DNA from: Rhodococcus qingshengii
Lineage (GTDB): Bacteria; Actinomycetota; Actinomycetes; Mycobacteriales; Mycobacteriaceae
Direction of reading: 5' to 3'
Assembly (NCBI RefSeq): GCF_021025955.1
Contig: NZ_JAJNCL010000007.1
Location: forward strand, 62,001-126,000
DNA: 64,000 bases
Part shown: in pieces, positions 1 through 64,000 of the stretch
How the letters are laid out: the number at the start of each line of letters is the position of its first letter
Position numbering within the stretch: position 1 is the first letter of the stretch
Position numbers and translations under genes: made by a program
The notes under the pieces: model-generated
The model's input: the letters and a program-made list of their open reading frames with translations, nothing else
Database searches by the model: none
What the model was told of the DNA's origin: nothing

Positions 1-736
1 CACTGTCATTGATCGAATACACCGTGTACGCGTAACGCTGCGTCGGTTGATCACTATCGGCAGTCAACGACAACGCCATCGCTTCGTTGACCACCGGCGA
101 TCCAGGCCGGACCGACAACTCGGTCATCCCCTGATACGCGCGGCCCTCGGAGTTCTCATCGAAACTGATGAGCAAGGGAAGTGACGTCGGGTCATCGGCC
201 GAGGCCGTCGACCCCATTCCCGCCATCATGTCCTGTGGGTCGAAATCTGTTGGTAGTTCCAGTCCCTCAGGAATCTCGAATCCGTCAGGCGGCGTGAACC
301 CTTCCCCTCCTGGCATCACCCCATCTCCTCGAACACCCATGAGAGTGGAGTTACCCTTCAGCCGCACCGAGGCATCGTTGATGAAAGTTCCGTCGATGGT
401 GATGTCCGCGGTGATCCATTTCTTGTCGCCACTCTTCCGGAACGAGGAGATCATGTCGTTGTACTCGGAATCAGTTATCTCCAGTGACAATTGATGCGAG
501 ACCGAGGGGTCGAACAATTCCACGGTGCCACTGATGTTGTCGGTGATCTCGGAGGCGATGACAGATGTGTCACCGGTGATGTAGGGACGAATTCGTGTCT
601 CACCGAACACGAAAACCAGGACGGAGACGAATGCGACGAACACCACCAACAGCTTCCAATGCTGACGCAGCGTCTTCGGTATCCGATGTTTGAACTTGCT
701 CCGCGGCGGCGGAGAGCCGGTGCCCGTCATAGTCAT
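1..736 (-). CDS. CotH-like protein, N-terminal part (runs off the window)
   Basis: Partial gene: about 245 residues are visible and the rest lies beyond the left edge. The start ATG at 736-734 shares one base with the stop of the DUF4956 gene (TGATG), which implies translational coupling. The N-terminus has a basic cytoplasmic stretch, then one membrane segment near residues 29-45 (LLVVFVAFVSVLVFVFG), then an extracytoplasmic domain. That domain contains a strand-rich part with VRLKGNSTL and LLISFDENSEG, typical of the CotH family, and an inserted Pro/Gly/Met-rich linker (near residues 120-155). Some CotH proteins are kinases of secreted proteins, but the catalytic part is outside the window. 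The family call rests on the CotH-like segments plus the VTC-DUF4956 context. Confidence 0.72.
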   Translation of the reverse strand, partial: MTMTGTGSPPPRSKFKHRIPKTLRQHWKLLVVFVAFVSVLVFVFGETRIRPYITGDTSVIASEITDNISGTVELFDPSVSHQLSLEITDSEYNDMISSFRKSGDKKWITADITIDGTFINDASVRLKGNSTLMGVRGDGVMPGGEGFTPPDGFEIPEGLELPTDFDPQDMMAGMGSTASADDPTSLPLLISFDENSEGRAYQGMTELSVRPGSPVVNEAMALSLTADSDQPTQRYAYTVYSINDS

Positions 737-1413
737 CAGATGTCCGTCTGGTCGTATCCGGTCAGAACGGTCACGCGCTGACCTGCATTGACGGCGCTCA
801 GTGCAGATATCAACTCTGCAGATTTATTGCCCTTCTTCATTTGCGCGGTGTAGTACAGCTCATTGAGCGCACCCGATCGCGCCGAATCAGTAGAGACCAA
901 CTCGAACTCCGAGCAGTGTTTGATGAGTACGTCCTCGACGTATGCGACGTATTCCTGTCCAGGCGGAACCTGAACCTTGACAACCTGACGCTGGACATCG
1001 AGCTTGAACCAGTTGAACTTGTACATGATCAACATGACAAGACACACCGCTACAGTCGCAGCGATCGCCAGAACATAGAAGCGGGTGCCCGTCGTCATAC
1101 CGATCGCCATCGCCAGGAAAATGAACCCGACGTCCCGGGTTTCCTTGATCGCGTTGCGGAATCGGATCACCGACAACGCGCCGACCAAAGCGAATGCGCG
1201 AGCGACGTTGGACCCGACGACAAGCATGATCAGCGAAACGATCATGCCCACCATGACCAATGTCTGCACATACGATTGGCTGTACGAGACGTTCTTGTGT
1301 GTGTATCGATAGACCCAGCCGATGATGGCGGAGAGAACGAACGCCAACGACAACGACACGATGATGTCGAAAGTGGAGAATGTTCCACTCAGGTCCTGTA
1401 TCTCGAAGTTCAT
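736..1413 (-). CDS. DUF4956 domain membrane protein
   Basis: 225-residue integral membrane protein. Three or four hydrophobic segments fill residues 15-135 (for example FDIIVSLSLAFVLSAIIGWVY and YVLAIAATVAVCLVMLIMY). The family-typical stretch ALSVIRFRNAIKETRD lies between them, and a soluble C-terminal domain of about 85 residues follows. The AGGAAA-type ribosome site precedes ATG at 1413. It is the middle gene of the VTC - DUF4956 - CotH operon. The biochemical role of DUF4956 is unknown; the constant pairing with VTC-domain polymerases suggests a membrane partner in polyphosphate or cell-surface polymer handling (inference). Confidence 0.85.
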   Translation of the reverse strand: MNFEIQDLSGTFSTFDIIVSLSLAFVLSAIIGWVYRYTHKNVSYSQSYVQTLVMVGMIVSLIMLVVGSNVARAFALVGALSVIRFRNAIKETRDVGFIFLAMAIGMTTGTRFYVLAIAATVAVCLVMLIMYKFNWFKLDVQRQVVKVQVPPGQEYVAYVEDVLIKHCSEFELVSTDSARSGALNELYYTAQMKKGNKSAELISALSAVNAGQRVTVLTGYDQTDI

Positions 1414-1461
1414 GGTTTCCTGTTTCGGTGTTGGGAGTGGATGCTCAATAGTGCTGTCGGA

Positions 1462-2370
1462 TCACGCGATACGTGTGCGGTGCCGAAGTAGATCTTCCGG
1501 TGCGCGACTGTCGAAACCTGCGGGCATCGCCAATTCCGGTGCACCGCTACGTGATCGAGGGGCCATGCCGAAGGCCTCGATCGATTGACAATATTTCGAT
1601 ACTCGAATGATGGACATATTCATTCGCGCCGTCATATCCGTAGCCCAATAAGGCACTCGTTCATTGGCTTTGAGTTCCACGATCGCGAGCTTCGGAGGGA
1701 TGATGAACCTGTTCTCCGCTCCCGAAGCGAAGTGGAAGTCTCGGTCCCGCCCGTGCACCTTGTGATCGATGGTCACACGCAGCCCGAGATCGGCTTCCGT
1801 ACCGACGTACGCCTCCCGCAGATACCCAGTGGTCACTATCGGACGAAGATCAAGATTTCCCATCAGCGTTGTCACTTCGTTGACGAATGGACGTTGCGAA
1901 ATATCGACATCGATTTCTTCTCGACCGTCGAGCCACCGCTGCGCGGTCCCGTACGGCAGCGCGATCCGTCGCTTCTGCGTGACTCGATTGACCCGCTGCT
2001 TGATCTCGATCTGGACCGGTGTGTCATCGACACAGTCCGACGGCTCTCCGTAGAGACGAAGTCGCACTTTGCGTCGAAACTTCAGCCCCTCGATCTTTTC
2101 CCAGTAGAACAACAGATCAGGTGTGTCGTAATACAGCGATGTCACCGGATACCCGCCCTTCGGCGAGTAAGGGTCGGTCTCCATTCGTGCCACTAGCTCT
2201 CGGCGCAACTCCGGCACCTTCAACTCGTCGACGAAGTATTTGATCTCGTAGCGGTTGAACGAGTGCAGCTTGCTGGCGGTCTGCTGAAAACCATTGGAGG
2301 GGAGAGCAGTCGGAATGTTCACCTCTTGCTGCCTCGAGGGAGGATCTCGGAACCGGTCGAAAATGCTCAT
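1462..2370 (-). CDS. VTC-domain protein (polyphosphate polymerase-like)
   Basis: 302 residues. The VTC fold makes polyphosphate from ATP in yeast Vtc4. Expected tunnel residues can be seen: YEIKY at 41-45, the paired arginines of VRLRL (R103, R105), the lysine of IEIK (121-124), VELK at 231-234 and the lysine of SKYCQSI near 259. This suggests a catalytically competent tunnel rather than a degenerate one. The N-terminal 35 residues and the Arg/Ser-rich last 30 look disordered. An AGGAG site lies upstream of ATG 2370. It is the first gene of an operon with DUF4956 and CotH, 48 bp ahead of the next start. Alternative: a tunnel enzyme of the same superfamily with another substrate. Confidence 0.85.
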   Translation of the reverse strand: MSIFDRFRDPPSRQQEVNIPTALPSNGFQQTASKLHSFNRYEIKYFVDELKVPELRRELVARMETDPYSPKGGYPVTSLYYDTPDLLFYWEKIEGLKFRRKVRLRLYGEPSDCVDDTPVQIEIKQRVNRVTQKRRIALPYGTAQRWLDGREEIDVDISQRPFVNEVTTLMGNLDLRPIVTTGYLREAYVGTEADLGLRVTIDHKVHGRDRDFHFASGAENRFIIPPKLAIVELKANERVPYWATDMTARMNMSIIRVSKYCQSIEAFGMAPRSRSGAPELAMPAGFDSRAPEDLLRHRTRIA

Positions 2371-2424
2371 GCCTCAGGTTCTCCTGGATTGGAAGTCGGA
2401 TATCTACGTGGTGGAGTGCTCGAA

Positions 2425-2504
2425 AATGTGGTGCCGTCGGATCCGTAGGCCTTGTGCAGATCCCGTACGGAAATCAAGGGCGTCGCCGTCTGGTTGTCTT
2501 TCAT
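2425..2504 (-). pseudogene. Apparent N-terminal remnant of an ABC-transporter ATPase
   Basis: From ATG 2504 the minus strand reads MKDNQTATPLISVRDLHKAYG and then SDGTTF, the usual opening of a MacB/LolD-type ATPase just before its Walker A segment. After about codon 27 the similarity stops, and the frame ends at 2367 inside the next gene's start region. No Walker A, signature or Walker B follows. Third-position GC is coding-like up to that point only. I read this as the scar of a deleted transporter gene between the two-component system and the VTC operon. It could be chance, since the fragment is short. Confidence 0.45.
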
Positions 2505-2696
2505 GGAGGTCGTTTCGGCGTCGAATAGACCTTCCTCGGATTCGCGAGTGGAAGAATCCCCCACGCGTGGACACCGTCGTACCGCAGGCGCGGTACACGG
2601 ATTGATCTCCTCGTGGGACGTGGACACCTCGAGCCTCTGAAATGATGAGGTGGCCGCCATGCGGGTGGGATATTCGGCGACCGATAGGAGACGGAC

Positions 2697-3905
2697 ATGG
2701 TCGCGCGCAGCGCCTCGGTCGGGCATCGCGGTGCGAGGGGGTGGATCGTTTCGGCCGCCACGGTGGTCCTCGTGATTATCCCTGGCGTGGTCCCGCCCCA
2801 CCCGGGTGCGGGTTTCGTGTGGTCACCTGACGTCCTGGCCCTCAATGCGGTGGCCGCGGCGATCCTGATGGGCCGACACCAGCGGCCGCTCGCGGTCCTG
2901 GCCGCGGTCATCGGTGTCGTCGCAGTGAGTGTGCCACTCGGACTGTTCAATCCGGGCCTCGTCTTGGCGGCGGGAGTCGCCGTCTACACGACCATGCTGT
3001 ACGCGACCCGGCGACGTGGTTTCGTACTCACCGCTCTCGTTGCCCTCGCCATGCTCGCTTTCGTCTTCGTCGACGGATACAGCGGCCTCCAGAACGTCCT
3101 GACCGTGCTGCTCGGTGGTGCGATCGGCGATGCGGTTCGCACGCAACGCGACTACGTCGCGTCCGTCACCGAACGTGCCGAGCGTGCCGAACGAACTCGC
3201 GACGCGGTGGCCGGGCAGCGGGTCGCCGAGACCAGGCTGGCGATTGCTCGCGACCTCCACGACGTCGTCGCGCACCAGATCTCGGTGATCAACCTCCATG
3301 CCGGCGTCGCTGCGTCCTCGCTACGTAACCGACCGGCCGACGCCGAGAAATCGCTGGCTATCATTCGCAGCGCGTCGCGCACCGCGCTCACCGAGATCGG
3401 CGACCTCATGGCCACCCTACGAGACCCCACCACCGCGATCGGCCCGTTCGGCCTGTCCCAACTCGACGATGTAGTGCGTGAATTCGCCAGTCATGGAATG
3501 GAAGTCGCTGTCCACATCGATGGCGATCCGTACGAACTGCCGGCGTCGATCGATGTGACTGCACTGCGCGTAGTCCAGGAAGCGCTCACCAACGCCCACA
3601 AGCACGGCACCGGACACCGCGCTCACGTGCTGATCGGTTACCTGCCTCGTGCGCTGCGCATTACCGTCAGCAACCCGACCGCTTCAGACGGAGCAGGGGC
3701 CCGACACCTCGGGATGAACCAGGGGCTGATCGGTATGAGGGAACGGGTCGACTCGGTTCGCGGCGCCCTCCGTTACGGGGCCGACGGAACAGGTAGGTGG
3801 CTGCTTGTTGCCGATCTACCCACAGAACCCGCCCATGACGACCTGGACACACCGGACGACTTGGACGCACCGGACGACGTGGCCGCACAGGGGGACACAC
3901 AATGA
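2697..3905 (+). CDS. NarL/DesK-type sensor histidine kinase
   Basis: 402 residues. Residues 15-145 hold several hydrophobic helices (for example LAVLAAVIGVVAVSVPLGLF), followed by a linker and the HisKA_3 dimerisation box ARDLHDVVAHQ with phospho-acceptor His188. The ATPase domain has its N-box at VVQEALTNAHKHG and the G-box at GMNQGLIGMRERV. There is no large extracellular sensor, so sensing is probably within or near the membrane. The C-terminal tail is an odd acidic run of near-repeats (DDLDTPDDLDAPDDV). The stop overlaps the regulator start by 4 bp (ATGA). It stands next to a truncated ABC ATPase, so its original target operon may be gone. Confidence 0.93.
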   Translation: MVARSASVGHRGARGWIVSAATVVLVIIPGVVPPHPGAGFVWSPDVLALNAVAAAILMGRHQRPLAVLAAVIGVVAVSVPLGLFNPGLVLAAGVAVYTTMLYATRRRGFVLTALVALAMLAFVFVDGYSGLQNVLTVLLGGAIGDAVRTQRDYVASVTERAERAERTRDAVAGQRVAETRLAIARDLHDVVAHQISVINLHAGVAASSLRNRPADAEKSLAIIRSASRTALTEIGDLMATLRDPTTAIGPFGLSQLDDVVREFASHGMEVAVHIDGDPYELPASIDVTALRVVQEALTNAHKHGTGHRAHVLIGYLPRALRITVSNPTASDGAGARHLGMNQGLIGMRERVDSVRGALRYGADGTGRWLLVADLPTEPAHDDLDTPDDLDAPDDVAAQGDTQ

Positions 3906-4567
3906 TCACCATTCTTGTCGTCGACGACCAAACTCTTATCCGGTCTGCGATCACCACCCTTGCCACCCACAGCGTCGGCCTCACCGTCGTCGGCGAAGCC
4001 GGCGACGGTGAGCGCGCGATCGAACTCGCTCGCCGTCTGCGACCGGATGTGGTGCTCATGGATATCCGGATGCCAGGTGTCGACGGGATTGCCGCCACAC
4101 GGACCATCTGCTCCGACCCGAACCTCGAGTCGGTGCGGGTACTGATACTCACCACTTTCGAGGAGGATCAGTACATCGTCGGAGCGCTGCGCGCCGGCGC
4201 GAGCGGGTTCATCGGCAAAGGGGCCGATCACGACCAGATCATCGCCGCGATCCGCGCTATCCACCGCGGTGATGCTCTGCTCTCACCGGTCGCGACGCGT
4301 AGCCTGATCAACCGGTACGTTCACCCCGCCGCCGACAGCGAACGGGTGCCGCCAGCGCTCGCGCACCTTACAGAGCGGGAGATGGAGGTCCTTACTCTCG
4401 TCGGCGCCGGCCGGTCCAACGACGAAATCGCCACTGACCTGGTGATCTCACCGCACACCGCCAAGACCCACGTCAACCGCATCATGACCAAGCTGCAGGC
4501 CCACGACCGGGCACAACTCGTCATCGCCGCCTACGAGAACGGTCTGATCCGACCGCACCTCAACTGA
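3902..4567 (+). CDS. NarL/LuxR-family response regulator
   Basis: 221 residues. The receiver domain has the acidic pair D8-D9, phospho-acceptor D54 in VVLMDIRMPG, and the conserved threonine in ILTTFEE. The LuxR-type helix-turn-helix is LTEREMEVLTLVGAGRSNDE onward, with the recognition helix in SPHTAKTHVNRI. It overlaps the kinase gene by 4 bp (ATGA), so the two are co-translated. It is expected to be phosphorylated by the upstream kinase and to bind promoters as a dimer; no target site was identified in the window. Confidence 0.95.
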   Translation: MITILVVDDQTLIRSAITTLATHSVGLTVVGEAGDGERAIELARRLRPDVVLMDIRMPGVDGIAATRTICSDPNLESVRVLILTTFEEDQYIVGALRAGASGFIGKGADHDQIIAAIRAIHRGDALLSPVATRSLINRYVHPAADSERVPPALAHLTEREMEVLTLVGAGRSNDEIATDLVISPHTAKTHVNRIMTKLQAHDRAQLVIAAYENGLIRPHLN

Positions 4568-5073
4568 CGCTACCCGCAGCGGCGGGACAACATGCGCCCC
4601 GAACGGGGACGCCGGATGTATGCCGAACAACCTTATTAGCGAACGCATCACCGGCAGCAGCCCGTCGGAGCAACGCCGAGGGAGCCCGCACAAGGGAAGT
4701 GCACCCGATCTCCAGCTCGCAGAGTGATGGCCACCCGCCCTGATCCACGCCGTCCCAACCCTTGTGCGGTTCGGCTAACTTCCCGAAGTACTGACAGTTA
4801 TGAGCTGCGGCGAGCGGATTGTTGTCTGGGTGTCCCTTATTGAGTAGTGATGCGCGCGAAACGGTGCAGATGAGGTCGGATCAGTGGCCACCCGCAGGAC
4901 GGATTCGCCTGCACCGGAAAACTATTAGGATTCTGACGCATGGCTTTCCACTTTACTGGCCTGCGGCAAGAAACAGATACCCACACGCGAGGAATGCCCG
5001 ACTCTGTTGTACGCCCGCAGGTCTCGACCCAGCCCAGTATCCTAGAGCGACACACAGAACGGAAGTGAGTGCG
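4568..5073. other. Intergenic stretch without a convincing gene
   Basis: About 500 bp between the response regulator and the SDR. Reading frames are short, with no recognisable domain and no coding-like third-position pattern. Its last part probably holds the SDR promoter: a TATCCT hexamer at about 5038-5043 lies roughly 30 bp before the start codon. Confidence 0.5.
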
Positions 5074-5817
5074 ATGCCACACAACCCATCCTCCCCGATC
5101 GGAATCGTCACCGGCGCGGGCTCGGGGATAGGACGGGCATCCGTCGCCCTGCTCCGCCAACTCGGCGCAACCGTCGAAGCCTGGGACAAGGATCAGAGCA
5201 CTCTCGACGCTCTTCCCTCCGACGAGCACCTTCTCACCTGCCTCGTTGACGTCACCGACGAGCCAGGCGTGACCACAGCAGCTGCCGAAGCAATCGCACG
5301 TCACCGGCGCATCGATTACATTGTCAACTGCGCTGGAGCCTATCTCTACGCCTCACTCGAAGACACAACCACGCAGCAAATTCGAAAACTCCACGACCTC
5401 AACGTCATCGGACCCACGCTCGTCACGCAAGCATTTTTGCCTGCTCTACGCGCATCGCACGGGTCCATCGTCAACGTTGCCAGCACCGTGGCACTCAAGC
5501 CCACAGCCAGCAACTCGCACTACGCAGCCTCGAAAGCAGCACTTGCCCAGCTCACCCGATGCTGGGCCCTAGAACTAGGCCCAGACGGAGTACGTGTTAA
5601 CGCCATCGCACCAGGCCCCATGCCCACTTCACTCTTTCGTAGTGCCGGCATGACCGAAGCACAAGAAACAGAACTTCTCAGCACCCGAACAGCCACGCTC
5701 CCCCTCAGACGCGCCGGCACCCCGGAAGAAGCCGCGGTCTGGATCGCCCGCCTCGCTCTTGAAGACAACTGGACCACCGGCGCCGTCATTCCCGTTGACG
5801 GAGGCATGTCCTTGTGA
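5074..5817 (+). CDS. SDR-family NAD(P)-dependent oxidoreductase
   Basis: 247 residues. Classical short-chain dehydrogenase: cofactor motif TGAGSGIG at residues 11-18, NCAGAY, active-site Ser in VNVASTVA and the YAASK pair, then PGPMPT. The terminal VDGGMSL is typical of the family. ATG 5074 is chosen because GGAAGTGAG lies just upstream and the cofactor motif starts right after it; the frame stays open upstream to 4819. Substrate unknown. Codon use has more A-ending codons than the neighbours, a mild hint of foreign origin. Confidence 0.9.
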   Translation: MPHNPSSPIGIVTGAGSGIGRASVALLRQLGATVEAWDKDQSTLDALPSDEHLLTCLVDVTDEPGVTTAAAEAIARHRRIDYIVNCAGAYLYASLEDTTTQQIRKLHDLNVIGPTLVTQAFLPALRASHGSIVNVASTVALKPTASNSHYAASKAALAQLTRCWALELGPDGVRVNAIAPGPMPTSLFRSAGMTEAQETELLSTRTATLPLRRAGTPEEAAVWIARLALEDNWTTGAVIPVDGGMSL

Positions 5818-6015
5818 CCCACGGAACCCGCTATTGGGCCTCGACCTGGGTGCGGTTTGCGCGCTAGGACTCGGTTTCGGGGTACTGCCCGAATTACCGG
5901 AAGTCCCATTCCCGGAGCGGCGGGCCTCGAAGTTGGTTGCGATGTCGGGAGCGACCTCGGCCATCCCGGCGCCCGCGAGAGTGGCGCCCCCGGCGATGAC
6001 CGCGGCGACTCCTTA

Positions 6016-6043
6016 TTCATAAGTGCGCAGCAGTACTTATGAA
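6016..6043. repeat. Perfect 9-bp inverted repeat with 10-bp spacer
   Basis: TTCATAAGT at 6016-6024 and its exact complement ACTTATGAA at 6035-6043, AT-rich in a GC-rich setting. This could be a repressor operator or a mobile-element end. No intact gene starts beside it. Confidence 0.6.
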
Positions 6044-6145
6044 CGCGCCACGCGGCAATCCGGGAAGATCACGATCGAACGATCCGGCCAGCCTGCGCAT
6101 ACCGCATCGTAGCCCGCCTGGCGCCATCAGTTCTCTCGCTCACCA

Positions 6146-6185
6146 CATCCATGGACAAACCGCCACATCCATGGACACGCCGCCA
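6146..6185. repeat. Two tandem 20-bp units
   Basis: CCACATCCATGGACA occurs twice with a 20-bp period (units differ only near their ends: AACCG and CGCCG). It lies in a non-coding interval. Confidence 0.65.
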
Positions 6186-6550
6186 CGCGAGTGGACCGAT
6201 GTCGAGTGAAATTGCCCCCGTAGAGCTCCGAGGCTCTCCTGAGGATTCGAAAAACGGTCGCCGACTCTCGACGCGCCCTGGTCTGCGCCTGTCAGATCTT
6301 CGTCGCTCGCGAAGATCGATCCAGTCCCGCCCAACCGAGCCACGGTCGATGACCAAATCGAATAGCCCTCGATCACCACACCCGTAGGTGTCGCGCTGTT
6401 ATCGATCGCGGCTTCGCGCATCACGGAGCGGCCGAAACGATCCTTGCATTGATGGAACGCGTGCGCTGCGAACAGGGCGGGATCGGCGAACCGAACGAAC
6501 CCAGCGAATGCGATGCCACCTTCAGTAGGAACGCTTTGCGAATCCATCGG

Positions 6551-7690
6551 TCAGCCGAGTAGCGGGGCAGTCTCCCATCGCGACACGGTTGCGTCCAGTT
6601 CGTCGTTTTTCCGTGGTGGGGCTGCTCCCTGTGACGAGTCCAGCCGGGGTGCGGCGGAGGGCATCGAAAAGCCTCCTGCGTCGACGAAGGCCGTCCGTTG
6701 TATTGCATGGTCGTGGAGTGTTGCCTCGTGGAGTGTGAGCACGGGAGTGACACAAGCGTTCAGGCCGTCGAAGACCTCGACCCAGGCGTCGCGATCCTGT
6801 GTGGCGAAGGTTCTGCCGAAGCGTTCGGACAACTCGTCCCAGTTCGATTGGTCCCAGCGATTCGGCAACGAGGCGGGATCCAATCCGAGTCCGAACACGA
6901 AGCGGTCGTAGTACACGTCTTCGAGGGCCCCTACCGCCATGTACCTGTGGTCTGCGCACTCGTACGCGCGGTAGAACGGGGCAGATCCGTCGAGGAGGTT
7001 GGTTCCACGACGGGCTGACCAGCGGCCGGCATGCTGCCACGATCGGACGAGCGCAGTCAACGAACTGGCGCCGTCGACCATCGCTGTATCCACCACCTGG
7101 CCTCGGCCAGTGCGTTCTCTTTCGTGCAGCGCGGCAAGTACCCCTACGAGCAGGAACATTGATCCACCGCCGAAGTTCCCGACGTAGTTAAGTGGCGGTG
7201 ACGGCGGCCCGGAAGCCGGTCCGAGCTGTTCGAGCGCGCCTGAAAGCGCAAGGTAGTTCAGATCGTGCCCGGCCTCTCGGGCCATCGGTCCTTTCTGGCC
7301 CCAGCCACTCATTCGGCCGTAGATCAGCCCCGGATTGTCCTGCAGGCAGACCTCGGAGCCCAGGCCGAGCTTCTCCATCGTGCCGGGCCGAGAGCCCTCC
7401 ATCAGGACGTCCGCTCGGCTGATCAGCCTGCGCACCTTGGCGAGATCCTCGGTCTTGGTCAGATCTGCAGTGATTTCGGTCCGCCCCCGGAGCATCCCCG
7501 CATTCGCATCGTCGATTCCGTCATCTGCTCCCATCGAGTTGGGGCGCACTATGCGCACGACATCGGCGCCAAGATCTGCCAACATGAGACCAGCGTGCAG
7601 TAGCGGTCCTATGGCCTCCATTTCAATGACCCGGATACCCGACAGCGGCCCGCCGTGCACTCCGCCGGTGGCTTCGTCCTGCATGATCAC
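6551..7690 (-). CDS. CaiB/BaiF CoA-transferase family III, alpha-methylacyl-CoA racemase-like
   Basis: 379 residues. It resembles the racemase branch: LSGIRVIEMEAIGP, AGHDLNYLALSG (H142, matching catalytic His126 of the M. tuberculosis racemase), and GALEDVYYDRF (the equivalent of Glu241). The usual GDFGGGSM motif reads GNFGGGSM here (N172), so the expected catalytic Asp156 equivalent is replaced by Asn. Likely role: epimerising or transferring CoA on a branched acyl-CoA. The GTG start at 7690 overlaps the monooxygenase stop (GTGA); an ATG two codons later (7684) with AAGGG upstream is a good alternative. It is second in an operon with the Baeyer-Villiger monooxygenase. Confidence 0.87.
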   Translation of the reverse strand: MIMQDEATGGVHGGPLSGIRVIEMEAIGPLLHAGLMLADLGADVVRIVRPNSMGADDGIDDANAGMLRGRTEITADLTKTEDLAKVRRLISRADVLMEGSRPGTMEKLGLGSEVCLQDNPGLIYGRMSGWGQKGPMAREAGHDLNYLALSGALEQLGPASGPPSPPLNYVGNFGGGSMFLLVGVLAALHERERTGRGQVVDTAMVDGASSLTALVRSWQHAGRWSARRGTNLLDGSAPFYRAYECADHRYMAVGALEDVYYDRFVFGLGLDPASLPNRWDQSNWDELSERFGRTFATQDRDAWVEVFDGLNACVTPVLTLHEATLHDHAIQRTAFVDAGGFSMPSAAPRLDSSQGAAPPRKNDELDATVSRWETAPLLG

Positions 7691-9636
7691 CCTTGCGCGG
7701 TCGGGGTCGGGACCGACTCGGAGCGGGCCGGCTCAGTTCGAAAATCTGCCGGGTCGACTCGGTAGGTCATGGCCCAGTAGTCGTTGATCCGCCAGGGAAG
7801 GACCGACACGACACGACCGTCCGGGTTTCGGTACCAGTTCTCCATTGCCGGATGGGTCCAGACCATCTGTGCGTGCTGTCGGTCGACGGCCTCGTTGTAT
7901 CGATCGTTGACCTCGGTCCGGCACTCCATCGCGCCGAGGTTTTCCGATTGCATCAACTTCAAGGCATCCATGATGTAGCGGACCTGACATTCCAGGATCG
8001 TGATGAAGCTCCCCCCGTGTCCCAGGCCGGTGTTCGGTCCGGTCATGACGAAGAAATTGGGGAAGTCAGGAACTGTGATCCCCAGGTAGGCGCGCGCGTC
8101 GTGCTCGCCCCAGATTTCTCCGGTGGACCGGCCGGATCGACCGACGATGTCCATCGGGTAAAGAACGCGCACACTGTGGAAACCCGTCGCCATGACAATG
8201 ATGTCCAGCTGGTGCTCGACGCCGTTCGTGTCGACGAGTCCAGAAGGTGTCAGGGCGTCGACTCCGTGGGGCACCAGTGTGACGTCGGGCTTACGAAGCA
8301 TCGTGAACCAGCCATTGTCCAGCAGCATCCGCTTACCGAAGGGCGGATAGTCCGGAAGAGATGCCTCGATCAGATCTGTTCGATCACCCAGCTGATCGCG
8401 GAGATACCGTTCGTAGAACTTGCGATGACCATGGTTGGTCGCATTGATCGAGGCGCTCGGCTCGGGCCAGGTGGGGTCGACCTGGAGGGACGGGTACACC
8501 TTGTCGTTGAAGATCCACGACAGACGCGCCCGGTACCACTCGCGATACCCGGGGATGTTGTCCATCAGCCAATGGACGCCGTCGTCGATGGTCGTGAAGT
8601 AGTCGTCGTTCGGTGCGATCCACTGTGGTGAGCGCTGGAAGATCGTCAGCGATCCGACACGATCCGCGATGGCCGGGCCGATCTGCATAGCACTGGCTCC
8701 GGTACCGACGATGCCCACTCGCTTCCCACGGAGCGACTCGGGATCGTCGAGCTCGCTCGGCCACTCGGCGGAGTGGAAGAGGCGACCACGGAAGGTCTCG
8801 ATTCCCGGAAGGCGCGGGATCTTCGGACGATTGAGCAGACCGACCGCGCTGATCAGGATGGGAGCCTCGAGGGTCTCCGGCGCCTCGCCTGGTCGCCGGA
8901 CGGTCACACGCCAACTCTGTCTCGACTCCTCGAACTCGGCGCGCGTCACCTCATGACGGAAGCGGATATTGCGCCGGATGTCGTTGGCCTCAGCAAAGTC
9001 TTCGAGATATCCCTGAACCTCGTCGCGCTTGCCGAAGTGGGTCGACCAGTTACGAGGAAACGACGAGATCGAGTAAAGGTGGCTCGGTGTATCAACTCCG
9101 GCGCCCGGATAGCGGTTCTCCCACCATGATCCGCCAACGTCGTCGTTCTTCTCCAGGATCACATGAGGGATTCCGGCGCGGGTGAGCTCGACAGAGGCCA
9201 GCATCCCCGCGATGCCGGCCCCGATCACGATGGCATGCAGTCGCTCGTCGCGCTTGTCGGCGGCGGGCTTGATCTGCGGACCGTTGACTATCTCCGCCAT
9301 CATGGGCGCGAAGTCCGGCGGTACGGTCTCGCTGCAGGTGAAGTTGAGGATTTGCTCGACCTCCGAGCTGTCCAGCGTCCGCCGGGACGGCTTGTCCAGC
9401 GCCCACCAGCTTTCCTGTGCGTCGATCAACGCGCTCCGGATTTCGGACTGAACCTCCTCCGAAAGCCCTCCCGTGGAATTGTCATCCATTCCCCGACTGC
9501 GAGTGGGTTGATAGCGAGGTGCCATCCACCGCTCATCGGCGGTCAGCTCCAGCAACACGGCGAGCATGGTCGGAACATTGCCCCGTAACACCGCCGAACG
9601 CAGGTGGTCACGGTCCAGGTCAGTGACGATAGTCAT
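7687..9636 (-). CDS. Type I Baeyer-Villiger monooxygenase (FAD/NADPH)
   Basis: 649 residues from ATG 9636. It carries the FAD Rossmann motif GAGIAG (139-144), the diagnostic Baeyer-Villiger fingerprint FRGRLFHSAEWP (282-293), the NADPH motif GTGASA (311-316) and a later ATGF. An N-terminal extension of about 130 residues precedes the FAD motif, as in the larger enzymes acting on bulky cyclic ketones or steroids. Expected reaction: ketone to ester or lactone with O2 and NADPH. The frame is open to 9753, but those codons would cover the operator region, so the internal ATG is preferred. It leads the operon with the CoA enzyme and is divergent from the acyl-CoA synthetase. Confidence 0.92.
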   Translation of the reverse strand: MTIVTDLDRDHLRSAVLRGNVPTMLAVLLELTADERWMAPRYQPTRSRGMDDNSTGGLSEEVQSEIRSALIDAQESWWALDKPSRRTLDSSEVEQILNFTCSETVPPDFAPMMAEIVNGPQIKPAADKRDERLHAIVIGAGIAGMLASVELTRAGIPHVILEKNDDVGGSWWENRYPGAGVDTPSHLYSISSFPRNWSTHFGKRDEVQGYLEDFAEANDIRRNIRFRHEVTRAEFEESRQSWRVTVRRPGEAPETLEAPILISAVGLLNRPKIPRLPGIETFRGRLFHSAEWPSELDDPESLRGKRVGIVGTGASAMQIGPAIADRVGSLTIFQRSPQWIAPNDDYFTTIDDGVHWLMDNIPGYREWYRARLSWIFNDKVYPSLQVDPTWPEPSASINATNHGHRKFYERYLRDQLGDRTDLIEASLPDYPPFGKRMLLDNGWFTMLRKPDVTLVPHGVDALTPSGLVDTNGVEHQLDIIVMATGFHSVRVLYPMDIVGRSGRSTGEIWGEHDARAYLGITVPDFPNFFVMTGPNTGLGHGGSFITILECQVRYIMDALKLMQSENLGAMECRTEVNDRYNEAVDRQHAQMVWTHPAMENWYRNPDGRVVSVLPWRINDYWAMTYRVDPADFRTEPARSESVPTPTAQG

Positions 9637-9645
9637 GCCATGCAG

Positions 9646-9661
9646 GCTAACAGTCGTTAGC
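9646..9661. promoter_or_regulatory. TetR-type operator, copy 1
   Basis: Perfect dyad GCTAAC-AGTC-GTTAGC ten bases upstream of the monooxygenase start codon. The same core recurs at 9752-9771 and 13487-13502, each time before a gene of the putative catabolic regulon. Confidence 0.7.
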
Positions 9662-9736
9662 GGTACAACCAAGTGTGATTTCAATATTCCGGTTCTTGCT
9701 CGGAAACTTTGCTTGACCCGGGGTGATGCCGATGAC

Positions 9737-9756
9737 AGTATGAGGCACATCATACT
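9737..9756. promoter_or_regulatory. Perfect 7-bp inverted repeat AGTATGA-N6-TCATACT
   Basis: It lies immediately left of, and partly overlaps, operator copy 2 in the divergent promoter region. It may be a second regulator site or part of the promoter architecture. Confidence 0.45.
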
Positions 9757-9771
9757 AACGGCTGTAAGTAT
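9752..9771. promoter_or_regulatory. TetR-type operator, copy 2
   Basis: ATACTAAC-GGCT-GTAAGTAT: 8-bp arms with one mismatch and a 4-bp spacer. On the other strand its core reads TTACAGCCGTTAG, matching copies 1 and 3. It ends 18 bp before the acyl-CoA synthetase start, placed to block transcription of that gene. Confidence 0.65.
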
Positions 9772-9789
9772 TCAGGAAGTTGAGGAACC

Positions 9790-11436
9790 ATGGATCTGTC
9801 GATAAGTGTCGAATCGGATGCCACCGATATGCGACGGAGTTCAGGTCCGCTTGTCCGATCCCTCACAACGATCCAGACGTCACCGCTAGGGCGAGCGACG
9901 TTGGGCGACCAGCTACGTCGCCACTCGCAGAGTCGATACTCGAAGCCGGCGATCGTGTCGTATGCCCCAGGTGGTCGACGCACCGTGACCACCTACGGCG
10001 CGCTCAATCAGGATGCAAACCGGGCATCCCACATGTTCTTCGGACTCGGGGTCTCCCGCGGTGACCGGGTCGCCGTGATGGCCCGCAACCGCGTGGAGTC
10101 GATAGTCGCTTACTACGGTGCTCTCAAAATCGGGGCGGTGTACTCCGGGATCAATGTTCTCTTCGGACCGAACGAAGTGGCTCAACAGATCGGGCACCTC
10201 GAGCCCGCGGTTGTAGTCGTGGCCGCGGAATTCCTGCCGGTTCTGGAAAAAGCACTGGCGGAGCTCGGAACCCGCCCCGAAATCGTTGTTCTCGACAGCA
10301 CGGATGAGTTCGGCGGCCACTGCTTCGATCGACTCCTCGAGTCCTCGTCGCCGACAGAGCCGGATTGCGATGTCGACGAGCACGATCTCGCAATGATCGT
10401 GTACACCAGTGGAACCGAGGCGGCTCCGAAGGGCGTCATGCTGCCGCATCGCAACTACCTGGTCTCCACCGCACCGGCGTACACATGGGGACTGCGATGC
10501 CTGGACGATGACGTCTGGCTCTACGTCATGCCATTCCACACTATTGCCGGAATCGGCTCCCTGACCTCGCTCCTGCTACTGGGAGCGACGCTCGTGCTCC
10601 CGGCCAGCCTGGCGCCTGCCGACGCTTTGCAGATGATCAAAACGGAGCAGATCACCGTCCTGGCTCAAACCCCGACATTCTTCATCTCGCTCGCAGATCA
10701 CCCTGACTTCGGTCCTGAGACTGTCGGGACCATCCAGCGCTGCCTGACCTACGGCGGTCAGGTCTCGCCGCGAACGGTGGACGCATGGCACCACGCGGCG
10801 CCCGCATCGGTGTGGGGCACCTACTGGGGACAGTCCGAGTTGACGCAGTTGGGCTCCGTCGGCTGGTTCAAGCGACTCGAGGACATCCCCGATCAGGATC
10901 CGACCTGGATCGGCAAGCCTGTAGGCCATCTCGAGGTCAAGGTGGTCGACGCCGACGGAAATGAAGCAGAGAGAGGCGAACTCCTCTGTCGCACGCCGTC
11001 GGTGATGCTGGGTTACTACAAGGATCCCGAGAAGACCGCCGCTGTCCTCGACGGTGGGTGGGTCCACACCGGCGACATCGTACGTCGCGACTCCGAGGGC
11101 AACATGTTCTTCCTCGATCGCAGCAAGGACATGATCAAGACGGGCGGCTACAACGTGTCCTCCCAGGAGGTCGAGCGCGTACTACAAGCCCACCCCGGGG
11201 TGTCGCGCGCCGCCGTCGTGGGACTTCCGGACGCCTACTGGTCCGAGGCGGTCACCGGCTTCGTCATCGTCGTAGACGGCAGCGACCTCACCGGCCAGGA
11301 GTTGCGAGACCACTGCAAGACCGTGCTCGCAGGCTATAAGGTTCCAAAGGCGATCACGATTGTGGATGAGCTGCCCACAGACCCTCAGGGGAAGCTGCTC
11401 AAGAGAGAACTACGCCGCCTGTATGCAAAGGACTGA
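9790..11436 (+). CDS. Acyl-CoA synthetase (AMP-forming)
   Basis: 548 residues, ANL superfamily. The phosphate loop is YTSGTEAAPKG (205-215), where E-A replaces the more common T-G. WGTYWGQSE and GGWVHTGDIVRRD carry the adenylate-binding segments; the hinge region follows at DRSKDMIKTGGYNVS, and the catalytic C-terminal lysine is in PQGKLLKREL. GAGGAA lies just before ATG 9790. It probably activates the carboxylic acid made or used in the neighbouring Baeyer-Villiger pathway. It is divergent from that operon with operators between, and overlaps the TetR gene downstream by 14 bp. Confidence 0.92.
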   Translation: MDLSISVESDATDMRRSSGPLVRSLTTIQTSPLGRATLGDQLRRHSQSRYSKPAIVSYAPGGRRTVTTYGALNQDANRASHMFFGLGVSRGDRVAVMARNRVESIVAYYGALKIGAVYSGINVLFGPNEVAQQIGHLEPAVVVVAAEFLPVLEKALAELGTRPEIVVLDSTDEFGGHCFDRLLESSSPTEPDCDVDEHDLAMIVYTSGTEAAPKGVMLPHRNYLVSTAPAYTWGLRCLDDDVWLYVMPFHTIAGIGSLTSLLLLGATLVLPASLAPADALQMIKTEQITVLAQTPTFFISLADHPDFGPETVGTIQRCLTYGGQVSPRTVDAWHHAAPASVWGTYWGQSELTQLGSVGWFKRLEDIPDQDPTWIGKPVGHLEVKVVDADGNEAERGELLCRTPSVMLGYYKDPEKTAAVLDGGWVHTGDIVRRDSEGNMFFLDRSKDMIKTGGYNVSSQEVERVLQAHPGVSRAAVVGLPDAYWSEAVTGFVIVVDGSDLTGQELRDHCKTVLAGYKVPKAITIVDELPTDPQGKLLKRELRRLYAKD

Positions 11437-12109
11437 AACGCTGAACATCGATCCTGCCAGCAGCGCGACACCCGGATCCGGTCGACCACGGCTTGAAGGT
11501 CTTCCAAGCAGACGTGACGACATACTGGCCGCGGCGGCCGAATACTTCGCTGATCAGGGCTACCACTCGGCAGGCATGCGTGGCATCGCAGATTCGGTGG
11601 GAATCAAGGGCGCGAGCCTTTACAACCACTTCACCTCGAAAGAGGAGATCCTCTACGCGATCGCGCTCAAGATGACCCGGGACCCGGTCGAGGAGCATTT
11701 ACTTGTCCTCGACGAGACCGGAACACCGGCCGAGCGACTCACCTCGCTGATCGATGTTCATCTGCGGTATTTAGCGATGAACAGGGTCGAGCATCTGGTC
11801 AGCCTACGAGAGATCTCGGCACTTACCGACGAACACCGTATGAGGGTGCTCGAGTACCGCAAGTACTACCAGAGGCGTGTGCGCGATGTGATTGCTGCCG
11901 GGGTCCGCGCCGGAGAGTTCGAGATCGCGGACCCACAGCGTGCGGCTGTTGCCGTGCTCGACCTCATGAATGGTGTGAGCTGGTGGCTCCGGGACGACCA
12001 CGATATCGAGGCGCTGGTGGCAACCTACGTGGATTACATCGTCGTCGGAATTCTCCGTCACCATCCCGGAACGCAGAGTGGTACCGGCGGTACGCCCAGC
12101 CGACGGTGA
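11423..12109 (+). CDS. TetR-family regulator of the catabolic island
   Basis: 228 residues. The N-terminal helix-turn-helix is DDILAAAAEYFADQGYHSAG to GASLYNHFTSKEEILYAI, with a ligand-binding C-terminal domain. ATG 11423 lies inside the end of the synthetase gene (14-bp overlap); the frame continues upstream to 11360, but that would replace the normal short N-terminus. It is the obvious candidate to bind the three shared dyads at 9646, 9752 and 13487. The inducer would probably be an acyl-CoA intermediate, as for several TetR proteins beside acyl-CoA enzymes (inference). Confidence 0.9.
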   Translation: MQRTETLNIDPASSATPGSGRPRLEGLPSRRDDILAAAAEYFADQGYHSAGMRGIADSVGIKGASLYNHFTSKEEILYAIALKMTRDPVEEHLLVLDETGTPAERLTSLIDVHLRYLAMNRVEHLVSLREISALTDEHRMRVLEYRKYYQRRVRDVIAAGVRAGEFEIADPQRAAVAVLDLMNGVSWWLRDDHDIEALVATYVDYIVVGILRHHPGTQSGTGGTPSRR

Positions 12110-12118
12110 CGCCCGTTC

Positions 12119-12179
12119 AGCCCGAAAACAGGTGATCCCCCTCCACCCGACGTGGAGGGGGATCACCTGTTTTCGGGCT
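12119..12179. terminator. Bidirectional terminator hairpin
   Basis: A perfect 28-bp stem (12119-12146 with 12152-12179) and a 5-base loop CCGAC, exactly between the convergent TetR and iron-ADH genes. The outer part carries AAAA/TTTT on the two arms, so each strand yields a GC stem followed by U residues. Confidence 0.85.
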
Positions 12180-12182
12180 CGA

Positions 12183-13352
12183 TCAGAGTGCCCGCCGCAA
12201 CAAAGGAACCAACGCGTCCGGATTCGCGATGGGGTTCGGGTTGGTCCCGCACCAGATGTCCTTGAACGTGTACTTAGCCAGGCTGGGGAGGTCGTTGTCG
12301 GTCAGCCCGACCTCTCCCAGCGATCTCGGCATGCCGAGTCGTCGGATCAGCGAGTCCGCCAACTCGTGTGCCGGCGTTTGCGGCGCACCCAAGGACGCAC
12401 TGATCAGCGCCTGGCGATGCTCGTTGACCTCGCGGTTGTACTCGAGCGCGAAAGGCGCCATGACGCAGGAGGTGTACCCGTGTGGGACGTTGAACGAACC
12501 GCCGAGTGCATGCCCGACGGCATGGCTGACGCCCATGTCGAGGCCTGCGACGATCGCGACCATTGACGACCACGCACCGACCTGGCACATCAGACGGGCA
12601 TCCACGTCTTCGGGGTCTTCCTTCACTCGGACGAGTCCCTCGGAGAGCAGTCGTATGGCATTCATCGCCATCCCGTCGTAGTACCCGTTCGATTCGAGCG
12701 AGCCCAAGGTCTCGAAGGCGTGGTCCAGTGCGCGAACCCCGGTCGACAGCCACAGCCACTCCGGCGTGTGCAGAGTGAGTGCAGGATCGAGGATGACGGC
12801 CTTCGGGGTCATCGCCGGATGCAAGTAACCCTCCTTGACGTTGCTCTTCTCATCCGTCGACCCGGCCAACGCGTTGAACTCACCGCCCGCCAGGGTCGTG
12901 GGCGCCACCACTACCGGGATCTTCGGGGCGGAGAAGGTGGGGGCGGTCACCGATGTGTCGGGATTGACCTGCAGGTGATAGGCGTCCATTTGCGATGCCT
13001 CGCGAACTCCGTGCTCCAGAGTGATCGCGAGGATCTTCGCCAGGTCTGTCGCCGATCCACCGCCCACGCACAACAGCATGTCCGGATCGGCGTCGGCAGC
13101 AACTCGGGTAGCGGCAATGACGTCTTCGCGCGGTACATGAGGTCGAACCGCATCGAACAGTCCCACGAATCGATCACCCAGGGCCTCGATCACCCGAGCG
13201 ATCTCGTCGGTCTGCGAGTTGAGCGTCCCGCTGCATACGACGAAGACTCGGTTCGCCCCGAGCAACTCTGCTTCCTGGGCTGCGGCCTCCGCGACCGGAG
13301 CGCCAATGCGGACTCTCTCCATGGACGGCAGAGAGACAAGTGATGACTGCAC
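12183..13352 (-). CDS. Iron-containing alcohol dehydrogenase / maleylacetate reductase family
   Basis: 389 residues. The NAD(P)-binding GGGSATD lies at 97-103. Three metal-site histidines can be aligned (H211, H281 in GHALGG, H291 in VPHG), but the fourth ligand, the Asp four residues before H211 in iron-ADHs, is Arg207. That is nearer to the maleylacetate-reductase branch, so a metal-free mode is possible. Likely reaction: NAD(P)H-linked reduction or oxidation of an alcohol/ketone intermediate. The GTG start at 13352 is preceded by an A/G-rich run; ATG 13321 is an alternative. A shared operator lies about 135 bp upstream, linking it to the Baeyer-Villiger regulon. Confidence 0.85.
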   Translation of the reverse strand: MQSSLVSLPSMERVRIGAPVAEAAAQEAELLGANRVFVVCSGTLNSQTDEIARVIEALGDRFVGLFDAVRPHVPREDVIAATRVAADADPDMLLCVGGGSATDLAKILAITLEHGVREASQMDAYHLQVNPDTSVTAPTFSAPKIPVVVAPTTLAGGEFNALAGSTDEKSNVKEGYLHPAMTPKAVILDPALTLHTPEWLWLSTGVRALDHAFETLGSLESNGYYDGMAMNAIRLLSEGLVRVKEDPEDVDARLMCQVGAWSSMVAIVAGLDMGVSHAVGHALGGSFNVPHGYTSCVMAPFALEYNREVNEHRQALISASLGAPQTPAHELADSLIRRLGMPRSLGEVGLTDNDLPSLAKYTFKDIWCGTNPNPIANPDALVPLLRRAL

Positions 13353-13486
13353 GGCAATACCATCTTTCTTTCTTGATCCTCAATCCACCACGACGTCGTC
13401 AGGAGCGCTCAGCTCTCGCTCGGTCTGTTCAGGAGTGGGATAGAGCGTGGATCCGGCGCTGGGCAATGTCTCGCACCCCGTCGCAG

Positions 13487-13502
13487 GCTAACAGCCGTTA
13501 CC
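13487..13502. promoter_or_regulatory. TetR-type operator, copy 3
   Basis: GCTAAC-AGCC-GTTACC, 11 of 12 arm positions paired as in copy 1; CAGGCTAACAG is shared with copy 1 including the flank. It lies upstream of the iron-ADH gene, about 135 bp from its start. Confidence 0.65.
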
Positions 13503-14277
13503 CTATAGGAGATTTGTGGCGCACGCCACAGTCTATTGTGTGCTTGGCTGGCGAAACCATGGGGCGAGGTGAGTTCATGGGCAATATTGCAGGCTTGATC
13601 TGCAATTATCTACCAATCCTCACGGCTTAGATGAAGCGTGCCGTTGCATCTCCAGTTCCGGACGAGAATCGGCTTTGGTGGATTCGATCCTCGAAATATC
13701 GAATTACCTAACCACTGATTGTCTGTTCCTGGGAACAGCTGCGTGATGACGTGTGGTTTGAGTATTGGGGCTGTATCCATCACTGGCACTCTGGTGACGG
13801 ACGTCGAATCCAGTGCGGCAGCGCCTCGAACTCTTCACTCCGCCGAAGCTGACCATTGCAGTCGGTCCGGCAAAGTTAGTCGAGATCCTCGGCTTCTGCT
13901 AGGACTCCGCGATTGGGCATACCCACGGTAAATCCGCTGCTGTCGCACGACGCGAATTGTTTCTTCGATTGGATGGACCGTGAGCTCGAGGACACGCCAC
14001 CACGGAAGATCGCAGCCGTGGCAAGAGACGGCCAGAACACTCAGATCGTCGAATATTTCCTACGGCTGTGTGCTCCGCGCCAACGTCGTAGGCGGAGGCG
14101 ATCTCTCCCTGGGGCTCTGGGTATTCGCGGCGGCCGGTCATCCGCCGAGAACGATGATTTTGTGCACAGGCACAACACTTCTGGGATAGTCCGTTTCCGC
14201 GAACAAAGCCGACGGGTTGCCTCCCGGTAAATATGTAATACGCGTCACTCCGGATCAACTTCGAAAGGTTGGCCTTC
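13503..14277. other. Long intergenic interval, no supported gene
   Basis: About 775 bp between the operator and the secreted hydrolase. A plus frame at 13913-14230 and a minus frame at 13899-14429 exist but show neither a known motif nor consistent coding bias, and the minus frame runs into the hydrolase gene. The last 60 bp are AT-richer (AAATATGTAATACG) and may hold the hydrolase promoter. Confidence 0.5.
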
Positions 14278-15138
14278 ATGCGAAAATCTCTGAAATATTT
14301 CGCGAATGCTGCAGCGACGGTTGCGTTGTGCGCGACACTCGGACTCACGGCTCCGGCCGGATCGGCGGCTGCCGATACGCCCGGCATCCCGAGCGTCGGG
14401 CACGACTGGGCGAGCGCAGGGCCGTACACGCCGAATGTGTCGATCGGGCTGGTGCATACTCTGTACTACCCGCGCCAGCTCGGCGCACGCGGCGAGAAGC
14501 ACCCTGTTGTGATCTGGGGGAACGGGACCGGTGTGCTCCCCGGTGCGTACACCTCCTTGTTGCGCCACTACGCCAGCCATGGATTCATCGTGGTCGCCGC
14601 CAATACCCCGGCAAGCAACTTCGCCATCACGATGCGGTCGGGAATCGACCTCATCGCGGACAAGGCGGCCAGCCCGTCGAGCGTCTTCTTCGGCAAAGTC
14701 GACCTGGAACACATTGGTGCGGTAGGGCACTCGCAGGGCGGGTCTGCGGCAATCAATGCTGCGATCGACGACCGCGTCGACACCGCCGTCGCGATCCAGC
14801 CAGGCCCGCTCAATGATGTCGACCTCATCGATGAGCCAGTTCTTTATCTTGCCGGTGAGGCCGACGCAATCGTTTGGCCGGCGATCGTGCGGGCGATGTA
14901 CGAGGATGCCGACCACGTGCCTGCCGAGTATTTGGAACTGCGCGGCGCCACGCACTTCGGTACTGCGATCACCGGTGGCGATATGCGCGGGCCGAGCACG
15001 GCGTGGCTGCGGTACTGGCTACTCGACGATCCGAACGCCCGCACCGAGTTCTTCGGAGCGAGCTGCGGATACTGCACTGACACCCAGCAGTTCTCCGACT
15101 TCGACCGCAACGATCTCGCCCTGCAGATCCCGGGCTGA
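14278..15138 (+). CDS. Secreted alpha/beta hydrolase (cutinase/PET-hydrolase-like fold)
   Basis: 286 residues. A signal peptide covers residues 1 to about 33 (basic MRKSLK, hydrophobic core, AGSAAA cleavage region). Triad: Ser152 in GHSQGGS, Asp196 in GEADAIV and His226 in ATHFG. A CGYC pair near the C-terminus can form a disulfide, as in exported enzymes. Residues WGNGTG form the oxyanion segment. ATG 14278 has CGAAAGG upstream. Likely substrate: an ester, possibly a polyester or lipid. It stands alone between two intergenic regions, so it cannot be tied firmly to the adjacent catabolic island. Confidence 0.85.
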   Translation: MRKSLKYFANAAATVALCATLGLTAPAGSAAADTPGIPSVGHDWASAGPYTPNVSIGLVHTLYYPRQLGARGEKHPVVIWGNGTGVLPGAYTSLLRHYASHGFIVVAANTPASNFAITMRSGIDLIADKAASPSSVFFGKVDLEHIGAVGHSQGGSAAINAAIDDRVDTAVAIQPGPLNDVDLIDEPVLYLAGEADAIVWPAIVRAMYEDADHVPAEYLELRGATHFGTAITGGDMRGPSTAWLRYWLLDDPNARTEFFGASCGYCTDTQQFSDFDRNDLALQIPG

Positions 15139-15201
15139 CGGTAGGTCGGGAGTTGTCGAAGACGAACGGCCTGTCCGATCAGATCGGTGGAGTCGCGAAG
15201 C

Positions 15202-15681
15202 TCAAATGACGACGTAGCCGTACATTCGTTCGCCCTGAGCCACAGCTCTGGTCGCTAGTTCGGCGAAGGCGGTCAGGAACGGCACTGAGTCCTCCGACGG
15301 TTCACTCGTCTCGTCGATCGCCCAGGCGGCCGCGGCGGCGGCGACACCTTCGGCGTTCAATTCCGCTAGTGCATCACGTAATTCGTCGGTAACCGTGAGC
15401 ACAAGGGTGTCGCCGTCGTCGCTCATTGCGACGAGTTTCCCGCTGCGCGGACCTTTTGCGACGTCGTCGTAGGAGCGGGCGGTGAGGGCTGCTTCCAGTC
15501 GGCCCAGCGCGACAACTGGATCGATGCCTTTCGCCTGCAGAACTGGAGTCCCACCCGCAGTCAACTGAATCCGCGGGCGAGAGGCATCGTTCGCCGCTGG
15601 TTCCAAGTCGACGAGTCCCTCGAGGGCGGAGGTGGCATGCTCATCCGTGCGCGCGGTGAAGTAGTCGGTGATCGCCGACAT
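15202..15681 (-). CDS. Protein of unknown function
   Basis: 159 residues from ATG 15681; not recognised. Soluble and acidic, with an Ala-rich helix (EGVAAAAAAWAI) in the second half and an Arg/Ser stretch in the middle (TARSYDDVAKGPRSGKLV). Third-position GC is coding-like and the frame is clean. The frame extends upstream to 15828, but that part lies over the end of the LysR gene. It sits convergent with the secreted hydrolase and 3' of the LysR gene, possibly co-transcribed with it. Confidence 0.65.
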   Translation of the reverse strand: MSAITDYFTARTDEHATSALEGLVDLEPAANDASRPRIQLTAGGTPVLQAKGIDPVVALGRLEAALTARSYDDVAKGPRSGKLVAMSDDGDTLVLTVTDELRDALAELNAEGVAAAAAAWAIDETSEPSEDSVPFLTAFAELATRAVAQGERMYGYVVI

Positions 15682-15749
15682 GGCGCGATCATCCCACACA
15701 CGATGCGCACCAATGTCCCGGAGTCCTTCCGCGACTTGATTGATCGCCG

Positions 15750-16649
15750 TCAGACAAGGCTTTTGTGTGCTTCCTCGATGGCCTTCGCGAAATGGCGATG
15801 GTGGGGGCACTCGAGATCGGTACGCCACACGAGACCCAATGCAGATTCAGGTAATCCATTGATCGGCACGAATGTGATGTCCGAGCGCTGATTGTAGGCG
15901 GCAGTCGCGGCGCAAAGGATGAGGCCGACCTGGCTGAACGCGACCTGCGACAGGCCTTCTTGAACGGTGCTCGCCCCACCCTGCGTGGGAACCTTGGCTC
16001 CGCTCGGCGTCGTGCTCGGGGAATTCGCGCGATGCCAATAGTCAGGGGCGGGTCCGGTGATGGGTACCAGGCATATCTGCGCTAACTGCTCGGCGTCGAT
16101 CACGTCCAGTTCACTGAACGGGTGATGGACTGAGACGGCCAGCGTCTGGGGCTGTCGAGAAAAGACGAGCCCGGTTGTCAGCTCGGGTTCTTCGACAGGG
16201 AGAAGGGCTACCGCCGCATCGATTCGCCCGGCGAGTACATCACTGAACGGATCACCCAGGGGTAATTCCTTGATGGTCACGCATATTTGCGGATGTTGCA
16301 TCTCGAAGCGAGAGACGGCCGTCGCGATCGAATCGTAAATTGCTCCTTGGAAACCCACCCGAAGCGGTGTCGGTATGTTGCGCGCCTTCGTTCGAGCGTC
16401 GTCGATCACTGCTGAGAGTGCTCTGTGGGCGGGAGCCAGCGACGCAAGAAATTCGGCGCCGAATTCAGTGAGATGCACACGGCGACTGGTCCGCGCTACG
16501 AGGCTTGTGCCGATACGACGCTCCAACGCGCTGATCAGCTGACTGACCCGGCTCTGGGAGATGAACAACCTTTCTCCGGTGCGACCGAAGTGCAGTTCTT
16601 CAGCGAGTACGAGGAAGCACTCAATCTCACGCATCGGAAGTTCCGACAT
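15750..16649 (-). CDS. LysR-family transcriptional regulator
   Basis: 299 residues. The N-terminal winged helix-turn-helix (EIECFLVLAEELHFGRTGERL, SQSRVSQLISALE) precedes the effector domain PLRVGFQGAIYDS onward. It is divergent from the MFS transporter and amidase, the usual layout for a LysR activator of its neighbours. Effector unknown; an amide or the amidase product is plausible. Confidence 0.93.
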   Translation of the reverse strand: MSELPMREIECFLVLAEELHFGRTGERLFISQSRVSQLISALERRIGTSLVARTSRRVHLTEFGAEFLASLAPAHRALSAVIDDARTKARNIPTPLRVGFQGAIYDSIATAVSRFEMQHPQICVTIKELPLGDPFSDVLAGRIDAAVALLPVEEPELTTGLVFSRQPQTLAVSVHHPFSELDVIDAEQLAQICLVPITGPAPDYWHRANSPSTTPSGAKVPTQGGASTVQEGLSQVAFSQVGLILCAATAAYNQRSDITFVPINGLPESALGLVWRTDLECPHHRHFAKAIEEAHKSLV

Positions 16650-16769
16650 ATTTCACTCCGATCCTCGACTCGTCCGCGCACTCCATCCTTGCCCATCGAT
16701 GAATTGGGCTAATGGTTGGATGAGCGATTCGCCGTTGATCCGGTGGCCTGCGAGAGCTTCGCTGGTTAC

Positions 16770-17987
16770 ATGCCACATTCCGCGCCCGGGCAGCACAGCC
16801 CTGCGCCCACGTCCTCAACCCACGCACACACCACCGAGAACCACTGGGCTGCTGTCGCCCTGATCGCATCGTCCACCTTCATTGTTGTCGCAGCGGAGAT
16901 GATGCCGGTCGGACTACTCACCCCGATCGGTGCTGCTCTGATGGAAAGCGAAGGGACCATCGGGCTCTCACTGGCCATTACCGGGTTGGTGGCAGCGGCC
17001 ACTGCGCCGTTTGTGCCCATTGTGACCCGGCGCTTCGATCGTCGGTCGACGCTCATTGTTCTGATGCTTGTCGTCGCCGCGGCGAACGCCCTCACGGCCC
17101 TGTCGCCCAGCTTCGCTGTCCTCGCTGCGGCTCGCGTCCTGCTCGGAGTGAGCATGGGTGGAGTCTGGGCACTCGCCGCGAGCCTGGCTCCCAGGTTGGT
17201 GGAGACCAGATCCGTCGGGTTGGCGACCACGATCATCTTCAGCGGAATCGCTGTTGCCTCAGTTCTCGGTGTTCCTGCCGGGACGTACATCGGGGCAGCG
17301 GCCGGGTGGAGCGTTGCATTCTGGGCTCTCAGCTGCGCAGCGACGCTGATCGCGCTCGCTATGATCGCTGTCCTACCAACGATGCCGGCTGATCAAGCCC
17401 TGTCGCTCGGCAGTCTCGTGGAGGCCTTTCGGAACCCGGGAGTCCGGGTCGGAATCGCGATTACCGCTCTCCTCATCACCGCTCATTTCGCGGCCTACAC
17501 CTATGTGCGACCGGGACTGGAGTTCTTCGCAGGGGTGAACCCTTCGCAGGTCGGCACGATGCTGCTGATCTACGGTGCCCTCGGTGTCGTCGGCAACTTC
17601 ATCGCCGGGCCGTCCGCCGCCAAGTCCCCGAAAATGGTGGTCGTCATCCTCAGTGTGGGGATAGCGGCCACACTCGCTCTGTTCCCAATTTCGGCGGATC
17701 CCTTGATCGCTGCCGCACTGCTCATGGCGGCTTGGGGCCTCTTCTACGGTGGTGTATCCGTGAGTACTCAAACATGGATCGCGCACGCAGCTCCCGCCCA
17801 CCGAGAGGCTGCTTCGGCGCTGTGGGTTGCAGTCTTCAATGCAAGCATCGCCCTCGGCGCGTTCGCCGGCGGACGCATTCACGACCACGCCGGTTCCCAG
17901 TCGGTCTTCTGGATCGCGGCTGGAATCGCTGCTCTCGCAATCCTTCTCGCGACAATCCGCAAACCCGTCGCAGCGGACATGAACTGA
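16770..17987 (+). CDS. MFS transporter (drug/metabolite efflux type)
   Basis: 405 residues from ATG 16770, with twelve hydrophobic segments. It contains the loop RRFDRRSTL after helix 2 and ARVLLGVSMGGVWAL in helix 4-5, as in DHA1-type exporters of the AraJ/Cmx group. The frame extends upstream to TTG 16716 and has GTG 16743; none has a clear ribosome site, so the start is uncertain. It is co-directional with the amidase 47 bp downstream and divergent from the LysR gene. Confidence 0.87.
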   Translation: MPHSAPGQHSPAPTSSTHAHTTENHWAAVALIASSTFIVVAAEMMPVGLLTPIGAALMESEGTIGLSLAITGLVAAATAPFVPIVTRRFDRRSTLIVLMLVVAAANALTALSPSFAVLAAARVLLGVSMGGVWALAASLAPRLVETRSVGLATTIIFSGIAVASVLGVPAGTYIGAAAGWSVAFWALSCAATLIALAMIAVLPTMPADQALSLGSLVEAFRNPGVRVGIAITALLITAHFAAYTYVRPGLEFFAGVNPSQVGTMLLIYGALGVVGNFIAGPSAAKSPKMVVVILSVGIAATLALFPISADPLIAAALLMAAWGLFYGGVSVSTQTWIAHAAPAHREAASALWVAVFNASIALGAFAGGRIHDHAGSQSVFWIAAGIAALAILLATIRKPVAADMN

Positions 17988-18034
17988 CAACCTAGTCGCC
18001 CACGCAAAACTTTCGTACAGGCAGGACAACAAAT

Positions 18035-19528
18035 ATGCGCGAGACACTCGATTCAACCTTCATGGACGTGGCCGAGATGCTCAGTCGCTACCGAGACAAA
18101 TCGCTGTCTCCGGTGGAAGTGCTCGAATCTGCAATCGAACGTATCGAGACACTCAACCCAACCTTGAATGCAGTGGGACATACTTTCTTCGATGCTGCAC
18201 GGGCACAAGCGAAATCAGCCGAACGCCACTACGCCCGAGGCTGGGATGCGGGGCTTCCGCTCGCCGGTGTTCCCGTTGTCGTGAAAGAGGACGAACCGAT
18301 CCAAGGGCAACGGTGGACCCAAGGTTCCAAGGTTTACGAAGATGTGATTGCCACCCACACTTCGACTTTCGTGCAGCAGATCATCGACGCCGGTGCGATC
18401 GTTCACGCTAGATCGACGGCGCCCGAATTCTCCTCGGCCGCGTTCACACAGTCCGAGCTATGGGGAGTGACTCGCAATCCGTGGAACACGAAATACTCCT
18501 CCGGCGGGTCTTCCGGTGGATCGGCAGTCGCACTTGCCACCGGTATGGCGGCCTTGGCCACCGGCTCCGACGTCGCGGGATCGATCCGAACTCCGTCGTC
18601 GTTCAACGGCATTGTGGGGTTCAAGCCGCCACACGGTCGTGTCCCGGTCGACCCGCCCTTCAACCTCGATCGCTACTGTCATTGCGGCCCGATGGCCCGC
18701 ACCGTAAGCGATTGCCTCACAATGCAGTCGGTCATCGCGGGACCGACCTCCACTGACATCGCCTCGCATGTACCGACATCGCCGCTGCCCGGCCTCGCTA
18801 CGCATTCGTGCACAGGAATGCGTAGCGCCGTGATCCCCGCGTTGGGTGACTGGCCGGTTGATTCGGACGTTGTCGCGAACACCGCCAAGTTGGTGGACAC
18901 CCTCACTGCACTGGGCGCACGCGCGGAGATCATCGAAGTCGACCTGTCACGCGCTGCAATCATGCGTGCGGCCGCCATTCACTACGATCACGTGTTCGGT
19001 GCATCGATCTCCGCCGAAGCGTCCGCGCACCCCGACAAGGTCACGGAGTACGCGAAGGAATTCGCCCGATGGGCACGCCGCACCCGTGGTGACGCGACTT
19101 TCCTCGACGGACTCGCGATCGAAGCCGAACTGTATTCGTCGATCGGGTCCTTGTTCGACACCTATGACGCGTTGATCACTCCGGCAGTGGCGACGGAGGG
19201 CTTTCTTGCCGGCGACGACTACGTCGGGCACGGAATCAATGTGGCTGGAACAGAATTGGAGTTCTATCTCGAGGCTGTACCGGCAATCACCTTCAATATC
19301 CTGAGCAGTTGCCCGGTGCTGACAATCCCCACCGGATTCGCTCGGAACGGAATCCCCACGGGCACACAGATCGTCACGCGGCCGTACGACGACTACACGG
19401 CCTTTGCGATAGGTCTCGCCCTCGAGAAGGTTTTGCCATATCCGAATGAGCATCCAGACTGCTACGCGACCCGCAGGAATTGCTCGGGGTTTGAAACAAG
19501 CTCAGATACCGGGTTGACCAGAATGTAG
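18035..19528 (+). CDS. Amidase signature family enzyme
   Basis: 497 residues. The Ser-Ser-Lys triad is visible: K84 (VVVKED), S159 in GGSSGGS and nucleophile S183 in GSDVAGSIRTPSS. Position 181 is Ala where the family motif normally has Gly (GSDxGGSIR). It hydrolyses an amide to acid and ammonia; substrate unknown. GCAGGA precedes ATG 18035. It probably shares a transcript with the MFS transporter under the LysR regulator. Confidence 0.93.
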   Translation: MRETLDSTFMDVAEMLSRYRDKSLSPVEVLESAIERIETLNPTLNAVGHTFFDAARAQAKSAERHYARGWDAGLPLAGVPVVVKEDEPIQGQRWTQGSKVYEDVIATHTSTFVQQIIDAGAIVHARSTAPEFSSAAFTQSELWGVTRNPWNTKYSSGGSSGGSAVALATGMAALATGSDVAGSIRTPSSFNGIVGFKPPHGRVPVDPPFNLDRYCHCGPMARTVSDCLTMQSVIAGPTSTDIASHVPTSPLPGLATHSCTGMRSAVIPALGDWPVDSDVVANTAKLVDTLTALGARAEIIEVDLSRAAIMRAAAIHYDHVFGASISAEASAHPDKVTEYAKEFARWARRTRGDATFLDGLAIEAELYSSIGSLFDTYDALITPAVATEGFLAGDDYVGHGINVAGTELEFYLEAVPAITFNILSSCPVLTIPTGFARNGIPTGTQIVTRPYDDYTAFAIGLALEKVLPYPNEHPDCYATRRNCSGFETSSDTGLTRM

Positions 19529-19542
19529 TTAGGTGCCATATT
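19514..19542 (+). promoter_or_regulatory. Leaderless promoter with MarR half-site
   Basis: TTGACC (19514-19519), 17-bp spacer, CATATT (19537-19542), and the ATG of the MarR gene exactly 7 bases after the -10, so the transcript should begin at the start codon. TTAGGTGCC (19529-19537) lies between the boxes and recurs, inverted, before the next gene; it is probably the autoregulatory site. Confidence 0.6.
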
Positions 19543-19548
19543 AGTTGC

Positions 19549-20067
19549 ATGGCAGTGGACGGAACCGATCACGACTCACCCACGTTGGATCAGGCGCGGC
19601 GGCAGTTGGAGCATTACGGCCTCGGGTCCGATCCGCAGGCGGTGCTGGTTGCGGTGCGGCTGATCTCGGCGGGCGCGCGGCTCGGTCGAGCGACCGAGGT
19701 TCACTTCGCGAGGTATGGACTGTCGACCGGCCGTTACCGACTGCTTGCGGATCTGGAAGACCACGACGGGGAGAAATCTCCCTCTCGGCTGGCCGCTGAT
19801 CTCGGCGTCTCACGAGCCACGGTCACCGGCCTGGTCGATGGGCTCGAGCAGGAGGGTTTGGTCGCTCGACGTCCGTCCGCCGAGGACGGGCGTGGTGCGG
19901 TGGTCGTCCTGACTGCTCGTGGCGCTCAGCGTTTACGTGACATGGCGCCCGAACACTTTGCTCGCCTCGAGGAAATGGTCGACGAGCTCACCGTCGACGA
20001 GCGTGCGGTCTTTCTGGATCTGCTCTCGCGGGTCGTTCGCGGTATCGGTGCGCTGACTGCGGAGTAG
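19549..20067 (+). CDS. MarR-family transcriptional regulator
   Basis: 172 residues. The winged helix is KSPSRLAADLGVSRATVTGL VDGLEQEGLVARRPSAEDGR, where the wing carries the family DxR-type motif. The long dimerisation helices are at both ends. The start is leaderless (see promoter). The downstream membrane protein and NmrA-like protein are the likely targets, since a similar TTAGGTG site precedes them. Confidence 0.92.
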   Translation: MAVDGTDHDSPTLDQARRQLEHYGLGSDPQAVLVAVRLISAGARLGRATEVHFARYGLSTGRYRLLADLEDHDGEKSPSRLAADLGVSRATVTGLVDGLEQEGLVARRPSAEDGRGAVVVLTARGAQRLRDMAPEHFARLEEMVDELTVDERAVFLDLLSRVVRGIGALTAE

Positions 20068-20150
20068 TCGGCTGGGATTCCAGGCATTCGCGTAGCGATT
20101 CGAATCGTCGTCAATTCTCGACGGAGGCTTCTCCTTCCATGCCCACATAG

Positions 20151-20169
20151 TTAGCCACCTAATTATAAT
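20151..20169 (+). promoter_or_regulatory. Putative MarR operator overlapping a TATAAT box
   Basis: TTAGCCACCTAA (20151-20162) is a TTAG-N4-CTAA dyad whose reverse strand gives TTAGGTGG, matching the half-site before the MarR gene. A perfect TATAAT (20164-20169) follows immediately, 19 bp before the next start codon. Confidence 0.5.
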
Positions 20170-20188
20170 CGGAAAGTTGGTCTCCTTC

Positions 20189-20689
20189 ATGCCCGGACTC
20201 ACCCCACCAATCCGTCGCGAAAACAAAAGGGAGATAACCGATTCCAATCGACGCGTCCCGGTCGCCGATCGTCGCGGCGCACGACCTTTCACCCTGTGGA
20301 GAGAGGTGCTGGTCGCCTATCTGGCCCCGGCGTTGATGGCGGGTGCGGGCGGAGTCGCATCCGGCCAATCGGGCCTCACGATGGCGGCATTTACGTCCAT
20401 CGCGGGCACGTCGGCAGTGGTGGCGTTGCTGATCGGCTCCTGGCTGCAGCGCCGCGCAGGGGCACGACTGTGGACCACGGCCCTGCCTCGCATCATGGTG
20501 GCGGCAATTCTTGCCGTCGGAGCCGCTGTAATTGCAGGTCTCGTCGGGTGGTTCGCCTCCCGTTGGCTACCAGCCCACACGAGCATGGTCGATACCGCTT
20601 GGCTCGCTCGGCTGCAGTTCGATCTGCCTATCTCCGCCGCTGTCGCTGCCGTCATCGTGAGCTGGCGATGGCGACGTCAGAATCCCTGA
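20189..20689 (+). CDS. Small membrane protein, unknown function
   Basis: 166 residues, with four hydrophobic segments between residues 40 and 160 (for example VLVAYLAPALMAGAGGVASG, IMVAAILAVGAAVIAGLVGW and LPISAAVAAVIVSW). Basic N- and C-terminal tails. ATG 20189 is preferred over TTG 20177. Its role is unknown; it is in line with the MarR regulator and the NmrA-like gene. Confidence 0.7.
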   Translation: MPGLTPPIRRENKREITDSNRRVPVADRRGARPFTLWREVLVAYLAPALMAGAGGVASGQSGLTMAAFTSIAGTSAVVALLIGSWLQRRAGARLWTTALPRIMVAAILAVGAAVIAGLVGWFASRWLPAHTSMVDTAWLARLQFDLPISAAVAAVIVSWRWRRQNP

Positions 20690-20745
20690 CAGACAACACA
20701 TGTCAAAGATCCCTGGCTTCCCGGGGAACAACCGAAAGGAACACG

Positions 20746-21612
20746 ATGATCGTCATCATGGGAGCGTCCGGAACCACAGGCGGCGCGTTGCTACACAGTC
20801 TCGCATCCTCGGGTGTGCCGAGCAGAGCGCTGTCCCGCGACCCGGACAGGCTGCGTGCCCACCTCGGCGACTTGGCCGACGGTGTGGTCGAAGTAGTGCC
20901 GGCCGATGCCGCAGACCCCACCTCGCTACGCACGGCTTTCAAAGGGGCCGAACAGCTTTTCCTCGCCATGGCCAACGGCCCGGAACAGGTCGAGCTCGAA
21001 ACGCGTGTCATCGACATAGCCGCCGAGAGCGGCGTCGAACACATCGTCAAGATCTCCGACCCTGCCGCCGCGGCCGACTCCCCCATCGCTCTCTCCCGTG
21101 GCCACCATGCCGTCGGCGAACACCTGCGCGCATCCGGGATCCGCCACACTCTGCTCCGCCCCTATGCGTTCATGCAGAATCTGTTGCTCCTGGCTCCGGC
21201 GGTGGCTGCGCAAGGGGTGATTCTGGGCGCGATGCGGGACGCGCAGTGCAACTGGATCGACTGCCGAGATATCGGTGATGTCGCCGCGGCCGTGCTCACA
21301 CGCGCCGAACTCGCCGGCGGCACCTACGTCCTGACGGGCAGCGAGGCAGTCGGCTACGGCGGTATCGCCGATTCTCTGACCCGCATGCTCGGTCGCCCCG
21401 TCCGCTATATAGACCTGCAACCGCACGAACTGCGGCAAAACCTCATCGACAATGCCCACATGCCTCCATGGCTCGCCGAGCACATTCTGGAGATCCAGCA
21501 CCTTGCCATCTCGCGCCCGGAAGCACCCACCGACACGGTGGTCCGTGTCCTGGGGCGCGAGCCCCGAAGCCTCGATGCGTTTCTGCGTGAGCATCTGGAC
21601 CGTTTCCGCTGA
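20746..21612 (+). CDS. NmrA/NAD(P)-binding atypical SDR
   Basis: 288 residues. It begins MIVIMGASGTTGGALL, the cofactor loop GASGTTGG of the NmrA/azoreductase-like atypical SDRs, and later has HTLLRPYAFMQN and WIDCRDIGDVAA. It lacks the catalytic YxxxK pair, so a redox-sensing or NAD(P)H:acceptor role is as likely as a dehydrogenase role. GAAAGGAACACG precedes ATG 20746. It follows the membrane protein gene by 56 bp, probably in one MarR-controlled unit. Confidence 0.88.
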   Translation: MIVIMGASGTTGGALLHSLASSGVPSRALSRDPDRLRAHLGDLADGVVEVVPADAADPTSLRTAFKGAEQLFLAMANGPEQVELETRVIDIAAESGVEHIVKISDPAAAADSPIALSRGHHAVGEHLRASGIRHTLLRPYAFMQNLLLLAPAVAAQGVILGAMRDAQCNWIDCRDIGDVAAAVLTRAELAGGTYVLTGSEAVGYGGIADSLTRMLGRPVRYIDLQPHELRQNLIDNAHMPPWLAEHILEIQHLAISRPEAPTDTVVRVLGREPRSLDAFLREHLDRFR

Positions 21613-21656
21613 CGTCACGCTGCGAGAGCAGTACCCGGCAGAAGTCACTCGGTTGG

Positions 21657-21905
21657 TCAACGAGCCCAGCGAATCCTTATCGGACCTCGTGCGGATTCCG
21701 GATCGACGATTTCGCCGCTCTGGGTGATCTGGACTTCGCCGTCGGCGACCATTCGGCGGGCAGCCTCTCGGACGGGTTCCATCAGCGGACGCCAATTGTC
21801 GGGTGCCGTCGCGCGGGCCACGTCTGAAGGGCAGATGCTTGACTCGGCTGATCGCGTGCTGAGTAGTTCGCGGATCTTCGCCGACAGATCCTTTTCTTCC
21901 TCCAT
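21657..21905 (-). CDS. DUF3253 small protein
   Basis: 82 residues from ATG 21905. The winged-helix-like sequence IRELLSTRSAESSICPSDVARA, then REAARRMVADGEVQITQSGEIVD and the terminal GPIRIR, matches the DUF3253 pattern. Function unknown. Divergent from the methyltransferase. Confidence 0.82.
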   Translation of the reverse strand: MEEEKDLSAKIRELLSTRSAESSICPSDVARATAPDNWRPLMEPVREAARRMVADGEVQITQSGEIVDPESARGPIRIRWAR

Positions 21906-21973
21906 ATGAAACACCTTCCGGTCGTGATCGCTCGCAGTCAACAGCGTATGAACCTTCGGTCCGACGAGTTGTA

Positions 21974-22636
21974 GTGAAGGAAAGGTGCACATCGACGATC
22001 ATTGACGGCGTGGAGAATTCGAGTGCAACGCGCCGTGACGTAGTCCGAGACTCGTATTCGGCCCGATCCCAGGAGTACACGGACCTCTTCGGCTCGATGG
22101 ATTCGACGCATGTATCTGATCGGGACCTGGTGACCAGCTGGGCCGCCACTTTGACCGGCCCCGTGCTCGACGCCGGGTGCGGGCCGGGGCAGTGGACAGA
22201 CTTCCTGGCCCAGAGCGGGCTGGCTGTGAGCGGGATCGATCTCGTGCCCGAGTTCGTCGAACGAGCCCGCAACCAATACCCAGATCTTTCCTTCGAGGTC
22301 GGGGGCTTCGAGGCATTGGACGCGAAAACGAATTCACTGGGCGGCGTGCTGTCCTGGTACTCGCTCATTCACCATCACCCGCAAGATATCGAGGCACCGC
22401 TCGCTGAATTCGCGCGCGTGATCCGCCCAGGTGGTGGGTTGCTGGTGGGCTTCTTCGAAGGCGCAACCGTAGAGCCCTTTAATCACGCCGCGACGACTGG
22501 TTATCGATGGCCGGTGGCTGAACTTGCCCAGGTTCTGGTCACAGCGGGTTTCGACGTGATCGAGACCCATACCCGGACGGGGAGCGGCTACCGGCCGCAC
22601 GGCGCGATCACTGCCAGGCGGCGCAGCGGCGAATAG
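21974..22636 (+). CDS. Class I SAM-dependent methyltransferase
   Basis: 220 residues. Motif I is VLDAGCGPG, motif II GIDLVPEFV, and post-motif RVIRPGGGLLVGFF. Substrate unknown. The start is uncertain: GTG 21974 gives the longest frame and GTG 22010 would remove 12 residues. The upstream divergent neighbour is DUF3253. Confidence 0.88.
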   Translation: MKERCTSTIIDGVENSSATRRDVVRDSYSARSQEYTDLFGSMDSTHVSDRDLVTSWAATLTGPVLDAGCGPGQWTDFLAQSGLAVSGIDLVPEFVERARNQYPDLSFEVGGFEALDAKTNSLGGVLSWYSLIHHHPQDIEAPLAEFARVIRPGGGLLVGFFEGATVEPFNHAATTGYRWPVAELAQVLVTAGFDVIETHTRTGSGYRPHGAITARRRSGE

Positions 22637-22750
22637 CGGATCGAGGCAGAGCGAACTGTCCTCTTTCATTCATTTCGTCTGAGTGGTGTGCTGGATGGGT
22701 CACTCCTCCGTATTTCAGCACCGGATCATCCACAGTTGAAGGAAGGCGCC

Positions 22751-23221
22751 ATGACCACGATCCATCTTCACCAGACGACCACCGCGACGCCCGAACAGGT
22801 CCTCGCCGGCCTGACCGACTTCGGGCCGGGCCGCGAGGAGATCTTCGGCCGCAGCGCGGACACCTACCTGAAAGTGCACCAACAAGGGCCCCACGACGCG
22901 GATGTCACGGAGGGCTCCAGCGGTATTTGGGAACGCCTGCACTACGACTGGACCGACCCGCATCGCGTCGTGATGACAACTACTGACTCCAACTTGTGGG
23001 GCGGGGCGTCGAGCCACACCTACACACTCACGCAGCAACCGACGGGGCTGACCGATGTCGACGCCGTCGTGGTCCGCGATGGCAAGAATCTCAAGGGAAA
23101 GCTCCTGGCGTCAGTACTCGGGCTCTTCGGAACTCAGGTGTTGGGAAAGTCGTTCACGAAGTCCATCGAGGCCATCGAAGCTCGCAACGGCGGCGCGAAG
23201 AGGCAGCCGGGAGAGGGCTGA
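22751..23221 (+). CDS. SRPBCC-family protein
   Basis: 156 residues. START/polyketide-cyclase-like fold suggested by the opening TTIHLHQTTTATPEQVLAGLTDFGPGRE, the central strands and the long C-terminal helix (LGKSFTKSIEAIEARN). It probably binds a hydrophobic ligand; no catalytic residues can be assigned. GAAGGAAGGC precedes ATG 22751. Convergent with the Imm52-like gene. Confidence 0.78.
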   Translation: MTTIHLHQTTTATPEQVLAGLTDFGPGREEIFGRSADTYLKVHQQGPHDADVTEGSSGIWERLHYDWTDPHRVVMTTTDSNLWGGASSHTYTLTQQPTGLTDVDAVVVRDGKNLKGKLLASVLGLFGTQVLGKSFTKSIEAIEARNGGAKRQPGEG

Positions 23222-23259
23222 AATTTTACCGATTCGCGATCATCGTCGATAGCAAGGTT

Positions 23260-23949
23260 TCAGAAGACTGCCCGATCCAATGGACGGGGCAGCGGTTCCA
23301 GAGCCCCGGCGTCACGGAGGCGTTCGTATGCCCGAAGGACTGTATCGACGGATCCGATCTGAAGCAGTACGCCCCGGCCCGGCACTTCGGAGGTTGTGAC
23401 TCCCAACTCGGCAGGGAGCGCATCTGCCCTGGCTGCCGAGAGAAAACCGACTCGGCCTACTACGGGATCGCCGACGCGATAGTCGGCCTTGTCTTCGAGA
23501 GCGTCGAGGATGTTGTCGTCGGTGACGTCTCCGAAGTCCGGTTCCCACACAACGGCGAGCATTCGAAGTAGTTCTGTCTCAGGAACTTCGGCGGTAGCTG
23601 GCGCGCTGACAGTGAGAACCATCGACTGAAGGACGATTTCCGGTTCGCCGCCCGCCAGCCCGGAGAGTTCGAGTTCCCATTCGGGGCCACCGCCGGATGT
23701 GAGTCTCAATCCTATTCCCAGACGATCCGACCAATTCTCGGCAGTCCGTGCATTATCGAGCACCCGGGTCAGTTGTTCGACGGTCAGGGTGGTGGCAGGT
23801 CCGGATGAGTGGACCTGTTGCCACGACCCACCGACTGCCTCCGGCAACAGGAACTCGACTTGTTCCAAGGTCCGGCGCCACCGGATCGACACGGCCTGAG
23901 CCGATTCGGGCCGCCGCCCCCAGAACACACGAATTGCACGTCGTGCCAT
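23260..23949 (-). CDS. Imm52-like protein
   Basis: 229 residues. The opening RVFWGRRPESAQA resembles the FWGxRxES start of Imm52 polymorphic-toxin immunity proteins, and the rest is a mixed alpha/beta soluble protein. Its start shares one base with the LysR stop (TGATG), so it is translated with that regulator. No toxin gene lies beside it. Such proteins also occur as orphan immunity genes, so function cannot be settled. The family call is by eye only. Confidence 0.5.
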   Translation of the reverse strand: MARRAIRVFWGRRPESAQAVSIRWRRTLEQVEFLLPEAVGGSWQQVHSSGPATTLTVEQLTRVLDNARTAENWSDRLGIGLRLTSGGGPEWELELSGLAGGEPEIVLQSMVLTVSAPATAEVPETELLRMLAVVWEPDFGDVTDDNILDALEDKADYRVGDPVVGRVGFLSAARADALPAELGVTTSEVPGRGVLLQIGSVDTVLRAYERLRDAGALEPLPRPLDRAVF

Positions 23950-24866
23950 CAATTCCTCCGGTAGGGATCGTCCTTGGGTAGCCATATTCCGTCTTCTTGG
24001 ATTCCGAGATCGGTGACGTCTCGAGTGAGAGCGTCGACAGCGGCGAGAACAGCAGAGCGTGTTTCGTTCTCGCGGTACAGGAGCGACCACGTCCAGATTG
24101 CTGCCGGATCGACCATTGAGCGTGCGTTGAGATCGGTTGGTAGCGTTGTGGTCTGACCCTTGGGCGAGTTGACCACGGGGCGGCCGATAGCTCGGACGTG
24201 ATCGAAGAATGCGGGGCCCGTGATACCACCGTCGTTGATGCGCAGGATCTGTGCGCCGGTATCGCGAGCGAATTCTTCGGCGTAGACGTTCCACGAATAC
24301 CAGGAGGTGGTGTCGTCGTCGACGAGTACGACGACGTCGCGTGCCCGCACCGGTGTGGTGTCCTCTCCGGTGGAGACCGCGTACAGCCGATCCGCACCGA
24401 GCAGTCTTGCGCTCAGAGCATGTTGGGCGACATCGGTTTTCCGCACCCAGGCGATAGCAAGGTCGAGGCTACCGTCTGCCACTCGCGCGGCCTGCGCGTG
24501 CGAGGGCACCACCCACGGATCGACGTGCAGTTGCGCGACCCCTGAGGTGCGTGCGACGAGATCCGTCGGAAGCCAATTGACGTAGCCGATCCGGACGGGC
24601 TCCGCTCCGGACAGACGTTCCGCGCGACGACGTAGATTCTCGGCTCGCTCGAGCAGTGCGCGGACGTCGGGGAGCAGCGCAGCGCCGGCCGGGGTCAGGG
24701 CGACGGAGCGTCGGTCGCGGACGAACAGCTTGACGCCGAGGTCTCGTTCGAGTGCCATGATCTGCTGCGACAACGAGGGCCCGGCTATCAGTAGCCGTGC
24801 CGCTGCCCGTCCGAAGTGCAGTTCCTCGGCGACGACCTCGAAGTATCTCAGCTGACGCAGCTCCAC
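23949..24866 (-). CDS. LysR-family transcriptional regulator
   Basis: 305 residues. Helix-turn-helix is VELRQLRYFEVVAEELHFGR to PSLSQQIMALERDLG; the effector domain begins EPVRIGYVNWLP. GTG 24866 matches the family start; the longer frame to 25076 would overlap the divergent MFS gene. It is divergent from MFS and nitronate monooxygenase, its likely targets, with a direct repeat in between. Confidence 0.9.
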   Translation of the reverse strand: MELRQLRYFEVVAEELHFGRAAARLLIAGPSLSQQIMALERDLGVKLFVRDRRSVALTPAGAALLPDVRALLERAENLRRRAERLSGAEPVRIGYVNWLPTDLVARTSGVAQLHVDPWVVPSHAQAARVADGSLDLAIAWVRKTDVAQHALSARLLGADRLYAVSTGEDTTPVRARDVVVLVDDDTTSWYSWNVYAEEFARDTGAQILRINDGGITGPAFFDHVRAIGRPVVNSPKGQTTTLPTDLNARSMVDPAAIWTWSLLYRENETRSAVLAAVDALTRDVTDLGIQEDGIWLPKDDPYRRN

Positions 24867-24873
24867 AATCCCA

Positions 24874-24900
24874 GATGCTACGTGCCCGGATGCTACGTGC
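24874..24900. repeat. 12-bp direct repeat in a LysR promoter region
   Basis: GATGCTACGTGC at 24874-24885 and 24889-24900 (15-bp period), just upstream of the LysR start codon. Could be a regulator site or a slippage duplication. Confidence 0.6.
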
Positions 24901-24976
24901 GGTGGGAGGTTGCGCCTATCAGTCAGGAGCAAAGCGGTCGTGGCGGTCCGGCACGAACGAGGCACAGGATTAGTCC

Positions 24977-26179
24977 ATGACCTCAGCTCAGAGCGCGACT
25001 TCTCCGCGAACACACGCAGTCCAAGCTGGCGCTGCGTTGGCCGCGAGCATGGGCATCGGTCGGTTCGTCTACACACCGATCCTGCCGTTGATGCACTCTC
25101 AGGCTGGTATGTCCGCCTCGCTCGGCGCCACCCTGGCCACGGCCAACTACGTCGGGTACCTCATCGGTGCGCTCGCGGGAATCTTCATTCCCGGGGTGGT
25201 GCGCTCGGCAGCGGTGATGCGTACGTCGTTGGTGGTTCTCATCGCGACGTTGGTGCTCATGCCCACCACACACGACGGATCGATCTGGTTTGTCCTCAGG
25301 CTCGTCGCCGGCGTTGCCAGCGCGCTCGTCTTCATGATCGCCGTCAGCGCTTTGCACGCCCACCTTCGGGGAACGTCCCAATTCCTGGCCGGGTGGGGGT
25401 TCGGCGGAGTCGGGTTGGGTATCGCCTTGTCCGGTGTCCTCGTGTTCGTCATCCGCTTCGTCGGCACCTGGAGCACTGCCTGGCTGGCATCTGCGGCCCT
25501 AGCAGTGGTGTGTGCGGTCGCCGCCTGGGGATTGACGCCGGAAACGCGTCCGATCATCACACCGGACGCGCCGGGAACTCCCAGTCTCCAACGCTGGTTC
25601 ACCGCCCTTTTCATCAGTTATTTCCTGGAAGGCATCGGCTACATCATCGCGGGCACGTTCCTTGTTGCCGCAATCGATCTCGCCGCTCCAGAATGGGTCG
25701 GCAGCGGCGCTTGGATAGTGGTCGGTCTGGCCGCATTTCCCTCCTGCGCCCTGTGGGCTTGGCTCAGCCTGCGTTGGTCGAGGCCGACTCTGCTTCTCGT
25801 TGCCCTGTTGATTCAGGCGGTGGGCATAGCGCTTCCTGCTGTGATCGGAGGCGTCGGCCCCGCACTGATTTCGGCTTTCCTGTTCGGTGTCACCTTCCTT
25901 GGTATCGGGTCAATTGTGTTGGCAATCGGCGCGCACCTGCAGTTCCCACGCGCCGTGGCGTTGCTGACCGCTGGATACAGCGTCGGTCAGATTCTCGGCC
26001 CACTCGTTGTCACTCCGTTGCTGCGAGACGGGTATCGCGACGCTCTGCTGTTGGGTGCGGCCGTCGTCCTGGGCGCGGGAGTGGCCGCCGCAGCCTTGCG
26101 ATACCGATTCCCTTCCGATCTCGATGCGGGCCCTCGGACGGCCACCTCGAATGAGAAGGTAGTTTTTGATGTCAGATGA
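24977..26179 (+). CDS. YbfB/YjiJ-family MFS transporter
   Basis: 400 residues with twelve membrane segments. The first helix contains AASMGIGRFVYTPILPLM, the signature of the YbfB/YjiJ group. Substrate unknown. It is followed 45 bp later by nitronate monooxygenase on the same strand and is divergent from a LysR gene; this set is a likely regulon. Confidence 0.87.
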   Translation: MTSAQSATSPRTHAVQAGAALAASMGIGRFVYTPILPLMHSQAGMSASLGATLATANYVGYLIGALAGIFIPGVVRSAAVMRTSLVVLIATLVLMPTTHDGSIWFVLRLVAGVASALVFMIAVSALHAHLRGTSQFLAGWGFGGVGLGIALSGVLVFVIRFVGTWSTAWLASAALAVVCAVAAWGLTPETRPIITPDAPGTPSLQRWFTALFISYFLEGIGYIIAGTFLVAAIDLAAPEWVGSGAWIVVGLAAFPSCALWAWLSLRWSRPTLLLVALLIQAVGIALPAVIGGVGPALISAFLFGVTFLGIGSIVLAIGAHLQFPRAVALLTAGYSVGQILGPLVVTPLLRDGYRDALLLGAAVVLGAGVAAAALRYRFPSDLDAGPRTATSNEKVVFDVR

Positions 26180-26224
26180 CGAAACCGCCGGAGCGCTATC
26201 CGGCGTAGGACTGGAGATGTTCGA

Positions 26225-27253
26225 ATGAGTGCACTCACAACCGATCTCGACCTGAAAGTCCCTGTCATTGCGGCCCCTATGGCCGGTGGAGCATCGACGC
26301 CGGCTCTTGTCGTGGCCGCCGCGCGGGCCGGCGGCCTCGGCTTCCTTGCCGCCGGATACAAGACGCCACAGGCTCTCTCCGACCAGATGGACACCGTGCG
26401 CACCGAGGGAGTCTCGTTCGGTGTCAATGTTTTTGTACCCAACCCGGTACCTGTCGACGCCACCGCCTTCCGAACCTATGCCGAGGCGATTCAGGTAGAG
26501 GCGGATCGTTACGGCGTCACACTTCCCGTCGGCGAACCGGTCGAGGACGACGACTATTTCGAGGACAAGATCGATCTCCTCCTGGCAAACCCGGTTCCGG
26601 TGGTCAGTTTCACTTTCGGCTTTCCCGCCCCCGGCGTCGTCAAGGCACTGCGCGCGGCCGGTTCGACTGTCGTGCTCACCGTGACCTCGGAGGCAGAGGC
26701 GCTTCTTGCCGTCGACGCCGGTGCCGATCTGCTTGTCGTGCAATCGTCGGCCGCCGGCGGCCACTCCGGAACGCTCACTCCCCTGCAGGTTCCGGCAGAA
26801 ACACCGATCACCGAACTGATCGCTCAGGTCCGTCACCGCACGTCGGTTCCGCTATTGGCGGCAGGTGGACTGGCGACCTCCGCCGACGTCGCTGCAGCCT
26901 TACGTGCCGGAGCGGACGCGGCAGTCGTCGGTACCGTACTGCTGCGCACCGAGGAGAGTGGTGCCTCGGCTCCGCACAAGTCGGCTCTGGCCGACACCTC
27001 GCTCGGAAACACAGTCGTCACACGAGCTTTCACGGGACGTCCCGCACGGGCACTTCGGAACGAGTTCATCGACCGCTACGACGCACAGGCGCCCATCGGA
27101 TATCCGGCCATCCATCATCTGACCAACCCGATGCGCAAAGCCGCTGTTGCGCAGGGCGATCCCGAGCGCATGCACCTGTGGGCCGGCACCGGGTACCGTC
27201 ACGCCACTGCCGAACCGGCAGAGGTAGTGCTTACGCGATTGATCAATCTGTGA
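26225..27253 (+). CDS. Nitronate monooxygenase (FMN-dependent)
   Basis: 342 residues, TIM barrel. The N-terminal PVIAAPMAGGAS and GLGFLAAGY bind FMN, GVNVF follows, and QSSAAGGHSGTL carries the family AGGHxG catalytic-region motif; PLLAAGGLATSADV is the phosphate site. It oxidises alkyl nitronates or propionate 3-nitronate. GGAGATG lies before ATG 26225. Stop and next start overlap (TGATG). Confidence 0.92.
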   Translation: MSALTTDLDLKVPVIAAPMAGGASTPALVVAAARAGGLGFLAAGYKTPQALSDQMDTVRTEGVSFGVNVFVPNPVPVDATAFRTYAEAIQVEADRYGVTLPVGEPVEDDDYFEDKIDLLLANPVPVVSFTFGFPAPGVVKALRAAGSTVVLTVTSEAEALLAVDAGADLLVVQSSAAGGHSGTLTPLQVPAETPITELIAQVRHRTSVPLLAAGGLATSADVAAALRAGADAAVVGTVLLRTEESGASAPHKSALADTSLGNTVVTRAFTGRPARALRNEFIDRYDAQAPIGYPAIHHLTNPMRKAAVAQGDPERMHLWAGTGYRHATAEPAEVVLTRLINL

Positions 27254-27954
27254 TGGCGCGGACACCCGACATCACATTGCCGGAGGTAGTGACGTACGAC
27301 GGGCTGCCCGGGTCTGCGGGTGGTGCGCACTCGCTTCGGGCCAAGCGTCCCGATGCTGCATTTCAGCGGCTGCAGACATTCCTGGAATCCTGCACCGAAC
27401 CAGTGTCGTTGCCGTCGTGGACGTTCGAGATCTACAAGAGTGGGCCATCCGAGCCGACCGCGCAGTTGTCATCGTTCGCTACCGAGCTCTTCGGTGGGCC
27501 CCGCAGCAAAGCGCAAACCCATACCGAATGGAACGTCCCACCTGGTTCTGTCAACGAAGCGCTCGATGCCCTCGTTGGTTGCGATGCGGTCACAACCCAC
27601 GGACGTTCTGTGGCGGCACTGACCTACAGCGCGCCCGTACGCCTGATCGACCCCAACACCCGCGCGCCGTACCCCGACATCACCCCCGACGCGTTCGGCC
27701 GTTTTGCCGTGGATGGATACGGCCGGACTCTGGGTGAGTCAGGCATACGCGCAACCCTCGGCAACGCGGCATCCTCACTGTCCCTGTGGCTCAACCTGCC
27801 TGCAGACGAACGGTTGTCGTCCGGCGCTCGTCACCTACAAGACCATCTCCCGTTCCGGCTGTCAGCGAAACACTGGCGTCTCTGGCGGCCGACCCGTCGC
27901 GGAGACTCGTACCGTTCCAACAAGATTCCGTCGCCGGTCCTCGACCACGGTTGA
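27253..27954 (+). CDS. Protein of unknown function, coupled to nitronate monooxygenase
   Basis: 233 residues; not recognised. Its ATG shares a base with the nitronate monooxygenase stop, so the two are translationally coupled. Contains WTFEIYKSGP, a central TYSAPVRLIDP, and a basic Trp/Arg-rich end (KHWRLWRPTRRGDSYRSNK). No membrane segment or signal peptide. Convergent with the next gene. Confidence 0.65.
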   Translation: MARTPDITLPEVVTYDGLPGSAGGAHSLRAKRPDAAFQRLQTFLESCTEPVSLPSWTFEIYKSGPSEPTAQLSSFATELFGGPRSKAQTHTEWNVPPGSVNEALDALVGCDAVTTHGRSVAALTYSAPVRLIDPNTRAPYPDITPDAFGRFAVDGYGRTLGESGIRATLGNAASSLSLWLNLPADERLSSGARHLQDHLPFRLSAKHWRLWRPTRRGDSYRSNKIPSPVLDHG

Positions 27955-27972
27955 ATCACGCAGCAAGCATCC

Positions 27973-28452
27973 TCATCTCGAGCAGAGTTCGCCGATCTCG
28001 GCGACAATGCGATCCGAGCTGCGAACCACCCATACCGCGCGTCCGTCTCGCAATGACGGCATCAAGAACCGGTCCTTCTCGATGGGCCAGTGCACAAAGG
28101 GAAATCCGCCGGCCAGCTCATCCTGGACTTCGCCGGCGATCAGGGCCGTCAGCGCCTGCACAGGCTGTTCGATGTGCGGCCCGCCCAACCCGAAGCCCCT
28201 CAGTGGGCTGGTTCCTGCACTCTTGTGCTTCGGCCGCGGTCCAGCGTCGAGCGCGAGGTGGCAGTGACCGTCATCGAGCATCGACACCGTCCACACGCAG
28301 TTCTGCATGTACGTGTCAGGGCCGTGCCATCGGCACTGCAGATCCCTGCCGACGGCCTGGCACGCCTCGACAACGTTGGCGGGAGCGTCCTCTGGCATAT
28401 CCGGTCCCATGATCGGAAAGCTCCAAACTCCTACGTAGTCGATGTCGGGCAT
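27973..28452 (-). CDS. Protein of unknown function
   Basis: 159 residues from ATG 28452, chosen because GTGAAGG lies 7 bases upstream; ATG 28458 is the alternative. Soluble, rich in Trp and Cys (CRWHGPDTYMQNCVWTVS), ending IVAEIGELCSR. No family recognised. It follows the acyl-CoA dehydrogenase gene by 26 bp and may share its transcript. Confidence 0.65.
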   Translation of the reverse strand: MPDIDYVGVWSFPIMGPDMPEDAPANVVEACQAVGRDLQCRWHGPDTYMQNCVWTVSMLDDGHCHLALDAGPRPKHKSAGTSPLRGFGLGGPHIEQPVQALTALIAGEVQDELAGGFPFVHWPIEKDRFLMPSLRDGRAVWVVRSSDRIVAEIGELCSR

Positions 28453-28478
28453 GTGCATGCCTTCACTGTGGCACGTTG

Positions 28479-30314
28479 TCAGAACGCCTCTTCCTCCAGT
28501 TCCATGATCTCGTTGTCGAGGGAACCCAGGATTTCTTTCGTCGACGCCAGGATGGGCAGGATGTTCTTCGCGAAGTACGACGCGATGACCACCTTCCCCC
28601 GATAGAACGACCGGTCCTTTGCAGGCGCTTCGCGGTCCAAGGCTGCCAGCGCGATTTCGGCCTGCACGAGCAGGCGCCATCCGATGAGCAGGTCACCTAC
28701 CGCATACAGAAAGCGCACCGAGCCGAGGCCTATCTTGTACAACTCGGAAGGCTGGTCTTGCGAACCCATCAGATAGCCGGTGAGCGTCCCGGCCATCTCC
28801 TGCACGTCGGTCAACGCGGTTTCGAGCAAGACTCGCTCGGCCTTGAGACGACCGTTCCCGGCCTCACTGTCGATGAACTCTCGTATGCGACCGGCTACGT
28901 GAGCGAGTGCAACGCCGCGGTCGCGTGCGATCTTCCGAAAGAAGAAGTCCTGCGCCTGGATTGCCGTGGTGCCCTCGTACAGGGTGTCGATCTTGGCATC
29001 GCGGATGTACTGCTCGATGGGGTAGTCCTGCAGATACCCGGAGCCGCCCAGGGTCTGCAGGCTCTCGGTGAGCAGTTCGTAGGCCTTCTCGGAGCCGACG
29101 CCCTTGACGATCGGCAGCAGCAGATCGTTGACCCGCGCCGCCAATTCGGCATCAGCCCCCGAAACCAACTCGGCGACATCGGCATTCTGGTGTGCCGCGG
29201 TGTAGAGGTAGACCGCTCGGAGGCCTTCGGCGTAGGCCTTCTGCATCGCCAGGCTGCGTCGGACGTCGGGGTGGTGCGTGATGGACACACGGGGCGCGGT
29301 CTTGTTTGTCAGTTCGGTGAGGTCTGCGCCTTGAATTCGTTCTTTTGCGTACTGGAGGGCATTGAGATAGCCGGTGGACAATGTTCCGGTAGCCTTGGTA
29401 CCCACCATCATTCGAGCATTCTCGATGACCTGGAACATCTGGGCGATACCGTTGTGCACGTCACCTACGAGCCAGCCGACCGCGGGCACGTCCGTCGCAC
29501 CGAAGGTGAGTTCGCAGGTCGGGGACGACTTGAGGCCCATCTTGTGTTCGACGCCGGTGACGTAGACGCCGTTGCGCTCTCCCAGTTCAAGTGTCTCCGA
29601 GTTGAAATGGGTCTTCGGAACGTAGAACAGGCTCAATCCTTTGGTTCCTGGACCGGCTCCTTCCGGTCGTGCAAGCACCAAGTGGAAGAGGTTCTCGGCA
29701 GTGTCCCCGACGTCGCCGCCGGAGATGAACCGCTTGACACCCTCGATGTGCCACGTGCCGTCATTCTGCTCGATCGCCTTCGTTCGGCCTGCGCCCACGT
29801 CTGAGCCGGCATCGGGTTCCGTCAGCACCATCGTTCCGGCCCAGCCCCGCTCGAAACCCTCTTTGGCCCAGTGCTTTTGCTGTTCGTTTCCGATGCTGTA
29901 GAGCACGCTTGCCATCAGCGGACCCATGTTGAAAAAGCTCGCCGATCCGTTTGCCGCGACCAACATCTCGCCGATCGCCCAGACCAGCGGCGCGGGAGCA
30001 GGAACGCCGCCCATGCCCTCTGGTAGTCCGAGCCGCGACCAACCAGCCTCGTTCACCGCCTCGACGGTCTTGCGCAGGGGCTCCGGGACGACTACCGCGT
30101 GGTTGGGTGCGTCGAATTCGACAGGGTTCCGATCTGCGTCGGCGAAGGACGCGGCGACCGGGCCCTCCGCCAGCCTCGCTACCTCGGCAAGAATGTTGCG
30201 CACAGTGTCGGTGTCGAGGTCCCCGTAAGCACCTGCATCCAACAGTTGGCCGAGCCCGAGTACCTCGAACAGATTGAACTCGATATCACGGACGTTGCTT
30301 TTGTAATGACCCAT
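28479..30314 (-). CDS. fadE5: Broad-range acyl-CoA dehydrogenase, FadE5-like
   Basis: 611 residues, the same length as M. tuberculosis FadE5. Motifs: [12 protein letters not shown] (FAD/substrate loop) at 165-176, SGGDVGD, the catalytic base E447 in [17 protein letters not shown], and a C-terminal helical domain of about 150 residues that ordinary 380-residue enzymes lack. It catalyses the first dehydrogenation of beta-oxidation in the cytoplasm. The promoter region contains three 16-bp tandem repeats. Confidence 0.95.
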
Positions 30315-30708
30315 TGTTCTCCGACCTTGGCTCGTCAGTAATACGGCTCGTCAGTAATACGGCTCGTCAGCAGTACACAGAAAGACTGCCCCACAAGGAA
30401 TTCAGTACGCAACCGTAGGTAGAGACGAGCGTCGTTGCTACGAAGTAGCGCTGAGTCCATTTCGTCGAACGTTCACTCGTACAATCGGTTTCCGCTGTCG
30501 GGGTTCAGATCAGTCGCGTGGCATCATTATGACTCAAAGCAGCTGCGCGCCAAGCGAAGTGCCCAACCTCACCTTCGGTGTCGTACGCATGTGCGGTGAT
30601 CAGTGAACATGCTGCTCGGTAAACAAAAGGTGCCTTTCGTTGGTAGCCGAGACGTTCCTCGATCTGTGCGTAGAGCCCGAGTTCTGCCTTGCGCGCCTTC
30701 GGTATCGG
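30315..30708. other. Promoter interval of fadE5
   Basis: About 390 bp between fadE5 and the 3' end of the alcohol dehydrogenase gene. Besides the tandem repeat it holds no gene; short frames lack motifs. The fadE5 promoter must lie here. Confidence 0.5.
30329..30376. repeat. Three 16-bp tandem repeats before fadE5
   Basis: GGCTCGTCAGTAATAC at 30329-30344 and 30345-30360, with a variant GGCTCGTCAGCAGTAC at 30361-30376. They start 15 bp upstream of the fadE5 start codon, hence in the leader or promoter. Confidence 0.85.
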
Positions 30709-31731
30709 TCAGAGGGTGAGTAGCACTTTGGTGGCGCGCCGCTCGTCCATTGCCTGGTAGCCGGCGGCGGCTTCCTCCAACGGGAGAGTGAGGTCGAAGA
30801 CGATGCCTGGGTCGATCTGGTCGGTCATGATGAGCTCGATCAGCTCAGGTAGGAATCGCCTGACCGGCGCGGGACCGCCGAGCAGGCTCACCGTCGCGAA
30901 GAACAGGTTCATGCCGTCGAGTTCGACACCGTGGGATACCCCGACGTAGCCGACATGTCCGCCGGGACGGGTAGCTCCGATAGCCTGCATCATCGATTCT
31001 TGGGTGCCTACGGCTTCGACGGTCGAGTGGGCGCCGTAGCCGCCGGTGAGTTCCTTGATCTTCGCGATGCCCGCGTCGCCCCGCTCTTCGACGATGTCGG
31101 TGGCGCCGAATTGCGTGGCGAGTGCCTGCCGGTCGGCGTGACGTGACATGGCGATGATCCGCTCGGCGCCGAGTTGTCTGGCAGCGAGGATCGCCAGGAG
31201 TCCGACTGCGCCGTCGCCGACGACGGCGACCGTTTTGCCAGGTCCAGCTTCCGCAGCTACGGCGGCGAACCAGCCGGTGCCGAGTACGTCTGAGGCTGCA
31301 AGGAGACTGCGGGCCTGCCGCTCGGTCGGCTCTCCGCGGACAGGGACGAGGGTGCCGTCCGCGAGCGGGATGCGAGCGTATTCGGATTGGGTGCCGACCG
31401 AGCCCATCATGACCTGGTGGATACAGCGAGACTGAAAGCCCGCCTCGCAGATTTCGCAGGTGTTGTCCGACGCGACGAACGAGCCTACGACGAAGTCCCC
31501 AACTTCGATGTCGTTGACGTCAGCGCCGACCTGTTCGACGACGCCGACGTATTCGTGTCCCATCGGCGTCGGACCATTCAGCTCTTCGATGCCGCGGTAC
31601 GGCCAGAGATCGGAACCGCAGACGCAGGTGGCTGTAACGCGAATGATCGCGTCGGTCGGTTCGACGATCACAGGTGCTTCGATCTCTTCGACCCGGACAT
31701 CGCCGGGGGCATGCATGACGACAGCGCGCAT
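30709..31731 (-). CDS. Zinc-dependent alcohol dehydrogenase (MDR family)
   Basis: 340 residues from ATG 31731, which follows GTGAGGAG; the frame extends six codons further. Catalytic-zinc motifs: TCVCGSDLWPYRG and GHEYVGVVEQVG; structural-zinc cysteines C-x2-C-x7-C in TCEICEAGFQSRC. Cofactor loop VVGDGAVGLLA. Substrate unknown. Divergent from an XRE/MmyB-type regulator with dyad operators between. Confidence 0.92.
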   Translation of the reverse strand: MRAVVMHAPGDVRVEEIEAPVIVEPTDAIIRVTATCVCGSDLWPYRGIEELNGPTPMGHEYVGVVEQVGADVNDIEVGDFVVGSFVASDNTCEICEAGFQSRCIHQVMMGSVGTQSEYARIPLADGTLVPVRGEPTERQARSLLAASDVLGTGWFAAVAAEAGPGKTVAVVGDGAVGLLAILAARQLGAERIIAMSRHADRQALATQFGATDIVEERGDAGIAKIKELTGGYGAHSTVEAVGTQESMMQAIGATRPGGHVGYVGVSHGVELDGMNLFFATVSLLGGPAPVRRFLPELIELIMTDQIDPGIVFDLTLPLEEAAAGYQAMDERRATKVLLTL

Positions 31732-31820
31732 GACGTGGCTCCTCACCATCGGTTTCTTCGTGTCCCTTCAACCTGATCACGATTTGGCGGCCTGCGGGAG
31801 TCCTGCGCGATAGTGGTACT

Positions 31821-31837
31821 GCGAGGGACTCCCTCGC
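31821..31837. promoter_or_regulatory. Palindromic operator GCGAGGG-ACT-CCCTCGC
   Basis: A perfect 7-bp dyad with a 3-bp spacer overlapping the expected -35 region of the regulator gene. A related half (GCGGGAGTCC) lies about 27 bp upstream (near 31794), and GCGAGGGAGTCCC recurs at 34075 near the MFS gene. Confidence 0.65.
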
Positions 31838-31852
31838 TACCGGTCACTGACT

Positions 31853-31858
31853 TACCCT
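31853..31858 (+). promoter_or_regulatory. Probable -10 box of a leaderless regulator gene
   Basis: TACCCT (TANNNT) ends 7 bases before the ATG at 31866, leaving no room for a leader; the palindrome would cover its -35. Confidence 0.4.
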
Positions 31859-31865
31859 CGATGGC

Positions 31866-32762
31866 ATGGACGATCGAGCGCAGGTACGCGAATTCCTCAC
31901 CTCGCGGCGCGCCCGAGTCACGCCTGAGCAAGTTGGGCTTCCGGCCGGATCGAACCGCCGCGTGGAAGGTTTGCGTCGAAGTGAAGTGGCAACCCTTGCC
32001 GGAGTAAGCGTCGAGTACTACACGAGGCTCGAGCGCGGAGCGATCAGCGGCGCATCGCCGGGAGTGCTCGACAGCATTGCGAAGGCACTACTACTCGACG
32101 CCGCCGAGCGTGCCCACCTTTTTGATCTCGCGCACGCGGCGAGCCCGGTAGCCAGGCCCCCGCGTCGGCGAAATACGAAGTGCTGGAAGCCCCATCAGAG
32201 CCTGCAGTGGGTGCTCGATGCAGTCACAGCGGGACCCGCCTTCGTCCGGAACGGTCGCATGGATCTTCTTGCGGTCAACCCACTCGCGCGTGCGTTTTAC
32301 AAGGATGTGTACGACATGCCGGGGCAGCCGCCGAACATCGCACGCTTCACGTTCCTCGACGAAAGGGCTTTCGAGTTCTATCCGGACTGGAACGCCTTTG
32401 CCGAAGTGACTGTCTCGATTCTGCGAACCGAGGCTGGGCGAGATCCGCACAACAAGGAATTGCACGACCTGATCGGTGAACTCAGCACTCGGAGTGAGGA
32501 ATTCCGGCGGCGGTGGGGTGCGCACGACGTCCGCCATCACGGGACCGGATTCAAGACCTTTCACCACTCCGCCGTGGGGGAGCTGACGCTTGCTTTCGAA
32601 GGTTTGGAGATGGCCGCCGAGCCAGGGTTGACACTCACGATCTACACCGCAGAGCCGGGATCGCCCTCCGCCGAGCGGATGCAGCTACTCGCCTCGTTGG
32701 CAGCCAGTGATAATGCGGACTCTGCGCCTCACGTGTCGGAGCGTTCGCTGACGGACGGCTGA
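31866..32762 (+). CDS. XRE-type regulator with MmyB-like ligand domain
   Basis: 298 residues. Helix-turn-helix near residues 35-60 (RRSEVATLAGVSVEYYTRLERG), then a PAS-like MmyB domain (WVLDAVTAGPAFVRNGRMDLLAVNPLARAFY). Members commonly respond to small acids or lipids and control adjacent oxidoreductases and exporters. The likely targets are itself, the divergent alcohol dehydrogenase and the downstream MFS gene, all near GCGAGGGA-type sites. Confidence 0.9.
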   Translation: MDDRAQVREFLTSRRARVTPEQVGLPAGSNRRVEGLRRSEVATLAGVSVEYYTRLERGAISGASPGVLDSIAKALLLDAAERAHLFDLAHAASPVARPPRRRNTKCWKPHQSLQWVLDAVTAGPAFVRNGRMDLLAVNPLARAFYKDVYDMPGQPPNIARFTFLDERAFEFYPDWNAFAEVTVSILRTEAGRDPHNKELHDLIGELSTRSEEFRRRWGAHDVRHHGTGFKTFHHSAVGELTLAFEGLEMAAEPGLTLTIYTAEPGSPSAERMQLLASLAASDNADSAPHVSERSLTDG

Positions 32763-32790
32763 GGAACTGCGCGACGGTTGATGTGCGTCG

Positions 32791-33999
32791 TCAGTCGAAG
32801 ACTTCGACGACGGTGCGCTTCGTGCGTTCCTTACGCAACAGGATGATCAGCGGCAGAAAGTAGAGAGCGGCGACGCCGGTGCCTACCAACACCGGACCAG
32901 TGGCACCGAGACTCGAGGCGAACGCGAACCCGGCGATCCAGGAGCCGACCGCTGTGCCCAGATTGAACGACGAGGTGCTGAGAGCGGAAGCCATCGTCGG
33001 CGCCTGATCGGCGTACCGCACAGCCATCCCGATCAGGATGGGATTGGTCGACATGCCGAACAGTCCCAGCATGACTACGAGAATCACCGTCGCGAATGCG
33101 TTGTACGAGAAGAGGCAGAGCGCACCGAGTACGAGAAACGTCATCGCTGCCGAGGCGAACAAGACGCCGTACTGATGCTTTGCACCGAGTCGGCCGCCGA
33201 GATTGGAGCCGACGAACGCACCGAGTCCGTAGCCGACAAGCACCAGTGGCACTGCCGACGCAACAAGTCCCGTGTTTTCGGTCAACAGCGGCGAGATGAA
33301 GCTGTATGCCGCCAGCGACGAGCCGCATACGACGGCGCAACCGGACAGAACGAGCCAGATGCGTCCGTCCCGCAGGCTCGCGATCTCCGCTCGCCAAGAC
33401 GGCACCGCACCGGAGTCGGATTCGGCGGGCACCAATCGATGGACGACGACCGCGGCAACGAGTGCGAGGGCTGCGAGGGTCCAGAAAGGACCACGCCACC
33501 CGATGGTTTGACCGGCCAGAGCGCCGAGCGGAACACCGATGACGTTCGCGAGCATGCCTCCGCCCAAGACGATGCCGAGCGCGCGCGAGGAAGACGCCGG
33601 GCCTGCCGCTTTCGCTCCGACCACTGCGGCGACTGCCCAGAATGCGCCCGTCGCCACGGCGGTGAGGAAGCGGGCGCCGAGAATGAGTCCGAAGTTGGAC
33701 GAGAGCGCGACGACGACGTGTCCGATCGCGAAGACAACCAGCGCCGAACTCAAGGTCGCGCGTCGGGGAACCCTGAGTGTCAAGATCGCCATCGTCGGCG
33801 TGCCGACGATCATTCCGATCGCGAAGACGGTGATCATCAGGCCGACGTTCGCGATCGACGTATCGAGGTCGCTCGCGATCTCGGGAAGAATGCCGGCGAC
33901 GACGAACTCGGTTGTGCCCATCAAGAAAACTCCGACGGCCAGCACGTGGATCACGAGCGGCAGGCGGCCGGTTTCTTCGACGGTCGGGGCGGAAATCAT
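32791..33999 (-). CDS. MFS efflux transporter (AraJ/Cmx type)
   Basis: 402 residues from ATG 33999 (frame open to 34035). Twelve membrane segments; FLMGTTEFVVAGILPEIA in helix 1 and ARFLTAVATGAFWAVAA are typical of the DHA1 chloramphenicol/sugar-efflux group. Substrate unknown. Divergent from the PQQ sugar dehydrogenase; a half-conserved copy of the regulator palindrome lies 76 bp upstream. Confidence 0.88.
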   Translation of the reverse strand: MISAPTVEETGRLPLVIHVLAVGVFLMGTTEFVVAGILPEIASDLDTSIANVGLMITVFAIGMIVGTPTMAILTLRVPRRATLSSALVVFAIGHVVVALSSNFGLILGARFLTAVATGAFWAVAAVVGAKAAGPASSSRALGIVLGGGMLANVIGVPLGALAGQTIGWRGPFWTLAALALVAAVVVHRLVPAESDSGAVPSWRAEIASLRDGRIWLVLSGCAVVCGSSLAAYSFISPLLTENTGLVASAVPLVLVGYGLGAFVGSNLGGRLGAKHQYGVLFASAAMTFLVLGALCLFSYNAFATVILVVMLGLFGMSTNPILIGMAVRYADQAPTMASALSTSSFNLGTAVGSWIAGFAFASSLGATGPVLVGTGVAALYFLPLIILLRKERTKRTVVEVFD

Positions 34000-34074
34000 G
34001 AGGTGGTCAGTTCTCTTTCTGTTCACGACGCGCATGTCGTGGCGCGCCCGTCCAGGGCATCACGCCCGTCGCCT

Positions 34075-34088
34075 GCGAGGGAGTCCCG
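34075..34088. promoter_or_regulatory. Second, partial copy of the GCGAGGG operator
   Basis: GCGAGGG-AGT-CCCG matches the first arm and spacer of the 31821 palindrome, in the MFS / sugar dehydrogenase divergent region. The second arm is conserved for three bases only. Confidence 0.4.
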
Positions 34089-34177
34089 ATTGTTGGGGGT
34101 ACTCGAAGGGGCTCCCGACGTGGCCGATTCCGCGCTACCGTCGGCGCAAAGACTGTCTGAACCAGGGAGACTCGCCC

Positions 34178-35263
34178 ATGACACGACGACAGATCCGAGT
34201 ACTTGGCGCCGCCGTGCTCGTATCGGCCTTGATGACTGCTTGCAGTGCCGAGGACGCTGAAGGGCCTGGTCCGGGGGCAAGTACGACAACACGATCGGCG
34301 CCAGCTGCGGCGTTCGGTGAACCCGAGACCTTCTCCGACGGCTTGGACGCGCCCTGGTCGATCGCTTTCCACGGCCGGATTCCACTTGTCAGTGAGCGCG
34401 ACAGCGCACGAATCCTCGAAGTCGACGGCAGTGGAAGCGTCCGTGAAGTGGGAGTCATTGACGGCGTCAGCCCTAGGGGAGAGGGCGGTCTCCTCGGGAT
34501 CGCAGTACATGAAAACGACCTGTACGTGTACTTCACCGCCGACGGGGAAAACCGGATCGAACGTTATGGAATCACCGGCGATCCCGGAGCGCTTGCACTC
34601 GGACCGGCCGAGACGATTCTCGACGGCCTCCTGTCGGCCAACTACCACAACGGAGGTCGCATGGCGTTCGGCCCGGACGGGATGCTGTACGCCACCGTCG
34701 GTGATGCCGGTGGTCGCGACCGGGCTCAGGATCTCGATTCGTTGTCCGGGAAGATCCTTCGCATGACTCCGGATGGTGATGTGCCGCAAGATAACCCGTT
34801 TCCGAACTCGCTTGTCTACAGCTACGGGCATCGCAACTCGCAGGGCATTGCCTGGACCGAGGACGGCACGATGTATGCCAGCGAGTTCGGGCAAGACACC
34901 TGGGACGAGCTCAATAAGATCGAAGCAGGCGGAAACTACGGGTGGCCCGAGGTCGAAGGGATTGCGGGTGAAGGCGGATTCATCGACCCGCTCCAACAAT
35001 GGTCACCTGATGATGCCAGCCCCAGCGGAATCGTCATCCACGACGGCACGATCTACATCGCCAATCTCCGCGGTGAGCGACTGCGGGCTGTGCCGTTGAC
35101 CGACCCCGCAACGGCTGACGAGCAGTTCGTCGACACATACGGACGCCTTCGCGACGTTGCCATCGCTCCCGATGGGTCGCTGTGGATACTGACGAACAAC
35201 ACAGACGGTCGTGGCGACCCGAACCCCGGTGACGACCAGATCATTCGCGTCCCGTTGCGCTGA
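34178..35263 (+). CDS. PQQ-dependent sugar dehydrogenase-like lipoprotein
   Basis: 361 residues. The signal peptide ends in the lipobox LMTAC (Cys near residue 20), then a Ser/Thr-rich linker and a beta-propeller of the soluble glucose/sorbosone dehydrogenase type: WSIAFHGRIPLVSERDSARI, EGGLLGIAVHEN, NYHNGGRMAFGPDGMLYATV (its His fits the catalytic base) and GHRNSQGIAW. Anchored outside the membrane; it would oxidise an aldose with PQQ. AGGGAGA precedes ATG 34178. No PQQ-synthesis genes are in the window. Confidence 0.88.
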   Translation: MTRRQIRVLGAAVLVSALMTACSAEDAEGPGPGASTTTRSAPAAAFGEPETFSDGLDAPWSIAFHGRIPLVSERDSARILEVDGSGSVREVGVIDGVSPRGEGGLLGIAVHENDLYVYFTADGENRIERYGITGDPGALALGPAETILDGLLSANYHNGGRMAFGPDGMLYATVGDAGGRDRAQDLDSLSGKILRMTPDGDVPQDNPFPNSLVYSYGHRNSQGIAWTEDGTMYASEFGQDTWDELNKIEAGGNYGWPEVEGIAGEGGFIDPLQQWSPDDASPSGIVIHDGTIYIANLRGERLRAVPLTDPATADEQFVDTYGRLRDVAIAPDGSLWILTNNTDGRGDPNPGDDQIIRVPLR

Positions 35264-35371
35264 GTCGATATCCGGCGAATGCAGCACTTTCAGCCGGACG
35301 AACCTGGCCGAGGCCGGTGATTCACTACTATCGCTACGACGGATGACGCGGGCACGGATCGGAGAGACAGC

Positions 35372-35776
35372 ATGGGGACTTGGGGTTCAGGACCTTTCGA
35401 CAACGACGTAGCGGGCGACCTGCTCAGCGCGATACAGGCGGGTGACTACGACATCGACGATTACGCAAGCCACCCCGACGACGGCTACCTCGATGCCGAT
35501 GATGCTCAAACAGCCATCGCTGTCGCCGAGATTCTTGCGGTTGCGCACGGGGTTGCGCCGAAGCCCGTGCAGCTGGACGAGATTGACGCGGCAGGGTATG
35601 CCGGAACCTTGAGCCCGGAGCAGAAGACCTGGATCCTCAACGCTCTCGAGCGCGCAGTCTCCGACAGCGACACGTCGGAGTTGCACGAGTTGTGGGAAGA
35701 GAACGGTCCCGAAGACCTCGAGGCTTGGCGGGCACCGATTCTGAGCAGATTGGCCAGTCTCAAGACGGTGGGATGA
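35372..35776 (+). CDS. DUF4259 protein
   Basis: 134 residues, beginning MGTWGSGPFDNDVAGDLL, the hallmark start of DUF4259. Acidic and soluble. GGAGAGAC precedes ATG 35372. Function unknown. Confidence 0.9.
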   Translation: MGTWGSGPFDNDVAGDLLSAIQAGDYDIDDYASHPDDGYLDADDAQTAIAVAEILAVAHGVAPKPVQLDEIDAAGYAGTLSPEQKTWILNALERAVSDSDTSELHELWEENGPEDLEAWRAPILSRLASLKTVG

Positions 35777-35801
35777 GTGTCACCCGCCAAGAGGGTCTAG
35801 G

Positions 35802-36485
35802 TCATTCGGAGTTCGACGACGACAGGCTTTGTTTGACGTAGCGGGTGGTGTCGTCGGCGAGGATCTCGGCCACCCCGCTTTCGATGCCGTCCAGTGCTTG
35901 AGTGGCGACATCGGCGGGATCGATTTTCTGTTCGGCGGGTACGCCCGCGGCCATGTCGGTGTCCATGTATGCGACATGTAGTGCAGAGACGGAGATTCCG
36001 CGCGGCGCCAGTTCTTCACGAACAGCGTCGGTCATCGCCCACGCCGCGGCTTTCGATGCCGCGTAAGACCCGAGTGCGGCCGGATGGAGCCAGGACAGTA
36101 CGGAAAGAACATTGAGTACTGTTCCGCCGCCGTTGTTTTCGATGACAGGAGCAAAGGCTCGGGTCACGGTGAGTGGGCCGAAGAAATTGACGTCCAGCTC
36201 GCGGCGAACGTCATCTATGTCGCCGACGATCAACGGTGCCGAGGTAGAGATACCTGCGTTGTTCACCAGTAACGTCGAGTCGGAGGCGGTGCGTGCCGCG
36301 GCCGCGATCGATTCGGTGTCCGTCACGTCCAATTTCAGGGGAATGACACCGGGCAGATCGACAGTTTCCGGATTGCGGGCGGCTGCGTACACCTTTGCGC
36401 CGCGTTCAACGAGCCCCGCGGCTAGATGGCGTCCGAGCCCGCGATTGGCCCCGGTCACGATGGCAACCGTCTTGTTCAGATCCAT
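35802..36485 (-). CDS. SDR-family oxidoreductase
   Basis: 227 residues from ATG 36485. TGANRGLG cofactor loop, NNAG, active-site region LNVLSVLSW and YAASKAA. It lacks the last 20 or so residues seen in many SDRs. Substrate unknown. Divergent from a TetR regulator, with a dyad between them, so probably controlled by it. Confidence 0.9.
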   Translation of the reverse strand: MDLNKTVAIVTGANRGLGRHLAAGLVERGAKVYAAARNPETVDLPGVIPLKLDVTDTESIAAAARTASDSTLLVNNAGISTSAPLIVGDIDDVRRELDVNFFGPLTVTRAFAPVIENNGGGTVLNVLSVLSWLHPAALGSYAASKAAAWAMTDAVREELAPRGISVSALHVAYMDTDMAAGVPAEQKIDPADVATQALDGIESGVAEILADDTTRYVKQSLSSSNSE

Positions 36486-36526
36486 GATTCTCCCAGTGCT
36501 ATGGCTATCGTCGGCGGCTCCGACAA

Positions 36527-36548
36527 TTAGATTATGAATCAAATCTAA
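36527..36548. promoter_or_regulatory. Inverted repeat TTAGATT-N8-AATCTAA (TetR operator candidate)
   Basis: A perfect 7-bp dyad in the 112-bp SDR/TetR divergent region, 42 bp from the SDR start and 50 bp from the TetR start. Confidence 0.6.
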
Positions 36549-36597
36549 GTTCGAGCTAAGATAGATGTCAAGTGAAATCCAAACAGGAAGGCGTTTG

Positions 36598-37203
36598 ATG
36601 GGCCGCGTATCGCAGCAACAAGCGGAAGAGAACCGTCGGCGCGTCGTGGAAACCGCAGCTCGCCTGTTCCGAGAGAAGGGCACTCACCTCAGCGTTGCCG
36701 ACTTGATGAAGGCGTCAGGACTGACCCACGGTGGTTTCTACAAGCAGTTCGCGTCAAAGGATGCGCTCATCGACGAAGCGACGGGCCATGCCTTTGCAGA
36801 ACTGACTCAGCTGCACGCTGCGGGACTGGAAAGGCATGCAGGGCAACGTGACGAGGCTCGGCAAGCCCTGATCGACAACTACCTCTCCGTGGGGCATCGC
36901 GACAACCCGGCAGACGGATGCCCCGCTGCCGCGCTCGCGGCCGACATGGCGCGCGAGCCTGCAGACAGCGAGGCCCGTCGGGTTTACACGGAGGGAGTGA
37001 GGGATTTTGCCGCAGCCGTTGCCGATGAAACAGCCGATGAAACAGCCGATGAAAAAGCCGACGGTCTCGTCCGGCTTTCCACCATGATCGGTGCACTAGT
37101 TCTTTCGCGAGCTACCAAGGGTTCTCTTCTCTCCGAGGAAATTCTCGATTCCGCGCGCGCTGCACTGATCAGAGGGCTTCGAGAGCCTTCGTCATCTTCT
37201 TGA
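36598..37203 (+). CDS. TetR-family regulator
   Basis: 201 residues from ATG 36598, which follows AGGAAGG; the frame is open to 36565. Helix-turn-helix AARLFREKGTHLSVADLMKA to THGGFYKQFASKDAL. Residues near 141-153 contain three copies of ADE(T/K) encoded by 12-bp repeats (37021-37056), a sign of recent slippage. Its end overlaps the convergent SRPBCC gene by 35 bp. Confidence 0.9.
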   Translation: MGRVSQQQAEENRRRVVETAARLFREKGTHLSVADLMKASGLTHGGFYKQFASKDALIDEATGHAFAELTQLHAAGLERHAGQRDEARQALIDNYLSVGHRDNPADGCPAAALAADMAREPADSEARRVYTEGVRDFAAAVADETADETADEKADGLVRLSTMIGALVLSRATKGSLLSEEILDSARAALIRGLREPSSSS

Positions 37204-37606
37204 CAGTTTCGGGTGCCACCTTGGCCTCGAATCCCGCTTTCAGGAGTGGGGAGGCGATCTTGGCCGCGCCGTTGAATTCGACGTTCGCTCGATAGTTGAT
37301 TTCGGTGGAGCTTGCGCCGATCGCGGTCAAGGTGATGTCGTCGGTACTGGTAGCGGTCTTGTTCTTGCCTTCGAGTACAACGTGAGTCGGCTCGTCGGTC
37401 ACCAAGGTGTACGTCAGTTCGGTGCCGATGCCGAACAGCTTGGATACGTTGCGCCACTGGGTTCCGATTGCGATCGGACCGTCCGAGATCTGGGTGCAAC
37501 TCTCGGTGCCCGGATCCCACAGTGGGGCGTTGGCGAAGTCGCGGAGAAACGCGGCCGCCTTTTCGATCGGTACTTCGGCGGTGAACTTTCGGGTGACTTC
37601 GACCAT
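37169..37606 (-). CDS. SRPBCC-family protein
   Basis: 145 residues. START-like fold: VTRKFTAEVPIEKAAAFLRDFANAPLWDPGTESC, middle strands, and the final helix with KKMTKALEAL. Polyketide cyclase/dehydrase-type ligand binding is likely; no catalysis can be inferred. Its 3' end runs 35 bp into the TetR gene on the other strand. Confidence 0.85.
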   Translation of the reverse strand: MVEVTRKFTAEVPIEKAAAFLRDFANAPLWDPGTESCTQISDGPIAIGTQWRNVSKLFGIGTELTYTLVTDEPTHVVLEGKNKTATSTDDITLTAIGASSTEINYRANVEFNGAAKIASPLLKAGFEAKVAPETVKKMTKALEAL

Positions 37607-37694
37607 GTTTCGTGCCTTTCGGTTCGGTCTCGTAGGTCTAACTCTCGCGTATCTGGTTCCACGGGTCAGACGCCGAGCATCTCGATCGAGCGCT

Positions 37695-38660
37695 CTAGTT
37701 TATTCCGACGACTTCTTGGGCGATCGCCGCGAGTCTGGCCTGGGCAGCGGAGACGACGCCATGTCGGTTCTTGTGCGCTTCCTCGTACGCGACGATGTCT
37801 CGTACCTGTGCGGCTTCAGTCAGTTCCTTTACCGCGGAGACGGCTTGGGTGACGTTGAGTTCGTCGAAGTCTTCGATGGGAAGTTCCGTGGGCTCGAGTA
37901 GACCACTCGACTTCCGTACCGAACGGAAGACATCTGCGGCACCGTCCGCGCCTTCTCGGCGAGTGACTTTTTCTGCAGTGGCAATAGCGGCGTCCCTGCT
38001 GGCCGAGAGCGTCTTCACGGTCACGTCGCCTGCGTATGCGCCCCAGCTGATCAGCTCACCCAATACCGGCGGCGAGGTGCGAACCGCGTCGATGGCGCGG
38101 TCGAGGCTGCGGGTGGACCAGGAGACCGGAACGTTGACCAGCCGTATCGCTGCGCCGGTGGCAGCTTGCATCGGAGTACGCCGCAAAGCTGCCGGTCCGC
38201 CGAGTGCCTCCTCAGCCAGGACGGTCGTCAGCCAGTCCACAGTCGCCGAATGTGCAGTGATGAGTCGGTCGGCCAATGTCGCGACGGTCTGATCGCCGCC
38301 GGCGGTGGCCAGGGCCTTGAGGTAGCGGGAACGGTCGAGGAGCTGATGTTCGAGCCCGAGGTCGCCGAGGATCGCTTCGTCGAAGGGCTGAGCCTGTTCG
38401 ACCATTGCTTTCATTCCGGCAGTCGCCCGTCCGATGAACGGACCGATCAGTTCGGGTACGCCGCCCAGATCGCGAATGGTGGCCTCGATCGAACTGGCCC
38501 TTTCGCGACCGTTCTCTGCGTTTTCCGTGAGTTCGCGTCGAACAGCCTCGGTTCTGGCCTGCGCGACGCGTGTTTCGGCGACCTGGATTTCGGCGTGTGT
38601 CAGACCGAGGAGGATTCGCAGCTGGGTGATCAAGGCGGACGTGGTTTCGGAGTTGCTCAT
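37695..38660 (-). CDS. Ferritin-like domain protein
   Basis: 321 residues, almost all helical. The first 165 residues resemble a four-helix ferritin-like bundle (ITQLRILLGLTHAEIQVAETRVAQ, DLGLEHQLLDRSRYLKALA), but clear paired metal-ligand motifs are sparse. The second half is an amphipathic helical region of unknown role, ending in a coiled-coil-like stretch. May be a membrane-associated stress protein. Confidence 0.65.
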   Translation of the reverse strand: MSNSETTSALITQLRILLGLTHAEIQVAETRVAQARTEAVRRELTENAENGRERASSIEATIRDLGGVPELIGPFIGRATAGMKAMVEQAQPFDEAILGDLGLEHQLLDRSRYLKALATAGGDQTVATLADRLITAHSATVDWLTTVLAEEALGGPAALRRTPMQAATGAAIRLVNVPVSWSTRSLDRAIDAVRTSPPVLGELISWGAYAGDVTVKTLSASRDAAIATAEKVTRREGADGAADVFRSVRKSSGLLEPTELPIEDFDELNVTQAVSAVKELTEAAQVRDIVAYEEAHKNRHGVVSAAQARLAAIAQEVVGIN

Positions 38661-38943
38661 ATCGGGGTCGTCCCTTCGTCGGTGCGTGCTTTACGTGATG
38701 TTCAGCTTCTGCTCGACGAGTGCTCCGCGGGCCGCGGATCCACCGCCGCTACGCGGGCTACCCCGACCTACCGCTTAGTAACCACCGCTTGGCAACCACG
38801 GCGAATGAACAGATTGCCATTGCCTGGACGAGTGAGACACCGGCCACCCCGAGGTTTCGATTTCTAACCGGCAGGAAGGTGGCATGTGCTGTGCGTCCAT
38901 CCACAACTCCACCCAGAAACTGCGTCAACCGAGGAGCACCGAT

Positions 38944-39840
38944 ATGCCGGACCAGTACGCAATGCAGGACCCGACGAAGCGATTCCCTGCCCCCCTACGT
39001 GAGCGGCAGCCGGAGATCGCCCACCCCGGATTCACCGCAGACATGATCTCTCCTCCCGACCACGGTGAAAACACCTATCGCGGAAGTGGTCGACTCGAAG
39101 GTAGGCGTGCGATCGTCACCGGAGCCGATTCGGGAATCGGACGAGCGGTCGCGATTGCATTTGCGTGGGAAGGCGCTGACGTTGTCCTGAGTTATCTCGA
39201 CGAGGAAGAACAAGACGCTCGGGAAACCGCTCGCTGGGTCGAAGAGGCAGGTCGGAAAGCCGTCTCGGTGCCGGGAGATCTCCGAAGTGAGGAACATTGT
39301 TCTGCTTTGGTCGAAACCGCGGTGCGTGAACTCGGAGGACTCGACATCTTGGTGAACAACGCGGCCTTTCAGATGGTGCAGATGGGCGGTATCGCCGACA
39401 TCACCACCGAACAGTTCGACCGTGTGATGAAAACCAACCTCTACGCACTCTTTTGGCTCTCCAAAGCGGCGATTGCGCAGATGATGCCCGGCTCGACGAT
39501 CGTGAATACCTCATCCACCCAAGGAGCCTCCCCTTCTCCCGAGCTGCTCGATTACGCCACGACGAAGGCGGGGATCATCGACTTCACCAAGGGGCTGGCC
39601 GCCGATGTCGCACGAAAGGGGATCAGGGTCAATGCCGTTGCACCTGGACCGATTTGGACGCCACTGATTCCGGCGACGATGCCCAAGGAGAAGTTCGAGA
39701 CATTCGGGGACGACGTTCCACTCGGGCGGGCAGGTCAGCCCGCCGAGCTTGCCCCTGCCTACGTATTTCTCGCTTCAGGCGAATCAAGCTACACCACTGG
39801 GGAAGTCATCGGTGTGACGGGTGGAAAACCCCTCACCTGA
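38944..39840 (+). CDS. SDR-family oxidoreductase (YghA-like)
   Basis: 298 residues from ATG 38944 (GAGGAG upstream; frame open to 38884). The 50-residue N-terminal lead with HPGFTADMISPPDHGE is typical of the YghA/YdaD subgroup. TGADSGIGRAVA, NNAAFQ, NTSSTQG and YATTK follow. Such proteins are often general-stress genes; substrate unknown. Confidence 0.9.
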   Translation: MPDQYAMQDPTKRFPAPLRERQPEIAHPGFTADMISPPDHGENTYRGSGRLEGRRAIVTGADSGIGRAVAIAFAWEGADVVLSYLDEEEQDARETARWVEEAGRKAVSVPGDLRSEEHCSALVETAVRELGGLDILVNNAAFQMVQMGGIADITTEQFDRVMKTNLYALFWLSKAAIAQMMPGSTIVNTSSTQGASPSPELLDYATTKAGIIDFTKGLAADVARKGIRVNAVAPGPIWTPLIPATMPKEKFETFGDDVPLGRAGQPAELAPAYVFLASGESSYTTGEVIGVTGGKPLT

Positions 39841-39916
39841 ATGTGCGAGCCGTCAAGGCGTTCGGCGACGGCTGGATCGATAGGATGGGAATGAGCAAGC
39901 GACGAAGGGTGTAATT

Positions 39917-40621
39917 GTGGCGAGGGCGGTTGTTATCGGTGCGAGCCGAGGTCTTGGTCGTGCGTTGATCGAGGGTTTGAGGAGCGATGGCCACGATGTT
40001 CTCGGCATCTCTCGTCGGCGCCCTGACGGGTTCGACGTCTCCGAGTGGATCGAAGCTGACCTGACCGACCCTGTTGCGGCAGCGAACTCGATCGATCAGG
40101 AGCTTGGCGGTGGTGTAGATACCCTGATCTGCAACGTCGGAATTTGGGAAGGGAATGCCTTCACTTCCGATTATGTGTTCACAGATCAATCCGACGTCGA
40201 AATGCTGGAAATGATCAATGCCAACGTTACGGGCACGATCCTCCTGCTCAAGCGCCTTATCCCGCGGATGATCGACCGTCCTCGACCTCGGATCATCCTG
40301 ACCGGTTCTACCTCGGGACTCCCGCGAAGTGGCAGGCCGGAGGTTGCGTTCGGTGCATCGAAGTCCGCGATCAACGGCATTGCCGACGCGGTGAGAGAGG
40401 GCTACCGGAAGGACCGACTCGCAGTGACGGTCCTGCACCTCGGCTATCTCAATACAGAAGATGGACTGGATGTACCCCGAGACATCGCTGCGGCCAGGGG
40501 AGAGGGTTCCCTGGTCCCGGTGCACGACGTTGTGGACACGGTGCGCTCGATCTCGAGTTTGTCGTCTTCGACGTCAGTGCGGGAAGTAGTCCTCACGGCG
40601 ATCGACGATCCGCGATTCTGA
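39917..40621 (+). CDS. SDR-family oxidoreductase
   Basis: 234 residues. GASRGLGRALIEG cofactor loop, CNVGIWEG, TGSTSGLPRSG. The usual Tyr of YxxxK is replaced: the motif reads FGASK, so dehydrogenase activity is doubtful. GTG 39917 has GAAGGG upstream. It follows the YghA-like gene by 76 bp. Confidence 0.85.
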   Translation: MARAVVIGASRGLGRALIEGLRSDGHDVLGISRRRPDGFDVSEWIEADLTDPVAAANSIDQELGGGVDTLICNVGIWEGNAFTSDYVFTDQSDVEMLEMINANVTGTILLLKRLIPRMIDRPRPRIILTGSTSGLPRSGRPEVAFGASKSAINGIADAVREGYRKDRLAVTVLHLGYLNTEDGLDVPRDIAAARGEGSLVPVHDVVDTVRSISSLSSSTSVREVVLTAIDDPRF

Positions 40622-40679
40622 TTTACAGCTGTCGACTCTGTCTGTGAATCTGGTTGCTGAACAGACGTATTCAGAGAAT

Positions 40680-41048
40680 CTAAACCCCGATCAAGAAGTA
40701 AGCTCCGGTCAGATACGTCAGGGTGAGTCCCGCCAAGGCCCACGCCATGTAAGGACGGATGTAGAGGCGCCGCAGCCGGTGTAATCGCAGGGAGGCTCGC
40801 AAGAACGCGCCTACGGTCCCGAGCAGCAACATCAGACTCGGGACGAAGACTGCCAGCCGGCGATCTTTCGGTGAGCACAGCAAGGTATCGGTGCCGAAGC
40901 ATTCGCCTCGTCGGGAGCCCAACCACACGATCGCGACAACCAGCACCGCGGTAGCCAGAACGACGGACAGCCCGTATGCCAGGGTTCGCCTGTTGATCTT
41001 TCGCTCCCGACGCTGAATGACATCTGACGCGTCAGAACTGTCGGTCAT
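40680..41048 (-). CDS. Small membrane protein, unknown function
   Basis: 122 residues from ATG 41048, with AGGAGGGGG upstream. Three membrane segments (LSVVLATAVLVVAIVWLG; LAVFVPSLMLLLGTVGAFL; AWALAGLTLTYLTGAYFLIG). A GECFGTDTLLCS loop between the first two could form a disulfide. 25 bp after the permease gene, probably its co-transcribed partner. Confidence 0.78.
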   Translation of the reverse strand: MTDSSDASDVIQRRERKINRRTLAYGLSVVLATAVLVVAIVWLGSRRGECFGTDTLLCSPKDRRLAVFVPSLMLLLGTVGAFLRASLRLHRLRRLYIRPYMAWALAGLTLTYLTGAYFLIGV

Positions 41049-41073
41049 CACACCCCCTCCTGAACATCGCACC

Positions 41074-42420
41074 TCATTTCGTGGATCGACGGTGGGAGAG
41101 GGCATACAGCACTACTCCTACGGCCAGGAGCAATGATGCCCGCAACCATGTCGCGGCGCTCTGCTGGGTGAGCAATGCAACGCACGTACCGAGCGCGAGG
41201 ATCGGAAAGATGATCGGCGTTCGGAAGTGTTTGTGTTGCACTGCGTCACGACGTAAAACCAGGACGGCGATGTTGGTGCTGATGAATACGAAAAGCAGCA
41301 GCAGTACCACCGTCTCCGCCAGGGCCGACAACGAACCGGTGACGCACAGAGTCATGGCAACTGCTGTGGTCGCGACAATCGCCACCCAGGGGGTCCGGCG
41401 ACGCGGGAGCACCCGTGCAAATGCGCTCGGGAGCAGGCCTTCCGACGCCATTCCGTATGTAAGCCTGCTCGCCATGATCATCGTCAGTAGTGCGCCGTTG
41501 GCGACGGCGACCAGTGCGATCAGGCTGAACAGGCGAGGCGGAACACCGACGTCGGCGGCAGACACCACCGCCAGCAGGGGGCCGGAGGATGCGGCGAGTT
41601 CGTCGGCGGGCAGGACCACCGAGACAGCAAGGCCGACAAGGACATAGGCGGCACCCGCCGTCAGCAAGGCTCCGAACAGTGCGCGTGGGTAGACCTTGCT
41701 CACGTTCTTCACTTCTTCAGCGACGTTCGCGGACGTTTCGAAGCCGACGAACGAGTAGTACGCGAGCAACGCAGCTGCCAACACCGCGAGTGCAGGTGAT
41801 CGGCTGTCGTCGAACTCGACGACGCGGCTCAGGGTTCCGTCGCCGTGCCCGAGAACTATGCAGGCAAGGACGACAACCAGGACAAGCCCGGTGACCTCCA
41901 CGACTGTCATGACGACGTTGGCGCGCATCGACTCCTTGATGCCTCTCGCATTGAGAAGTCCTACTAGCAGAAGGAAGACGAGCGCTGCCGGAACGGTCGG
42001 GACGTCGACGAAGGCTTTGAGATAGTCGCCCGAGAATGCGAGAGCGAGTCCCGCTGCACTCGTGACACCGGCCGCCAGCATCGAGAAGCCGACGAGGAAC
42101 GAGATCAGTGGTTTCCCATACGCCCGTTGGGCGAACACCGCAGCACCGCCCGCGCGCGGATATTTGGTGACCAGTTCGGCATACGACGTTGCTGTCAACA
42201 ACGCCATGACCAGCGCTACGAGCAGTGGTACCCAGACGGCTCCACCCACCTCACCGGCGATGACGCCCACCAATGCGTAGATACCGGCGCCCAGAACATC
42301 TCCGAGGATGAACACGAAAAGGAGTGGGCCGGTTATCGCCCGGGTGAGAACGTTCGTACCTCCGCCTTCGTCGCGGCGTGCAGTTTCGTCCACGTTCTCT
42401 GCCCTCGCGGCGCGTCGCAT
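41074..42420 (-). CDS. APC-family amino acid permease
   Basis: 448 residues from ATG 42420. Twelve or more membrane segments; helix 1 has the family GDVLGAGIYALVG, helix 6 LLAYYSFVGFETSANVAEE. Imports or exchanges amino acids across the cytoplasmic membrane; substrate unknown. Followed by a small membrane protein. Confidence 0.92.
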   Translation of the reverse strand: MRRAARAENVDETARRDEGGGTNVLTRAITGPLLFVFILGDVLGAGIYALVGVIAGEVGGAVWVPLLVALVMALLTATSYAELVTKYPRAGGAAVFAQRAYGKPLISFLVGFSMLAAGVTSAAGLALAFSGDYLKAFVDVPTVPAALVFLLLVGLLNARGIKESMRANVVMTVVEVTGLVLVVVLACIVLGHGDGTLSRVVEFDDSRSPALAVLAAALLAYYSFVGFETSANVAEEVKNVSKVYPRALFGALLTAGAAYVLVGLAVSVVLPADELAASSGPLLAVVSAADVGVPPRLFSLIALVAVANGALLTMIMASRLTYGMASEGLLPSAFARVLPRRRTPWVAIVATTAVAMTLCVTGSLSALAETVVLLLLFVFISTNIAVLVLRRDAVQHKHFRTPIIFPILALGTCVALLTQQSAATWLRASLLLAVGVVLYALSHRRSTK

Positions 42421-42534
42421 GTGCAAGGTTCATCCTGTCTTCATGGTGACGTGCCGCCACCTCAGGAGCAGGCATGTACCCATTGGCCGAAGTTTCAAAC
42501 GTAGGTCGCCCGCCTTCCCGTGCTTTGCTTGTAG

Positions 42535-42576
42535 GTGGATTGCAGTGGGTGGATTGCAGTAGGGGAATCGCAGAAG
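42535..42576. repeat. Degenerate 14-bp tandem repeats before the AlkD-like gene
   Basis: GTGGATTGCAGTGG (42535-42548), GTGGATTGCAGTAG (42549-42562) and a weaker third unit GGGAATCGCAGAAG (42563-42576), ending 18 bp before the start codon. Confidence 0.6.
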
Positions 42577-42594
42577 TAGTGACTGGAGGACGAA

Positions 42595-43266
42595 GTGGCC
42601 GAAACGACGGTTGCCGCGGTGATGGAAGAATTGGCTGCTCTCGAAGATCCGAAGGCGCGTGTGGTGAACGAGAAGCACGGTGACGATCACGGTGTGAACC
42701 TCACAAAGCTGCGCGCTGTTGCGAAGCGGTTGAAGACTCAGCAGGAACTCGCACAACAGCTTTGGGCCACGGGCGATACCGCGGCGCGGTTGTTGGCCCT
42801 TTTGATCTGCCGCCCGAAGGCGTTCGAGCGTGACGAGTTGGATGTCATGTTGCGTGAGGCTCGAACTCCCAAGGTGCAGGACTGGCTCGTCAACTACGTG
42901 GTGAAGAAGAACCCGCACGCCGAGGAGTTGCGGGTGGCCTGGACCGCTGACCCTGATCCTGTGGTCGCTGGCGCCGGGTGGGCTCTGACCACCGAACGTG
43001 TCGCGAAGAATCCTGAGGATCTTGATCTTTCAGGACTACTCGACGTCGTCGAGGTGGAGATGAAGGATGCCCCTGATCGCCTGCAATGGGCGATGAATCA
43101 CTGCCTGGCTCAGATCGGGATCGAACATGTCGGGTACCGCGCCCGGGCAATCGAGATCGGTGAGCGGCTGCGGGTGCTCGAGGATTACCCGACTCCCCCG
43201 AACTGCACCTCGCCGTTTGCGCCCATCTGGATCGCGGAGATGGTGCGACGGCAGAGTGCAAAGTAG
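42595..43266 (+). CDS. DNA alkylation repair protein (AlkD-like HEAT fold)
   Basis: 223 residues, all helical. The pattern VVNEKHGDDHGVNLTKLRAVAKRL and the paired helices that follow (DVMLREARTPKVQDWLVNYVV; LQWAMNHCLAQIGI) fit the AlkD/AlkC HEAT-like glycosylase family, which removes alkylated bases without base flipping. GTG 42595 with GGAGGACGA upstream. A repair role is inferred from the family only. Confidence 0.85.
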   Translation: MAETTVAAVMEELAALEDPKARVVNEKHGDDHGVNLTKLRAVAKRLKTQQELAQQLWATGDTAARLLALLICRPKAFERDELDVMLREARTPKVQDWLVNYVVKKNPHAEELRVAWTADPDPVVAGAGWALTTERVAKNPEDLDLSGLLDVVEVEMKDAPDRLQWAMNHCLAQIGIEHVGYRARAIEIGERLRVLEDYPTPPNCTSPFAPIWIAEMVRRQSAK

Positions 43267-43277
43267 GGCACAACAAC

Positions 43278-43296
43278 TGAGGGTAGGGTTACCTTC
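43278..43296. promoter_or_regulatory. Putative DtxR/IdeR iron box
   Basis: TGAGGGTAGGGTTACCTTC matches the consensus TTAGGTTAGGCTAACCTAA at 13 of 19 positions by my count and is a partial dyad. It lies 68 bp before the siderophore-binding lipoprotein gene, where iron repression is expected. Confidence 0.6.
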
Positions 43297-43363
43297 ATGC
43301 TACGTTAGGCGCCGTCACCCGCTCGGGGTGTCTGAGCAGGTCGATCGACCGGGAGGTCCTGGC

Positions 43364-44479
43364 GTGGCGAGAATTTTGGGACGAGGGCTGTCAGAGCGAC
43401 GAAGTGGTGGCAGCGGTGTCCGCCGGATGGTAGCTGTCTTGGCGGCGTGCGGCCTGGCGGCCGGAATGGCGGCCTGCGGCAGCAGCGACGACAAAGACAG
43501 CACCGACGACAAAGAGAGCACCCAGCCTTCATCCGCGGTCGAGGCCGCGTTCCCGGTGACGATCACGTCGGCTCTCGGCACGGCCGAGATCAAGGAGGAG
43601 CCCAGGCGGGTCGCAACCTGGGGATGGTCCAATCAGGACGCCCTCCTTGCGCTCGGCGTCGTCCCGGTCGCGATGCCCACTTTCTCCGGGCCGCAGTACG
43701 GGGCCGACGCGCAGGGCATTCTGAAGTGGGACGCGGAGGTACTCGACAAGCTCGGTGGCGAGCAGCCGACCTTGTTGTCGGGTGACGGAACGGGCGAAGC
43801 GCCTGTCGAGCAGTTCGCCAAGGCAGAACCGGATCTCATCTTCGCCCCGTACTCCGGGCTCACTCAGCAGGAATTCGACGCACTGTCGATGATTGCGCCG
43901 GTGGTTTCCTTCCCGGACGAGCCGTGGACCGCGTCGTGGCAGGACCAGGTGACCATCGCCGGTCAGGCGCTGGGTAAGCAGGCCGAGGCCGGCGCACTCA
44001 TCGACAAGACCAACGCCGCGATCAGCGCGACGGCTGCGAAGAACCTTGCGCTGCATGGTAAGACCGTCACCATCGCACTCCCGAACAGCCCGAGCACCTT
44101 CGCGGTGAGTAAGAACGCCGACGTGCGTGTCGAGTTTCTCGAGCAGCTGGGTCTGAAGAACGAGCCGACGATCCAGCAGGTCGATCCTGCCAAGGATCCG
44201 GAGGCAGTGTACTTCGAGCTGAGCACCGAGCAGGCCCCTCTGATTGCGTCTGACGTGCTGTTCGTGGTGGCCTACGACAAGGACTCGCTGAACGCGTTCC
44301 TCGCCGAGCCGCTGGTGGCAGCTCAGCCGGTGATCGTCGATGGGCGTACTGCATCCACCAAGGACTTCAGCGTCGACAAGAACTTCGCGTTCGGCGGACT
44401 GACGGTCCTGACCATCCCGTACATCCTCGACGACGTCGCCACAGTTCTGAACACCGCTGCCGGCAACGTCAAGGGCTGA
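43364..44479 (+). CDS. Iron-siderophore ABC transporter substrate-binding lipoprotein (FecB/FepB-like)
   Basis: 371 residues. GTG 43364 with GGGAGGT upstream. The signal peptide ends in lipobox GMAAC, followed by an acidic Asp/Ser linker and a class III binding protein (EEPRRVATWGWSNQDALLALGVVPVAM, EPDLIFAPYSGLTQQEF). It captures a ferric siderophore outside the membrane. No permease or ATPase adjoins; it is an orphan binding protein next to an AraC fragment, under a likely iron box. Confidence 0.9.
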   Translation: MARILGRGLSERRSGGSGVRRMVAVLAACGLAAGMAACGSSDDKDSTDDKESTQPSSAVEAAFPVTITSALGTAEIKEEPRRVATWGWSNQDALLALGVVPVAMPTFSGPQYGADAQGILKWDAEVLDKLGGEQPTLLSGDGTGEAPVEQFAKAEPDLIFAPYSGLTQQEFDALSMIAPVVSFPDEPWTASWQDQVTIAGQALGKQAEAGALIDKTNAAISATAAKNLALHGKTVTIALPNSPSTFAVSKNADVRVEFLEQLGLKNEPTIQQVDPAKDPEAVYFELSTEQAPLIASDVLFVVAYDKDSLNAFLAEPLVAAQPVIVDGRTASTKDFSVDKNFAFGGLTVLTIPYILDDVATVLNTAAGNVKG

Positions 44480-44487
44480 CCGGCCCG

Positions 44488-44676
44488 CTAGCGGGAAGTT
44501 CGAAACTGTGTCCGGTACCGCTGTGGGCTGGTGCCGACCAAGTCGCGGAAGCGTTCGCGGAACGTGGTGACGGCATTGAATCCGACTTGTCCCGCAACAC
44601 GTTCGATCGAGTGGTCGGTAGTCTCGAGCAGAAATTGCGCTTGGCGGAGCCGCGCGTGATGGAGGCTCATCAGCTC
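44488..44676 (-). pseudogene. C-terminal fragment of an AraC-family regulator
   Basis: About 62 residues read ARLRQAQFLLETTDHSIERV, then GFNAVTTFRERFRDLVGTSP QRYR, the second helix-turn-helix of AraC proteins. The first helix-turn-helix and the ligand domain are missing; sequence upstream of 44676 is not AraC-like in any frame. Remnant of a deleted regulator, perhaps of iron uptake, given the neighbour. Confidence 0.75.
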
Positions 44677-44929
44677 GATCGCACTCACCGCCGTTGCCGC
44701 CGTAGTACTTACAGCGGTAGTGCTCCCGCCCAGCGGCTGATTCTGGCGGCGATCGAAGGAGCTGGGTCCGGCGTGGACGTCGCAACGCGGCTCACCCGCC
44801 GATTGGGTGCTGCGACGGGAATCTTCAAGCTGCTGTGGGTCGTCGTCGTTGTGCTGATGATCTTTCGGCCAGGATCGACAACCGGTGTGTGAACCGAGGC
44901 GATGTTTCACGTGTCGGTGACAGCGGCGC

Positions 44930-44960
44930 TTGACCTTGACACAGTGACAAGGACTCCAAT
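44930..44960 (+). promoter_or_regulatory. MerR-type promoter with 19-bp spacer and dyad operator
   Basis: -35 TTGACC (44930-44935), -10 TCCAAT (44955-44960), spacer 19 bp. Within it CCTTGACACAGTGACAAGG (44934-44952) is a near-perfect 19-bp dyad, with only the centre and one symmetric pair unmatched. This is the classical design where a MerR protein twists the DNA to activate transcription. It drives the HEAT-protein/MerR pair. Confidence 0.8.
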
Positions 44961-44983
44961 GGTCGACGAAGGAGGTGGTTGTC

Positions 44984-45640
44984 GTGAACACAACCAACCA
45001 CGGTGGGCAGAATGCTCACCTCGTCGATGCACTGGCCGCAGCTGATCCCTCGGTTCGGCTGCGCGCCGCGCTAGCCGCCGGCACACGCCCGGACCCTGAG
45101 CTGACGAATGCCCTGGTCGATCGGTGTGCCGTCGAGCCGGACTTCTTCGTCCGCGACATGTTGACCTGGGCATTGTGCCGCCTGCCGGCCGAAATCACCG
45201 TGCCGAGGCTGATCCGTGAGCTCGGGTCCGACGGTTCGCAAGCCCGCAGCCAGGCGCTCCACACCTTGTCCAAGATCGGCGATCCGATCGCGTGGCCCGA
45301 GGTCTCTGCGCTGGTTCACGACCAGGACGACGAAGTCGCGCGCAGCGCGTGGCGTGCGGCCGTGGCTCTCGTGCCGGTAGGAGGTGAAGGTGCACTCGCG
45401 ACCGATCTGGCCACCGAACTCGGACGGGGCGAACTCCAGATGCAGCTCAGTCTCAGCCGAGCTCTGACAGGACTCGGCGAGGCTGTACTACCTGTGCTCG
45501 ACGCGGCCGGTGCAAGCCCGAATCCGCGGGTTCGGGCGCATGCTGATGCTACAAAGCAACTCTGGCACGACCCCGACGGTGGCTTCGCTCTCTCACACGA
45601 GTTGGCGAAGCGCGTCGCGGCAATCGGCCCGGACGCGTAG
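44984..45640 (+). CDS. HEAT-repeat protein, partner of the MerR-HEAT regulator
   Basis: 218 residues from GTG 44984 (GGAGGT eight bases upstream; GTG 44975 is possible). Repeated helix pairs of about 30 residues: SVRLRAALAAGTRPDPELTNALVD; FFVRDMLTWALCRLPAEITVPRLI; SQARSQALHTLSKIGDPIAWPEVS; EVARSAWRAAVALVPVGGEG; and others. Such alpha-solenoids bind proteins or DNA. It shares its transcript with the MerR gene 13 bp downstream. Because the regulator also carries HEAT repeats, a direct complex is plausible (inference). Confidence 0.85.
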   Translation: MNTTNHGGQNAHLVDALAAADPSVRLRAALAAGTRPDPELTNALVDRCAVEPDFFVRDMLTWALCRLPAEITVPRLIRELGSDGSQARSQALHTLSKIGDPIAWPEVSALVHDQDDEVARSAWRAAVALVPVGGEGALATDLATELGRGELQMQLSLSRALTGLGEAVLPVLDAAGASPNPRVRAHADATKQLWHDPDGGFALSHELAKRVAAIGPDA

Positions 45641-45653
45641 GAAGGGGAGACGG

Positions 45654-46688
45654 ATGTTGATCGGCGAGGTCTCGCGGCGTTGTGGTGTCAGCACACGGAT
45701 GCTGCGTCACTACGACACATTGGGGCTGGTGAAGCCGACGGGCCGCACGTCCGGCGGTTACCGCGAGTACTCCGCGGACGACATCCGTCGACTCTTCCAC
45801 GTCGAAAGCCTGAGGACCTTGGGGCTCTCGTTGAACGAGGCCAAGCGTGCACTGGACGAGCCGGACTTCGCCCCAGCCGATTTGGTGGGTGAACTGATGC
45901 AACACACTCGGCAACGGATCGCGGCGGAGGAGGAATTGCTGACCAAACTCGAAAGGGTCGACGCCACCGCCCCTTCGGAGTGGGACGACGTCCTGCGCAT
46001 GGTCTCGCTGTTGCGTGCACTCGAATCCGAGTTCGCTGCCCACCGTCAGCAAGCGATCCTGTCGCAGGACGCGAATGCGGCATTGCCCGTCGACGCACTC
46101 GTCGAAGCCATCCTGTCGGAGAAGGATGCCAACGTGGCTGGAGCGCTGCAATGGGCGTTGGCGAGGACCGAAGGTGCGGGCCTTGAAGGTCTCACGAAGG
46201 GGCTCGAATCGGAGGACGTCGAGGTTCGACGCCGCGCGACGTCGGCCATATCCGGGATCAACACCGAGGAAGCAACTCGGTCTCTGAAGCGAGCTCTCGA
46301 TGATTCGGACGCGATAGTCCGCGCCGACGCCGCCCTCGCCCTCGGATCTCGCGGAGAGGCTGTCTCGATGCCCGCTCTCCTCGAGATGGTCGCCGATGGG
46401 CGGCGCGACGTCGAGGCCGGCGAGGTCCTGGGCCTTCTGGCGGAGCGCTCACCTGCAAGCGGCGAAGTCGTCGCAGCAGTGCAGGACAGGCTCGATAACA
46501 CCGACGACGCCCCGACGCGGTTGCGGATCACGCAGGCGCTCGCCGAGATTCCCGGCGCGGCAGCACAGGAAGCGCTCGCCCGGCTCACCCACGACGACGA
46601 CAAAACGATCGCGTCGACGGCAGCCGCTATCCTCGAGATGCGGGACCGTGGACCACGCCGACGCGAACGACCGCGTATCGGGAGCTGA
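45654..46688 (+). CDS. MerR-family regulator with C-terminal HEAT repeats
   Basis: 344 residues. Residues 1-70: MerR winged helix (MLIGEVSRRCGVSTRMLRHY onward, then GYREYSADDIRRLFHVESLR). Residues about 75-125: coiled-coil dimerisation helix. Residues about 130-325: HEAT/PBS-lyase-like repeats (DVEVRRRATSAISGINTEEA; DAIVRADAALALGSRGEAVS; KTIASTAAAILEM). No metal-site cysteines or TipA drug domain, so the solenoid itself is probably the sensor. GAAGGGGA precedes ATG 45654. The matching MerR operator lies upstream of the pair, implying autoregulation. Confidence 0.9.
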   Translation: MLIGEVSRRCGVSTRMLRHYDTLGLVKPTGRTSGGYREYSADDIRRLFHVESLRTLGLSLNEAKRALDEPDFAPADLVGELMQHTRQRIAAEEELLTKLERVDATAPSEWDDVLRMVSLLRALESEFAAHRQQAILSQDANAALPVDALVEAILSEKDANVAGALQWALARTEGAGLEGLTKGLESEDVEVRRRATSAISGINTEEATRSLKRALDDSDAIVRADAALALGSRGEAVSMPALLEMVADGRRDVEAGEVLGLLAERSPASGEVVAAVQDRLDNTDDAPTRLRITQALAEIPGAAAQEALARLTHDDDKTIASTAAAILEMRDRGPRRRERPRIGS

Positions 46689-46725
46689 GAACTTGGGCGC
46701 GTCTGACAGCGGCAGGGTCAGGCGG

Positions 46726-47097
46726 TCAACGCTGCAACGACTTCGCCGCGGCGTTGCCCTTCAACCCTGCAAAGAGCAGGACAAGGAGCACCGCTAGAAA
46801 CACGACGGTTGAGGGGACAGCCGACACCACAGATCCGAAACCTGTCAGGACACCGATCGCGACCTGCAGGCACAGTCCCGCTACGGCTGTCCACACCGTT
46901 CGGCGCAGAAGCGGCCGCGCAATCTGATGGGCCAATTGCCACGCCTCGGGGCTCGAGATCGTTGCCTTCGTGCGTATGCCGACAACGGGATTCGGTTCAT
47001 CACCGACGAGTCGCGGCATGAGCCCAGCAACGAACGCGAGGATAAGCGTCGACGACGTCAGTGAGGCCGTCAGACCCAGTAGGTCAGGCGATTCCAT
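46726..47097 (-). CDS. SdpI-family membrane protein
   Basis: 123 residues from ATG 47097 (frame open to 47112). Membrane segments near the start and two in the second half. The conserved loop PNPVVGIRTKATISSPEAWQ plus AH follows the SdpI pattern NxxxGIRT...AWxxAH. SdpI itself gives immunity to the SdpC toxin in Bacillus; here the role is unknown. Confidence 0.82.
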   Translation of the reverse strand: MESPDLLGLTASLTSSTLILAFVAGLMPRLVGDEPNPVVGIRTKATISSPEAWQLAHQIARPLLRRTVWTAVAGLCLQVAIGVLTGFGSVVSAVPSTVVFLAVLLVLLFAGLKGNAAAKSLQR

Positions 47098-47269
47098 CCG
47101 TCCAGCCCCCAATCGGCAGATGTTGACGCAGCGGACATTCCAGTCTGGGGTGCCGCCGGGACACCCAGACTGTAAGTCAACGAATGCATGTGCAGCTATT
47201 CGGGTGACGCATTTGCAGGCTCTGTCGGATGGGTAGTGGGACTCGATCTCGACTAGCTTTCAGACCGGC

Positions 47270-47407
47270 CTAGTGCGGATCACCCAGGCAGAAAAGGTTT
47301 CCCGCCGGATCCGCCAACACGTCCCAGGATGATCCACCCGCCTCATGGCGCTCGAGATCGAAGTCGAGATGAAGTGTATTCCTCACTCGCGCTGCAGAAT
47401 CGGTCCG
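47270..47407 (-). pseudogene. Fragment of a glyoxalase/VOC-like protein
   Basis: The minus frame ends RNTLHLDFDLERHEAGGSSW and then DVLADPAGNLFCLGDPH, the last strands of a VOC-domain protein (usual end: LADPEGNEFCV). The middle of the domain between HLDFDLE and GGSSWDV is missing and nothing VOC-like precedes it, so this is a deleted remnant. Confidence 0.55.
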
Positions 47408-47452
47408 ACCGCCACGTGGCAAGGGATGGTGATCAACGGATAGGGTTCTTAC

Positions 47453-47947
47453 GTGGTGGAACAACGACGAAAGAGTTTGCAGCGCAGGTACCTGAGCCTC
47501 GGTCTTAGTGAACTGGCCGCCGCGGGAGTGTTTGCTGCTGTGGCTGTCAGCGTCGTGATGCCTCGGCTCGCAGGTTCGCACGACTCCGCGGCGCTGTGGT
47601 CGGCGCTGGCCCCATGGCTGGTGGTTCTCGTACAAGCAGGTGTCTACTGGCTGCTTGCCCGAGGCTGGGTCGAGCAGGCACCGATGCCGGCCCGCCTCGC
47701 AACGCTCTATCGTGCGTTTCGGGTCCTCGACATTGCGGTCTTGGCGGTCGGTCTCCTCGGCGTTCTCATCTGGCTACCAGATCATTTCGTCGCTGCGGCG
47801 GCCATCGTGGTGGTGTGGGCATTCGGTGTCGTCGAGTACGTCAATTACTTCGTCGCTCGTCTCGCTTATCCTCTGCGGCGGTGGCCGTTCGAGGTCGGCC
47901 GGTTGCGGACACCTCAACTTGTACGCGACCTGCATTCGGCGCGGTGA
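47453..47947 (+). CDS. Small membrane protein, unknown function
   Basis: 164 residues. Four membrane segments (LGLSELAAAGVFAAVAVSVV; ALAPWLVVLVQAGVYWLLA; VLDIAVLAVGLLGVLIWLP; FVAAAAIVVVWAFGVVEYV). Basic N- and C-termini. The start is GTG 47453 or 47456. No family recognised. Confidence 0.75.
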   Translation: MVEQRRKSLQRRYLSLGLSELAAAGVFAAVAVSVVMPRLAGSHDSAALWSALAPWLVVLVQAGVYWLLARGWVEQAPMPARLATLYRAFRVLDIAVLAVGLLGVLIWLPDHFVAAAAIVVVWAFGVVEYVNYFVARLAYPLRRWPFEVGRLRTPQLVRDLHSAR

Positions 47948-48080
47948 TAGCGGCAATAAAGCCGGCCTTTGCCGCAACGGCAAAATTTGATGCGGGATCG
48001 GAGTGAGTTCGGAAGGATCGGTACTGCCCATCTAGGAATGAAGCCTCTTCGTCGTTCTTCACCGAGGAAGGAGATCCACC

Positions 48081-48575
48081 ATGGCAATGTCGCGTCGGAG
48101 CCGCCGTGATGTCCCACCACCCCGGACAGGGAATAGCGAGACCGATACGCTGCGCGCGTTTCTCGACTACCTGCGTGATTCGATCGCTGCCAAGGTTGAG
48201 GGCGCTCCGGAACCTAAGGTGCGCACCACAATTGTTCGGTCGGGAACAACCTTGCTCGGGCTGGTCACTCATTTGACCTTTGTCGAACGATCGATGTTTC
48301 TCGCCGAAAACGTGACGGATTGGAAAGCGACCTTTCATCCGTCATCGGAAGACAGCGTGGACGAAGTCGTCCGTCGCTATCGAGAGACGGTCGAGCGCGC
48401 CAACGCAGTTCTCGACGGATGCGCAGATCTTGCCGCACCCATCCCGCGACCGGGGGCGAAACGACCAGCTCCCAGTGTCCGCTGGGCGCTCGTGCACATG
48501 ATCGAAGAGACCGGACGCCATGCCGGGCACGCTGACATCGTCCGCGAACTGATCGACGGTTCAGCCGGCCGGTGA
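48081..48575 (+). CDS. DinB-family (DUF664) protein
   Basis: 164 residues. Four-helix DinB/MST fold: SETDTLRAFLDYLRDSIAAK, VTHLTFVERSMFL (first metal His), and HMIEETGRHAGHADIVRELI (further metal histidines). Members of this group act as metal-dependent thiol (mycothiol) transferases. GAAGGAGA precedes the start. Confidence 0.88.
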   Translation: MAMSRRSRRDVPPPRTGNSETDTLRAFLDYLRDSIAAKVEGAPEPKVRTTIVRSGTTLLGLVTHLTFVERSMFLAENVTDWKATFHPSSEDSVDEVVRRYRETVERANAVLDGCADLAAPIPRPGAKRPAPSVRWALVHMIEETGRHAGHADIVRELIDGSAGR

Positions 48576-48615
48576 CATCGCAAAGGTCGTTCATCTCGCC
48601 GACAGCTTCCGCGCT

Positions 48616-49077
48616 TCATCGTGGCGAATGTCCACGACTGAAATCGGGGCCTACAGGTATCGGGTCGGTCGCTCCGTCGGGAGTCGTTACTTCCCAGCGC
48701 AGTTCGGATGCAGTCGGGGGAATGAGCGTGTCGATCCATTCGGCGACGACACCGACGATAACTTCCTCGAGTACTGAGTGCGACCACTCTCGCGGTCGAT
48801 GCGGAGCCGACGGTTCCCAGCCTTCCTCGCCCCAGATCACGCCGAATAGCTCTCTCTCGTCACCGACTTGCTGATTGAGGCTGAATGCGTCAGGACCCTC
48901 GAATCGTGCCCAGACGCCGAATGTTCCCTCGCCGTCCTGGTCGACCGAGACATCGATGACGATCCCTTCGGTGCGCAGGGTTGCCGCGTTGTGAATCGCA
49001 GCCAGTCGATCGCTCACTGCCGCCGACGCGGTATCGAGGACAGATCTCAATTCGTCACGGTATTCGGCAGGTTCCAC
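48616..49077 (-). CDS. Protein of unknown function
   Basis: 153 residues, acidic and soluble. A helical first third (YRDELRSVLDTASAAVSDRL) is followed by strands (GIVIDVSVDQDGEGTFGVWA). No family recognised with certainty. Convergent with the DinB gene. Confidence 0.7.
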   Translation of the reverse strand: MEPAEYRDELRSVLDTASAAVSDRLAAIHNAATLRTEGIVIDVSVDQDGEGTFGVWARFEGPDAFSLNQQVGDERELFGVIWGEEGWEPSAPHRPREWSHSVLEEVIVGVVAEWIDTLIPPTASELRWEVTTPDGATDPIPVGPDFSRGHSPR

Positions 49078-49246
49078 GCGCTCAGTATATCGAAGGTCTT
49101 GCCCTGCAGGTCTTGCATCGATGAAGCTGGTTTCCTGAATTCGTCTGTAGCGGAGAAGGTTCTATCTTGAGCGTCAGATATGTCGTGCGAAGAACTTTGT
49201 CATTTTTCGGGTGCTGTGTCGGTGGCTTCTCTTGGCCGAACTGACA

Positions 49247-49280
49247 AGTCCCGCCCCCGTCCGGAGACGGGAGCGGGACT
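49247..49280 (-). terminator. Terminator hairpin of the aldolase operon
   Basis: AGTCCCGC/GCGGGACT arms plus CCCGTC/GACGGG, one C-A mismatch, loop CGGA; 27 bp downstream of the aldolase stop. The T-tract is weak. Confidence 0.65.
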
Positions 49281-49306
49281 CGGGGATCAGCGAACTCGGC
49301 AGCGCG

Positions 49307-50326
49307 TCAGACAGCTTCCTGCGCCGCAAGGGTGAGCGCGATGTCGACGATCATGTCCTCCTGGCCACCCACCAGACGGCGGCGTCCGGCTTCGAGCAGC
49401 AGTGTGCGAACGTCTATTCCGTAGCGCTCCGATGCAGCCTCGGCGTGGCGCAGGAAGCTCGAGTACACGCCTGCGTAGCCGAGTGTGAGGGTCTCCCGAT
49501 CGACGCGGACCGGCCGATCCTGCAGCGGACGGACGATGTCGTCGGCAGCATCCTGCAAGGCGAACAGGTCGCAGCCGTGCTCCCACTCCTCGATGTTCGC
49601 AACAGCGATGAACGCTTCGAGGGGGCAGTTACCGGCGCCGGCGCCGTGACCGGCAAGCGAAGCGTCGACGCGTGTGACGCCGTTCTGCACGGCCACAACA
49701 GAATTGGCGACCGAGAGTGAAAGGTTCTCGTGGGCGTGGATACCGATTTCGGTGCCCTCGTCGAGAATATCGCGATATGCGCGAACACGATCCGCGACGT
49801 CGTTCATCACCAGGCGCCCACCCGAGTCGGTGACGTAGACGCAGTGCGCGCCATACGATTCCATCAGCTTGGCCTGCTTCGCCAACTCCTCGGCCGGAGC
49901 CATGTGGCTCATCATCAGGAAGCCCGAGACGTCCATGCCGATCTCGCGGGCGGTCTCGATGTGCTGCGCGGAGACGTCGGCCTCGGTGCAGTGGGTGGCA
50001 ACGCGAACCGACCGAACACCGAGGTCGTATGCATGCTTGAGCTCACTGATCGTGCCGACACCCGGAAGCAGCAGCGTGGTGAGGCGAGCGTGCTCGAGTA
50101 CCTCGGCTGCTGCTTCGATCCATTCCCAGTCGGTGTTCGAACCGGGACCGTAGTTGAGCGAGCCACCAGCGAGCCCGTCACCGTGCGCAACTTCGATTGC
50201 GTCGACGCCGGCAGCGTCGAGAGCTGTGACGATCCGCTTGACGTCGGTGGGCGAAATGCGGTGGCGAACAGCGTGCATGCCGTCACGAAGGGTGACGTCC
50301 TGGACGAAGATCTTGCGGTTGCTCAC
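49307..50326 (-). CDS. dmpG: 4-hydroxy-2-oxovalerate aldolase
   Basis: 339 residues, DmpG/HsaF/BphI type. Metal and catalytic residues: [12 protein letters not shown] at the N-terminus (Arg-Asp) and the metal pair HAH in [12 protein letters not shown]. It splits 4-hydroxy-2-oxoacids to pyruvate plus an aldehyde and hands the aldehyde directly to its partner dehydrogenase. Its start overlaps the dehydrogenase stop by 4 bp, consistent with the obligate complex. Last step of an aromatic or steroid meta-cleavage route. Confidence 0.95.
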
Positions 50327-51267
50327 TTGGTTGCTTCCTTCTGCTGGGCGATGCGCTCCGCGATCTGCATTCCGGCGGACGTCATGATGTCGAGATTGCC
50401 GGCGTACGCAGGCAAGTAGTGTGCAGCACCCTCGACCTCGAGGAACACAGACACCTGATGGGTGGGGCGATTGCCGTCGACGAGCAACGTCTCGACCGGC
50501 TGGTCGGCCGGGATCTCGGTGATCTGGACTTCCTGCTTGAGCCGGTAGCCTGGGACATACGCGGAGACGTCGCCGACCATTTTCTCGATCGACTGACGGA
50601 TCTCCTCGTGAACAGCCGGGTCCGGGGCGTCGACGAGGCAGAAGACCGTGTCGCGCATGATGAGCGGCGGCTCAGCGGGGTTGAGGATGATGATGGCCTT
50701 GCCGCGGCGGGCGCCGCCGACAGCCACGATCGCCTCGGACGTGGTCTCGGTGAACTCGTCGATGTTGGCGCGCGTTCCGGGACCTGCGGACTTGGAGGCG
50801 ATGGACGCGACGATCTCCGCATACGCCACCGGGACGACCCGAGAAACAGCGGCAACCATCGGGATCGTGGCCTGGCCACCACATGTCACCATGTTGACGT
50901 TGGGTGCATCCAGGTGCTCGTCCGCGTTGACGGCCGGCACGACGTACGGGCCGATGGCGGCAGGCGTCAGGTCGATCATGCGCTTGCCGAGGGGAGCCAG
51001 CCGCGCGTTGTTGGCGACGTGAGCCTTTGCCGAGGTGGCGTCGAAGACGATCTCGATCTCGTCGAAGTTCGGGAGACCGATCAAACCCTCGACACCTTCT
51101 GCCGTGATCGGCACGTTCAGACGCGCCGCGCGGGCGAGGCCGTCCGACGCCGGGTCGATGCCGACCATCGCGCCCATCTCCAGGTAGTCGGAGTTACGCA
51201 GCACCTTGATCATCAGATCCGTGCCGATGTTGCCCGATCCGATGATCGCGACCTTGACCTTGCTCAT
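50323..51267 (-). CDS. dmpF: Acetaldehyde dehydrogenase (acylating)
   Basis: 314 residues, DmpF/HsaG/BphJ type. NAD site [14 protein letters not shown]; catalytic Cys129 in [12 protein letters not shown]. It converts acetaldehyde or propanal to the acyl-CoA using NAD and CoA, channelled from the aldolase. It overlaps both neighbours by 4 bp (ATGA). Confidence 0.95.
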
Positions 51268-52091
51268 GCGTTGTCCTCTTCGCTGGAAAAGCTGGTGGTG
51301 ACGGAACCGAGCCCGGAGACGGTCACGGTGACTTCGTTGCCTGCGGTGACCGGCGCCATGGGGCCGAGTGCGCCGGACAGGATCACCTGGCCTGCCGTCA
51401 GTGGCTGCCCCAACTCGCGGGCCGTGCGGGCGAGCCAGACGACGGCTTCGATCGGATCGCCCAGGCAGGCGGTTCCGACGCCGGTGGACACCTCGGTGCC
51501 GTCGACGGACATCGACATGACGACGCCGGCGGGTTCCACCTCGTCGAGGGTCCGACGTTCGGTGCCCAGGACGTAGACGCCCGAGGACGCATTGTCGGCG
51601 ACGGTGTCACCGAATTTGATGTCCCACGACTCGATGCGGCTGTCGCAGATCTCGATCGCTGCGACGGCATAGTCGATCGCCCCGCGCACCTGCGCGCTGT
51701 CCAGCGGTCCATCCACGAGGTCGGCGCCCAGCACGAAGGCCACTTCCGCTTCGACCTTTGGCTGGATCAAACGGCTCATGGGGATGGCGCCGCCGGCCGG
51801 GAACTCCATGTCGGCGTACAGAACGCCGAGGTCGGGCTGGTCGACACCGAGTTGCTGCTGGACTGCCACCGAGGTCAGGCCGATCTTGCGGCCTACGACG
51901 ACGGCACCCGCCTGCCGACGGATTTCATCGACGCGGCGTTGGACAGCGTAGGCGGCGACAAGATCGTCGGCGCCGATCAGATCGCGCACGGGCGCGCAGG
52001 GAGTACCGCTCGCGATGGCGGCTGCGAGGCGGTCCGCAGCAGCTGCGATGTCGGTCTCGCTAGCTGTACTGGTATTCGTGGGCTGGCTCAT
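51264..52091 (-). CDS. 2-keto-4-pentenoate (2-hydroxydienoate) hydratase
   Basis: 275 residues from ATG 52091, MhpD/HsaE type. [10 protein letters not shown] and [12 protein letters not shown] (metal-binding Glu pair) are characteristic. It hydrates 2-hydroxypenta-2,4-dienoate-type products to 4-hydroxy-2-oxoacids, the aldolase substrate. First gene of the operon; divergent from the IclR regulator across 69 bp. Confidence 0.95.
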
Positions 52092-52148
52092 GACCACTAC
52101 CTTCGCCGCAGTACCGAGGTTGCGCCAGGGAACTGTCTCACTCAGCGA

Positions 52149-52154
52149 TACGCT
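52149..52154 (+). promoter_or_regulatory. Probable -10 of a leaderless iclR-type gene
   Basis: TACGCT (TANNNT) followed by six bases and the GTG at 52161, so the transcript probably begins at the start codon. The -35 region is weak, as expected for a regulated promoter. Confidence 0.4.
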
Positions 52155-52160
52155 GGGCAC

Positions 52161-52922
52161 GTGACTGGCGGCGCAAACCTCGACACCGTGCTGGGCAAGG
52201 CGGTGACGATCCTGCGGGCTTTTCGGGCCGACGACCACACATTGCCGCTGGCCGTCCTGGTTCAACGGACAGGACTGCACAAGGCGACGGTGCACCGCCT
52301 GGCCAACGAACTGGTCGCGAACCGGTTACTCGACCGTATCGACGGCGGTTACCGACTCAGCGGCGGTCTCTTCGAACTCGGCATGCTCGCCTCCCTCGAA
52401 CGTAGCCTCCTGGAGATGGCGATGCCGTTCCTCCAAGACTTGTACGAGCGGACCCACGAGACAGTCCACCTGGGGGTCCGTGACGGCCACGACGTCGTGT
52501 ACGTCGCGAAGATCGGCGGACATCGACAAGCCAACTCCCCGTCTCGGACCGGTGGCCGGATACCGCTGTACTGCACCGCGATCGGAAAGGCACTCCTGGC
52601 GTTCTCCGACACCGATTTTCGCCGCGAAGTGCTGTCGGAACCGATGACCAGGCGCACCCCGCACACAATTGTCGCGCCCGGCATTCTCAACACCCAACTG
52701 AACAGAGTGGTCGAGACCGGTATTGCGTTCGAGCGCGAGGAATCAGCGCCGGGTCTTGCGTGCGTTGCGGCGCCGGTATTCGGCACCAATGACAAACCCG
52801 TCGCCGCCATCAGCGTCACCGGTCCCACCAGCCGCTTCGTTCCCGAGAGCCAAGTGTCCTACGTGCGCGCCGCTGCCGAAGGGCTACACAGCACGATCGC
52901 TCGTCGCGAACGATTGCGGTGA
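52161..52922 (+). CDS. IclR-family transcriptional regulator
   Basis: 253 residues from GTG 52161. N-terminal winged helix (KAVTILRAFRADDHTLPLAV, LHKATVHRLANELVANRLL) and the IclR effector domain (GGRIPLYCTAIGKALLAF; ETGIAFEREESAPGLACVAAPVF). Divergent from and probably controlling the hydratase-dehydrogenase-aldolase operon; the effector is likely an aromatic ring-cleavage product. Its end overlaps the helicase remnant by 39 bp. Confidence 0.92.
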   Translation: MTGGANLDTVLGKAVTILRAFRADDHTLPLAVLVQRTGLHKATVHRLANELVANRLLDRIDGGYRLSGGLFELGMLASLERSLLEMAMPFLQDLYERTHETVHLGVRDGHDVVYVAKIGGHRQANSPSRTGGRIPLYCTAIGKALLAFSDTDFRREVLSEPMTRRTPHTIVAPGILNTQLNRVVETGIAFEREESAPGLACVAAPVFGTNDKPVAAISVTGPTSRFVPESQVSYVRAAAEGLHSTIARRERLR

Positions 52923-54985
52923 CCTCGCCGTCCCGAACTGGACGAGGCCGCTCAGGGCCTGCGGCAATAGCCCCTCGTGCAAGACGCCGAGACGTTGGGT
53001 GGCGCGGGTGAGGGCGACATAGAGTTCCGACGCGCCACGCGGACCGTCGGCGATGATTCGTTCCGGTTCCACCACGAGTACGGCATCGAACTCCAGACCC
53101 TTTGTTTCCGAAACCGGCACGGCGCCGGGCACATCCGCAGGTCCGATGACGATGCTCGTACCTTCGCGCCCAGTCTCGTCCTGATTGAATTCGTCGATGG
53201 CGGAGGCCAGTTCGTCGGCCGAGATCTGTTTGGACCACGGCGCCATCCCGCAGTCGCGGACGGACTCGGTGGTTGGACTCCCGGCGCGAACTCGGCGAGC
53301 AAGGCGGCGGCGACGCTCATGATCTCGGCCGGCGTGCGGTAGTTCACCGACAGTGATCGGTAGATCCAGCGACCGGGGACATACGGCTCCATCATCGTCG
53401 CCCACGAGCGGGCACCTGCAGGTGAACGTCGTTGCGCGAGATCACCTACCACCGTGAAGGACCGATCCGGACAACGGCGCATCAGGACGCGCCAATCCAT
53501 CTCGGACGGCTCTTGTGCCTCGTCGACGACGATATGCCGGTACGTCCAGTCTCTGTCTGCAGCAGCGCGTTCGGCGAGTTCCCGGGTATCGCGTTCGACG
53601 AAGCGGTCAGCCAGGTCCTCGGCGTACAGCATGTCCTGGGCGAGAAGGTGATCCTCGTCGTCCATCAGATCCTCGCGGCTGATCATCATGTCCAGCACGC
53701 CCGCTGCATACGCGGCCTCGTCGCGGCGTTCACGTTCGGCACTCTGGTCGACGGGCTTGTCCCGGCCGAGCATGTCCACCAACTCGTCGAGTAACGGAAC
53801 GTCCGAGACGGTCCAGGCGTCACCGTCCTGGCGAAGCAACTTCTCGTCCGCGCCTGCCGCGCGTAGTCGTGCCGGAGAAGTAAACAGCTGTGTCAGTAGC
53901 TCTTTCGCAGTCAGGATCGGCCAGAGTGTGTCGAGTGCCGCGGTAAACGCGCTGTTTTCCACCAGCTCTGCGGTCAGGTCCGTCCGCACTTGCTCCCAGG
54001 CTTCACGGTCACTGCGTGTCAACCACCCCTTGCCGATCCGCGATATCGCCCGTTCGGTCAGCGCCCAGATGAGGATTTCGGCGAACACAGCGCGAGCGTC
54101 GTTGTGGGGGAGTCCGCTCGAACGGGCTTCTTCTCGGGCCCAGTCCGCGGTTTCGGCGTCGATCCGCACTGTGACGTCCGCCAATTCCATCAACAGCGGG
54201 TCTCGGGCAGTCGCTGATGATCGGCAATCGCTGCACCGAGAACGTCCAGGATCTTCAGCGACCCCTTGAGTGCGGCGGCGGCAGGGGTGTCCTCGGCGGT
54301 GACGGCTAGCCCGGGAACGAGATCACCGGTGGTCATGAACACCACGTCTGACTCTCCCAGCGAGGGCAGTACGCGGCCGATGTGGTTCAAGAACGCCGGG
54401 TTCGGCCCGACCACGAGAACGCCGTGACGTTCCATCCGCGCTCGCTGCGTGTAGAGCAGGTAGGCGACGCGGTGCAAGGCGACGGCGGTCTTCCCGGTAC
54501 CCGGGCCACCCTCGATCACCAACACCCCGGGGTGCTCGAGACGGACGATGTCGTCCTGCTCGGCCTGGATCGTCGCCACGATGTCCCGCATTCCCTCACC
54601 GCGGGGTGCGTTGACTGCCGCAAGCAGGGCGGAGTCGCTGTGCTTCGTGTTCTACGCCGTCGGGGCGTCCGAGCGCCTCGTCGGTGAAATCGACCACGTG
54701 TCGACTCCGGGTGCGGAACTGACGGCGTCGACGCATGTTCTCCGGGTTGGCAGCGGTGGCAACGTAGAACGCGCGAGAGGTCGGCGCTCTCCAATCGAGC
54801 AGCACCGGTTCGTAGTCGTGGTCCGCATCGAGAAGGCCGATTCGGCCGATGTACGAAGTCTCACCCGACAGCGAGTCCAACCGGCCGAAGCACAGTCCGT
54901 TGTCGGCTACGTCCAGCCTTTTCACGTCTTTGGCGAGCGCGCGCACCTCGGCGTCGCCTTCCATGAGTGCTTCGCCGTTTCCGCG
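52884..54985 (-). pseudogene. helD: HelD-like superfamily I helicase, frameshifted and truncated
   Basis: Four segments in shifting frames rebuild a HelD-type protein: CFGRLDSLSGETSYIGRIG and VLLDWRAPTSRAFY (54985-54662); Walker A EGGPGTGKTAVALHRVAYLL (54591-54203); HIVVDEAQEPSEMDW and VVGDLAQR (54193-53275); KGLEFDAVLVVEPE and YVALTRATQRLGVLH (53270-52884). Frameshifts lie near 54648 (apparent 2-base loss), 54199 (one C lost) and 53271 (one base lost). The usual N-terminal coiled coil before 54985 is missing. HelD proteins free stalled RNA polymerase; some (HelR) confer rifamycin tolerance. Confidence 0.85.
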
Positions 54986-55144
54986 CAGAGCGATGTTGTA
55001 CCTGCTCGCTGCAGCTCCCGCCGGGACAGCCGAAAACAACGCCAGCCAGGTACTCGACAAGGCCGACCAATCAAATCTCAGCAGCGCGCTCTCGGCAGTG
55101 ACCTCGATCGCCAACACCGCGAGGACGCTCGCAAGCAAAGGCTC

Positions 55145-55584
55145 CACGACGAGGAACATTCCTATGAGGCCGCGCGGATTGCGGCGACCATGCGCGGGGC
55201 CCTGATTGATCGGGGTGAGTCGTTCATCGCCGAGACGGTATTTTCGCATCCGTCGAAATTGGAGTTGATCGACCGTGCGCGCCAGGCCGGTTTCGTTGTC
55301 GTGCTGCACGTGGTCCTGGTTCCGGTCGAGTTGTCGGTCGCTCGTGTTGCCGGGTGGGTTGTCGAGGGTGGGCATTCGGTCCTGAGGTGAAGATTCGAGA
55401 GCGATTTGAGCGGCTATGGTCGCTGGTCGTCGACGCGATTGATCGGTCCGACCACGCGACCGTATACGACAACGCCGCCCCGGATGTCACGCGCATCGTT
55501 GCTCGGTTCGTCGACGGCGATCCGGTCGGCGAGATTACCTGGCCAGCATGGACTCCGGTCGAGTTCCTGAGAGCGCAGAAGTAG
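55145..55584 (+). pseudogene. Zeta-toxin-like kinase, 5'-truncated and frameshifted
   Basis: Plus-strand frame from about 55150 reads EHSYEAARIAATMRGALIDR, then AETVFSHPSKLELIDRARQA and VVVLHVVLVPVELSVARV, the core of zeta-toxin-like P-loop kinases. Near 55383 one C is lost (the frame stops), and the next frame continues VKIRERFERLWSLVVDAI and ATVYDN to 55584. The N-terminus with the Walker A loop is absent. Confidence 0.75.
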
Positions 55585-55814
55585 GTTTTCGATCCCGGCC
55601 GACGCTCAGCGACAGTGACGGCGCATATCTTTGTGTGGCTTCCAGGTACTCGCCGAATCGAAGAAGCAGATCCTCGCGCCCCTCGATACCGCCTCTTCGA
55701 TCTTGAGCGGGCAACGCTGACCAGACCTGTTTTGCGTGTCTGACACGACGAAACCGCTGGCCTCCTGAAATCTGAATGTTGCGACGCATTCGGATACAAC
55801 GGAGAACCAGAGGC

Positions 55815-56740
55815 ATGGTCGATGCTACGACATTGCTGTTCGGGCTACCTGGACTGCAGGGGATCAACGTGACCCGACACGACGACGGCACACCAATAAT
55901 CGACACGGTCGCCGACGAAGTCCTCGCCGGAGCCTGCCCAGGATGTGGGGTCTTCTCCATCTCGGTCAAGCAACACACGACGAGCACACCGAAAGCCATC
56001 CCCTACGGTGATGATCGAATAGTTTTGCGCTGGAACAAAACCCGCTGCAGATGCCGAGAGGATTACTGCCAGCGCGCAACCTTCACCGACGCCATCGAAC
56101 AGATACCGCCGCGGGCTCGGACAACCGGCCGACTCCGCACCCAGATGGGTGCCGCGATCGGCGACGGCGCCCGCTCCGCCACCGAGGTCGCCGCCACCCA
56201 TTTCGTGTCCTGGCCGACCGCGCACCGGGCGTTCATCGCCCACGCAAATGCGCGACTGACCGAACCCGTGCCGGTGCGAGCGCTCGGCATCGATGAGACA
56301 CGTCGCGGTAAGCCCAGGTGGGAGCACTGTAAGGACACCGGAAAATGGGTACGAGTCGATCCGTGGGACACCGGGTTCGTCGACCTGTCCGGGGATCAGG
56401 GAATCCTCGGGCAAGCCGAAGGCCGCACTTCCAAGACGGTGATCGACTGGCTCCTCGCCCGCACACCTGAGTTCCGCGAGGCAATCGAGTACGTCGCGAT
56501 CGATCCGGCCGCGGCCTACGCGAAAGCAGTACTCACACCGGGACTACTGCCGAACGCGACCTTGGTGGTCGACCATTTTCACCTCGTGCAGCTTGGAACG
56601 CGGCGGTGACGAAGGTCCGCCGGCGGGTCACGTGGGATCTCAAGGACCGCCGCGGCGGCAAAATCGACCCCGAATGGGCCAACCGAAAAAGCTGCTGACC
56701 GGTCGGGAACGATTGTCGCACAAGAACTTGTCTAATGTGC
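55815..56740 (+). mobile_element. ISL3-family transposase remnant
   Basis: ATG 55815 opens a zinc-finger-like ISL3 N-terminus (CPGCGVF, KTRCRCRED), then the helix-turn-helix and the DDE start (ALGIDETRRGKPRW; YVAIDPAAAYAKAV; VVDHFHLVQL). A frameshift near 56600 moves the frame (VRRRVTWDLKDRRGGKIDPEWANRK), and a second near 56690 moves it again (LLTGRERLSHKNLS). It then ends at the junction with IS481 sequence. The last third of the transposase is missing. Inactive. Confidence 0.85.
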
Positions 56741-57106
56741 ACCGAGGCCAGAGACAACGAAACCGCCGCGACAGCCATCGATTTCATGAACAACGCCCGA
56801 GTCTTCTTCGCCGCGCACGGCATCAACCGGATCGAGCGCGTGATCGCCGACAACGGATCATGATACCGGGCAGCGGATTTCACGTCTTCGCTCGGAAACT
56901 CGCGACACCAACGGATCAGGCCGTACACTCCGAAACGCAATGGGAAAGTAGAACGGTACAACCATATCTTCGCCGGAGAACTGCTCTACTCCCGCGAGTA
57001 CACCAGCGAGGAGCAATGACGCACCGCCGTCGAGATCTGGAATGTTCACTACAACTATCACCGACCACATTCAGCACGCGGAGGACGATCGCCCGCCGCT
57101 ACATGA
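56741..57106 (+). mobile_element. IS481-family transposase 3' remnant
   Basis: In one frame: AIDFMNNARVFFAAHGINRI, VIADNGS-stop-YRAADF, IRPYTPKRNGKVERYNHIFA, stop after SEEQ, then VEIWNVHYNYHRPHSARGGR. This is the integrase core of IS481 transposases (DNGS and the E of KVERYN). TGA codons at 56861 and 57017 are nonsense mutations. The 5' half is gone, and the end meets the stop codon of the mce ATPase gene (8-bp overlap). Confidence 0.85.
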
Positions 57107-58154
57107 TGGCAGTGGTCAGCCTCGGGAGGGATTTGGTTTCGTAAGGGCGACTTTCCGTACTGTGCCGTCCTTCCGACTTCAGGGATTCGCTGATCGCAAT
57201 CTGGGCGGGTGCAGGCAGGGTGTGCATGATTCCCTCGACGCGATTCTGTCTGCGGGTGACAGCGGTTCGGAAGGGTCGTCCAGGGGTCGGTTGCAGCTGT
57301 GGCACCACACCACGTACGTCCTCGTCGGTACCGCCGTCACTGTGGCCGGCGTCGATCATCGCCTGCTCCTGGGACATCTGCGCCTCGTCCTTCTCCTCGC
57401 TCATCCCGATGGGGCCGATGCGACGACCGTTGAGGAACTGCTCGACTACCGGCTCGTCCGAGGTGAGGAGGACCTCGCGGGGCCCGAACATGACAAGTTC
57501 CTTGCGGAAGAGCATCCCGATGTTGTCGGGGACCGTGCGGGCCAGTTGAATATTGTGCGTCACAATGAGAATGGTGGCATCGGTCTCGGCGTTGATGTCG
57601 ATCAGCTGTTGCGAGAGGTACGCGGTTCGCACCGGATCGAGACCCGAATCGGGCTCGTCGCACAGAATGATCTGCGGATCGAGAACCAGTGCTCGTGCCA
57701 ACCCTGCTCGTTTGCGCATACCGCCGGAGATCTCGCCGGGCAGTTTGTCCTCTGCACCGGTCAATCCGACCATGTCCAGTTTTTCCATGACGACTTTGCG
57801 GACGTCGATTTCGGATTTCCGGGTGTGCTCACGCAGCGGGAATGCCACGTTGTCATAGAGATTCATCGATCCGAACAGCGCGCCGTCCTGGAACAGGACT
57901 CCGAACAATTTGCGGATCTCGTACAGTTCCTTGCTCGAACACGACAGGATGTCGGTGCCGTCGATGATGATCGCCCCCGACTCGGGGCGAAGCAATCCGA
58001 TGAGCGACTTGAGAAACACCGACTTGCCGGTGCCAGAAGGACCGAGGAGAACGCTCACCTCTCCACGGGGCAGCGTCAGTGTGACGTCTCGCCAAATTGC
58101 TTGTGAACCAAAGGATTTTGTGAGCCCATCCACTGATATTTCTACGCCGGCCAT
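57099..58154 (-). CDS. mceG: Mce transporter ATPase (MceG/MlaF-type)
   Basis: 351 residues. Walker A GPSGTGKS, Q-loop LFQDG, signature SGGMRKR, Walker B IILCDEPDSGLDP, switch His in THN. The DEPDSGLDP wording is typical of Mce/Mla ATPases. A tail of about 100 residues follows the ABC domain. It powers lipid/steroid import by the MCE complex. Here it sits at the 3' end of the mce operon rather than unlinked as in M. tuberculosis. The last codons border an IS481 remnant, so the extreme C-terminus may have been altered. Confidence 0.92.
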   Translation of the reverse strand: MAGVEISVDGLTKSFGSQAIWRDVTLTLPRGEVSVLLGPSGTGKSVFLKSLIGLLRPESGAIIIDGTDILSCSSKELYEIRKLFGVLFQDGALFGSMNLYDNVAFPLREHTRKSEIDVRKVVMEKLDMVGLTGAEDKLPGEISGGMRKRAGLARALVLDPQIILCDEPDSGLDPVRTAYLSQQLIDINAETDATILIVTHNIQLARTVPDNIGMLFRKELVMFGPREVLLTSDEPVVEQFLNGRRIGPIGMSEEKDEAQMSQEQAMIDAGHSDGGTDEDVRGVVPQLQPTPGRPFRTAVTRRQNRVEGIMHTLPAPAQIAISESLKSEGRHSTESRPYETKSLPRLTTAIM

Positions 58155-58226
58155 TGTTCCTCCGAGAGTTCCGTATTGTTCGAAATGTAGTCGTGTGGGG
58201 TGCCGAATGTTGCCGCGCCGGTGGGG

Positions 58227-58829
58227 TTACACCGGTTGCAGACCCGAGATCAACCAGTTCCCGTCCACCTTCTGCAGGTCTACGCGCACCCGGCTGGAAT
58301 CGAGTTTGGGTGTCGAGGATTCGGTGGTGGTAGTGCTCTGATTGAGGAACATGAGAACGGTCACCGCGTCGGGGGTGGCGCTCACCACCGAGTTGGCGGC
58401 CACGGACGCAGCGGTGGTGATCCCCAATTGCTTGGCGGGCGGGATGATCGACTGCTGTGTCAGATTGACGAATTGAGTCTTGAAGTCACTTGTCAGATGG
58501 CCGGCCGCGGCGGACAGATCGGCGTCGATCGAATCCGCATTGTAGGACAGTATTTTCGGCACGTTGATGTTAGCCGCATCGAGCGCGTCCACCTTTGCCG
58601 ACGAGACCAGGCTGTCGGTGCGCAATTCCATGCCGAGCAGCACAACCGTCGCACTCAGCGCGGCGGCAACCACACCGAGCGGGATCAGTACGGTCGAGCG
58701 CCGACGTGCGCTCCACCTGTCGACTCGATCAGCGGTGCGGGAGAATCGTCCGCGCCTGACCGGAATCGGTTGGGGCGCAGTAGTCGACGCTACTTCGGCT
58801 GCCAGGACGGTGGTGTCGGTGGTTGTCAT
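58227..58829 (-). CDS. Mce-associated membrane protein (Mas)
   Basis: 200 residues. Basic cytoplasmic N-terminus, one membrane segment (STVLIPLGVVAAALSATVVLL), then an extracytoplasmic NTF2-like domain (LTSDFKTQFVNLTQQSII; VDLQKVDGNWLISGLQPV). It stabilises or assembles the Mce complex. Overlaps the preceding Mas gene by 4 bp. Confidence 0.88.
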   Translation of the reverse strand: MTTTDTTVLAAEVASTTAPQPIPVRRGRFSRTADRVDRWSARRRSTVLIPLGVVAAALSATVVLLGMELRTDSLVSSAKVDALDAANINVPKILSYNADSIDADLSAAAGHLTSDFKTQFVNLTQQSIIPPAKQLGITTAASVAANSVVSATPDAVTVLMFLNQSTTTTESSTPKLDSSRVRVDLQKVDGNWLISGLQPV

Positions 58830-59419
58830 GATACGAACTCCACATCTGATACGAGCCAGGCATCGCCTGAGTGCTCGAGGCTGGCCATCATTCGGTACAC
58901 GCGCGCTTCACCCTGCGGCGCATCGAGATTCTTCACCACGGACGCCACAGCCACGAGTACCTGGGCGTTGTCGTCGTCGACGCGAACCAGACCGGCTTCC
59001 TTCACTTCGCCGGTCGAGCCGACCTCGCCGCGTTGGAGTACCTCGCGGAAGCTGCCTGACGAATCCGCGAACTGTTGACGGAAGGCTCCGCTCGTTCCCT
59101 GCAGGATTCGGTCGATGTCTGCGTCGGCGGAATTGAAGTCGAGGGTGGTCAGGTTGACCACCACCTGCTTGGCCGTGTCCACGACAAGGGCGTCGCGGCG
59201 ATCGGCACCGGCGTTAGCGCGAACAGAGAACATCATGACGATCACCGCCGTGATCAGTCCGATCACCAGTACCGACACGGCGGCGACGGCGAAGAAGGTG
59301 TGACGGGTGGGCGAGGAGTCCAGATCGCCGCGCTGATCCGTGTTCTTGGTGTCGGCAGTGCCCGCGGTGTCTTCTGCCGCCGTCATGCTTCCAGTGGTCC
59401 GGTCAAGAGTTCTTCCCAT
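58826..59419 (-). CDS. Mce-associated membrane protein (Mas)
   Basis: 197 residues from ATG 59419, which has AAGGAG eight bases upstream; the start lies 37 bp inside the end of mceF. One membrane segment (TFFAVAAVSVLVIGLITAVI), then LTTLDFNSADADIDRILQGT and a final SGDAWLVSDVEFV, the Mas/NTF2-like pattern. Second Mas in tandem with the 58227 gene. Confidence 0.88.
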   Translation of the reverse strand: MGRTLDRTTGSMTAAEDTAGTADTKNTDQRGDLDSSPTRHTFFAVAAVSVLVIGLITAVIVMMFSVRANAGADRRDALVVDTAKQVVVNLTTLDFNSADADIDRILQGTSGAFRQQFADSSGSFREVLQRGEVGSTGEVKEAGLVRVDDDNAQVLVAVASVVKNLDAPQGEARVYRMMASLEHSGDAWLVSDVEFVS

Positions 59420-60840
59420 CTCGAGGTCTCCTTCTTCGGTGATGTAGTGGCAAGCGAAGCGACGGTGTAACTTTGACCGCCTGGTGCGATGAAAGCACCG
59501 GTAGTGGGGTTGTACGGAATGGGTACGGCGGCGGTGGTGAGCGGCGCTTCGGAGGCTGCAGGTGCCGCGTTGTTCGTGTGGATCGACTTGGGGGATACAT
59601 ACCGGTCGAAGGAGCCGACGGGGGAGGACAACATGCCCTGCCACGTGGACGGCGCCCCGCCCGGACAATCGGCGACGAACTTGGTGTGGATCGCCGGATT
59701 CGACACGCAGGCAATGTTGCGGGAACCGCGAACGCCGCGAGGATCGTTCTGCGGAAGTGAGCAGCTGCCTTCGTGATTGGTTGGCTCCGGAGTCAGATCG
59801 AGAGGATCACGACGCTGTGTACCTTGGTAACCTTCTGTGCAGGTCAGTGGACCGAAGGTGTCGAGCAACTTCACATCCAGCGGTGCCTGGGCGACCATCG
59901 TGTCGTCGGTGAGTTGAAAGTCCTGATTCTGAACACTGAAGTTCAAGGACGCGGACACCGCCGGGTAGATCACCAAAATCTGCTGTAGACCGGGAACGTT
60001 GACTCGAAGAACCTGCCCGACGCTCTGGAGGTCGGCCAGTAAGGTCGGCATCGTCGGGGTCAGTCCGGTGAGCAGTGATCCCGTGGTGTCGGCAAATCCG
60101 GCGCCTGTGTCGAGAACATCTCGAAGGTAGTCGTCACTGCGGGCGAGCTGCTGGGTGAAGGAAGCCAAATCCCGAGTGGACGATTTGAGATCGTCGGCCA
60201 CCGTGTTGCCGGTTGCCAGCAGAGTTTCACCGTCGTCGATCAGAGTGATGGTTTGTCCGAGATCTGCGTTCGCGAGGCGGACCAGCTCGTTGGACGATTC
60301 GATCAGCGAACCGAGCTGCGATCCGGCGTCGTTGAGCGCCAGGGAGCTTTCGTCGAGCGTCTCTTGCAAGGCGCCGGACGGGACGGCGGCCAGAAGCGAA
60401 TGCACGTTGTCGAGTAGCGTGCCTGCGGATGTCGGTACGGAGGTGCGGCTCATCTCGATGGTGCTGCCAGAGGCCAGATACGGTCCGTCGCTGGAATAGG
60501 GGATCAGATCGACGTACTGCTCGCCGATCGCGGAGACGCTCTTGATTGCGGCGCTCGTGTCGGCGGGAACCGGTTGATCGGACTTGAGTTGAAGTGTGAT
60601 CGCGACGCCGTCGTCGGTCAGATCGATCGATTCGACCGTGCCGATGTCGGCTCCGCGGTAGGTGACTATCGCATTGTCGTAGATTCCCGATCCGTCACTG
60701 AAATGCGCGGTGACCGAGTACATTCCAATTCCCGTTGTCCGTTGCAGGCCGGAGTAGTTGAACCCGGCGTACAACAGGCTGGACACGGTCAGGACGGCGA
60801 AGATGCTCAGCTGTGTTTTGACCAGGCGTGATTTGTGCAT
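59383..60840 (-). CDS. mceF: MCE family protein MceF
   Basis: 485 residues. An N-terminal membrane segment, the MCE domain (YSVTAHFSDGSGIYDNAIVT and YRGADIGTVESIDLTDDGV), a helical channel-forming region with coiled-coil character (residues about 150-270), and a long Pro/Ala-rich C-terminal tail. It is the sixth subunit of the hetero-hexameric lipid importer spanning the envelope. Its start shares one base with the mceE stop. Confidence 0.92.
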   Translation of the reverse strand: MHKSRLVKTQLSIFAVLTVSSLLYAGFNYSGLQRTTGIGMYSVTAHFSDGSGIYDNAIVTYRGADIGTVESIDLTDDGVAITLQLKSDQPVPADTSAAIKSVSAIGEQYVDLIPYSSDGPYLASGSTIEMSRTSVPTSAGTLLDNVHSLLAAVPSGALQETLDESSLALNDAGSQLGSLIESSNELVRLANADLGQTITLIDDGETLLATGNTVADDLKSSTRDLASFTQQLARSDDYLRDVLDTGAGFADTTGSLLTGLTPTMPTLLADLQSVGQVLRVNVPGLQQILVIYPAVSASLNFSVQNQDFQLTDDTMVAQAPLDVKLLDTFGPLTCTEGYQGTQRRDPLDLTPEPTNHEGSCSLPQNDPRGVRGSRNIACVSNPAIHTKFVADCPGGAPSTWQGMLSSPVGSFDRYVSPKSIHTNNAAPAASEAPLTTAAVPIPYNPTTGAFIAPGGQSYTVASLATTSPKKETSRWEELLTGPLEA

Positions 60841-61943
60841 CAGTTTCCTTCCCCTCGGGCGGGGAGTGTCGGAGCGAGAAAGGGATTGGCTGCTTGGGTC
60901 GAAGAGAAGATGCTCTCGGCGATGCCCTTGGGGATGCTCGGGAGGATCTTGTTCACGACGCCGTTGGCGCTCAGATCGACGGTCAGGTAGAGGTTGACGA
61001 AGTCGCCTCGCACCGTGCGGTCGATGGTGGACACCGGAAACGGAACGGTGAGCATGAGATCGAGTGCATCGGGCAGATTCGTCCCGGAAGCTGCCAGTTC
61101 GGTGAGAACCGGCGCAAGGTTCCGCAGGTCGGTGACGAGATCGTCACTGCTACTCGAGAGAACTTGGTCGGCGACGGCGCCGAAGTGCCCGAGGCTGTCG
61201 AGCATGCCGGTGAGTTGGGTCTGCTGCTCGGCCAGTACTCCGAGCGCCGGCGTGATTGTCGTGAGTCCCGTGTCGATCGTGGCGGTTTGAGCGCCGAGGG
61301 TGGCAGACAGTCGGTCGACGTTGTCGATCGCACGCACGATGTTGTCGCGTTGCTCGTTGAGTCCACCGACGAAAACCTGCAGGTTGCCGATCAGGCTGCG
61401 CAGTTCTTCCTGGCGTCCGTCCATTACGTTGTTCAATTCGGTGGTGATGGTCTGTAGTTGCTGCAGTCCGCCACCGTTGAGAACAGCCGACAGCGCCGAG
61501 AGGACCTGGTCCGTCGACGGATACTCGTCGGTGTTGTCGAGTCGGATGGTGTCGCCGTTGCGGAGTGGTCGGCTGGTATCGGCACCGTCCGGGACAGCCA
61601 GTTCGAGATATTGCGCGCCGAGGATACTGGTCTGCCCCAGTGTCGCCGAAACGGTAGCGGGTAGAGCCGCACTGGAATTGAGCTCGACGGTGAGTTTCGC
61701 ATTCCAATCGTCGATCTCGACGCGTCGAATGGCGCCGACATTGACGTTGCCTGCCTTGACCACCGAGTTGTTGACCAGATTCTGGATGTCCTTCATCTCG
61801 ACGGTCACTTCGATCGTGTCGCCGCTGAGCGCCGTTCCCGGCAACGGTAACGAGTTGACGCCGTCGAAGCGGCAACCACTCAGTACCAGCATCGTGGTGG
61901 TCGCTGCGGTTGCGAGGTACAGCGCCTTCTTCACGTCGATCAT
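60840..61943 (-). CDS. mceE: MCE family lipoprotein MceE
   Basis: 367 residues. Signal peptide with lipobox LVLSGC, then FDGVNSLPLPG, the constant opening of MceE/LprK. MCE domain (DTIEVTVEMKDIQNLVNNSV; GQTSILGAQYLELAVP) and helical region. It anchors the assembly through its lipid. Overlaps mceD by 4 bp. Confidence 0.93.
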   Translation of the reverse strand: MIDVKKALYLATAATTTMLVLSGCRFDGVNSLPLPGTALSGDTIEVTVEMKDIQNLVNNSVVKAGNVNVGAIRRVEIDDWNAKLTVELNSSAALPATVSATLGQTSILGAQYLELAVPDGADTSRPLRNGDTIRLDNTDEYPSTDQVLSALSAVLNGGGLQQLQTITTELNNVMDGRQEELRSLIGNLQVFVGGLNEQRDNIVRAIDNVDRLSATLGAQTATIDTGLTTITPALGVLAEQQTQLTGMLDSLGHFGAVADQVLSSSSDDLVTDLRNLAPVLTELAASGTNLPDALDLMLTVPFPVSTIDRTVRGDFVNLYLTVDLSANGVVNKILPSIPKGIAESIFSSTQAANPFLAPTLPARGEGN

Positions 61944-63079
61944 CGGGTACCTCCGGTGGTCGGCGCCAGCAGGCCGGGAAGATCGGTTGCGCCGGCGGGT
62001 TCGCCGTCACGCGAAATGAGACCGGCAGTCACCTGTTCCACGAACGATTTTTCGGCCGTGGCGCACATTTCCTGCGGCGCGTTGACGGTGGTCGCCAGGA
62101 CACAGAACAGTGACCGTCCGTCCGGGACGTCCGGCAAGGCCAGACCGGCAGTCAGTGATTGGGTCTGTGGGTCGTAGATGTTGTAGAAGTTTCCGAGCGT
62201 CGTCGGAGCGGTGTGCAAGATCTGTGCAAGGTCGTCCTGTCGATTGACCAGTAGCTGCGTGATCTTCTGCAGTTCGGTGACGTCGGCGACCAGCTTCTCG
62301 TGGTTGTCTCCGACGAAATTCTGAATCCGTCCCATCTCGGTGGCCAGCGTGCCCAACAGAGCATCGAGTTCGGTCCGGTTGTTGTTCAACAGATTCGACA
62401 CGGACGACAACTGATCGCTGAAGCCCACGATCTGACGGTCGTTGGCGGCCAGCGCGCTCACGAACGACTGCAGGTTCCGCACGGTGGTGAACAAGTCTGG
62501 GCCGGAGGCCGCCAGTGTCTTCGCGGCATCCGAGAGGCCTTCGAGTGACCCGTTCGCGATTTGACCGTGTCCACGAAGGGCGTCCGACGAAGAGGAGAGC
62601 AGAGTCGACAGCGTTCCGTCGTTGTTCAGTCCGTTGGGGCCGAGCTGATCGACAAGTGCATTCAGCTGCTCTTTCTCCTCGTCGAAAGACACCGGCACAG
62701 TGGTGCGTTCGATGGGGATCACTGCCTGGTCGGTGAGGACGGCGCCCCCTGTATAGACGGGTGCGAGCTGCACGTACCGTCCACTGACCAGGGTGGGGGC
62801 GATGACAACGGCCTTCGCGTCGGCCGGGATATTGCGGGCACTGTCGTATGTCATCTCCACCTTGACTCGATCGCCCTCCGGTGTGATCGAGTCGACGGTG
62901 CCGATCTTGACTCCGAGCACGTTGACCGGATCACCCTTGTAGAGCCCGGTGGTGTTCTCGAAGTAGGCGACGACATGCTTGGTCGAACTCGAGCTGTACC
63001 AAGCACTTGCGGCGATGATCACGAGAGCGAGTACCACCGCTCCGATGACGACGCGTGTGAAGCGGGGGGCTTTCTTCAT
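61940..63079 (-). CDS. mceD: MCE family protein MceD
   Basis: 379 residues. Membrane segment (VVIGAVVLALVIIAASAWY), MCE domain (VAYFENTTGLYKGDPVNVLG, VKIGTVDSI), helical region, and the MceD-typical GNFYNIYDPQTQSLTAGLALP. Overlaps mceC and mceE by 4 bp each. Confidence 0.92.
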   Translation of the reverse strand: MKKAPRFTRVVIGAVVLALVIIAASAWYSSSSTKHVVAYFENTTGLYKGDPVNVLGVKIGTVDSITPEGDRVKVEMTYDSARNIPADAKAVVIAPTLVSGRYVQLAPVYTGGAVLTDQAVIPIERTTVPVSFDEEKEQLNALVDQLGPNGLNNDGTLSTLLSSSSDALRGHGQIANGSLEGLSDAAKTLAASGPDLFTTVRNLQSFVSALAANDRQIVGFSDQLSSVSNLLNNNRTELDALLGTLATEMGRIQNFVGDNHEKLVADVTELQKITQLLVNRQDDLAQILHTAPTTLGNFYNIYDPQTQSLTAGLALPDVPDGRSLFCVLATTVNAPQEMCATAEKSFVEQVTAGLISRDGEPAGATDLPGLLAPTTGGTR

Positions 63080-64000
63080 CGTGGTGCTCCTGGACTGGAA
63101 GGCTGTTGTCCGTCGAGATTTACCGGGGTGATGTTGGCGAGCAGGCTGTTGAAGAACGGCCCGCTGCCGAGAACGTCGTTGAGCTGGATGGAGAAGGTCC
63201 GCAGACCGCGAATCGACGCGTTGATGTTGTCGTAGTTCTTGTTCAGCAGTTCCAGTGTTGCTCCGACCTGCTCGAGCGTATCCGGCAGGGACGTTTCGTT
63301 GTCCTGGGCAATGGCACTGAGTTGGTCGAAGACGTTCTTGGTGGAAACGATTACCCGGTGAATGGTTTCGGATCGCTCGTTGAGTGCGTGGAACAGAGAT
63401 TGACCGTCGGTCAGCAACATCGTGAACTGGTTGTTGCGGTCGGCAAGTACCTCGGTGATTCCGCCGGTGTGCGCCAACAGATCTCGTAGTGCCTGATCTC
63501 GGGAGGACACGGTGGCGGACACTCGGGTCAGTGCCGTCAACGACTCGGCGAGATCGGGTGAGAGGTCGGCGAGCACTTCGGAGGTGACGAGCAGGGCGTC
63601 GTCGAGTTGCTGCTTGTCGGTCTTGGTGACGGCGGTGGTCACCTCAGCCAACGACTGGGTGATGTCGTATCCGGAACTTGTGCGCGACAACGGGATTGTC
63701 GATCCCTTCGGCAGTGTGCCCGCGCCGGCAGGTGTGAGATCGACAAACCGCTTGCCCAGTACGGTTCCCACTCTGATGGCCGCACCGGATTCGCTGCCGA
63801 CGTCGATCCCGTTGCTGTCGGCGTCGAATCTCACCAGGACGTGATCGTCTTGGAGATCGATGTTCTTGACTCTGCCGACAACCATGCCGGCGATCTGCAC
63901 GTCGTCGCCGACGACCAGCCCACTGGCGTCGGCGAATTCCGCTTTGTACGCGACCGCGTCACTGACGCCGGGGATGGATCGGTAATTGAAGATGACCACC
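63076..64000 (-). CDS. mceC: MCE family protein MceC, 5' part outside the window
   Basis: At least 307 residues; the frame is open to the right edge, so the N-terminal membrane segment lies beyond. MCE domain (KAEFADASGLVVGDDVQIAG, VVGRVKNIDLQDDHVLVRF; GKRFVDLTP) followed by the helical channel region ending GPFFNSLLANITPVNLDGQQ. Assigned as MceC by its place before mceD. mceA, mceB and the YrbE permeases should lie to the right. Confidence 0.88.
   Translation of the reverse strand, partial: VVIFNYRSIPGVSDAVAYKAEFADASGLVVGDDVQIAGMVVGRVKNIDLQDDHVLVRFDADSNGIDVGSESGAAIRVGTVLGKRFVDLTPAGAGTLPKGSTIPLSRTSSGYDITQSLAEVTTAVTKTDKQQLDDALLVTSEVLADLSPDLAESLTALTRVSATVSSRDQALRDLLAHTGGITEVLADRNNQFTMLLTDGQSLFHALNERSETIHRVIVSTKNVFDQLSAIAQDNETSLPDTLEQVGATLELLNKNYDNINASIRGLRTFSIQLNDVLGSGPFFNSLLANITPVNLDGQQPSSPGAPR

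Follow-up and report, generated by a model that had tools for sequence, protein, structure and literature searches.

Regulators of the MerR family are classified by the signal that the sensor region detects, be it metals, redox signals or drugs, and the classical activators MerR, CueR, SoxR and BmrR are treated in a review (PMC9909328) whose accessible text also describes a promoter geometry of the kind reported here; a term search of that text found no mention of HEAT. The TipA class (TipAL/TipAS, SkgA) comprises 'minimal autoregulated' multidrug sensors, according to the accessible part of PMC7762955, and the available portion of PMC2893106 states that the TipA effector domain is also produced as a separate protein. 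The thiostrepton-uptake pair of Planobispora, from the same portion of PMC2893106, was considered as a comparison and set aside. Slight helix-turn-helix and HEAT signatures occur in some Ccr1 homologues, in a paper (PMC11272600) that in its accessible part mentions MerR only for BldC. Our literature searches, largely without subscription papers, showed among the titles listed nothing on MerR-family proteins with a HEAT repeat or HEAT-solenoid sensor and, in keeping with a preliminary description of the present locus, no characterised MerR-HEAT/HEAT pair.

Such a pair is found in the window, by which we mean the whole 64,000-nucleotide stretch of Rhodococcus qingshengii DNA that was analysed (contig NZ_JAJNCL010000007.1, positions 62,001 to 126,000). 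A promoter is followed by a gene for a stand-alone HEAT protein and, beginning 13 nt past its stop codon, by a gene for a MerR regulator that itself carries HEAT repeats (MerR-HEAT; Table 1). Pfam assigns HEAT_2 (4e-13) to the first protein and MerR_1 (3.5e-16) with HEAT_2 (2.9e-16) to the second, and lists up to E = 1 neither a TipAS (PF07739) nor a GyrI-like domain in MerR-HEAT, and no AlkD-type domain (PF08713) in the HEAT partner. Two features of the MerR family, the MerR_1 winged helix and a dyad within a 19-bp spacer between -35 and -10 elements, are both present. An alternative in-frame GTG for the HEAT coding sequence lies at 44975. In the plasmid records examined, the genes are annotated only as 'HEAT repeat domain-containing protein' and as either 'MerR family transcriptional regulator' or, once more, 'HEAT repeat domain-containing protein'. 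We see an even chance that the pair forms a self-contained, TipA-like autoregulated switch, in which MerR-HEAT would sense a ligand and induce mainly the HEAT protein as effector.

Table 1. Features of the pair locus, in window coordinates.
Feature	Position	Strand	Remarks
Promoter, HEAT gene and MerR-HEAT gene	44930-46688	+	
-35 element TTGACC	44930-44935	+	each base 0.97-1.00 conserved in 160 distinct pair loci
Presumed MerR-HEAT operator, imperfect dyad CCTTGACACAGTGACAAGG	44934-44952	.	inside the 19-bp spacer; predicted binding site
-10 element TCCAAT	44955-44960	+	19 bp after the -35 element; consensus T(C/T)(C/G)A(A/C)T at that spacing
Shine-Dalgarno GGAGG	44971-44975	+	from sequence; G/A-rich columns ~40-46 of the promoter alignment
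Stand-alone HEAT protein, 218 aa, proposed effector	44984-45640	+	start GTG
MerR-HEAT regulator, 344 aa	45654-46688	+	start ATG
Winged-helix DNA-binding domain, residues 1-68	45654-45857	+	
Long dimerisation-type helix, residues 74-104	45873-45965	+	DSSP on model; dimer role presumed from the MerR family
HEAT solenoid sensor, residues 110-331, seven helical hairpins	45981-46646	+	model

The promoter motif occurs at pair loci far beyond chance. Its best score lay between 19 and 24 of 24 in all 160 distinct pair loci (repeats removed, and L195 left out as its contig ends too near), against 12-16 in 320 control windows taken from downstream stretches and reversed sequence. The consensus was derived from loci L007-L092, and the later batches are independent of it; 105 of these 106 loci score at least 19, the exception being L195. 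The hexamer exactly 19 bp past TTGACC reads T (0.97), C/T, C/G, A (0.87), A/C and T (1.00) across the 160 loci, and the MerR-type spacing with TTGACC, noted previously for the window, holds in all of them. The 'near-perfect dyad' of the preliminary description needs qualification: a dyad is present and conserved, but it is imperfect, with half-sites CCTTGACAC and CCTTGTCAC. Since the fourth base of the right half-site is A in 80% of loci and the symmetry-matching T in 12%, it is in this slightly asymmetric form that the dyad is conserved. At some 20 pair loci (e.g. L015, L165, L168) the expected position of the HEAT start holds no usual start codon, with ATC there in several, and the only common start codon nearby is a GTG inside the Shine-Dalgarno sequence; at these loci translation would start either by ATC initiation or in a nearly leaderless manner.

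The distribution of the pair in actinomycetes is wide but patchy. Searches with the MerR-HEAT protein of the window found an ortholog in 22 of the 28 genus genomes (counting the source genome, and including one, G021, whose copy is split between two frames); in the family, 133 of 251 genomes gave a match at E <= 1e-25, which in a few covers part of the protein. With an alignment of 30 orthologs as the query, matches at E <= 1e-40 were obtained in 67 of 394 class genomes and 22 of 138 genera. A scan of GTDB genomes gave 80 named loci, the best 80 of 583 confirmed relatives, and among their genera are Nocardia, Streptomyces, Amycolatopsis, Micromonospora, Kribbella, Actinomadura, Microbispora and Nocardiopsis; Streptomyces and other actinomycetes bearing the module are known for antibiotics. 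The HEAT gene lies upstream of MerR-HEAT in every ortholog locus examined, that is 78/78 in a first batch (leaving out L029-L034 and L036, where the match is confined to the DNA-binding region, and L035, which coincides with L028) and 106/106 in a second, the two having some loci in common. Pair and dyad are conserved together in relatives; their failure to be so had been named in the preliminary description as a refuting outcome. The distance from HEAT stop to MerR start ranges from -14 to +31 nt in the first batch, which suggests translational coupling; in the second, at most 161 nt separate the HEAT alignment from the MerR start.

Structure prediction had been named in the preliminary description as a point on which its reading could fail. 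The AlphaFold models show a solenoid for the HEAT partner (mean pLDDT 92.9) and, for MerR-HEAT (mean pLDDT 89.4), a MerR winged helix followed by a HEAT solenoid, with no known ligand domain in its place; models and Pfam agree that HEAT repeats replace the metal loop or TipAS domain. The winged helix is close to those of MtaN, TipAL, CadR and SoxR. VIA-align placed the TipAL DNA-binding domain (2vz4) among the 50 structure matches listed, from which AlkD, the TipAS effector domain and AlbA were absent. Partner and sensor domain are, by sequence comparison, related solenoids. Their profiles align at E 1.6e-6 (hhalign), with 16 identically conserved aligned positions, compared with at most 6 in shifted controls, and conserved R, E, W and R positions in common; the overlap of conserved positions (25/119, P 0.008) is modest by that measure alone. 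Each of the two profiles gives the Deinococcus and Hoyosella HEAT proteins described below a higher score than it gives the other, so neither partner nor sensor has its closest relative within the pair, and a recent duplication is not demonstrated.

In both proteins conservation is concentrated on the B helix, the second of every hairpin (0.849 versus 0.654 in the partner, 0.747 versus 0.638 in the sensor), and the comparison of orthologs found no invariant cysteine in the sensor. Partner residues that are at least 90% conserved include R25, R57, W62, R66, R88, H93, K97, R120, W123, R124, R159, R184 and H186, mostly on B helices, in a presumed groove whose concave face was assigned from helix order in the models, not from coordinates. 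This basic, tryptophan-lined groove could instead accommodate an anionic macromolecule or metabolite, such as a nucleic acid, a nucleotide or a phosphorylated or acidic peptide, making the module a reporter of damage or stress, in line with a suggestion of the preliminary description. We regard this as unlikely: the acidic residues E51, D58 and D116 are conserved in the groove as well, the HEAT partner has no AlkD-type Pfam match, and the association that is seen is with TipAS antibiotic-recognition proteins. The gene neighbourhood speaks against it too. The window does carry a gene for an AlkD-type DNA_alkylation protein (42595-43266, +, 1.4e-20), which the preliminary description had mentioned while seeing no direct link to the pair. 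Such a link was rejected, as tblastn with the window protein matched only L123, a very close relative, among 106 loci, which amounts to an AlkD homologue near the pair in one of the 80 named loci (up to 13 kb, the best 80 of 583 confirmed relatives) that are long enough to tell.

Preference for a TipA-like switch with the HEAT protein as its output also draws on genomes that hold the HEAT gene without its regulator. Among the 251 family genomes, 132 encode both proteins, seven the HEAT protein only (truncated in G023) and one, G251, only a partial MerR-HEAT. In the class sample a HEAT match at E <= 1e-8 was found in 77 of 388 genomes: 66 of these fall within the 67 MerR-HEAT genomes, ten are untruncated HEAT-only cases and one (G612) holds a 52-residue fragment. 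For G619, the 67th MerR-HEAT genome, analysis of the upstream region indicates that the HEAT gene is present. A complete MerR-HEAT without HEAT was thus not found in either sample (1/133 in the family, the partial case of G251, and 0/67 in the class). In the 16 untruncated HEAT-only genomes (six from the family sample, ten from the class sample) no MerR match extends past model residue 133, and four have no match at E <= 1e-10. The regions upstream of their HEAT genes score 20/24 in L254, where the dyad is a relic, 17/24 in L256 and below 17 in the other 14, and the motif occurs genome-wide in three, each time directly before another MerR gene. This comparison, a clean case of operator decay after regulator loss, shows that the operator is retained where MerR-HEAT is retained, and that the HEAT protein has a use of its own. 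HEAT genes without MerR-HEAT at L253 (2886-4699) and L255 (1120-2821) directly follow a gene whose product matches only Clp N-terminal domains (by Pfam for L253, by similarity for L255), possibly a decoy. A HEAT match was also noted in the unannotated phage record MT835720.

These genomes bear on the role of the partner. It had been suggested that the HEAT protein might be the signal; this is now less likely, since its persistence without the regulator in 16 sampled genomes fits an effector role better than a signal role. In a related arrangement, to which we give a low probability similar to that of an anionic ligand, the partner would be a co-regulator: paired with the MerR-HEAT solenoid, as the HEAT protein CpcE is with CpcF, it would keep hold of the activator or let it go, and the signal would be something that disrupts the complex.

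A switch that mainly controls itself is also what the search for further targets suggests. Allowing up to 3 mismatches, 18 pair-bearing genomes contain 21 motif sites, 18 of which are, by coordinates, the pair's own promoter (18/18 genomes); the three extra sites precede a truncated HEAT relic (G074) in one case and other MerR genes in two. In 18 genomes chosen for having no MerR-HEAT match at E <= 1e-25 (family) or 1e-40 (class), there are two sites, one in G023 before a truncated HEAT remnant from which the MerR-HEAT gene is gone and one in G052 with 3 mismatches, and the reversed pattern gave one match in 52 genome searches. The second motif copy of G074 (L224, 3139-3441) is exact, and the truncated HEAT remnant behind it is a decaying duplicate of the module. 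That MerR-HEAT is instead a broader regulator with its own promoter as one of many targets is improbable: the site searches tolerated only 3 mismatches and similar dyads do occur at other MerR genes, but each genome has one strongly conserved site, and the extra sites at up to 3 mismatches in the pair-bearing and HEAT-only genomes precede other MerR genes or the HEAT relic.

Nor did the best 80 of 583 loci yield a conserved gene beside the pair, which makes the HEAT gene the natural output; the ORF caller recovered MerR-HEAT in 69/80 and HEAT in 58/80 of these loci, and a sparse neighbour could escape it. The widest recurring neighbour family (10/80 of the same loci), mostly just upstream of MerR on the opposite strand, is probably an antisense artefact. 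Beside the pair in the window, an ORF at 44488-44997 (-) matches part of an AraC-type helix-turn-helix (HTH_18, 1.7e-10, profile positions 28-79 of 80). It resembles an AraC regulator that has been cut short, and its reading frame crosses the promoter of the pair in antisense. A mycothiol-S-transferase gene (3.4e-38) lies nearby at 48081-48575 (+).

The only functional clues come from three loci with links to TipAS proteins, and they point towards antibiotic-type sensing. Two Deinococcus plasmids encode a single protein in which Pfam finds MerR_1, TipAS and HEAT together (L279, 4257-5801; L280, 4257-5789). The TipAS matches are partial, at 37.7 bits in one and 25.0 in the other, barely above the cut-off of 23.8; the window's HEAT partner has a relative in the HEAT portion (E 1e-15 and 3e-20), and upstream of the fusion gene we read by eye TTGACT, a 19-bp spacer and TACGGT or TACCGT. 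In Hoyosella (L245, 2824-4567) a HEAT relative is transcribed divergently from a gene for a MerR-TipAS protein (TipAS E 4.9e-17), and the promoter before the HEAT gene, again read by eye, has TTGACC, 19 bp and TAGCCT. A HEAT start codon there lies 7 nt past the -10-like hexamer, and the message may be leaderless. With the Hoyosella protein as query, 374 class genomes yielded no further HEAT/MerR-TipAS pairs of this type; the 20 matches were all ordinary pair-type HEAT genes.

We are now able to outline how a TipA-like switch at this locus might work. A MerR-HEAT dimer would bind the dyad at its own promoter, where the 19-bp spacer is longer than usual. The concave groove of the MerR-HEAT solenoid would take up a ligand, most likely a natural product or a toxic small molecule, and the loaded regulator would distort the DNA such that RNA polymerase can use the promoter. 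The HEAT protein and more MerR-HEAT would then be made, the former, which as a relative of the sensor domain has part of the conserved face in common with it, as the output that binds and sequesters or processes the same ligand. Sequence comparison supplies the pair, the spacing, the dyad, the own-promoter site, the kinship of partner and sensor, the persistence of HEAT and the MerR-TipAS links.

Several observations count against a switch of this kind. MerR-HEAT of the window lacks TipAS by Pfam; the conserved residues of the presumed groove are for the most part R, K, H and W, a basic and aromatic set that would suit a nucleic acid or another anionic ligand equally; a site search at up to 3 mismatches could miss weaker targets; and only three loci supply the TipAS links, with one TipAS match barely above cut-off. 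Furthermore, three of the 16 HEAT-only genomes (L249, L250, L251) measure only 1.3-1.4 Mb, and retention of HEAT without MerR-HEAT in these speaks for some basic function more than for defence against drugs. Beyond the window, we tentatively entertain, at somewhat short of an even chance, an undescribed and widespread HEAT-solenoid module consisting of a MerR-fused sensor and a free effector, mainly self-controlling and, in evolution, exchangeable with TipAS antibiotic-recognition domains. If true, one-component regulators of bacteria would use HEAT repeats as a fold for recognising ligands. With the promoter known to single-base precision, a reporter driven by its 60 bp would allow a direct ligand screen.

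Finally, the pair can be placed among known systems. Like other PBS-lyase-like HEAT proteins it invites comparison with CpcE/CpcF and NblB, from which it differs in gene context, and identity with these was not found, scores reaching at most 31.5 bits against NCBIfam cut-offs of 220 (CpcF), 300 (NblB) and 330 (CpcE). AlkD DNA glycosylases have a HEAT-like fold, and the AlkD-type gene of the window lies 1.7 kb from the pair; unlike AlkD, however, the HEAT partner has no PF08713 match, and an AlkD homologue lies near the pair in one of the 80 named loci. With classical MerR activators the regulator shares the dyad inside a 19-bp spacer and a similar winged-helix domain, but it has a HEAT sensor with neither a GyrI-like domain nor an invariant cysteine, and the recurrent site found is that of its own operon with the HEAT gene. 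As in TipA, a MerR winged helix and long helix precede a C-terminal alpha-helical effector domain. The regulator may likewise control its own promoter (a motif site at 18/18 own promoters, with three extra sites), and a putative stand-alone effector is encoded by the HEAT gene, which is related to the sensor and apparently belongs to the same operon. Deinococcus relatives even combine MerR, TipAS and HEAT in one protein. Unlike TipA, MerR-HEAT of the window has no TipAS domain, and the proposed stand-alone effector is a separate gene, first in the operon, rather than an in-frame product of the regulator gene. The module seems to work like TipA and, because TipAS is absent, is not classed as TipA; the two-gene switch appears to be kin to the antibiotic-sensing circuits already known, in a form not described so far.
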